Source of the DNA: a virus
Length of the DNA stretch: 31,059 bases
Strand: one strand, 5' to 3'
Virus record (IMG/VR): IMGVR_UViG_3300035157_000104
Coordinates: 1-31,059 of that record
Part shown: positions 1 to 31,059 of the stretch, piece by piece
Layout: each line of letters opens with the position of its first letter
Numbering within the stretch: the stretch's first letter is position 1
Translations under genes and position numbers: made by a program
The notes under the pieces: model-generated
Told to the model about the DNA's origin: nothing
The model's input: only the letters and a program-made list of their open reading frames with translations
The model's database searches: none

Positions 1-2017
1 TGATCTTCTGTGCTTTAGCAACAGTGTCACTTGCATCTGCCATTGAAGGACCCATTAGGATGTAGTCAACATCAATAGTTTCTTTGTCAGCAACAAGATC
101 AAATCCTGCAAGTATCTCTGAACGTGAGAGTGTATATCCGTCAGTACCACCTTGTAGTGAGTACTTAACAGTAGAACTATTAGTAGTTCCAATAATTTCA
201 CGACCTAATGATGTCTCATTAGTTTTAATAGGAGCAGCCTGTTTTAGTAAATCAAATGATTTGCTAATACCTGATCCACCAATGTCACCAGTAGCACTAC
301 CATCAACATCCATAATGGATCCTGTTTCGTGTGCTCCCCAGTAAACGTATTGAGATCTAGATTTTATTACATCTCTATAGTATATTGTTTCTCCCTGTAC
401 ACCTTTAGCATCTGATGCTTTAGATACGAAGAGGAACTTCTCTAGAACTGAACCAGGTGATCCAGTTAATTTTCCATCTCCATCTAATACAAGTATGTGC
501 ATTTGGTCGTTGTCACCACCACGATCTGCAACCCACGGAGAAGTTGTAGGTCTTGCTGCGATGTTTGACCATTTCTGACCACCACCGAAGTATAGATCAT
601 CGTATGCAGAACGAACTGAAGCAACACTAACGTTAGGAGTTACAGGTGATCCAGTAGCATTGTCATCTGCAAGTGTGTAGTTTGCAGCGAATGCAACATT
701 GTTCGCACCAGTTACAACTGATAGTTGTCTTTCAACTGATTCAATCTTTGCTTGATCTCCTGTCTTAGTTCCACCACTAGCAGTTGTCCAAACACAAATT
801 TTATCTCCAACTTCTAGTACGTCAGAAGATAAGGAGTAGTTGATGTCAAGTTCAATCTTTCTTGTAATAGGATCGTATGCTTTAACGGTTCCTTGTACAG
901 CGATTGCTACACCAGCATCAGTTTCTGCTCTCCAGACTTCATCTTTAGAAAAGTCCCCTGCTATAGATGCAGAGTCTAGTTGAGCAACTATTGTATAACT
1001 AAAAATCTTAGCAGCAGCGTTTGCAGCACTGTAAGAAATATCTGTGGTAGTACTAAATTCCCACTCAGCAGATGTTGGTTGTGCCAATGAAAGGATCTGG
1101 TCAGGACCAGCGTCAGTCATTACGACTCTTATTGAGTTACCGTAAAGACCAGGTGTTCTTGCACCCCACTTCCAGTTGTTAGATGCAGACTCAACAGATG
1201 CTTCATACTGTTCAACGTTTCTAATGATTGGAACAGTAACACCAGTTGATGTTGCTTCGTTAATTGTTGTCTTACCAGCAGTAACGACTAATTTAGTAAC
1301 TGTCTGTGAATCAGTTTGTGCAGAACCAGTTGTACTCAACTCTCCTCTGCTAACTGTCAATACGTTACCAACAACATTACTTACTCGTAATATTTCGTCA
1401 GCGATCTTGATGTAATCGTTTGTACCAACACCAAGTGTCCCTGCGTCTGTAACTGTTAATGAAGTACCACCAGCAGCAAGGGTTCCACCTTGATTCATAG
1501 TAGTGGATGTTCCTGCGTCTTCAATTAATGTTACTTGTGAACCAGCTCCGTGACTTGTAGCAGCAGTTGATAACTGTCCTCTGTCTACAGTAAGGTCGTT
1601 ACCGACTACAGCAGTAACCTTCATAATTTCAGCGTCTATCAAGATAAAATCCTGTGCTGCTATGTCGGTTGATGCGGTTACTGTTAGTGTTGTATCAGAT
1701 CCACTGAAAGTTGTTAGTGTAAACTGTGCTGTATCAATAGCATTCTTCAATGCAGTTGAATTACCACGTACCACTTTCAATGTACCACCGTACAGTAAGA
1801 ACTGTGCTGCTGTATACCAGTATTCGTAGTTGTAATCGTTAGGTCTACCGAAGACTGATAAAAGCTCCTTTTCAGAAGTAATATCAACAATCTTGTTTAC
1901 GGGACCTTTTTCAAAAGAACCAACAACACTTGCTACATTATCAATGGTTGCAGATGCAACCGTTGTTAGATCCTTCTCAAGTACAACGACCCCTGGTGAA
2001 AGTTGGGTAGATGCCAT
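1..2017 (-). CDS. gp18: Tail sheath protein gp18 (3' end cut by window edge)
   Basis: Contractile tail sheath subunit; it polymerises around the tail tube and contracts on infection. The frame is open from the ATG at 2017 to the left edge (672 complete codons), so the C-terminal part is missing. The N-terminus MASTQLSPGVVVLEKDLT, followed by VGSFEKGPVNKI and then FGRPNDYNYEYWYTAAQFL, is the typical opening of T4-like sheath proteins. Later segments such as YGNSIRVVMTD and MGPSMADASDTVAKAQKI fit sheath proteins of marine T4-like phages. Residues of about 105-240 hold two tandem copies of a small beta module (see findings). An AGGAG ribosome site at 2026-2030 lies 8 bases before the ATG, and a CATAAATA late promoter lies at 2060-2067. 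It follows gp17 as in many T4-like genomes. Confidence 0.93.
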   Translation of the reverse strand, partial: MASTQLSPGVVVLEKDLTTVASATIDNVASVVGSFEKGPVNKIVDITSEKELLSVFGRPNDYNYEYWYTAAQFLLYGGTLKVVRGNSTALKNAIDTAQFTLTTFSGSDTTLTVTASTDIAAQDFILIDAEIMKVTAVVGNDLTVDRGQLSTAATSHGAGSQVTLIEDAGTSTTMNQGGTLAAGGTSLTVTDAGTLGVGTNDYIKIADEILRVSNVVGNVLTVSRGELSTTGSAQTDSQTVTKLVVTAGKTTINEATSTGVTVPIIRNVEQYEASVESASNNWKWGARTPGLYGNSIRVVMTDAGPDQILSLAQPTSAEWEFSTTTDISYSAANAAAKIFSYTIVAQLDSASIAGDFSKDEVWRAETDAGVAIAVQGTVKAYDPITRKIELDINYSLSSDVLEVGDKICVWTTASGGTKTGDQAKIESVERQLSVVTGANNVAFAANYTLADDNATGSPVTPNVSVASVRSAYDDLYFGGGQKWSNIAARPTTSPWVADRGGDNDQMHILVLDGDGKLTGSPGSVLEKFLFVSKASDAKGVQGETIYYRDVIKSRSQYVYWGAHETGSIMDVDGSATGDIGGSGISKSFDLLKQAAPIKTNETSLGREIIGTTNSSTVKYSLQGGTDGYTLSRSEILAGFDLVADKETIDVDYILMGPSMADASDTVAKAQKI

Positions 2018-2059
2018 TGCTTATTCTCCTGAAAAAAAATTCAAATATTCTCTAGAAAT

Positions 2060-2067
2060 TATTTATG
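2060..2067 (-). promoter_or_regulatory. T4-like late promoter for gp18
   Basis: The minus strand reads CATAAATA, matching the T4/cyanophage late -10 element (consensus TATAAATA). It is in the 62-base gap between the gp17 stop and the gp18 ATG, 42 bases upstream of the ATG, leaving room for a leader with the AGGAG ribosome site. Confidence 0.8.
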
Positions 2068-2079
2068 ATTCCCCTTCTT

Positions 2080-3729
2080 TCAACGATACTCCCACATATA
2101 AGCACGGTCTCCGTATTCGTCTGTGAACCATCTTTCACCGTCGTCATCTACAAATGAGTTATCATCCATACCATCCTGAATAAAACCAAACGGAGCCATA
2201 TCTGCCTCTATTGCTTCTCGTTGTTCTTCATACATTTTTAAACGAATGTCATTGTCGTGACACTCTTTAAAGTATTCTTGTACACACAACCAAGAGAATA
2301 AAACTAAACACATAGCAAGGTCATCGTGGCATCCTTCTTCCGCTTGCCAAGATTGACCTTTTTGTATAAACGTAGTTAGTTCAGATATAATATCGTAGTC
2401 TTGTATTAATATTTTATCATCTTCTAATAATCCTTTAAGGTTAGAACAACCTAGTTTCTTAACTGCTGAACTCATCTTGACACCAAGTTGAACTTTACTT
2501 CCAGAGAAACCCTGTCCTACAACTTGCCCTGCTCTACCTCTCATTGCTGCCATTAGGAGGTTATCATATTCAAGATCATACTGAAGTATATCTGCTACCT
2601 GTGCACCAACATCATTTACTTCTATCAATACGTATGCGTGGTTATATGACTTAGCAACCCTATGAATAATATCAGGAAACAATAGGGGTTTAATTTGATT
2701 GTTTCTATATTTGGCAACTAATTTATATGGAACTGTGGATGTATCAAAAACCGTGAAAGCAGAATAATCACCGTCAATCCCTCTAGCAACATCAACAGTA
2801 ATAGTATATTGATGTTCTTTCTGAGGATCTTCATATACATCAAGTCCATTCTGAGTAGTGATGGGATCTTCATAAACCATTAACCTCAATTTGCTTGCAG
2901 ATATTAAAGTGTCAACAGATCCTAGGAACTCACATTCAAACTCAACTCTGAACTGTGCTTCTGATGTGTTAGCAATAGTTTGCTCTTTCCAATCAGCATC
3001 CCTACCAGGAACTTGTGACCAATGTACGTCAGTTGTTATATATTCATTCTTCTTTCTTTCAGCATCGTGCCATATCTTATAATACATATTCATCCCGTGA
3101 GGGGTAGATATGATAATAACTTTGGTATTTTTACCAGATGAGATAGTAGGATAAACAGAAGCAAAGAACTGTTCAGCAATATTGTTCGGAACGAACGCAA
3201 ACTCATCAAGGAAGATAATATTAAAGGACATCCCACGAACAGCAGAAGCAGAAGTAGATGAAGCAAGGAGACGAGATCCGTTCTCCAGTTCGACTGACCC
3301 CTTGTTCCAACCAATAATACCCTGCTGCATCCATTTAGGAAGGTTCTCATAAGATAACTGTAAGCGTCCCAACATTTCTCTAGCAGTCGGAGCTTTGTTT
3401 GCGAGGATTGCGACATTGACATTATCATTGAATATTACATACCATAAAAGATATGATGTAACAACAGTAGATTTACCAGACTGTCGAGGTAATTTTGCTA
3501 TGTTGAATCTATTATGATGAAACCTATCTACCATCTCCTCTTGGAAATCGTACATATTAAATGGGATGATACCTTCATCCAGAGACACAATCTTGATATA
3601 CTTACGTATAAAATAGATTGGATCTTTACTACACTTAACAAACTCCTCTACCTGTTTAGGTGTAAAGTGAGTTGGTACGTTTGCTTTTTTTAGATTCGGA
3701 TTACCAAGATATATCTGATTCTCTGCCAT
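2080..3729 (-). CDS. gp17: Terminase large subunit gp17 (packaging ATPase-nuclease)
   Basis: Motor that pumps DNA into the prohead and cuts the concatemer. The ATPase domain has Walker A RQSGKST at residues 82-88, Walker B IIFLDE at 171-176, and a coupling motif IISTPHG near 207-212. The C-terminal RNase H-like nuclease shows its acidic residues: D313 (TITVDVARG), E370/D373 (VLIEVND) and D469/D470 (GCHDDLAM). At 549 aa it is slightly shorter than T4 gp17 (610 aa) and looks complete. The ATG overlaps the stop of the nuclease gene upstream (TAATG at 3727-3731), indicating translational coupling. It pairs with gp16 at 8301-8768; the two are separated here by about 4.6 kb of accessory genes. Confidence 0.97.
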   Translation of the reverse strand: MAENQIYLGNPNLKKANVPTHFTPKQVEEFVKCSKDPIYFIRKYIKIVSLDEGIIPFNMYDFQEEMVDRFHHNRFNIAKLPRQSGKSTVVTSYLLWYVIFNDNVNVAILANKAPTAREMLGRLQLSYENLPKWMQQGIIGWNKGSVELENGSRLLASSTSASAVRGMSFNIIFLDEFAFVPNNIAEQFFASVYPTISSGKNTKVIIISTPHGMNMYYKIWHDAERKKNEYITTDVHWSQVPGRDADWKEQTIANTSEAQFRVEFECEFLGSVDTLISASKLRLMVYEDPITTQNGLDVYEDPQKEHQYTITVDVARGIDGDYSAFTVFDTSTVPYKLVAKYRNNQIKPLLFPDIIHRVAKSYNHAYVLIEVNDVGAQVADILQYDLEYDNLLMAAMRGRAGQVVGQGFSGSKVQLGVKMSSAVKKLGCSNLKGLLEDDKILIQDYDIISELTTFIQKGQSWQAEEGCHDDLAMCLVLFSWLCVQEYFKECHDNDIRLKMYEEQREAIEADMAPFGFIQDGMDDNSFVDDDGERWFTDEYGDRAYMWEYR

Positions 3730-4220
3730 TACTCAACCGATGATGGTGTACCTGGTGCTTCATCAAAATAGGTACCAAATGACTTACGTATCTCTATTAG
3801 TTCTTTGAAGTTCTTATTCTTTGATCCACCATCGTAAGCCCACGCATACCCTTCGGCAATCATTTGTTCGTTGAGTGATACATCATCATCGCCAACGTAT
3901 AACCAACCAAGCAGCCTACCATACTTACCAACCCCACCTTTAAGTTCAGTTCGTATAATGAGTTCATTGTCTCCATTGATAGTGTCCTCCAGTGTACCTT
4001 TCATCCAGTTAGTAGCATCTATTCCCAATGCCTTTTCTTCTAAGTCTCTTGTCCTTTTCTCAGGAGTATCGATACCCGCTATTCTAACACGTTCTTTCTT
4101 ATATAAATCAAATCCTAAATCTATTGTTACATCGATAGTATCGCCATCAACGACCTTATCAATCGATACGACTCGGAAGTTGTAACAACTCTTCCGACTC
4201 GGTGGTACCATTGCCCCCAT
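3729..4220 (-). CDS. Staphylococcal nuclease-like (SNase/thermonuclease) protein
   Basis: A 163-aa SNase-fold phosphodiesterase, probably calcium-dependent. The catalytic residues of staphylococcal nuclease are all present: D27 in VVDGDT, R46, D51 and E54 in RVRIAGIDTPE, and R102 in GKYGRLLGWLY (equivalents of D21, R35, D40, E43, R87). No signal peptide is seen, so a cytoplasmic role such as host DNA degradation or help with DNA processing is inferred. The start at 4220 is favoured because GGAG (4228-4231) lies 7 bases upstream and a perfect TATAAATA late promoter ends at 4242. It overlaps the 3' end of the lipoprotein gene by 62 bases in another frame and is coupled to gp17 downstream. Confidence 0.92.
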   Translation of the reverse strand: MGAMVPPSRKSCYNFRVVSIDKVVDGDTIDVTIDLGFDLYKKERVRIAGIDTPEKRTRDLEEKALGIDATNWMKGTLEDTINGDNELIIRTELKGGVGKYGRLLGWLYVGDDDVSLNEQMIAEGYAWAYDGGSKNKNFKELIEIRKSFGTYFDEAPGTPSSVE

Positions 4221-4407
4221 AGTAAAACTCCATTAATGCACTATTTATAACATCTTCAGCATCCCTGTAATCTCTTTTAGTTCGTGCTTCGTGATACTGT
4301 TCTACAAGTTGATCATAGAACTCAGCATCAACAACACTAGCAGTAACAGGTGCTTCTCCACACGCTGTTAAAAATAACAAAGGTATTATCGCTACTAACT
4401 TATTCAT
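4159..4407 (-). CDS. Small predicted lipoprotein
   Basis: An 82-aa protein opening with a classic lipoprotein signal: MNKLV, a hydrophobic core AIIPLLFL, and lipobox LTAC with the acylated cysteine at residue 16. The mature part (about 66 aa) is acidic and helical (VDAEFYDQLVEQYHEARTK), with no recognised domain. If processed it would be anchored to the host plasma or thylakoid membrane, or to the outer membrane. The residue after Cys is Gly, so no Asp+2 inner-membrane retention signal is seen. Its ATG lies inside the last codons of the 34-aa membrane peptide gene (4400-4504), so it is the third member of a PTOX cassette. Its 3' end contains the nuclease late promoter and overlaps the nuclease start by 62 bases. 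Function unknown. Confidence 0.75.
   Translation of the reverse strand: MNKLVAIIPLLFLTACGEAPVTASVVDAEFYDQLVEQYHEARTKRDYRDAEDVINSALMEFYYGGNGTTESEELLQLPSRID
4242..4249 (-). promoter_or_regulatory. Perfect late promoter TATAAATA for nuclease-gp17, inside the lipoprotein gene
   Basis: The minus strand reads TATAAATA, then GTGCATTAAT, GGAG, TTTTACT and the ATG at 4220. The element lies inside the coding region 4159-4407, so nuclease and terminase can be expressed independently of PTOX. Confidence 0.82.
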
Positions 4408-4504
4408 TTGGAAAGAAATGATCGTATCTCAGTATATAGTATATCACAACTGAGACACAAACGAGAAGTATCCCTATCATCCAAACGATACTCCAAACGA
4501 CCAT
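4400..4504 (-). CDS. 34-aa single-pass membrane peptide between PTOX and lipoprotein
   Basis: The ATG at 4504 overlaps the PTOX stop (TAATG, 4502-4506), and the TAA at 4400-4402 overlaps the start of the lipoprotein gene by 8 bases. The product starts MVVWSIVWMIGILLVCVSVV and continues IYYILRYDHFFPNE, one strongly hydrophobic helix (about residues 3-25) followed by a short charged tail. There is no other explanation for the otherwise empty 96 bases between the flanking genes. The precise fit at both ends argues that it is real. Possible roles, all inferred, are a PTOX or photosystem accessory subunit, or a lysis-type peptide. I know of no family for it. Confidence 0.65.
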   Translation of the reverse strand: MVVWSIVWMIGILLVCVSVVIYYILRYDHFFPNE

Positions 4505-5004
4505 TAGATCAGAGACATTGCGTGATGTAATTCTTTAGCGTGTTTTAATTCATCCTCTGCTATCTCAGCAATCTTTGTATCTTCTGGATGATATGCAAGG
4601 TATTTCGTGTAAGTTTCATATGCGTGTTTCTCAATTTTCATATTGATGTCGTACGCATCTAAGGGACTAATGAAATAATAAGCAACCATAATCCAATAGT
4701 AAAGAAGAACCAAGTGTTTAGCGAAGAATCTATCGATCCAATATTTATTCCCCTCTCTAAGTTCCATCTCTTCCAAGTGTTCTGTTTCATTGAGTGCTTG
4801 ATAAAAGTGTTCCTTCATTAGATATATGTGTTCTTCACCTCGTAGACCAAGAGATTCACGAAAATGTAACACACTGATAAATGAAAAGTATGGTGCTCTA
4901 GCAATAACTTCTAGAACCCAAAACCTTTGAAAGTCTCTACCTCTGTAAAGAAAGTCTAAGATATAGATTGTAGTATCTAAGACGAAAGTATTGAATTGTT
5001 TCAT
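4504..5004 (-). CDS. ptox: Plastoquinol terminal oxidase (PTOX), alternative-oxidase family
   Basis: Non-haem diiron quinol oxidase that passes electrons from plastoquinol to oxygen, making water at the thylakoid membrane. All six AOX/PTOX iron ligands can be placed: E32 (WVLEVIARAPYF), E73 and H76 (NETEHL), E125 (EKHAYETY), and E152 and H155 (AEDELKHA). The segment FWVLEVIARAPYFSFISVLH is the PTOX hallmark, and helices near 95-115 suit monotopic membrane binding. At 166 aa it is compact, without the long N-terminal transit or arm regions of plant PTOX. PTOX is a known auxiliary metabolic gene of cyanophages, thought to relieve an over-reduced electron chain during infection. The start is set by the conserved N-terminus; no Shine-Dalgarno is seen, and a TATAAATA lies only 5 bases upstream. 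Its stop overlaps the 34-aa peptide gene. Confidence 0.93.
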   Translation of the reverse strand: MKQFNTFVLDTTIYILDFLYRGRDFQRFWVLEVIARAPYFSFISVLHFRESLGLRGEEHIYLMKEHFYQALNETEHLEEMELREGNKYWIDRFFAKHLVLLYYWIMVAYYFISPLDAYDINMKIEKHAYETYTKYLAYHPEDTKIAEIAEDELKHAKELHHAMSLI

Positions 5005-5009
5005 ATAGG

Positions 5010-5017
5010 TATTTATA
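5010..5017 (-). promoter_or_regulatory. Perfect late promoter TATAAATA abutting PTOX start
   Basis: TATAAATA on the minus strand, ending 5 bases before the PTOX ATG (5004) and inside the last codons of the upstream gene. A start site about 5-7 bases beyond this element would fall at or next to the ATG, implying a leaderless or near-leaderless mRNA. Confidence 0.6.
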
Positions 5018-5291
5018 CTGAAAAGATCTCTTTCATTATAAAAGATTTTGATAAGATTGGGTCTCCAAACAAATCTAATTGTATATTATCGGCATCTATG
5101 AGGAGGTCGTCTTCCGCTTCCTTTCTACAATGCTGCCAGTAATATGTGTTATCTTCTCTTCGATATAGGTAGCTAGTGTTGTGTGAATCGAGGGTGAACA
5201 TTGCGACACATTTTTGTTTGTGTTGCCAACAAGGATCGAGTGCTCTCTTTTCATATTCAGTCACGTTGTCTCCAATCGTCAGATTTGTCAT
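5013..5291 (-). CDS. Hypothetical small phage protein
   Basis: A 92-aa soluble protein with an N-terminal charged stretch (VTEYEKRALDPCWQHKQKC), an aromatic centre (SYLYRREDNTYYWQHCRKEA) and an acidic tail. Four Cys/His-containing spots are present but do not form a clear zinc motif. No family recognised. The start at 5291 gives a 35-base overlap with the 3' end of the 97-aa gene upstream. An internal Met at 5201 is an alternative, but residues 1-30 look compositionally like protein and read on naturally. Its last codons overlap the PTOX late promoter. Position next to PTOX suggests an accessory gene, not a structural one. Confidence 0.6.
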   Translation of the reverse strand: MTNLTIGDNVTEYEKRALDPCWQHKQKCVAMFTLDSHNTSYLYRREDNTYYWQHCRKEAEDDLLIDADNIQLDLFGDPILSKSFIMKEIFSV

Positions 5292-5550
5292 TCTTAAACC
5301 AATCTGCTACGTCATCTGCACCTTGGAATCCTCTTTTAGATTTACGTGGATCTCCTATATCTAAAAATTTTAAACACGATCCATCTGGGTCAGTTGCTAA
5401 TCTTCTCGCTTGACTCAACATACCCCTTGCACTTGTATTTGCTTTTCCAAGTTTTTGAGCCCAAATCATATCAGTCATAGTGACTTCTGAACCAGCAGCA
5501 ATATCTTTACAAATTGCTTCTAGTCTTAAACGGTATGCGGTAGATAACAT
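5257..5550 (-). CDS. Hypothetical small basic phage protein
   Basis: A 97-aa protein: an N-terminal helical part (YRLRLEAICKDIAAGSEV), a middle WAQKLGKANTSARGMLSQARR with an arginine/lysine-rich helix, and a C-terminal part (PRKSKRGFQGADDVADWF). The Met-rich, helical N-terminal half resembles a small helical DNA- or RNA-associated protein, but no helix-turn-helix can be named. The ATG at 5550 has no Shine-Dalgarno and directly follows a perfect 9-bp inverted repeat (5551-5573), which could hold the start region in a hairpin. It overlaps the next gene by 35 bases. Confidence 0.65.
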   Translation of the reverse strand: MLSTAYRLRLEAICKDIAAGSEVTMTDMIWAQKLGKANTSARGMLSQARRLATDPDGSCLKFLDIGDPRKSKRGFQGADDVADWFKNDKSDDWRQRD

Positions 5551-5573
5551 TTACTAATAGGTAATATTAGTAA
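5551..5573 (-). promoter_or_regulatory. Perfect 9-bp hairpin touching the start codon of the 97-aa gene
   Basis: Arms TTACTAATA (5551-5559) and TATTAGTAA (5565-5573) around a 5-base spacer, immediately before the ATG at 5550. The stem is all A/T except one G-C pair, so it is weak as RNA. As DNA it is a perfect operator-like palindrome. It also spans the stop codon of the 41-aa gene upstream (5567-5569). There is no T-run, so it is not a terminator. Confidence 0.45.
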
Positions 5574-5692
5574 TATCTATTTAATCTTTGGATACGTCTT
5601 TTTTTGCGTATTAAAATCCTGACATACCTTTTGATCTGCTCAAAGAAAGTAGGTTTTGGTTTTGGTGGTAATATCTCTTTAAATCTATTCAA
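5567..5692 (-). CDS. 41-aa very basic peptide, TTG start
   Basis: An open frame starts at TTG 5690-5692 with GAGG correctly placed 9 bases upstream, inside the end of the previous gene, whose stop it overlaps by 8 bases. The product begins MNRFKEILPPKPKPTFFEQI and ends in a lysine/arginine-rich amphipathic helix (KRYVRILIRKKRRIQRLNRYY), giving a high positive charge. It fills what would otherwise be a 134-base gap. The spacing, overlap and protein-like composition support it; the non-ATG start lowers certainty. Role unknown; nucleic-acid or membrane-surface binding is inferred from charge only. Confidence 0.45.
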   Translation of the reverse strand: MNRFKEILPPKPKPTFFEQIKRYVRILIRKKRRIQRLNRYY

Positions 5693-5858
5693 GCAAGTGA
5701 TCCTCGTTCAGAACTTCATTCATAGAAAAAGGATGTTCCCTTAGATAAGGTACATCCTCTCGTGCTTGTTTTACTGCTTGCCAAGAATCTTCTGCGTATT
5801 CGCAAATCTCGTGATGGATATGTTTAGAGTCGTCCCATCCGACTGTGTAGTGTGACAT
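5685..5858 (-). CDS. Hypothetical 57-aa acidic protein
   Basis: The product starts MSHYTVGWDDSKHIHHEICE and ends HPFSMNEVLNEDHLLE; it is acidic, rich in His and Trp, probably soluble, and unrecognised. The frame stays open to a GTG at 5933, which would add 25 residues (starting MCKPTTTQ). The ATG at 5858 is preferred because a late-promoter-like CTAAATAA lies at 5882-5889, within that extension, and the first 25 residues look like translated leader. It is the first gene of the leftward group, divergent from the plus-strand gene at 6022. Confidence 0.55.
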   Translation of the reverse strand: MSHYTVGWDDSKHIHHEICEYAEDSWQAVKQAREDVPYLREHPFSMNEVLNEDHLLE

Positions 5859-5881
5859 TACGATCTTTCGGGTGTCAGTAT

Positions 5882-5889
5882 TATTTAGG
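5882..5889 (-). promoter_or_regulatory. Possible degenerate late promoter (CTAAATAA)
   Basis: The minus strand reads CCTAAATAAT, 23 bases upstream of the ATG at 5858. It is weaker than the ATAAATA elements elsewhere in the window and is called mainly from its position. Confidence 0.3.
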
Positions 5890-5920
5890 TGTAAATACCC
5901 TGTTACTGACTGTGTAGTTG

Positions 5921-6000
5921 TTGGTTTACACACACATAAATAGTGGTAGAATTTGGGTTAACAAGATGCACTGAAAACGCATTTGTTATGTGTAAACCAA
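5921..6000. repeat. 12-bp inverted repeat flanking the divergent promoter region
   Basis: TTGGTTTACACA at 5921-5932 is repeated as its exact reverse complement TGTGTAAACCAA at 5989-6000. The arms bracket the plus-strand late promoter (5935-5942). They may be binding sites, or the remains of a duplication that gave both divergent transcripts a start reading (M)CKP. Confidence 0.6.
5935..5942 (+). promoter_or_regulatory. Late promoter CATAAATA for the only plus-strand gene
   Basis: CATAAATA on the plus strand, 79 bases upstream of the ATG at 6022. It is the same element as before gp18 and the 549-aa structural gene, here in the opposite orientation. Confidence 0.65.
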
Positions 6001-6032
6001 ACAAAAAGGAGGTTGATTTGTATGCAGCATAA
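5988..6032 (+). CDS. Possible 14-codon leader peptide (MCKPNKKEVDLYAA)
   Basis: ATG at 5988 opens a 14-codon frame that contains the Shine-Dalgarno of the 49-aa gene and ends with TAA at 6030-6032, overlapping that gene's start by 11 bases. The layout is that of a translationally coupled leader. It may simply be chance, as no own ribosome site is visible. Confidence 0.25.
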   Translation: MCKPNKKEVDLYAA

Positions 6033-6171
6033 CTTGGTATCATACAATCAATTAGCAGGATCTTATGAAGATCCACACGACTATAAGTTACACGAGTATT
6101 ACGAATGTCTGATTGAATGTAATGATAACCAACAGACGTGTAAAAGAATTTGCAAGGATGTGCTTATGTAA
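6022..6171 (+). CDS. 49-aa twin-CX3C protein, only plus-strand gene
   Basis: A strong AGGAGG (6007-6012) lies 9 bases before the ATG at 6022, fixing the start; an in-frame upstream TTG at 5983 is rejected. The product begins MQHNLVSYNQLAGSYEDPHD, then has YYECLIECNDNQQT and CKRICKDVLM. The four cysteines form two CX3C motifs separated by six residues, the pattern of a disulphide-stapled or metal-binding helical hairpin. There is no signal peptide. It is expressed against the rest of the window from its own CATAAATA element and ends at the shared terminator 6182-6205. Function unknown. Confidence 0.75.
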   Translation: MQHNLVSYNQLAGSYEDPHDYKLHEYYECLIECNDNQQTCKRICKDVLM

Positions 6172-6181
6172 AAGCAAAAAG

Positions 6182-6205
6182 AAAGACCCCGAAGGGTCTT
6201 TTTTT
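6182..6205. terminator. Bidirectional rho-independent terminator
   Basis: Arms AAAGACCC (6182-6189) and GGGTCTTT (6194-6201) with a 4-base loop. A T-run follows on the plus strand (6202-6205). On the minus strand the loop reads C(TTCG)G, the very stable UUCG tetraloop, followed by CTTTTT. It sits between the convergent genes 6022-6171 and 6204-6485. Confidence 0.9.
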
Positions 6206-6485
6206 ATGAGATAGGATATGCTTTGTCTGTCATATAATCTTCTGGTTTAGGTACTGGTGCATAGAACCCTTCAGGTCCTTCATAATTAGGACCAGTATCG
6301 TATCTAAGTGGTCTTTGTATAAGATCAACAGTTTCGTTAAACCATCTATCCATTGATTTTCCCATAGCACGATAAGAAGTACCAAGATAAATTTGCCCTG
6401 CTACAACAGATACAGTAGCAGTTCCCCAGAACATATAGTAAAATCTAGACTTTACTTGTGCTCTAACTTTATCACGTTTGTTCAT
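6204..6485 (-). CDS. Hypothetical 93-aa membrane protein
   Basis: Basic N-terminus (MNKRDKVRAQVKSRFYY) followed by one predicted membrane helix at about residues 17-37 (MFWGTATVSVVAGQIYLG), then a soluble Pro/Tyr-rich tail (NYEGPEGFYAPVPKPEDYM). The positive N-terminus suggests the tail faces out of the cytoplasm. The ATG overlaps the stop of the 99-aa membrane gene (TAATG, 6483-6487), so the two are probably co-translated. No family recognised. It is the last gene before the bidirectional terminator. Confidence 0.75.
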   Translation of the reverse strand: MNKRDKVRAQVKSRFYYMFWGTATVSVVAGQIYLGTSYRAMGKSMDRWFNETVDLIQRPLRYDTGPNYEGPEGFYAPVPKPEDYMTDKAYPIS

Positions 6486-6784
6486 TACCGATTTAATATA
6501 TTCTTTAAGGGTAGCATCTCTACCTTAACTTTGTCAACTATTTGATCTATAATATTAATATCAATTCCCATAAACGGTGGAATAATTCCCATCATCCTTA
6601 GTAAACCGTCTACAAATAATGCTAATGCTGTAAAACCTAGAATCATACTAATTACAGTCGCATCTCTATTGTGCTTTGCCATAGACGCTTCATCTATAGC
6701 ACGAGCTTCAGCAACTGCGTCGCTGATCATTTTGTCAACTTCGTCTTTTGTATAGCAAAGTGACTTGATACGATCATCTGTCAT
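6485..6784 (-). CDS. Hypothetical 99-aa membrane protein
   Basis: An N-terminal soluble helical part (KDEVDKMISDAVAEARAIDE), one membrane helix at about residues 44-64 (VISMILGFTALALFVDGLL), and a C-terminal amphipathic part (IIDQIVDKVKVEMLPLKNIL). The layout resembles small phage membrane-anchored coiled-coil proteins, and a holin-like or spanin-like role cannot be excluded, but no signature is present. The start at 6784 lies 3 bases after the stop of the 48-aa gene. The stop overlaps the next start. Confidence 0.7.
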   Translation of the reverse strand: MTDDRIKSLCYTKDEVDKMISDAVAEARAIDEASMAKHNRDATVISMILGFTALALFVDGLLRMMGIIPPFMGIDINIIDQIVDKVKVEMLPLKNILNR

Positions 6785-6787
6785 TGA

Positions 6788-6934
6788 CTACAGAAGAATA
6801 GCACCAATAATAAATCCTTTAGCAAATGATATGCAAAGCATTTTATAGTCGGATAACTCAAATTTCTTTTGAAACTTTCCAATAAGTTTCTTATCCCACT
6901 CGACAAACTTGTCGAAATATTTTTTAATTACCAT
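6788..6934 (-). CDS. 48-aa tail-anchored membrane peptide
   Basis: The ATG at 6934 overlaps the end of the 39-aa gene by 11 bases and the TAG lies at 6788-6790. The product begins MVIKKYFDKFVEWDKKLIGK, a basic amphipathic helix, and ends in a hydrophobic segment (MLCISFAKGFIIGAILL) that reaches the last residue, as in tail-anchored proteins. It accounts for the space between two neighbours with the spacing typical of this cluster. Unrecognised; together with the 99- and 93-aa proteins it makes three consecutive small membrane proteins. Confidence 0.7.
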   Translation of the reverse strand: MVIKKYFDKFVEWDKKLIGKFQKKFELSDYKMLCISFAKGFIIGAILL

Positions 6935-7043
6935 TATGACCTGGTTTTTGTGGACAGTTTTTTTCGTGTTTATCTAACCACCTCTGACAATTCCAATGAT
7001 TTTTTGGAGGTGTGATTCCACAGTATTTACACTTAAGTTCCAT
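6924..7043 (-). CDS. 39-aa C2HC zinc-finger-like protein
   Basis: Starting at the ATG 7041-7043 the product has C5-X2-C8, then H26-X3-C30, a CCHC-type zinc-knuckle pattern (MELKCKYCGITPP, then LDKHEKNCPQ). The 11-base overlap with the gene before it and 11-base overlap with the gene after it match the packing of the cluster. A longer form from 7139 is open but would overlap the upstream gene by over 100 bases and is not favoured. Metal binding is inferred from residues only; role unknown. Confidence 0.6.
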   Translation of the reverse strand: MELKCKYCGITPPKNHWNCQRWLDKHEKNCPQKPGHNGN

Positions 7044-7257
7044 TGTACTTGCGATTAAAGTCTTTAAATGATGACTGAAGGGATTTAGGCTCAGGTTCTT
7101 TTCCATACTTTTGAACCTTCCATTCATTGTGCATAGCACCTAGGATCCAAGCTTGGGACAGTCCTTTAGGACCATTTGTCAATAGTTCTTTTTGAAATGC
7201 TGACAACCTTGGTTTAGAAGCAAGATACTCTTGCCTCCAACTATGATCAGTTTCCAT
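7033..7257 (-). CDS. Hypothetical 74-aa protein
   Basis: Reads METDHSWRQEYLASKPRLSA and ends SSFKDFNRKYNGT; a basic, helical, soluble protein with no recognised domain. The start at 7257 gives an 11-base overlap with the DUF3293-like gene. An ATG at 7293 would add 12 residues that mirror the 3' end of that gene and is less likely. It belongs to the small-gene cluster transcribed from the late promoter at 8302. Confidence 0.65.
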   Translation of the reverse strand: METDHSWRQEYLASKPRLSAFQKELLTNGPKGLSQAWILGAMHNEWKVQKYGKEPEPKSLQSSFKDFNRKYNGT

Positions 7258-7738
7258 ATGAGTAAGATTTGTTTTTAACTTTTGTTTCCCCATAAGGGTT
7301 GGGACGATTAGGTTTTACTTGACCTAACTTCATACCCTTAGTTCCTGCTCTACGAGCAGTTGGATTTAGTATAGCATCTTTTTTACCTTTTTTGGTAATT
7401 ATGGAATCCTGATTGTATTCCTTACCAAGACGCTTCATCTGTTTCTTAAAAGTTCTGAACTTTTTCTTGGGTGCATTAACTACAATAGATGGTTCTCTTA
7501 CAGTCTTTGTTTCCCCTGTCTTCTCGTCTTTCTCTGCATATTTTCCTTCTACCTTTTTGTAACCATATCCTAAACTACGAACTTTTTTACCTAGTTCTTT
7601 ATTCTTTGCTTTGTTTTCAGCACTAGATACGTTACCTCTGTTTGCTGTTAACTGTGCAGTATTACGCTGCATAGAGTTTCTAACAGCACGAGATAAACCA
7701 CCTTCAGCAATGAATTGTTTAAAAGATAGAGTTGACAT
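7247..7738 (-). CDS. Basic DUF3293-like protein with structural-type N-terminus
   Basis: A 163-aa lysine-rich protein. The N-terminal LSFKQFIAEGG resembles the short F-x2-F-x-x-E leader seen at the start of many T4-like virion proteins. The core, TANRGNVSSAENKAKNKELG, then GYGYKKVEGKY, REPSIVVNA and KEYNQDSII, matches in order the pattern I associate with DUF3293 (N-x3-R/K-N-x2-L, G-x-G, E-x-S, QDSI). The assignment is from memory of the pattern, not from a search. The ATG overlaps the stop of the 179-aa gene (TAATG). Role unknown; possibly virion-associated, given the location next to the structural genes. Confidence 0.6.
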   Translation of the reverse strand: MSTLSFKQFIAEGGLSRAVRNSMQRNTAQLTANRGNVSSAENKAKNKELGKKVRSLGYGYKKVEGKYAEKDEKTGETKTVREPSIVVNAPKKKFRTFKKQMKRLGKEYNQDSIITKKGKKDAILNPTARRAGTKGMKLGQVKPNRPNPYGETKVKNKSYSYGN

Positions 7739-8277
7739 TAGCCACCTACAATTTGAACTTGTTCTAATATAACTGCGTTACTACCAGCAACACATTTAAC
7801 TGCACGTTTTACTAATGGAATGTTTCCAGCAGTTGCATCAGCAGCACTGAGAGCATAGTCTCCACTTGCAGCAGATGAATCATAATCTGTTGTAATAGTA
7901 GAAGCAGTGATTGCTGTTACCTTCTTACCACCTGATGCTGCTGATTCAAAGTCAGATGTAAATCCATCTGTGTCACCACCATCAACTGTTTCTATATAAT
8001 CTCCAACACTAAAAGTATGTCTACCACCACCTGAGAATCCTTCAGCAGTGATTACCATTGTAGCAGCGTCTGTCGCAGCAGCGATCTTAGCGTTCTTTGC
8101 TTTACCTACTGACAGTAAAACCGCTTCTCCAGCAGCAAGAGTAATCGCAGGACCTTCGTCAAATTTTATTGTGGATGCTGATGCAGCGTACGCACGTACG
8201 ACACCAGATTTGACCACTATGTATGCAGTTCCTGAACCACTCACTGTCGTTGTATCTAATACATTTAAAACTGACAT
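7738..8277 (-). CDS. Probable virion structural protein, Ala/Gly/Ser/Thr-rich
   Basis: A 179-aa protein with low-complexity beta-type composition (TTVSGSGTAYIVVKSGVVRA, GKAKNAKIAAATDAATMVIT, SAASGGKKVTAITASTITTD) and no Cys except one near the C-terminus. The first 80 residues look like a compact beta sandwich. The second half contains a SVGDYIETV...KKVTAITAST..I pattern like other beta modules in this phage. It has its own GATAAATA late promoter at 8302-8309 and a good purine-rich ribosome site (AGGAA 8282-8286), so it is probably abundant, for instance a head decoration or tail surface protein. No family recognised. Confidence 0.65.
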   Translation of the reverse strand: MSVLNVLDTTTVSGSGTAYIVVKSGVVRAYAASASTIKFDEGPAITLAAGEAVLLSVGKAKNAKIAAATDAATMVITAEGFSGGGRHTFSVGDYIETVDGGDTDGFTSDFESAASGGKKVTAITASTITTDYDSSAASGDYALSAADATAGNIPLVKRAVKCVAGSNAVILEQVQIVGG

Positions 8278-8300
8278 TGTGTTCCTATTCCTTTACTAAG

Positions 8301-8768
8301 TTATTTATCCTTTTGTTTCTTCAAAAATTTAGCGAGTTCAGCAGTAGAACCAACAAACATAGTATTGTTTGTTACGTTACCTGGTAAGTTTTTAGCACTA
8401 CCACCACCTTGAACTTCTTCTAATTTCTTTTGAAGATCCATAAGTTTGTCAGCAGTATCACCGACATTCTTAATTAGATTACCAGCTACTTCATATGCAC
8501 GTGGTGAATCTGATTGTTGTGCAACATCTAATATTCCATCTACTGCCTCTTGTCCTTTTTCAATCAAAGAATAAAACTGACCACGAGAATACTCATAATC
8601 TTTCAAGATCTGTTTTTGGATAGGAGTAGACTCAACAGGTTCTGCTAAATCGGAACTCTTGTCCTTAGTAATGTCACTAACAAGAGAAGTCTCAACCTCT
8701 AGTGCATCTTCGATGCCACCATAGATCTTACTCGTCTTGTCCTGTGGTTGGGTTTCTTGATTTTCCAT
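8301..8768 (-). CDS. gp16: Terminase small subunit gp16
   Basis: Recognises viral DNA and regulates gp17 cutting and ATPase during packaging; it works as an oligomeric ring. The 155-aa product is close to T4 gp16 (164 aa). The core DYEYSRGQFYSLIEKGQEAV, then SPRAYEVAGNLIKNV and TADKLMDLQKKLEEV, is the conserved helical centre of cyanophage gp16; the ends are acidic and disordered. The start is placed at Met 8768 (MENQETQPQDK), overlapping gp15 by 41 bases. A Met at 8810 would read a further 14 residues that are only the shadow of gp15. It lies directly after gp13-gp14-gp15 as in T4. Confidence 0.9.
   Translation of the reverse strand: MENQETQPQDKTSKIYGGIEDALEVETSLVSDITKDKSSDLAEPVESTPIQKQILKDYEYSRGQFYSLIEKGQEAVDGILDVAQQSDSPRAYEVAGNLIKNVGDTADKLMDLQKKLEEVQGGGSAKNLPGNVTNNTMFVGSTAELAKFLKKQKDK
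8302..8309 (-). promoter_or_regulatory. Late promoter GATAAATA overlapping the gp16 stop codon
   Basis: The minus strand reads GATAAATA; the gp16 reading frame ends GAT AAA TAA over the same bases. The ATG of the next gene is 24 bases downstream, with AGGAA between. Confidence 0.75.
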
Positions 8769-9528
8769 CAGTAAATTCAGAATATATTTCGTTGAAACCG
8801 AAGTTATCATCTGCGTCAGCAGTGAATGGATCGGGTTGAACTTGATAACGAACCTCTCTAGGTGCTGTTGTATCTACCGCCATAGCAGTATCAACAATAG
8901 CAGTCTTGATAATTTTATCGGTAACGTCAGAGACAGGACCGTAGAGATAAGTCTTAGCAGTAAATGACAACGTGTAGATTAAAGTTCTACGTGTTGTAAA
9001 ATCTCCCTCATAGTCATCATCATAATTAACAGAGTTAAGTGTTATTGGGAAATCTTTTTTCTCACCAATAGCATCGACCAAGTTAATAGTTATATTAAAC
9101 ATTGGTTGAAATACTGGAAGAATTTGTTCTAAGATTTGTAATCCATCATCTTGATTCTTAGAAAGAATAGCAAGTTCAAAATCCACATTATATGGAACTG
9201 GCATAAAAGACTTTTTAGTCTTACCACCATCATTGTTATCAACGTGTCTTATCACCTGAGTTGGTGATACCTTTCTAGTAGAATCATATGAAAATCCAGA
9301 TATCTCAAAAGATATTCTGGGTAAACTGATTTGAGTTGATCTGTCAGCAGTAGTTCCAGCTTGTGCTAAACGTGCTAGGAATTTATCTTTAGGACCATAT
9401 GCCAAAGGTACTTTCATAACCTCTGTCTTAGATCCACTCACACGTCTAATTTCGATATTGTTAAACAAAGTACCGAAACCAATAACCGTCTTACGAAATA
9501 TTTCGTTATATGTATATGTTCCTAACAT
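8728..9528 (-). CDS. gp15: Tail completion / sheath stabiliser gp15
   Basis: Forms the terminator ring that caps the tail tube and sheath and joins the tail to the neck. At 266 aa it is near T4 gp15 (272 aa). The N-terminus LGTYTYNEIFRKTVIGFGTL followed by FNNIEI, and PVPYNVDFELAILSKNQDDG with QILPVFQP, are typical of the family. A strong GGAGG (9538-9542) sits 9 bases upstream and the ATG overlaps the gp14 stop (TAATG). The C-terminal FNEIYSEFTDGKSRN overlaps the gp16 start. Confidence 0.92.
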   Translation of the reverse strand: MLGTYTYNEIFRKTVIGFGTLFNNIEIRRVSGSKTEVMKVPLAYGPKDKFLARLAQAGTTADRSTQISLPRISFEISGFSYDSTRKVSPTQVIRHVDNNDGGKTKKSFMPVPYNVDFELAILSKNQDDGLQILEQILPVFQPMFNITINLVDAIGEKKDFPITLNSVNYDDDYEGDFTTRRTLIYTLSFTAKTYLYGPVSDVTDKIIKTAIVDTAMAVDTTAPREVRYQVQPDPFTADADDNFGFNEIYSEFTDGKSRNPTTGQDE

Positions 9529-10394
9529 TAACTAGAGCCTCCAATCTCTCCAAATGGATTTCCTTGTGAGAAGTCCAATATACTGTCACCTTGTGTCTCA
9601 AAGAATGAGTTTTCATCAAACTCTGAGTTAGTATTATTTAGGGTATTATAACTCGCTGTGGTATGTGCTGCCCCAGATGTCTGTCCAGTAACGGTTTCTG
9701 GGATTGTAAAGATACCTGATCTATTGTAAATTTGTAGTTGTCTTGTAGTAGCATCCCAAGACTTAACTTCAGCAGTTACGTTAGATGTACCACCAGCGAT
9801 TGTTTCTCCAACTGTGTAAGTTCCTGTACCACCTGTAGCAAAGTTGAGAGTAATTGTTGTAGCAAAGTTTCTCTCTACTTGATCGATAGCATCCACACCT
9901 GTATCGAAGTCTTCGTCACTGTACTCGTAGAGTTCACATTCTAGACCCCAAGTATGGATCTTACCTAACTGGAAGAATGGTTGTTCGTACTGAACAAATT
10001 GTATTTGAAATAATTTTTGTGCTAGAGGGAAGTAAATCAAATCTCCTTCATTTGGTCTACCTTCTTGTATTAATGTAGTGTTATCATCAACAAGAGATGT
10101 GAACCTTGTTCTTGATATTATAAATGTAACTTTATCAGATATCCTTACACCAAACTTAGAAAATAAATCTCCATCTCCACCAAATCCTTCTACGTTCTCA
10201 AGATATGCTTCTATTAAATAAGCATCATCAAACTTAGATAATGAGTCCTCACCAAATGCAGGATCTTCATCTACTATAACTCTAGGAATATAGTAAACAT
10301 CCTGACCAAACATTTTGATCTGTTCTATGACCAGTTCTTCAACTAAGTTTTGTTCACCACTGGTTCCGTGTGTGAAGTAAGAATTAGTAGGCAT
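9528..10394 (-). CDS. gp14: Neck protein gp14 with inserted beta modules
   Basis: One of the two neck proteins that seal the filled head and form the connector for the tail. The N-terminus (TNSYFTHGTSGEQNLVEELV, then MFGQDVYYIPR and DPAFGEDSLSKFDDAY) and middle (GRPNEGDLIYFPLAQKLFQI) fit T4-like gp14. At 288 aa it is longer than T4 gp14 (256 aa). The extra length is a beta insert at about residues 185-252 with TVGETIAGGTSNVTAEV and ETVTGQTSGAA, a module shared with other proteins here. The ATG overlaps the gp13 stop (TAATG, 10392-10396). Confidence 0.9.
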   Translation of the reverse strand: MPTNSYFTHGTSGEQNLVEELVIEQIKMFGQDVYYIPRVIVDEDPAFGEDSLSKFDDAYLIEAYLENVEGFGGDGDLFSKFGVRISDKVTFIISRTRFTSLVDDNTTLIQEGRPNEGDLIYFPLAQKLFQIQFVQYEQPFFQLGKIHTWGLECELYEYSDEDFDTGVDAIDQVERNFATTITLNFATGGTGTYTVGETIAGGTSNVTAEVKSWDATTRQLQIYNRSGIFTIPETVTGQTSGAAHTTASYNTLNNTNSEFDENSFFETQGDSILDFSQGNPFGEIGGSS

Positions 10395-11212
10395 TATCCT
10401 ATCATATCCATAGGTGGTGTTTCATATGTAGTTCTTAACTGCTCATCTAGTTTCTCTAGTTCCTCTACTGCATCACCATAAATTTTCTCACCATTAAGAG
10501 TAACTCCACCAGGTAACTGAACATTTTGGAACTTGGTCAAATTTTGACCCCAGTATTTTTTAATCATAGCTGTAGCATAATCTTTAACCCACATCACATT
10601 GTATATCTTGGTATAGTTTGCAGGGTCTATCGCACTGATACATTCCATAACAACATACTCACCTTCTCTCACATCAGTCAAAGTATCCATATCAATAAAC
10701 AACTTACCATCAGAAGCATTGAACCTAGTTGGTTTCATTCCTTCTAGTAAGAAGTTAATTGTTGAAAGGTGTGTCTGAATCATATAGTAATGATGAAACT
10801 GTGTTGATGTAAAATCAAACAAATCATTCAGACGTAACTGGTATCTAATATCAAACATATTAGCAGTACCTTTATCTTGGAAAGTAAAGATACCATTCAC
10901 TGATCTAATATGATCTGGCATTATCAAATAGTTTGACTGTGTTTTAAATACAGTTCCTGTGTTTCCTGCTTGTAAAGTATCACTACCAGTTTCAGATTCA
11001 TCTGCTTGGAATCTTGTGATATCTTCAGCAGTGAATTGATGCTTCATATACATTCTTTCAGAACCACCGTAATGGTATTCTTGAAACTTTTCAATAGTAT
11101 AATCTAGAGCATCATCAATTTGATCATCTGCTACGTTAACTTCTAACACAGGTTTACCCAACCTACGCAAGGCATATTCTTTTAATGTTGCTTTTGAATT
11201 AGGGGCAGCCAT
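10394..11212 (-). CDS. gp13: Neck protein gp13
   Basis: Head-completion protein that acts with gp14 at the portal after packaging. The 272-aa product opens MAAPNSKATLKEYALRRLGK then PVLEVNVADDQIDDALDYTI and QEYHYGGSERMYMKHQ, the conserved start of cyanophage gp13. The central YNVMWVKDYATAMIKKYWGQ is also characteristic. It is slightly shorter than T4 gp13 (309 aa). The start is fixed by AAGGAG (11221-11226) 8 bases before the ATG. It begins a tight gp13-gp14-gp15-gp16 block after the fibre-like gene. Confidence 0.92.
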   Translation of the reverse strand: MAAPNSKATLKEYALRRLGKPVLEVNVADDQIDDALDYTIEKFQEYHYGGSERMYMKHQFTAEDITRFQADESETGSDTLQAGNTGTVFKTQSNYLIMPDHIRSVNGIFTFQDKGTANMFDIRYQLRLNDLFDFTSTQFHHYYMIQTHLSTINFLLEGMKPTRFNASDGKLFIDMDTLTDVREGEYVVMECISAIDPANYTKIYNVMWVKDYATAMIKKYWGQNLTKFQNVQLPGGVTLNGEKIYGDAVEELEKLDEQLRTTYETPPMDMIG

Positions 11213-11216
11213 TTAG

Positions 11217-14200
11217 TTAACTCCTTGCTAGTGCTAGTAGTGCAGTCTTAAGTTGTGCGACTGTTGTAATCGCATTGTTATTACCAATCGCAACTAACTG
11301 AGTATAGATGTCATCTATGTCAGTATCATTAGCGTCTGCCTTTGTACCTTGTGCAGCAGTAGCATATGCGGTAGAGGCAGTTGCAGCAGCAGTACCTAAC
11401 GTAGGTTTGTTAGATAGGTCATCATAATCACCAGAGAATAATGTAGGTTTACCAGTTAGGTCATTGTATGCTCCAGAGAATAATGTAGGTTTACCAGTTA
11501 GGTCATTGTATGCTCCACTGGTTGCTACAGTTGCTAAGTCACCTGGTTGTGTAGCAGAGTCAGCAAGTGTACCCTGTGCTGCTGTTGCATATGCTGATGA
11601 AGCAGTAGTAGCAGCAGATCCAAGTCCAAGAGTTGTTCTTGCAGCAGATGCTGTTGCGTCATCAACTAATGTTAAACCGAATGTGCTGATAGCAGAAGCA
11701 TCAAGTTTTCCAGTGATACCAGCAACAACACGAGCATCTGCTCTAGCATCTGTGTAGTAAAGATTTGAACCTTCTGATAGATCACTTGTAGATGCAGCAG
11801 CAATTCTAGCGTCTGCTCTAGCATCTGTGTAGTAAAGGTTAGATGATCCTTCTGCTACATCATCTGTATCGTGGTTAGATAGAGATGCAATAGTATTTGG
11901 AATTGTATATGATATTACACCAGTAGAAGCATTGTATGATAGATCTCCACTTACTGAGATATGTCCACGAGTTCTAGCAGCAGTTGTGAATAGATTTGTA
12001 GATCCTTCTGTTACGTTGTCAGTACTGATCTCAGATTCAGTTACAGATAATTCACCACCAGCAGATAATGCAATACCGTTACCATAAGTGAAGTGAGATC
12101 TTGTTCTTGTATTTGTTGTGAATAGATTTGTAGAACCTTCAGTTACATTATCAGTATTGATATCACCCTGTGTTACAGAGATAGTATCTGTGTTTAACTG
12201 AATACCTGTACCATATACAAAGTGTGTTCTTGTTCTTGCAGCAGTTGTAAAGAGGTTTGTAGAACCTTCAGTTACGTTGTCAGTATTGATGTCTGATTGT
12301 GTAACTGATAATGTGTAACTATTAGCAGCGTCATCATATACTTTAGTAATACCAGTTCCAGCAGTAAATAGATTGTTTACTCTGTCATCAACTCTTTCGT
12401 CTGTAAAGTATAGATTTGTAGTACCTTCACTAAGAGCATCGGTATCGTGGTTACTAATGTCTCCAACCTGTGACTCTTGGAACGTAATAGTTCCAGTAAC
12501 GTTCATATTACCTTGAACTTCAAAGTTCGTGGTAGATAGGAAGTTGGTTACTGTAAGAGTGTTAGAGAATGGGTTATATCTAAGGTTAGCAGAGTCAACG
12601 TGAACTGACTGATTACCAGTGTTTCCACCCATAAATGCAGGATAGAACAGTGCGTTGTTGTTAGTCTCAGTAACAGCAACCTGTGTTGAGGTATCAGCAT
12701 TACCTGTTAGATCACCAGTTACATCACCTGTAATCTGACCTGTAACTCCAAGAGTTCCACCGAAGGTTACAGAATCATCAACGTTAAGTGTTCCTTTGAT
12801 ATCTGTGTTACCAGATGCAGCAAGGATAGATGCTTTAATACCAGCAGCACCACCAACTGAGAAGTCACCACCAACGTATGCTTTCTTCTTAACTGATAAA
12901 CCACCATCTGTAGATATAGATGCAGAAGCATCAGAGTATCCAGTAGAATCAGTTACGTTATCTGCTTGTACAAGACCAGCAAATGTAGCATTACCAGATG
13001 TGACATCTATACCAGAGTTAAAGTCAGCATTACCATCTACGTTAAGAGTAGAATCTAAGTCAACTGCGTTTGTAACATCTAAAGTTCCAGCAATATTAGT
13101 ATTACCAGATACAGATGCAACAGTAAATTTACTACTATTGATGTTTAGTGAACCACCTAGATTCAATGTAGATTGAAGTGTGGCAATACCAGAGGCAGTA
13201 AATGTAGATAAGTTTGTGTTTTGTGTTACACCTAATGTTCCAGCAATTAAAGTATTACCTGTAGGACCATCAACAGTGAAGTTTCCTGCACCTACATTTA
13301 AGTCATCTCCAATAAATGTCTTCTTAGCAACTGCTAAACCACCAGCAGTACGAACTGAAGCATTTACATCTGTAGCAGATCCAGAGTCAGCAGTGTTTGT
13401 TGCTTTAAATAATCCTTGAACTTCAGTAACATCCTTAACAAGTAAGTCATCATCAACAGTTAAGTCTGTATATATTCTTGCACTTCCACCGATAGAAACG
13501 TTTCCACCTATCCCTGCACCACCTGTTAATCTAAATGCACCACCAGCAGAGTGAGAACCAGAACTTAAAGACTGTGCAGTAGCATTTGTTATTGTTGTTA
13601 TTCCTGTTACACCAAGTGTTGATGTGACATTTGTTGCTTCATCTACGTCTAAGGTTCCATCAATTACTGTGTTACCTGTGGCAGCAGCAACTGTAAACTT
13701 AGTAGAGTTAATATCAAAGTTACCTGAGATAGATCCTGTACCAGCAACAGTTAAATTAGATCCTGATCCAACAATATTAACAGTCGAGTTAAGTGTTGCA
13801 ATACCTGTAAGACCAAATGTTCCAGCAACAGTTGTATTACCAGTTACTGAGTCAACGTTAAACTTATTATTTGCAACTGCTAGATCATCACCAACATCAA
13901 ATGTACCTGTGACATTTAAGTTACCACCAATATCTGCATCGTCAACAACGAATAAATCATCACCAACTCTAAGATCCAATCCAATTCCAGCACCACCACC
14001 AACAATTAATGTTCCTGTAGAAGGTGATGTTGCATTGGTTGTATCGAATAACTTGATAGAACCAGCATCAATACCAGATCTTGTACCACCAAATACTTCG
14101 GATGTATTAGTTGCGTTATGATATAGAGCAAATCTTGCTTGTGAATCATCCCAACCAAAGAAACCTAATTTTGCTGAACCATCATAATATCTAAACTCAA

Positions 14201-17200
14201 TACCACGATCTTTATTATCATCTGTGCTAGGTGCTGTATCTCCACCAAGAGTTAGAATAGGATCATCTAACTGAGTGGTAACTGTATTGATTGTAGTTGT
14301 AGTACCATTTACAGTTAAGTTTCCTTCAATGGTAGCGTTACCACCAACTTCTAGATCATTAGAACCAGAAAGGGTGACAGGTGCATTAAATGTGCTTGTA
14401 GCGTTGACCGAGAGGGCATCTCCTGACGCATCTCCAATAGTTGTTTGAGCTCCTGTAATGCTGAATTCACGGTTGAATACTGCATCTCCGTGGACTGTAA
14501 CTGTTCCAGCAGTTGCTGAACCCAAACCACTTCTACCAGCAACGACGTTACCAGCAGGACTGACACTAAACTCAACGTTATCAGTACTTGCTTTCTTACC
14601 AACGTATAGGTTATCCCCGATGTGAAGATCAGTAGCAATACCACCACCGCCAAAGGATCTAAAGTTAGATGAGTTATCTTGTGCATAGTTAGGAGTATAT
14701 GCGGCTGTTACACCTGTTCTAAACTTATAACGAACTCTTAAGAAGTTCTGTGTGTTGAATGTCTCGTTAGATGAACCTTGGTCTTTCTGGTTTATCTGTC
14801 CATTGATGTAAATATCACTATTGAATAGTGTATTACCTTCAATATAACCACCACCATCAAGTCTTAGAGCACCATAGTCACTACCTGTAATTATATAATT
14901 GTTACTTCCATCTGTGCTTATTGTTGGAGTATCAGTACTTTCAAAGTGAATTAGAGATCCAACATTTAATGATCCTTCTATATCTGTATTACCAGATGTA
15001 CTTTGTACTACAAACTTATCAGCAGATCCATTATTTAATTTAAAGGTCTTACCAGTTGTATCAAGAATAATATCATTATGGAATGTAGAAACACCATCAA
15101 CATCTAATATGTTGTTTAGAGTTGTAGCATTATCTACATCAAGGGTACTGTTGAATGTAACACCACTGTCTACATCAAGAGTACCATCTGTGTGTACGTT
15201 ACCATTGTCAGAATCTACATCAAATACACTGACACCAGCAGCAGTTTGAATATCAAACTTTTTATTGTCTGCTTTTATTATTAAGTTATCTGTTATTTCA
15301 GTTTCTAACTGAACATCTAATGTACCTTCAATTACTGTATTACCTGTATCAGTATCAACTGTAAACTTATCTACACCCGCAGCAGTTTGTATCTTGAAGT
15401 CTTCGTTATCAGACTTGATGATAACAGTATCATTAATTTCTGTTTGTCCTGCAACAGTAACAGTACCACCAATATGTGCATTCTCAGAAAGTCCAAGACC
15501 ACCAGTTACAACTAATGTACCAGTTGTAGTTGATGTAGAACCTGTGTTTGTTGTTAATCTGAGATTACCAGCGATGATAGCAGCGTCTGTACCAGTAAAT
15601 ACTTCATTGGTGTTAGTGGCATTGTAGAGGAACCTAAAGCCACCAGTGCCATTCCAGATATTAGAGTCTGCGTAACTTTCGTCCCATCCATAAAAACCTA
15701 CTCTTGCTTGTGTGTCATAATAAGAAAACTCTACACCACGATCCTTGTTGTCATCTGCAACAGGAGCAGTGTCACCACCTAGAACGATGATTGGATCATC
15801 GACAGTCATCACAGTGGAATTAACAGTAGTGGTTGTACCATCTACTTGTAAGTCACCACGAATCTGAACTTTACCAGTTGCAGCATCGTCGTCACCTGGA
15901 TCCAAGATCATAGTACCAGCAGTGCTGCTGAGAGTATCGTCTTGGAATTGGAATCCCTCTACATTAACACGATTTGAAACATTTGTCGATGATATTGTTA
16001 TATCTTCGTCAGCCGTAATATTAATACTAGCAGTACCAGCACCGCTATTGTTTGAAACAATATCAAGAGTTCTATCAGTTGCTGAAGAGACATTGTGATG
16101 AATTTTAAGTGAACCAGCAGTTCTTTCAATAGTTTGCAGAGGAGTGTTACCTGGTCTGTCAAGTTTTATAGAAGCACCACTTATATTTGTATCGACATTG
16201 ATATCTACTCCACCAGCATTACTATTGTCGGTGTTATTAGCACCAAACAAAAGATTTCCAGAAGTGTCATTTACTTTTAAATAATTAAGATAATCAAATC
16301 CTGTGTGTCCAGTGGAAGTTGTTAGTTCATTATCTAATTCAAAATCTTGAACTGTATTTCCATCAGTGAATGTAATTTTATTATTCTGCAACTGGTTATT
16401 ATCAACACCCATTGCAGCAATGGTTACGTGACCATTTGAATCTACATCAAAGTCTTCTTGTGCAAATGATGCAAGACCTTTCTGTTCAGTACCTTCAGCA
16501 GCACAAAATCTCCAACCGTTTGCATCACCAGAACTGTGAGTAGGTGCTCCACCACCAGCAGATATAGTTTGAATTGCTTGATATACCTTAGAAGCATTTG
16601 CAATTATGTCATAACGATTATATGTTACTCCTGCGTCATAACCAGAATACTTAGATCCTTCTACTGCTGTAGCAATAGGTACATTCTCTGCTAATGTAAT
16701 ACGACCATATCTATCAACACTAAACTTAGTTGTGTTAACAGTTTGTGTACCATATGGTTCTGAGTTACTACCAGCAGCATTAACAGATGTTAATGATTCA
16801 ACGTTATAATTACCAACAACAACTGCTGTATCAGCAAGGTCAATAAATGGGTTCTGTGAACTACCATCAGGTACTGTAAATATAATTCTTCCAGCACCAC
16901 CAGTTAACTGTCTAGTGGCTATATTTCCTTGAGATACTCTAGCAAGTAAACCAACTGTAGATAGTCCTGCTAATGATGTTAGGTCATCATCTAATGGTTG
17001 AGCATCAGTAATACCATAGTTTGCAAGTGTAGATGCAAGTTCAGCACCAATAACCCTACCTTGTGAGTTAACCCTAACACGAGTGTATAGATCACTAGCA
17101 TCAGGATCAGCAGGATTATAATGTGGAAGTGTTGTTATTAATGATAAGTCAGTTGTTAATGTAAGGTTTGATGATCCATCAAAAGAACCTGATCCAGTAA

Positions 17201-17510
17201 CCTGACCAGCAAGTTGAATTTGTCTAGCGTTAGCAAGACGTGTGGCAGTTGCAGCGTTACCAATAACTGTTGCAGTTATAGCACCAGCTTGGAAGTTACC
17301 ATCAGCGTCCCTTTTTACAAGTGTATTAGCAGCGTTTGATTCTGTTTCTAGTGGTCTCTCATATCTTAAACTATTCCACGGAGTTACTCCATCCCCGATT
17401 TTAATACGTGATGTATCAATTTCAATACCAAGTTCACCCTGTGCCAAGATAGGGTTGATGTTTGCCCACTGTTGAGCACCATCACGTCTTAATTGAATTC
17501 TATTTGCCAT
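11217..17510 (-). CDS. Giant repetitive tail-fibre-like protein (2097 aa)
   Basis: Probable trimeric fibre or whisker involved in host contact. Residues 1-50 (NRIQLRRDGAQQWANINPIL, GELGIEIDTSRIKIGDGVTP) are the N-terminal segment found on many phage fibre and tropism-determinant proteins. The bulk is a long series of degenerate 20-30-residue beta repeats of the type GNTxIxGTLDV...TTLNSTLDV, suggesting a beta-helix or shaft. Two ~100-aa blocks containing DDPI(I/L)xLGGDTAP, DNKDRG and GF(Y/F)GWD are paralogous. Near the C-terminus are three copies of a DNVTEGSTNLF repeat and three YNDLTGKPTLF-type repeats, ending in a short helical region. It has its own late promoter (17552-17559). It is not clearly homologous to T4 gp34-37 by eye. 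Confidence 0.8.
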   Translation of the reverse strand: MANRIQLRRDGAQQWANINPILAQGELGIEIDTSRIKIGDGVTPWNSLRYERPLETESNAANTLVKRDADGNFQAGAITATVIGNAATATRLANARQIQLAGQVTGSGSFDGSSNLTLTTDLSLITTLPHYNPADPDASDLYTRVRVNSQGRVIGAELASTLANYGITDAQPLDDDLTSLAGLSTVGLLARVSQGNIATRQLTGGAGRIIFTVPDGSSQNPFIDLADTAVVVGNYNVESLTSVNAAGSNSEPYGTQTVNTTKFSVDRYGRITLAENVPIATAVEGSKYSGYDAGVTYNRYDIIANASKVYQAIQTISAGGGAPTHSSGDANGWRFCAAEGTEQKGLASFAQEDFDVDSNGHVTIAAMGVDNNQLQNNKITFTDGNTVQDFELDNELTTSTGHTGFDYLNYLKVNDTSGNLLFGANNTDNSNAGGVDINVDTNISGASIKLDRPGNTPLQTIERTAGSLKIHHNVSSATDRTLDIVSNNSGAGTASINITADEDITISSTNVSNRVNVEGFQFQDDTLSSTAGTMILDPGDDDAATGKVQIRGDLQVDGTTTTVNSTVMTVDDPIIVLGGDTAPVADDNKDRGVEFSYYDTQARVGFYGWDESYADSNIWNGTGGFRFLYNATNTNEVFTGTDAAIIAGNLRLTTNTGSTSTTTGTLVVTGGLGLSENAHIGGTVTVAGQTEINDTVIIKSDNEDFKIQTAAGVDKFTVDTDTGNTVIEGTLDVQLETEITDNLIIKADNKKFDIQTAAGVSVFDVDSDNGNVHTDGTLDVDSGVTFNSTLDVDNATTLNNILDVDGVSTFHNDIILDTTGKTFKLNNGSADKFVVQSTSGNTDIEGSLNVGSLIHFESTDTPTISTDGSNNYIITGSDYGALRLDGGGYIEGNTLFNSDIYINGQINQKDQGSSNETFNTQNFLRVRYKFRTGVTAAYTPNYAQDNSSNFRSFGGGGIATDLHIGDNLYVGKKASTDNVEFSVSPAGNVVAGRSGLGSATAGTVTVHGDAVFNREFSITGAQTTIGDASGDALSVNATSTFNAPVTLSGSNDLEVGGNATIEGNLTVNGTTTTINTVTTQLDDPILTLGGDTAPSTDDNKDRGIEFRYYDGSAKLGFFGWDDSQARFALYHNATNTSEVFGGTRSGIDAGSIKLFDTTNATSPSTGTLIVGGGAGIGLDLRVGDDLFVVDDADIGGNLNVTGTFDVGDDLAVANNKFNVDSVTGNTTVAGTFGLTGIATLNSTVNIVGSGSNLTVAGTGSISGNFDINSTKFTVAAATGNTVIDGTLDVDEATNVTSTLGVTGITTITNATAQSLSSGSHSAGGAFRLTGGAGIGGNVSIGGSARIYTDLTVDDDLLVKDVTEVQGLFKATNTADSGSATDVNASVRTAGGLAVAKKTFIGDDLNVGAGNFTVDGPTGNTLIAGTLGVTQNTNLSTFTASGIATLQSTLNLGGSLNINSSKFTVASVSGNTNIAGTLDVTNAVDLDSTLNVDGNADFNSGIDVTSGNATFAGLVQADNVTDSTGYSDASASISTDGGLSVKKKAYVGGDFSVGGAAGIKASILAASGNTDIKGTLNVDDSVTFGGTLGVTGQITGDVTGDLTGNADTSTQVAVTETNNNALFYPAFMGGNTGNQSVHVDSANLRYNPFSNTLTVTNFLSTTNFEVQGNMNVTGTITFQESQVGDISNHDTDALSEGTTNLYFTDERVDDRVNNLFTAGTGITKVYDDAANSYTLSVTQSDINTDNVTEGSTNLFTTAARTRTHFVYGTGIQLNTDTISVTQGDINTDNVTEGSTNLFTTNTRTRSHFTYGNGIALSAGGELSVTESEISTDNVTEGSTNLFTTAARTRGHISVSGDLSYNASTGVISYTIPNTIASLSNHDTDDVAEGSSNLYYTDARADARIAAASTSDLSEGSNLYYTDARADARVVAGITGKLDASAISTFGLTLVDDATASAARTTLGLGSAATTASSAYATAAQGTLADSATQPGDLATVATSGAYNDLTGKPTLFSGAYNDLTGKPTLFSGDYDDLSNKPTLGTAAATASTAYATAAQGTKADANDTDIDDIYTQLVAIGNNNAITTVAQLKTALLALARS
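11397..11514 (-). repeat. 42-bp tandem repeat in the fibre-like gene
   Basis: A 42-base unit (14 aa, YNDLTGKPTLFSGA) is repeated almost identically at 11431-11472 and 11473-11514, with a third diverged copy just below. In-frame, so copy number changes would lengthen or shorten the fibre without frameshift. Confidence 0.85.
11970..12320 (-). repeat. About 43-aa tandem protein repeats in the fibre-like gene
   Basis: Three successive blocks carry (I/S)TDNVTEGSTNLFTT followed by (A/N)TRTR and a beta strand ending SVT. The DNA is also visibly conserved, for example the stretch reading gttgtgaatagatttgta or its variants at 11983, 12116 and 12246. Confidence 0.75.
14030..15850 (-). repeat. Two paralogous ~100-aa blocks in the fibre-like gene
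   Basis: Blocks at roughly 15550-15850 and 14040-14320 both encode TTTT(V/I)N, DDPI(I/L), LGGDTAP, DDNKDRG(V/I)EF, a GWD motif and NATNT(N/S)EVF. They are about 1.5 kb apart, in the same frame, and clearly arose by duplication inside the gene. Confidence 0.85.
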
Positions 17511-17551
17511 TGGTTATGGTATCCTACATTTCGGACAATATGCCTCCAAGA

Positions 17552-17559
17552 TATTTATA
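17552..17559 (-). promoter_or_regulatory. Perfect late promoter TATAAATA for the fibre-like gene
   Basis: TATAAATA on the minus strand, 41 bases upstream of the ATG at 17510 and just after the terminator at 17566-17587. AGGATACC lies in the resulting leader. Confidence 0.85.
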
Positions 17560-17565
17560 ACCGTT

Positions 17566-17587
17566 AAAAAGAGACCTCTCGGTCTCT
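17566..17587 (-). terminator. Rho-independent terminator after the coiled-coil genes
   Basis: On the minus strand, AGAGACC, a GAGA tetraloop (GNRA type) and GGTCTCT are followed by TTTT. It lies 8 bases after the stop of the 70-aa gene and ends transcription from the DUF4815/gp8 unit. Confidence 0.88.
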
Positions 17588-17594
17588 CTCTAAA

Positions 17595-17807
17595 TTATTG
17601 TGTCTCTACATTGTCAACAGTAGGTTCACCATCTGAGAGGATGTACTCCAGTGTTTCTATAGCACCTTGGAGTTTTAGTGCTTGTTGTTCATTCTGTCGA
17701 ATCTTTTGAGCCATCTGTTGGTTCTCATCGACATATGCCTTTAATCTAGTTTTGAAATCAGAAAGTAGTTTTTCCTGATCTACAGTTTCAGGTGCGTCAG
17801 CAGTCAT
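17595..17807 (-). CDS. Small coiled-coil protein (70 aa)
   Basis: Mostly one long helix with heptad character (LSDFKTRLKAYVDENQQMAQ, KIRQNEQQALKLQGAIETLE) and an acidic C-terminus. The length suits a trimerisation or assembly factor for the neighbouring fibre or structural proteins, which is an inference from position. Its ATG overlaps the stop of the 76-aa gene (ATGA, 17804-17807). It is the last gene before the terminator at 17566-17587. Confidence 0.75.
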   Translation of the reverse strand: MTADAPETVDQEKLLSDFKTRLKAYVDENQQMAQKIRQNEQQALKLQGAIETLEYILSDGEPTVDNVETQ

Positions 17808-18034
17808 TTGTTTAATAAAGATTGTTTAATTAAGTTTTTCAACTCAGATAATTCTGATTTTAGCACATCCATATCTTTTTGCATAGTTTCGATTTTGAGA
17901 TCTTTCTCTTGTCGTCTTTTAGCAGCAGATCCTGGAGGGGTTGCTTTTGTATTTAGTATGGCACCAGACTTGGTGTCTCGTACTAAATCAGGTTTACCTT
18001 TTACGTGTTGAAAGTCAGGTTTCTTAGAGGTCAC
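17804..18034 (-). CDS. Small coiled-coil protein (76 aa)
   Basis: N-terminal extended basic segment (KGKPDLVRDTKSGAILNTKA) followed by a coiled coil (LKIETMQKDMDVLKSELSEL). The motif x-LVRDxxSGAILNT is, as I recall, a recurring small T4-like phage protein of unknown role. It overlaps the 3' end of the 2404-aa gene by 11 bases and the next gene by 4, so the three are translationally linked. Possibly a minor virion or assembly protein. Confidence 0.75.
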   Translation of the reverse strand: MTSKKPDFQHVKGKPDLVRDTKSGAILNTKATPPGSAAKRRQEKDLKIETMQKDMDVLKSELSELKNLIKQSLLNK

Positions 18035-21000
18035 TTAAAGCTAATACACGAAGGTTTTTAATTTCGGGTACGTATGCTTGGTTTCGAGATGTCATAATAA
18101 TTTTAATTTGAGCAGCAGTGAATTCAGCACCTGTATAGGTGTATTCTAAATCCCTGAGAAGATATGCTTCAGTCTTTTGAACTGTCTTATCTTCCAATCC
18201 GTTTCCGTTAAAATATATATACCCTATTTCATCGAAAGTAATAGACGCACCAACAGGTTGTATACGATACATAACGTGGATTTCTGTATCAGGATGTCTC
18301 CATCCCTCAAACTGAACCTTTAAGGTATTTGCTGGATTCAGTAAGTTCATAGTCTTACTGATGTAAACAGCATCATTCTTATCACCACTTCTTTGCTCTG
18401 CGTTAGAATTAGCAGGCTCAATCTGGTTGATTCTATTAGAAGTTGTAATTAATGAACAACGATCTGTATCAACCACAGGTGACAAGTTAGCGTTAGTTGA
18501 ACTCAATAGTAAGTTCATAGTCAATGACTTAGAACCACTTAGTTTTGCATCTTCGTTAACTTTAGAACATACCAATTTAGGGAATGTCATATAGTTATCT
18601 TCGTTTGCAATACAGTCTAAGTACACACCATCATTAATGAATGATGCTTCACTCACGTTTGCACCATTAAGTATGGATGTAGCAGAGACTGCGTTCAATC
18701 TAGGAATAATATCCGTTTCAGGGAAGTTATTCATTTCAAGTTGTGGATAGAACTGTTCAAACTGAACGTTCTGTGTAGCAGTAACATCTTCACCACCATT
18801 CTGAACTCCGTTTGTAGATACAGATGTGACTGCAACCTTATACGAGTCAAGAGTTGGTGAACCAATAGCAGTGTGTAACTTGTTGATTTCTGTTAGAGGA
18901 ATACCATCTAAGTTATAACACTCAATAATACTTGTATTACTATGTGCTAAAGCAGCAGTTCCACCTTTACCACGAGAACCAGAAGGTAATGTAATAATCT
19001 TACCGTCAGATGATATATTACTGTACTCAATAATTTCAAAATGTTTCTGACTGATTTCAGGATCACGAATAATAATGTATCCCACGTTGGATGTTGCAAC
19101 AGCAGCACCATTGATCGTTGTATGGAACGCTGAAGCATCTTGAACGTGTAACTGGAAGGTTCCTGAAACCGCATCCGCAGCTGTAATACCATTTGTATGA
19201 TATGCAGAGTCAATGATTGTAGGAGCAACTTCTGAAATTACACCTTCTAGTTTTACATTATTAGCAGTATCGTGCATACAATGGTTAGCGTGCATCACTT
19301 CGATCTCAGTAGCTTGGTTGAAGTATGAGATAGGAGCAGCAGGATAATCATTGATATCATCTCCAGTTGCATTGATACCACCAGCAGCTATAGTTCCTGA
19401 TCCAGTTGTAGCACCACTTGTTGTTTGTGTTATAGCATCACCCACACCAAACGTACCTGTAACAGATTTAATTGAAACAACACCAGTTCCTGAATTAAAT
19501 GCAGTCACCATACCTGATGCTCCTGAACCGTTTGTTATTGTATTGTTTGAATCAAATGTACCTGTAACACCAGTCAGTGTAATATCAGCAAGTGATCTAG
19601 AAGATACAAGTCTATAGATGTAACTAGCACCAGATGCAACACCTTCTCTAAAGGTTCCTGCAACGTCATCTACGATGATGTAAGCATTAGATGACCCTTG
19701 TACACCTTGTACAACTTGTCTGATGATAGCAGATGGTACAGGGGATGTATCAGTCTGTGTAATCTCAGCACCAATAGTAAAGTTTGCTTGGTGATCAGAA
19801 AGAATAATCTTAATCTCTGGTTTTAGAGTTCTGATTGGATTTGCTCTTAGTTGAGAAATACCACTGTTACCTATAGCAAGTTCAGCATTATTGAATACAG
19901 CAGTACCTGTTGAGTTAGCAGTAAATTGTGCTTTATATAATGTGAATTTTAAATCTTCATACTGGTCAGCAGTCCAAGTAGATGCGTTCTGTGATTTGAA
20001 TAGAACACCAGCATAAGGTTGTTCAGATATAGTTCTGTCATTAGTAACATCATCCTCACCCATTCTTGATATCCAGAGTTTGAATTCGTTAGAGTCAGAA
20101 AGAACAACTAAACAGTATTCTCTATTTTCTGTAACGTATACAGGTGAATCAAATGTAAATCTTGTGGCAACTGTACCATTCTCAGATAGATTGATCTGTG
20201 AAGGTAAAAGTGTAACGTCAGAGAAAGCAAGAACTTTAGTGGTTGGATAACCATTTGCCATCTCTCTAACCTGTACTGATACAGGAATTCTCTCATCTCT
20301 TGTATTGAAATATAACTCACAACTTGTTAAGAATGCACCACCTTTAGATTCAACCAAGAATGATTGTGCAAGAGGGTCATACCAACCTGTGTCTCTAGTT
20401 ACGTTACTTGTAGTGTTATTAACAGTTCTATCTTGTGTAACTGTATCTCTTACAATATCAGCATTTCTAACAGCAAAGATTGTTGTCTGTTTAGTTTCAA
20501 TAACACCTGACGCAACATAGTTAGCAGATGCAGCAGAGTCAACTTGACCAGGTACTCTAGAGTCAGTGTCTGATGTAGTAAGTCTTACAACACGTGTACC
20601 TGTAGCAAATCTTGGGTTGGTTGATACACGTGGGTTGGGTATCCACATAATACCTTCCATATCACCGTTAGTATTTGCAACTAAACGTTTTGTCTTAACA
20701 ACAGCACGAGCACCAGATGTTTGTCCTACAAGAATCTCAGTTTCAATAGGATTACCATAATATGCACCAGCAACTGTTTCTGACATTGTTTTAGTATCAA
20801 TGTTCAAGAAACCTGTTGTAGAAGCATAGGATGTTGGAAGATCAGATCCATCATAAGGTGATTTACCATCATCAAATCCTGATTCAGGACTTACAATTTT
20901 TAATCTACATCCAGATGTTTGACCAACAACAGTTTCATCAGTAACAAATGGTGTGTTATTTGTACGACTATCATCAACTGGATTTTTGATAACTTCAATT

Positions 21001-24000
21001 AATCTTGGAGTTGTATAGTAATTTACATCTACATTATCAATAAAAGCATAGAATCTTGTATTTGGTTTTAGACGCTGGATCTTAAACGCAATGTTTCTTG
21101 ATCTAATAAAAGGTATTACTGTTTTTTCTAAAGTACGATCACCCATATTCTGACGATCAATTCTAGGTGTAACTCTACTTCTGATACCAGAACGTGACTG
21201 GTTACTTACAGTGTTTGTAGTTGTTGTAGTAATTCTTCTAATATATGGCCACTGACCTCTTCTCATAGTCTGTGTATCAGATCTACTAGAAGCAGAAGAC
21301 CAGTTTGTTCTCCAAGAGTTCCATTGTGTTGGAATAAATCCAGTGTTTACATCACCACCAAGACGTTGGATACTAGCAGTAAAGTCACCTTCAATATTAA
21401 CAACTCTATCTGGTACTCTACGTGTATCAACCCAATCGTCAGAAGATGGATATAGATCTAATCTACCAATATAAGCAAACACGTTGAATGGGTTTACATT
21501 CTCAACTCTAGAAGCATATGGTTGAACAATAAATGTACTTTCAACATATGGAAGTGTTAAAGTTCCTGTTGAATGAAGAGTAACATTACTAGATGCAGAT
21601 CCATTATATTCTAGAGGTACGTTCGTTGTATAATGGGACGCACGCATAGTACCATCAGCAAAGTCTAGAGCACAAGCAAAGTCTTCGTGTGTTGATTCAG
21701 CTGAGTCAAAACTTGTAAAATTATCTACAAGGAATCCGTTCTTAAATTTATCAAAACCATCACTATCTTTGATAGGTAGAGATGCAGTCTCAAGTTCGAG
21801 AAGAGATAGTGAAGTATAATATTCTAAGTTATCAACTCTTCTTTCAATAAGACCGATATCACGCATAGTAAATCGTCTATTGTTTTCTCTAACAATATGA
21901 ACTCCTTCAGGACCATATCCATATGGTTCGTGATATAAAGTAGCAAGTAACATTGCATTATCAATGTTAGCTGGTACATCATCTGCCTCACCAGGTATAC
22001 CCTTTGCAACTTTGAATCCTTGCTGGTCTGTTAAGAATAACTTATCAATTCTTCCAACATAATAATCATAGTCACAACGGAAATCTGATTCTGGTTTTGG
22101 AATATCAATAACCGTGGCGTTATTTGCAACACCACCTGAAGCAAATCCTCTATCTTTAAAGTCTAACGATGCACAGTTAACATAGTATGGTGAACTAACA
22201 GTTCCTGATCCAGATAAAACTGGAGTAACGGCAGGACGGAAATCAAGAACATCTCTGAGCTCTCTTGTTTCACCAGCAAATTTGATTGCTGGAATATCTT
22301 TATAATCAATACCAACGTATGACTGTGATGCAAAATAGTCACCTGTTGCTTCGTGTGTGAATCTGTCAAAGACTATTGCTAATTTACGAAGAGGTGCACT
22401 AGAAGCAGCAAACTTAATTAGTTTAGATATGTCATAAAAATGACCTTGCTGGTTAGGATCTAAGTAGAAGTTATCTGTAATATTACGAGAACCATTATTA
22501 ATTGATCCATCAGCATCATTAATAAGACCAGTGATTATATTACCATTAGCATCAAAACCTTGTACAGTTTCACCAAGTGAGAATAGACTTTCATTTTCAT
22601 ATACAAAATGACAAACATATGAAACAGAGTTAAAGTTTACAACACGTGCCTTTGCTTTAGATGTCTGTCCTTCAATAATTGTACCTTTGTTAAAGATAGT
22701 AGCATCCTGCATTGTCAAATTAGGAATCACAGCAGCATTATCATCATTTGATTCATATACAGCGTGTATATTATAAACGTCTGTAGATCCTAAAGAAATT
22801 TCTTCATCTTCAATACGAGTTCCATACAATGATCCGTATGACAAACCATATTTAACATTATCAGATGAGTTAGCAGTTTTCTCTACTTTCATAACTTCCA
22901 TCTGAGTTGCGTTTTTAAGTTTCTTCTCAGCTGAGTTTTTAGAAACTGATGCAACTAAACGTACTGTACTTACACCTGTAAGACCAGATACTGTTAAGGA
23001 AGTTCTCGGTGTACCTGTGCTATTAAATGAGAGGTTGCTTTCGATGTCGATAAGTGTTCCTGCGGTTGGTGCGAGTTCCACCAAGGCGTAATGATCTTTA
23101 TCATATGCCAAAAACTGTTCGTCTGCTGGTAAGGAAATAGTAAAGTCATTTGCTCCTGTAACTGTAATGTCGTCAAATGAACGTGCAACTATTGCAGATT
23201 CATCTGAGATGGACTTGATTGATTCTTTGGGCATCTCAATCATCAAGTCAGCAGTTTCTCTATCATAAATTTGTGGTCTTTGACGAACCATAAATCCATA
23301 ATCTCCTGCTGGAATATTGTTACCACTATAAGTTGCTGTAGTTGCACTTGTTAGATTATTATCAATATTTGTTCCTGATAAGTTGATAAGATCAATGTAT
23401 AACGTATTACTATTGTTAAACGTTAATTGATCACCTGGTCTGAGGTCTAAAGTAAAGTTAGACTGTGTACCAGTAATAGTACCAGTAGCACCACTAGAAC
23501 TAACATTAAAGTTAGATCCAAGAATGATTGTTTCTTGATCTAATAGGAAATCACCAGCAAAAATAATTGCATTAGTATCTGGATCTTTACCTATCATTCC
23601 TTTAGCATCAGTTATTTCGTGTGTAAATGTTTCAACAACTGTTCCAATTTCTACACCATCTCTTTCAATAACTTCACCAACTTTAAACTGTCCATATGAC
23701 TGATACAATTTAATAAGATCAACACCATTATAATCTGCCTCTACAAATGCTTTTGCTTTAGAAGTACGTCCTCTAATAACGTGACCTTGTGCTACTGTTA
23801 CACTTTGACTTAACTTCATCAAAGTTAGTGGTTGTAAATCAAATACGTATGCTTTGAATACTGTAGAAGCAGATGTTACGTTAGTACCATTATGATATTC
23901 ATATGCAGCGACACGACCATAACCAATAATATTACCAGTTGCAGATAAAGATCCGTTAGGTTTAACATCTCTAAACTCAACAACTTGATAGTTTTCTGTA

Positions 24001-25238
24001 ATACTGTTTCCGTTTATAATAGGAGAACCCTTTACATTATTCATCAGCATATAATTGCCGAGTTCAAATGGAACGATAGAGTTTTGTAATGCAACAGTAG
24101 TTCTTGATTTTTCTAAATCTACAAAAGTAGGAACTAGAGTTTCAGATTCATAACCTCTTACATATGCCTTTCCAGGTCCAACTTCAATTACATAATATGA
24201 TTCTGATGCTGTTATACCACCAGGTGACATTGCACCTTGTAAATATACACCACCGTTAGCACCATCATTCTTATGCTCTCTAATACGAACATCAAAGTCA
24301 CGAATAGTATAATCACCAGACTCATCAAATGTTCTTCTTGCAAGTTCTCTTGCTAATTCATTATATGCTGAACGTTCTACAAAAGTTTCAATCTGAGATT
24401 GATTGATTCTTAAAAGTTCAATAAAGTTTTTATCTGTATCATCATCAATAACTTTCTTAACTAGAGAAGTTCTAATTCTAAATCTATGACCACCTGGTGC
24501 AGAGTAGTTGGACGTACCTGTGGCATTATCGTTTAGATTTGGATCGTCTTCTGGAGTAACAATAGATTCAAAAATTTCTAGACCAACTCTATACGAAGGA
24601 TTGTTAGTGTATTGATCAAGAATAATTGTTTGGTTTGCTACATCAACAAAATATCCACGAATGAAATATACACCACTAGCAATAGTTGCAGTAGAACCTA
24701 CAGCAGTAGAGTTAGTAGGTAACAACTGTGCAAATGGAGTTCCAACTTCAATAAGTGAATTACCATAAGTTATTTCAGTCTCAGATATTAACTGCTCGTT
24801 ATTTACAAATGTTCTTTCAGTAGATTCGTCACCACCAGATGTTAGATACTTAACATATAATGTGATATATCCACGAGATGATTCTGTTGCTGGAATTGAA
24901 GATATAACTTTTGCTTTTACACCTGTAGTTAAACCACTTATAATTGTTCCAGTTAAATTAGTTCTATATTGCTCAACGTCTGCTCCTAAAAATGATCCTT
25001 GAAGTAATACTGCTTTTGCATCTAAGTCATAACCTATTTGACCAGGAATGACCATCGAGCCATCCTTGAACATATGAGTACCAAAAGATTCAATCTGATT
25101 CTGCATCAAAGATTGCAGAGTTGTTAATTCTCTTGCTTGAATCGGATAACCAGGACGAAATAGAACTCGATAAAAGTTATTTGCTTTATCGAAATCGTCG
25201 AAGTATGGCGATATGTTCAGATTGGTATTCTGTGGCAT
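18024..25238 (-). CDS. Giant DUF4815-type virion structural protein (2404 aa)
   Basis: Baseplate- or tail-associated structural protein of marine T4-like phages. The N-terminus (NLNISPYFDDFDKANNFYRV, LFRPGYPIQARELTTLQSLM) is the DUF4815 signature. Around residue 1380-1400 is RNIAFKIQRLKPNTRFYAFI with TTPRLIEV, and the C-terminus has EFTAAQIKIIMTSRNQAYVP then EIKNLRVLAL, both recurrent in these proteins. Between lie several GExVxGxTSGAxAxV beta modules (near residues 490, 855, 1430, 1500, 1900) and one RGxGGTxAxxH module near 2095. It follows gp8 by 4 bases and overlaps the 76-aa gene. A gp10-like position in the baseplate is inferred from order; the exact role is unknown. Confidence 0.8.
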   Translation of the reverse strand: MPQNTNLNISPYFDDFDKANNFYRVLFRPGYPIQARELTTLQSLMQNQIESFGTHMFKDGSMVIPGQIGYDLDAKAVLLQGSFLGADVEQYRTNLTGTIISGLTTGVKAKVISSIPATESSRGYITLYVKYLTSGGDESTERTFVNNEQLISETEITYGNSLIEVGTPFAQLLPTNSTAVGSTATIASGVYFIRGYFVDVANQTIILDQYTNNPSYRVGLEIFESIVTPEDDPNLNDNATGTSNYSAPGGHRFRIRTSLVKKVIDDDTDKNFIELLRINQSQIETFVERSAYNELARELARRTFDESGDYTIRDFDVRIREHKNDGANGGVYLQGAMSPGGITASESYYVIEVGPGKAYVRGYESETLVPTFVDLEKSRTTVALQNSIVPFELGNYMLMNNVKGSPIINGNSITENYQVVEFRDVKPNGSLSATGNIIGYGRVAAYEYHNGTNVTSASTVFKAYVFDLQPLTLMKLSQSVTVAQGHVIRGRTSKAKAFVEADYNGVDLIKLYQSYGQFKVGEVIERDGVEIGTVVETFTHEITDAKGMIGKDPDTNAIIFAGDFLLDQETIILGSNFNVSSSGATGTITGTQSNFTLDLRPGDQLTFNNSNTLYIDLINLSGTNIDNNLTSATTATYSGNNIPAGDYGFMVRQRPQIYDRETADLMIEMPKESIKSISDESAIVARSFDDITVTGANDFTISLPADEQFLAYDKDHYALVELAPTAGTLIDIESNLSFNSTGTPRTSLTVSGLTGVSTVRLVASVSKNSAEKKLKNATQMEVMKVEKTANSSDNVKYGLSYGSLYGTRIEDEEISLGSTDVYNIHAVYESNDDNAAVIPNLTMQDATIFNKGTIIEGQTSKAKARVVNFNSVSYVCHFVYENESLFSLGETVQGFDANGNIITGLINDADGSINNGSRNITDNFYLDPNQQGHFYDISKLIKFAASSAPLRKLAIVFDRFTHEATGDYFASQSYVGIDYKDIPAIKFAGETRELRDVLDFRPAVTPVLSGSGTVSSPYYVNCASLDFKDRGFASGGVANNATVIDIPKPESDFRCDYDYYVGRIDKLFLTDQQGFKVAKGIPGEADDVPANIDNAMLLATLYHEPYGYGPEGVHIVRENNRRFTMRDIGLIERRVDNLEYYTSLSLLELETASLPIKDSDGFDKFKNGFLVDNFTSFDSAESTHEDFACALDFADGTMRASHYTTNVPLEYNGSASSNVTLHSTGTLTLPYVESTFIVQPYASRVENVNPFNVFAYIGRLDLYPSSDDWVDTRRVPDRVVNIEGDFTASIQRLGGDVNTGFIPTQWNSWRTNWSSASSRSDTQTMRRGQWPYIRRITTTTTNTVSNQSRSGIRSRVTPRIDRQNMGDRTLEKTVIPFIRSRNIAFKIQRLKPNTRFYAFIDNVDVNYYTTPRLIEVIKNPVDDSRTNNTPFVTDETVVGQTSGCRLKIVSPESGFDDGKSPYDGSDLPTSYASTTGFLNIDTKTMSETVAGAYYGNPIETEILVGQTSGARAVVKTKRLVANTNGDMEGIMWIPNPRVSTNPRFATGTRVVRLTTSDTDSRVPGQVDSAASANYVASGVIETKQTTIFAVRNADIVRDTVTQDRTVNNTTSNVTRDTGWYDPLAQSFLVESKGGAFLTSCELYFNTRDERIPVSVQVREMANGYPTTKVLAFSDVTLLPSQINLSENGTVATRFTFDSPVYVTENREYCLVVLSDSNEFKLWISRMGEDDVTNDRTISEQPYAGVLFKSQNASTWTADQYEDLKFTLYKAQFTANSTGTAVFNNAELAIGNSGISQLRANPIRTLKPEIKIILSDHQANFTIGAEITQTDTSPVPSAIIRQVVQGVQGSSNAYIIVDDVAGTFREGVASGASYIYRLVSSRSLADITLTGVTGTFDSNNTITNGSGASGMVTAFNSGTGVVSIKSVTGTFGVGDAITQTTSGATTGSGTIAAGGINATGDDINDYPAAPISYFNQATEIEVMHANHCMHDTANNVKLEGVISEVAPTIIDSAYHTNGITAADAVSGTFQLHVQDASAFHTTINGAAVATSNVGYIIIRDPEISQKHFEIIEYSNISSDGKIITLPSGSRGKGGTAALAHSNTSIIECYNLDGIPLTEINKLHTAIGSPTLDSYKVAVTSVSTNGVQNGGEDVTATQNVQFEQFYPQLEMNNFPETDIIPRLNAVSATSILNGANVSEASFINDGVYLDCIANEDNYMTFPKLVCSKVNEDAKLSGSKSLTMNLLLSSTNANLSPVVDTDRCSLITTSNRINQIEPANSNAEQRSGDKNDAVYISKTMNLLNPANTLKVQFEGWRHPDTEIHVMYRIQPVGASITFDEIGYIYFNGNGLEDKTVQKTEAYLLRDLEYTYTGAEFTAAQIKIIMTSRNQAYVPEIKNLRVLALSDL

Positions 25239-25242
25239 TGTT

Positions 25243-26778
25243 TTAGAACTCTACTACGATCTTAATGTCTTCAATTTGGTCTCCAGCACGAGAGATTGCT
25301 CTCCTATTGTCTATGTAGATCACTTTACCAGAGTCTTTTTTCACTTCTGGTTTTGCATATCCAGATGTGAATGACATACCTAGGTCATATTCTGTGTTGT
25401 TTATAACACGTGTTGCTTCACCAGGAATAATAGGGAAGTTAATATCAGGGTCAGCAGAAGTACCAGATCCTGAACCAACAACTGTATTACCTCCATCAAA
25501 TACAGTTTTGTTACCAGAAATTTCTGGGAAAATACCATCAACTCTGTTCTGATAATATTTCAAAACTTTAGTTGTTGAGTTCCAAGAAACAACTCTACCT
25601 CTAGCAGTCACCTGTTGACCACCAATAGTACGAGTTTGTGTAATGATTTCATCCGTGTTGAATGATCCTGTGAAATCTGGAGAAAATATCACAGCGTTTG
25701 TAGATGATAATGTAATAGCATCTGCAAGTTCTTCAGTACCGTATTTAAGTGGATTCAAATTTAATCCAATACGTCTGTAATCGTTATCAGTTGGGAAGTC
25801 ACCTGATCCTTCATCGTAAGTAAACTTCGTGTTAATCATCACACGATATCCACCAAGTTCGATTGCTGGATTAGATCCGTGTCCACCTTTCGGAGGAATG
25901 ATTACGTCAATAGCACCACCACTACCTGTACCAGCACCAATACCATTAATCTCATCAATAATAACTTTACCGAAAGAATAATTAGATCCTCCAGAGGTTA
26001 CAGTAGCGTTTACAATACGTCCACCATCAACCACAACTGAGATTCTTCCACCAGTACCATCTCCTTTTACAGGGATGTTTTCATATGTACCGTTGTTATA
26101 TCCAGAACCAGATGATTGGATAACAACAGTATCAATTTCACCACCAACAGCATCAGATATAACAGCAGTATCAGTCAACACTGGCATATAATCACCAGAG
26201 AAGAATTTCAGAACCTGACCAACAGGGATAGTAAACATATACTTCCAACGATAACCATCAGCAGTCGTGATAATAGATGTAGATGTACCTGTCGGTTCAA
26301 CCGTTGATGGTTTACCATTCGGATCTGAGGGCGACGTTCCATTGTAGATACATTTATATGCTTGGTATGAACTGTTTACAACGTAGAAATCTGCGTCATA
26401 TAATTTAGTAGCACCAGAAGATGCAGTCTTACTAGATGAGTAATCGTGACGATACATATCGTACACATAACCCAAACCACCAGTAGTTTGTTCTGGGGGT
26501 ATCCAGTCAATACGACGTATAACCTGTACAGCGTCATTCGCAAGAACACGCTTCATAGAGATCATATCATCATATGCGTCAGAGAACTCCTGAAATGAAT
26601 CAACAGGGGTTGGTGGATTGTTTTCGTTGTCCCATTCTTGGGGTCTACCAATAAAAACATACAAGCGATCTCTGTTTGCACCAGCAGCTATGTCACTCTG
26701 GTTCTTGTCAGGACCTTCGAGTGATTTGATGAACTTCTCCGCAGTGAATATTCTAAATTGGTCAGTTAGTAGTGCCAT
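25243..26778 (-). CDS. gp8: Baseplate wedge protein gp8, enlarged
   Basis: Wedge subunit of the baseplate. Features shared in order with T4 gp8: an N-terminal TAEKFIKSLEGPDKN and YVFIGRPQEWDNENNPPTPV, then KVL-type MKRVLANDAVQVIRRIDW, then DGYRWKYMFTIP (residues 174-185), then NPL before the end, and a C-terminal GKVIYIDNRRAISRAGDQIE ending IKIVVEF. At 511 aa it exceeds T4 gp8 (334 aa); residues of about 212-300 are a Gly-rich beta insert like the repeats of the neighbouring gene, and another insert at about 370-450 has a GRVVSWNSTTKVL module. Promoter at 26801-26808, with AAGGAAGG in the leader. Confidence 0.88.
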   Translation of the reverse strand: MALLTDQFRIFTAEKFIKSLEGPDKNQSDIAAGANRDRLYVFIGRPQEWDNENNPPTPVDSFQEFSDAYDDMISMKRVLANDAVQVIRRIDWIPPEQTTGGLGYVYDMYRHDYSSSKTASSGATKLYDADFYVVNSSYQAYKCIYNGTSPSDPNGKPSTVEPTGTSTSIITTADGYRWKYMFTIPVGQVLKFFSGDYMPVLTDTAVISDAVGGEIDTVVIQSSGSGYNNGTYENIPVKGDGTGGRISVVVDGGRIVNATVTSGGSNYSFGKVIIDEINGIGAGTGSGGAIDVIIPPKGGHGSNPAIELGGYRVMINTKFTYDEGSGDFPTDNDYRRIGLNLNPLKYGTEELADAITLSSTNAVIFSPDFTGSFNTDEIITQTRTIGGQQVTARGRVVSWNSTTKVLKYYQNRVDGIFPEISGNKTVFDGGNTVVGSGSGTSADPDINFPIIPGEATRVINNTEYDLGMSFTSGYAKPEVKKDSGKVIYIDNRRAISRAGDQIEDIKIVVEF

Positions 26779-26800
26779 ATGACTGCTATTGCCTTCCTTT

Positions 26801-26808
26801 TATTTATA
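26801..26808 (-). promoter_or_regulatory. Perfect late promoter TATAAATA for gp8
   Basis: TATAAATA on the minus strand in the 36-base gap between the 621-aa gene and gp8, 22 bases upstream of the gp8 ATG. A purine-rich AAAAGGAAGG follows it. Confidence 0.83.
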
Positions 26809-26814
26809 CTAGGT

Positions 26815-28680
26815 TTAATCAGGTTCATTGCGAACTGAGGAAGGATAGAAAATTTGTTGTATCGTTCCCACAATTCCAGACCCATTACCTGTGATTGTTT
26901 CATTATTATTCCATAAGAAATTACCAGCATTTCCTACAGTTGAACCTATTGATAAGGTTTTTGTTGCTGCATCCCAAGCGGTAACTATACCAGTGATACC
27001 AGTGATAGATCCTACAACCGTTTCACCTATAGTATAGTTACCTGTTGTATGTGAACGGAATAAGAAATCCACTTGTGCAACGTGTACATCTCCATCACCT
27101 AATGAACCCGCAACGGATACTGTAGGTGACAATGGAGGATTTGAACCATCAGCCATTTGGTCTCCAACAGCAAACAATGTTGTATTGGTACCACCTAATG
27201 TTTCCTCAATACCATATAATGATGATGCTATACCACCATCTAGATTTATCTCTCCAGCAAAATCAGTGCCAGTATTGATCAAATCAGGTATACCATCACC
27301 AGCACCATCTAATTCAGCAATATCTTCAAAGTTTTTATCAGCTATTGAACTGATAGGAACTGTTAATGTGACAATAGTTGATCCTGCTTCATCAATAATA
27401 TTATGTGGTTCAACACCAGTTTGAGTAGATGATGCAACACCAGCATAAAAGTCAATAACCTGAGATTTAATTTGAGATGAACCACCATCAATAAATGCTA
27501 GTTCGTCAACTTCAAATGTTAGATACAATGCTCTTTCAGACGGTATCCAATCATATACCCTAGCAATTTTGTTACCAGAACTTTCATTAGTTCTGACAAC
27601 TCTATCACCAACAAAGAAATTATATCCTGATACACCATTAGCATCTGCAAGTGCATCTAATGTTACTTTTTGATCGTATCTAAAGTTTAGTGCACGGTCA
27701 CAACCAGTAAATGATGTACCTGTTTTACCTGTATATCTTATTACTTCTCTTCCAATTAATATTTTTCCTGAACCTGGATATGGATCAGTTGTTTGAACAT
27801 ATATCGTTTGATCGTTCTCATCAACACTCGTTAACAGACCAGTAATATCATATAGTGTAGAGTTAAATGATTGTCTGTTTCTTGATGTTTTAGTTAAGTT
27901 TGTATTTCTAGTAAAGAGAACTGAAGGAGCAGTTGAATATCCTCCACCAGGATTAGTGACAGAAATATCAGTAATAGCACCAAGATCAACAGTTGCTATT
28001 GCTTTACCACCAGATCCACCACCACCATTTAATAGAATAACAGGAGGTGTCTCATAAAATTCACCTTGATTTGATATATTGATTGATTTAACAATACCAA
28101 ATTCATTAACTTCAGCAACACCAGTTGCACCCTGTCCTCCACCACCAGACACAATTAAGTTAACGTCACCTATTTCATAATTAGATCCAGCTTGTTCTAA
28201 TGATAAACCCGTTACAAGACCCGTAACAGGACGTAATTCAGCACCAGATCCACCACCACCTTCAACTGTAGCAGTTACAACATCTGAAAAGTATTCATCT
28301 CCATTAGATAAAACCTGAATGTATTGAATTGATCCAGCAGGAGCAAATACATTACCATTAATATCAACTTGATCTGTCTCGTATAATATTGCTTTTGCTT
28401 TTGCACCTGTACCATTACCAGCAGTTTCTATTTTGATTCTAAATGGATCATATCCTTCACCAGGATCTAATACTTTTACAGCAGCAATTTGACCATTAAC
28501 AATTATAGGTTCTAGAACTGCTTCTCTAATAGGAGTTCCACAGTTACCGATAGTTAACTGAGGTGGGTCAGACTGGTTATAACCACTACCGCCATCCACC
28601 ACAAAAACATCTCTAACGCCAAATATAGAATTAAAGAGTGGTTCAATTACTGCACCTTGTCCTGGAACTGTTCTTGCCAT
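26815..28680 (-). CDS. Gly-rich beta-repeat virion structural protein (621 aa)
   Basis: Residues 1-260 are about five degenerate ~45-residue repeats of the form (V/I)xVxNxGxxYxxxPxVxxxGGGGxGAxAxA, for example VFVVDGGSGYNQSDPPQL and ISNQGEFYETPPVILLNGGG. A middle module (GKILIGREVIRYTGKTGTSF then TGCDRAL) and a C-terminal module (TIGETVVGSITGITGIVTAW then DAATKTLSIG) recur in other proteins here. The position next to gp8 suggests a baseplate or wedge-peripheral component. The start at 28680 lies 4 bases after the stop of the upstream gene and has no clear Shine-Dalgarno. I cannot match it to a T4 gene. Confidence 0.75.
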   Translation of the reverse strand: MARTVPGQGAVIEPLFNSIFGVRDVFVVDGGSGYNQSDPPQLTIGNCGTPIREAVLEPIIVNGQIAAVKVLDPGEGYDPFRIKIETAGNGTGAKAKAILYETDQVDINGNVFAPAGSIQYIQVLSNGDEYFSDVVTATVEGGGGSGAELRPVTGLVTGLSLEQAGSNYEIGDVNLIVSGGGGQGATGVAEVNEFGIVKSINISNQGEFYETPPVILLNGGGGSGGKAIATVDLGAITDISVTNPGGGYSTAPSVLFTRNTNLTKTSRNRQSFNSTLYDITGLLTSVDENDQTIYVQTTDPYPGSGKILIGREVIRYTGKTGTSFTGCDRALNFRYDQKVTLDALADANGVSGYNFFVGDRVVRTNESSGNKIARVYDWIPSERALYLTFEVDELAFIDGGSSQIKSQVIDFYAGVASSTQTGVEPHNIIDEAGSTIVTLTVPISSIADKNFEDIAELDGAGDGIPDLINTGTDFAGEINLDGGIASSLYGIEETLGGTNTTLFAVGDQMADGSNPPLSPTVSVAGSLGDGDVHVAQVDFLFRSHTTGNYTIGETVVGSITGITGIVTAWDAATKTLSIGSTVGNAGNFLWNNNETITGNGSGIVGTIQQIFYPSSVRNEPD

Positions 28681-28684
28681 TTAA

Positions 28685-30334
28685 TCATTTGACTGTGATT
28701 GTACCTATCATTGCAGGGTGTGCTGTGCATTGATAGTAAAGGGTGTTTGGAGCATCGAATGGAACTGTCCAAACTTGAAGTGCTGTTTTACTTCCTGAAA
28801 TTCCACCTGTATATTCTGAACCTTGATCAGAAGTTCTAATTTCTAGTGGATGTCCACCAGCATTGTTCTTAAGATCATAAGTAAATCCTCTATGAACTAC
28901 AAGAGGACCATTAGCAGCATTACTTGCAGAGCCAGGTCCATTTACTATGTAATTCGTCATACCATTAGCAGTAAACACATATAAAATTGTTGGAGATGGT
29001 TTGTAGATAGTAGAGTTATCGTGTCCTTTAATAATAGAAGAACCAGCAGGAGCATTGTTCAACTGAGAACCAATACCACCACCAATTTCATTAAATCCAC
29101 TACCATTATCAACTTCAATATCACCGTTAGCACCTATCTTCATTTTCTTGGTACCAATATTGATTGTACCGTTAGAAGGAAGTTCTAAGTTTCCATCAGT
29201 ATCAATTTTTAATTTACGTGCACTTGTACCAAAACGTAATTCACCGTCTGGAACTGTTAAGTTACCAGATGCGTCCATACTAATTTTGTTAGTAGTACCA
29301 AACTGGATGTCTGTACCAGCAGCAAGAATCAAGTTGTCGTTACCATCGAATGATAGTTTTTTATTAGCACCACTACCAAATTTAATTTCAGCAGACTCTG
29401 GAATCTGTAAGTTACCAGAACCATCAAATTCAATAGTATTGCTACTACCGAAATCTAATTTTTGTCCTGTTATTGCAACTGTACCTGTTTCATCTTCACT
29501 CAACATCTTATTTACAGATGTTATATGAACAGGGTTTGTGGTTGACAATTCTTGAGATTGGTTGGCACCAGCAGCACTAACTGTAATAAAACCACGTGCT
29601 GCACCATTCTGAGCAGTAAACGATACAAAATCAACTTCTGCTTTTGCACCAGTTGAATCTTCGATGTGTAACTTAGTACCAGCTGTCATAGCACTAAAAC
29701 GAGTTCTGAATTGTTCTTCTTGTGTTGAGTCTTCAGAAGATAGTTTTGATGATACAGTTCTAGTTGCACCTGTGTTAATGCTTTCTACAGTATGTGTTTT
29801 CTTCTTCTTTCTTTGTAATTCTTGTGTAGTTGGATCTGCACTTATAGCGGTATCACCCAAGAAGATAGATGCGTTTGTAAAATAACCATCACGAAATCTT
29901 AGAGTTGAAGATCCAAGATCAAATGTATTATCACTATTAGGTAAAAAATGAGTATTTACAACAACATTACCAGAACCATTATTGGTTAGGTTAGTAATAG
30001 ATGAACCACCGCCACCACCACCTTGTAGATCGTCGCCTGGCTGCCAGCGAGCATTTGCAGTATTCCACTTAAGAACCTGTCCGTTAGTAACCCCACTAAC
30101 GTCCACGTCTGTCAGATTAGATGCAGCAAGTTGTCCTTCAGTAAATACTGAACCGTTCCATTTTAAAACTTGGTTGGTTGATGGAGATCCAACACTAATT
30201 TGTAGATTGGTGTTATCGCCAAGAAAGGTATATAACTCGTTTATAACATTATTGAGTTTTATAGCACCATCTCTCAGGGTATCACCTGTTCCATCATTGG
30301 CACTTACACCAATATTGAGATTCTGTTTAGCCAT
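28685..30334 (-). CDS. Tail-fibre-like structural protein with C-terminal cupredoxin-like domain
   Basis: Residues 1-35 (NIGVSANDGTGDTLRDGAIK then LNNVINELYTFLGD) match the NDGTGDxLRxAxxKIN opening of phage fibre-like proteins. Two LKWNG/GQVLKWN repeats, a Gly linker, and a shaft of ~22-residue beta repeats (IEFDGSGNLQIP, ISMDASGNLTVP, LKIDTDGNLELP) follow. Residues about 450-549 resemble a cupredoxin: H495 in GGHPLEI, and C536, H539 and M542 in YYQCTAHPAMIGTI, the C-x2-H-x2-M spacing of amicyanin. Copper binding is inferred, not shown. A CATAAATA promoter lies at 30359-30366. The leader has an unusual C-run (ACCCCCCTACTATG) and no Shine-Dalgarno. Confidence 0.82.
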   Translation of the reverse strand: MAKQNLNIGVSANDGTGDTLRDGAIKLNNVINELYTFLGDNTNLQISVGSPSTNQVLKWNGSVFTEGQLAASNLTDVDVSGVTNGQVLKWNTANARWQPGDDLQGGGGGGSSITNLTNNGSGNVVVNTHFLPNSDNTFDLGSSTLRFRDGYFTNASIFLGDTAISADPTTQELQRKKKKTHTVESINTGATRTVSSKLSSEDSTQEEQFRTRFSAMTAGTKLHIEDSTGAKAEVDFVSFTAQNGAARGFITVSAAGANQSQELSTTNPVHITSVNKMLSEDETGTVAITGQKLDFGSSNTIEFDGSGNLQIPESAEIKFGSGANKKLSFDGNDNLILAAGTDIQFGTTNKISMDASGNLTVPDGELRFGTSARKLKIDTDGNLELPSNGTINIGTKKMKIGANGDIEVDNGSGFNEIGGGIGSQLNNAPAGSSIIKGHDNSTIYKPSPTILYVFTANGMTNYIVNGPGSASNAANGPLVVHRGFTYDLKNNAGGHPLEIRTSDQGSEYTGGISGSKTALQVWTVPFDAPNTLYYQCTAHPAMIGTITVK

Positions 30335-30358
30335 AGTAGGGGGGTTATTCTACGTTTT

Positions 30359-30366
30359 TATTTATG
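30359..30366 (-). promoter_or_regulatory. Late promoter CATAAATA overlapping an upstream stop codon
   Basis: The upstream gene ends ACA TAA and the promoter reads CATAAATA across that stop. The ATG of the 549-aa gene is 24 bases downstream. Confidence 0.75.
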
Positions 30367-31059
30367 TAAGGTCGAATTCATAATTAGTTGCGTCAAGTCT
30401 GATATTATTTCTAGTAAAGTCTGGGTTATTGTTGTCCCTATCAAAAGGAACTGAAGTCATATCAAATTTACCGACATTACTGTCCCACTTCAAAATACCA
30501 GATGTATCTTGTTGACTCGTTCCACCTGTTACGGTGAGGATTGCTAGGTTACTTGCAAGAGGTGAATTAGATGCTTGTGTCTGTTCTCCAACAGGACCTA
30601 TACACACACATCTATACCTGTAACCTGACATAAACGCTTGTGCTACTACTTGTAAGGAAGAACTATTCTGTCCTGTAAGGTTAGCCCAAGTAAATCCACC
30701 ATCGGTAGATACTTGCCACTGGTAAGCGATAGTACCAGCTTCAGGTTCAATTACAGCAATCAAACTAAAAGTTTGTGTACCACCATCAGCAATAGTTGCA
30801 TTGGTAGGTTGATTTGTAATTACCAGACTAGGTGTTTGTGGTGTACTACTACCTCCTTCACTCTCACCTCCACTAGCAGGAGGTGCACCAACACCTTGGT
30901 TGCTAGGTATATTTAGCGTCTGTTTTGATGAGAGACCAAATATGTATGGAAACTTAGGAGTTAGGTAGCGATTTGGAACTACAGTAATAGTACTGGTTCC
31001 AGACATACTTGGATGAAATTGACAAAAATAATATAAGTGTGATGGTGCAGTTTCACCAA
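30362..31059 (-). CDS. Ig-like virion protein with upstream cupredoxin-like end (5' end cut by window edge)
   Basis: The frame is open from the right edge to the TAA at 30362-30364. Before the ATG at 31006 it reads GETAPSHLYYFCQFHPSMSG, so that ATG is internal and the gene begins outside the window. This segment has C-x2-H-x2-M, as in the adjacent gene, suggesting that a cupredoxin-like domain ends here. It is followed by a Gly/Ser/Pro linker, then an Ig-like domain (LVITNQPTNATIADGGTQTF, then IAYQWQVSTDGG, YRYRCVC), with the paired Trp and Tyr-x-Cys typical of I-set folds. Last is a tail segment (GILKWDSNVGKFDMTSVPFD). Probably a surface or fibre protein; Ig-like domains on phage virions are known to aid weak binding to surfaces. 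Confidence 0.78.
   Translation of the reverse strand, partial: GETAPSHLYYFCQFHPSMSGTSTITVVPNRYLTPKFPYIFGLSSKQTLNIPSNQGVGAPPASGGESEGGSSTPQTPSLVITNQPTNATIADGGTQTFSLIAVIEPEAGTIAYQWQVSTDGGFTWANLTGQNSSSLQVVAQAFMSGYRYRCVCIGPVGEQTQASNSPLASNLAILTVTGGTSQQDTSGILKWDSNVGKFDMTSVPFDRDNNNPDFTRNNIRLDATNYEFDLT

Follow-up and report, generated by a model that had tools for sequence, protein, structure and literature searches.

The question raised by this locus is why a stretch of viral DNA that is read almost entirely from the minus strand carries one very short gene on the plus strand, equipped with expression signals. Within the 31,059 nt analysed (hereafter the window) minus-strand ORFs of at least 55 aa cover 30,294 bases, and besides the frame at 6022-6171 the only plus-strand ORFs covered for less than 60% are two that start with TTG and have 40 and 46 aa. 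An earlier interpretation made from the letters alone (the sequence-only reading) had called it the sole gene against the flow in 31 kb, and by ORF coverage it is indeed the only credible plus-strand gene. According to PHROG matches, it is flanked on the minus strand by the genes for the two terminase subunits, the small one (gp16, 8304-8810) on one side and the large one (gp17, 2080-3729) on the other, and a gene for a plastoquinol terminal oxidase lies at 4504-5004 on the same minus strand; the plus-strand gene is inverted within this gp16-gp17 interval, which has been described as a hot spot (PMC3037559). The strong ribosome site claimed earlier is present as well, the Shine-Dalgarno (SD) sequence AAGGAGGT lying ahead of 6022. 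The answer that we favour from sequence comparison, with a probability of about 0.5, is that the gene belongs to a portable, self-contained expression cassette of T4-like marine cyanophages, which would encode a cysteine-tipped hairpin and control ribosome loading in its leader. The features concerned are given in Table 1.

Table 1. Features in and around the plus-strand gene (positions in the window).
Feature	Position	Strand	Remarks
Upstream box	5886-5904	+	TAGGTGTAAATACCCTGTT (consensus of relatives TAGGCATAAATTTTTGTTA); 61 nt before the -10-like hexamer
Inverted repeat, left arm	5921-5932		Perfect 12 bp; judged incidental
Composite promoter	5925-5952	+	TTTACA 5925-5930 (-35-like), CATAAATA 5935-5942, TAGAAT 5947-5952 (-10-like)
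Candidate two-codon minigene ATG-CAC-TGA	5966-5974	+	Weak SD GGG at 5955-5957; 56 nt before main ATG
RTYATG motif GTTATG	5985-5990	+	In leader; RTYATG in 71 of 122 leaders
Inverted repeat, right arm	5989-6000		Perfect 12 bp; judged incidental
SD of main gene	6006-6013	+	AAGGAGGT; P(unpaired) 0.93 in leader fold
Main ORF	6022-6171	+	49 aa, MQHNLVSYNQLAGSYEDPHDYKLHEYYECLIECNDNQQTCKRICKDVLM; phrog_665 / T4-GC 363; CX3C-x6-CX3C
Intrinsic terminator	6182-6206		AAAGACCC-CGAA-GGGTCTTT and T run; between convergent genes

The protein matches the phrog_665 profile with an E-value of 9.6e-17 (profile positions 2-56 of 56). This family ('T4-LIKE GC 363') is annotated as hypothetical, function unknown, and the window gene agrees with it in sequence, length and four cysteines; the window copy differs in its inverted position between gp16 and gp17. 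Searches of Pfam and NCBIfam with the protein returned sub-threshold matches only. Using tblastn (E up to 1) we found relatives in 356 of 50,697 phage records, all of them named Synechococcus, Prochlorococcus, cyanophage or marine virus. For comparison we used gp23 of P-RSM4, for which 470 of 497 matching records (tblastn, E up to 1e-100) fall in those same name groups; phrog_665 records thus amount to about three quarters of the gp23 records, as a ratio of two lists that were not matched record by record. S-SM1 encodes GC 363, no relative was found in MED4-213, and the gene is uncalled in several records (P-SSM2, P-SSM3, P-RSM3, ACG-2014a, b and i, and S-CAM8).

For comparative analysis we combined the window, 17 phage records and three IMG/VR scans (the best 80 of 228, best 80 of 287 and best 80 of 171 confirmed stretches) into a set of 258 loci with 166 distinct proteins; loci L098-L105 were excluded, and the frames of L261-L263 and L242 were ended at the first stop. 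The CX3C-x6-CX3C pattern noted by the sequence-only reading is present in the window protein, and among the matches listed 165 of the 166 distinct proteins keep the four cysteines with a spacer of six (103 proteins), seven (61) or nine residues (one). Lack of conservation of the cysteines had been named as grounds for rejecting the pattern, and this is not what the homologues show. The single listed homologue without it (L254:3001-3180) has Tyr in place of C2 and lacks C3, so that two cysteines remain. Further near-invariant elements, derived here and not from the PHROG entry, are an HN(L/I)xSxNQL N terminus, Y(Y/F), LIE and CK; the window protein carries both the cysteine pattern and the N-terminal motif. 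The median pairwise dN/dS is 0.11 (558 same-length pairs, aligned without gaps, with 0.15 < dS < 1.2), and two pairs involving the window with values above 1.7 are probably misaligned. By this measure the gene at 6022-6171 is under purifying selection.

The earlier suggestion of a helical hairpin agrees with AlphaFold2 models of the window protein (of moderate quality, mean pLDDT 77, pTM 0.50, helices 18-32 and 37-48) and of a 57-aa relative (L145; pLDDT 88, helices 7-39 and 45-56). In the window model the last 30 residues have a pLDDT of about 90 and the first 20 residues of 55-60; C29 and C33 lie where helix 1 ends (C33 beyond it by one residue) and C40 and C44 within helix 2. The protein is therefore predicted to consist of the N-terminal motif followed by a helical hairpin with the four cysteines at its tip, a layout that is compatible with two disulphides (C1-C4 and C2-C3) or with a metal site. 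The best match in the PDB by sequence was Cox6b (E 1.2), and by fold neither the PDB nor BFVD yielded a match at E 0.001 or better; the best BFVD entries were a 54-residue protein (45% identity, E 4.9e-3) and a metaG-MbCM1 protein (E 0.59). With VIA-align 2, five of 23 chains reached Z of at least 2, the top one being EF-Ts (Z 3.7, but rmsd 7.7), and Luffin P1 was a weak structural match (Z 2.2, rmsd 2.9 over 32 residues). Luffin P1 belongs, with VhTI and EcAMP1, to the plant alpha-hairpinins, in which CX3C-xn-CX3C is carried by two antiparallel helices (PMC7191063); the predicted phage hairpin likewise puts one CX3C motif on each helix. The differences are considerable: 11-13 residues separate the motifs in alpha-hairpinins, against 6-7 (once 9) here, and the phage product has a conserved N-terminal motif and no sequence relation to them was found.

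The gene sits at many differing genome positions while the same cassette parts recur, as appears from comparison of the loci. Among the 258 listed loci, which are redundant, the gene is found at most 1.2 kb downstream of gp23 in 57, before gp3 in 11, near thyX/phoH in 57, near psbA/psbD/talC in 48, next to a window-type neighbour in 18 (eight of those in the window's own arrangement), near gp32 and near pstS in one each, and elsewhere in 65. P-SSM3, which is closely related over the PTOX region, has no copy at that place; its copy lies at 120,902, unannotated, among a run of small genes, with box and promoter alike and an upstream frame of nine codons.

Which parts travel with the gene is best seen upstream of it. 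A late promoter of its own had been proposed; the gene does appear to have its own promoter, and what changes is its type, which looks composite (late-type TAAATA plus a -10-like TAGAAT). In the window CATAAATA resembles the late-type TATAAATA-type box (gp55 promoter) and is followed 4 nt on by TAGAAT, and a sigma70-like TTTACA-16-TAGAAT arrangement (10 of 12 matches) overlaps the late-type box. Promoter-like sites as such are not in excess in the region 4500-8000 (10, against 12.6 in shuffles). A TAGAAT-like hexamer at least 55 nt before the gene occurs in 131 of the 156 distinct-protein leaders, and 119 of these 131 long leaders have a TAAATA-like box within 14 nt upstream of it (a loose pattern, counted without shuffle control), with variants such as TAGATA, TAAGTA, TATATA and TACATA. 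The GC 363 genes of Syn33 and of P-RSM4 both have the composite upstream, but only 1 of 125 other genes there does; gp18, 19, 20, 22 and 23 of these phages have plain TAAATA boxes (judged by eye). The excess of -35 elements is modest: 5/6 matches to TTGACA occur in 18 of 118 upstream segments (4.1 expected) and 4/6 matches in 13 (18.3 expected).

A further element lies at a fixed distance from the promoter. Of 110 non-redundant upstream regions, 35 have TAGGCAT (at most one mismatch) 58-62 nt before a TAGAAT-like hexamer, against a shuffle expectation of 0.54 (max 3), and the regions that bear it have differing neighbour genes. In the window the box reads TAGGTGT, 61 nt ahead of the hexamer, and with two mismatches it falls below the one-mismatch criterion. 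Searched across 17 whole genomes, the 19-base version of the box (at most three mismatches) matched four times, twice at the phrog_665 gene. In P-SSM2 a second copy of the TAGGCAT box at 66,454 (L102:1501) precedes a stretch with CTTTTGTTATTC (220 nt looked at).

Downstream, the sequence-only reading had assigned the gene a dedicated terminator. A terminator is present, but it is shared: the minus-strand neighbour ends at 6204, convergent with the phrog_665 gene, and a terminator between convergent genes is not dedicated to either. For the stem at 6182-6201 the terminator scans list the minus strand only, and the plus-strand T run was seen by eye. Among homologous loci, 95 of 109 have a terminator within 130 nt downstream (1.3 in ten shuffles).

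The most specific part of the unit concerns the leader. A possible 14-codon leader frame had been pointed out; its ATG does occur at 5988, but relatives do not keep the frame: RTYATG is present at this place in 34 of 64 clustered leaders, and the length of the frame there ranges from 1 to 61 codons. Compared across relatives, the conserved leader ORF is instead ATG-CAC-TGA, which, judging from the promoter, would share the transcript of the main gene. In 120 of 131 leaders a start codon (ATG or GTG) with a loosely defined SD of three bases lies 8-19 nt beyond the hexamer. The 122 long leaders with such an SD-ATG (9 of the 131 lack one and were left outside) were clustered at 80% identity into 67, of which L021, L081 and L232 were dropped, two being mis-assigned short-leader copies. 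In 40 of the remaining 64 the frame has 1-2 codons, against 9.7 expected when the downstream sequence is shuffled (sd 2.8, max 19; these shuffles ignore relatedness, which the clustering only lessens). Similar tendencies are observed with a strict SD (at least four bases): 126 of 156 leaders have a start 26-80 nt upstream (shuffles 67, max 87), and in 73 there is a start whose frame has at most two codons (shuffles 14.7, max 26). At other genes of Syn33 and P-RSM4 the counts are 53 and 2 of 125, so that a strict SD-ATG by itself at this distance is common. The window's own minigene SD (GGG) fails the strict test, as does that of P-RSM4, and in Syn33 a strong SD opens a 23-codon frame instead. 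With one leader taken per distinct protein (155), start, 0-1 codons and stop are found in 85, of which the hexamer-anchored scan gave 70 and a looser pattern the other 15; 52 have a longer upstream frame, which often reaches into the gene, and in 18 these scans find no second start.

Minigene and main ATG are separated by 42-69 nt (median 52), and by 44-64 nt in 60 of the 64 clustered leaders. The second codons vary (CAC, CTC, TTC, ATC, CGT, ACC, AAA, AAT, AAG, GTC and TCC among others), so the peptide itself is not what is conserved, and a conserved leader peptide is ruled out. Leader models built on sequence match the phrog_665 gene at E < 0.001 in 11 of 18 genomes (R1 in five, R2 in six) and not at this level in the other 7; one of six R1 matches lies elsewhere (S-SSM6a, 127,927). 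Some matched records had contributed to the models; S-SM1, S-RIM2 and ACG-2014a had not, yet match at the gene. In S-SM1 a CDS (SSM1_135, T4-GC 1447) is annotated across the leader (L268:14809-14904) and overlaps the GC 363 start. A short-leader class, recognized by eye (L014-L024, L042, L049-L052, L063, L065), has a CTAGGCATTTCTTTCGGCTAAG box and a CTAAATA or TATAAT promoter; the gene's own SD-ATG stands at the place of the minigene, and upstream of the box the sequences differ.

Structural signals in the leader were also considered. The inverted repeat, thought earlier to be part of the promoter, is a perfect 12-bp repeat, but a functional role is not supported: it is kept in L006 and L007 and not in L008-L010, where the arms diverge without compensation, and it was rejected as operator or hairpin on these grounds. 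The CKP reading shared by both strands is a by-product of the repeat. A conserved hairpin AACAAG/CTTGTT, to which the window clade had pointed, was rejected, given that RNAalifold finds no base pair in either 25-sequence leader alignment, and Rfam has nothing near gathering scores for the leader (best E 0.25). The idea that a C-rich stretch sequesters the main SD until a ribosome on the minigene opens it is not supported by folding. The mean P(unpaired) of the main SD is 0.291 in the GAGGTG group (0.252 with shuffled spacers) and 0.511 and 0.283 in the other SD groups (0.398 and 0.305); masking the minigene raises it to 0.467 in the GAGGTG group, an opening that lacks a shuffled control.

How the leader would act is suggested by known minigenes. 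The lambda bar minigenes are phage-coded two-codon ORFs with an SD, toxic through peptidyl-tRNA drop-off; to our knowledge they are not a conserved gene leader. A closer likeness is to EHEC ler (LEE1) and enterococcal axe-txe. There the leader carries an SD and an ORF of two codons that affect the next gene, ler or the toxin gene txe, in cis; protection of the mRNA may be the means, and distance is a key factor (PMC8708949). No particular last amino acid is preferred there (PMC8708949), and the cyanophage second codons vary too. In axe-txe, minigene stop and start are 15 nt apart (PMC8708949), whereas the cyanophage candidate lies about 52 nt before the main ATG; unlike both systems, it occurs in phages and recurs across phage genera and genome positions. 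A ribosome would start and soon stop on the minigene and would then occupy the 5' end of the mRNA, roughly a ribosome's length upstream of the main start; an occupied 5' end would stabilise or meter the message rather than block it. A ribosome footprint reaches some 20 nt to the 5' side of the start codon and 13 nt to the 3' side (PMC8708949), and 42-69 nt leaves space for both ribosomes side by side, for which reason protection or loading is favoured over blockage. In MED4 infection a cyanophage transcription factor raises the host RNase E transcript (PMC9692554), and under such conditions 5' protection might well be rewarded.

Several other explanations of the leader and the protein have to be weighed against a loading cassette. 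The leader could be a binding site through which RegA tunes translation of the gene: RTYATG resembles the T4 RegA SELEX consensus aaAAUUGUUAUGUAA, which was selected as RNA without structure (PMC3014915), the window has UUUGUUAUGUGUAA, the motif is far in excess of the shuffles (5.2 expected, max 12), the leader alignments show no consensus structure, and regA is present in Syn33 and P-RSM4. The UUGUUAUG-like motif in an unstructured leader is shared with T4 RegA operators (PMC3014915), but T4 targets have it over the AUG, whereas the cyanophage element mostly starts 27-38 nt upstream of the main AUG and does not cover the start codon. Moreover RTYAT without the final G is common too (100 of 122 leaders, 26.7 expected), the sequence ahead of RTYATG is U-rich and not A-rich, and RB69 RegA selected a different RNA (PMC3014915), all of which makes RegA a very doubtful candidate. 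Somewhat less doubtful, though still unlikely, is a passive origin of the upstream frame as a relic: the promoter would have brought an SD-ATG, and the long class would have inserted a spacer and a new RBS, so that a start codon stays behind with whatever short frame happens to come after it. The short-leader class, where the gene itself has the first ATG, would fit this, as would the longer frames in a third of the leaders (52 of 155) and the weak SD in the window and P-RSM4; it leaves unaccounted for the excess of frames that stop at codon 2 or 3 while their second codons change, the narrow distance to the main ATG and the near absence of strict-SD minigenes at other genes.

As to the protein, a minor virion or head-assembly role has been considered, in which a late gene after gp23 encodes cysteines that form disulphides outside the cell. 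The copies downstream of gp23 and before gp3, the late-type TAAATA and the predicted cysteine hairpin speak for it; the many listed copies near psbA/psbD/talC, thyX/phoH or other genes speak against it. The Syn33 and P-RSM4 records attach the remark 'similar to Synechococcus phage S-SM1 protein', which we infer to mark proteins detected in the S-SM1 virion, to gp13, 14, 15, 18, 19, 20, 21, 23 and 3, but not to GC 363 or to gp16, gp17, gp22 and gp55. Small proteins readily escape mass spectrometry. On balance we give a virion role a small chance, and a dose-controlled host-takeover or regulatory factor, which would work via protein contacts, seems the most likely function, given that an ordered unit recurring after relocation suggests that dose matters.

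Summarizing the parts of the favoured cassette, composite promoter and terminator recur in most copies and the fixed-distance box in about a third; most copies also have a second start some 52 nt ahead of the gene, and the majority of clustered leaders a minigene of 1-2 codons. It might be argued further that three layers (a dedicated activator box, a composite early/late promoter whose two start points would include or exclude the minigene SD, and a two-codon minigene gate) move as a block and meter a potent host-takeover protein that works as a cysteine switch and occurs widely in T4-like marine cyanophages; this extended version appears distinctly improbable to us.

In the open-licence papers searched, phrog_665 and T4-GC 363 are not named (phrog_6651 being the only PHROG that turned up) and a minigene in a cyanophage leader is not described. 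As far as this search reached, the gene is already known as a hypothetical family, and the recurring minigene leader and the fixed-distance box are undescribed. The family has relatives in hundreds of phage records, yet it has no assigned function and in several records is unannotated. If the leader acts as proposed, it would be a broadly recurring phage minigene leader and a natural series of start-(codon)-stop frames with varied codons and narrow spacing, in which the effect of a minimal ORF is directly testable; the protein, as a compact cysteine hairpin, would offer a handle on the cyanophage takeover of very abundant photosynthetic cells.

Finally, a tiny frame ending in His-Pro-Pro-stop or Arg-Pro-Pro-stop recurs downstream of the gene, as seen by eye (for example MLIHSHPP*, MTIHTHPP* and MFYLHPP*; L002, L041, L044, L045, L047, L060, L066-L068, L073, L079, L080 and L084). 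Its ending suggests a ribosome-arrest mini-ORF.
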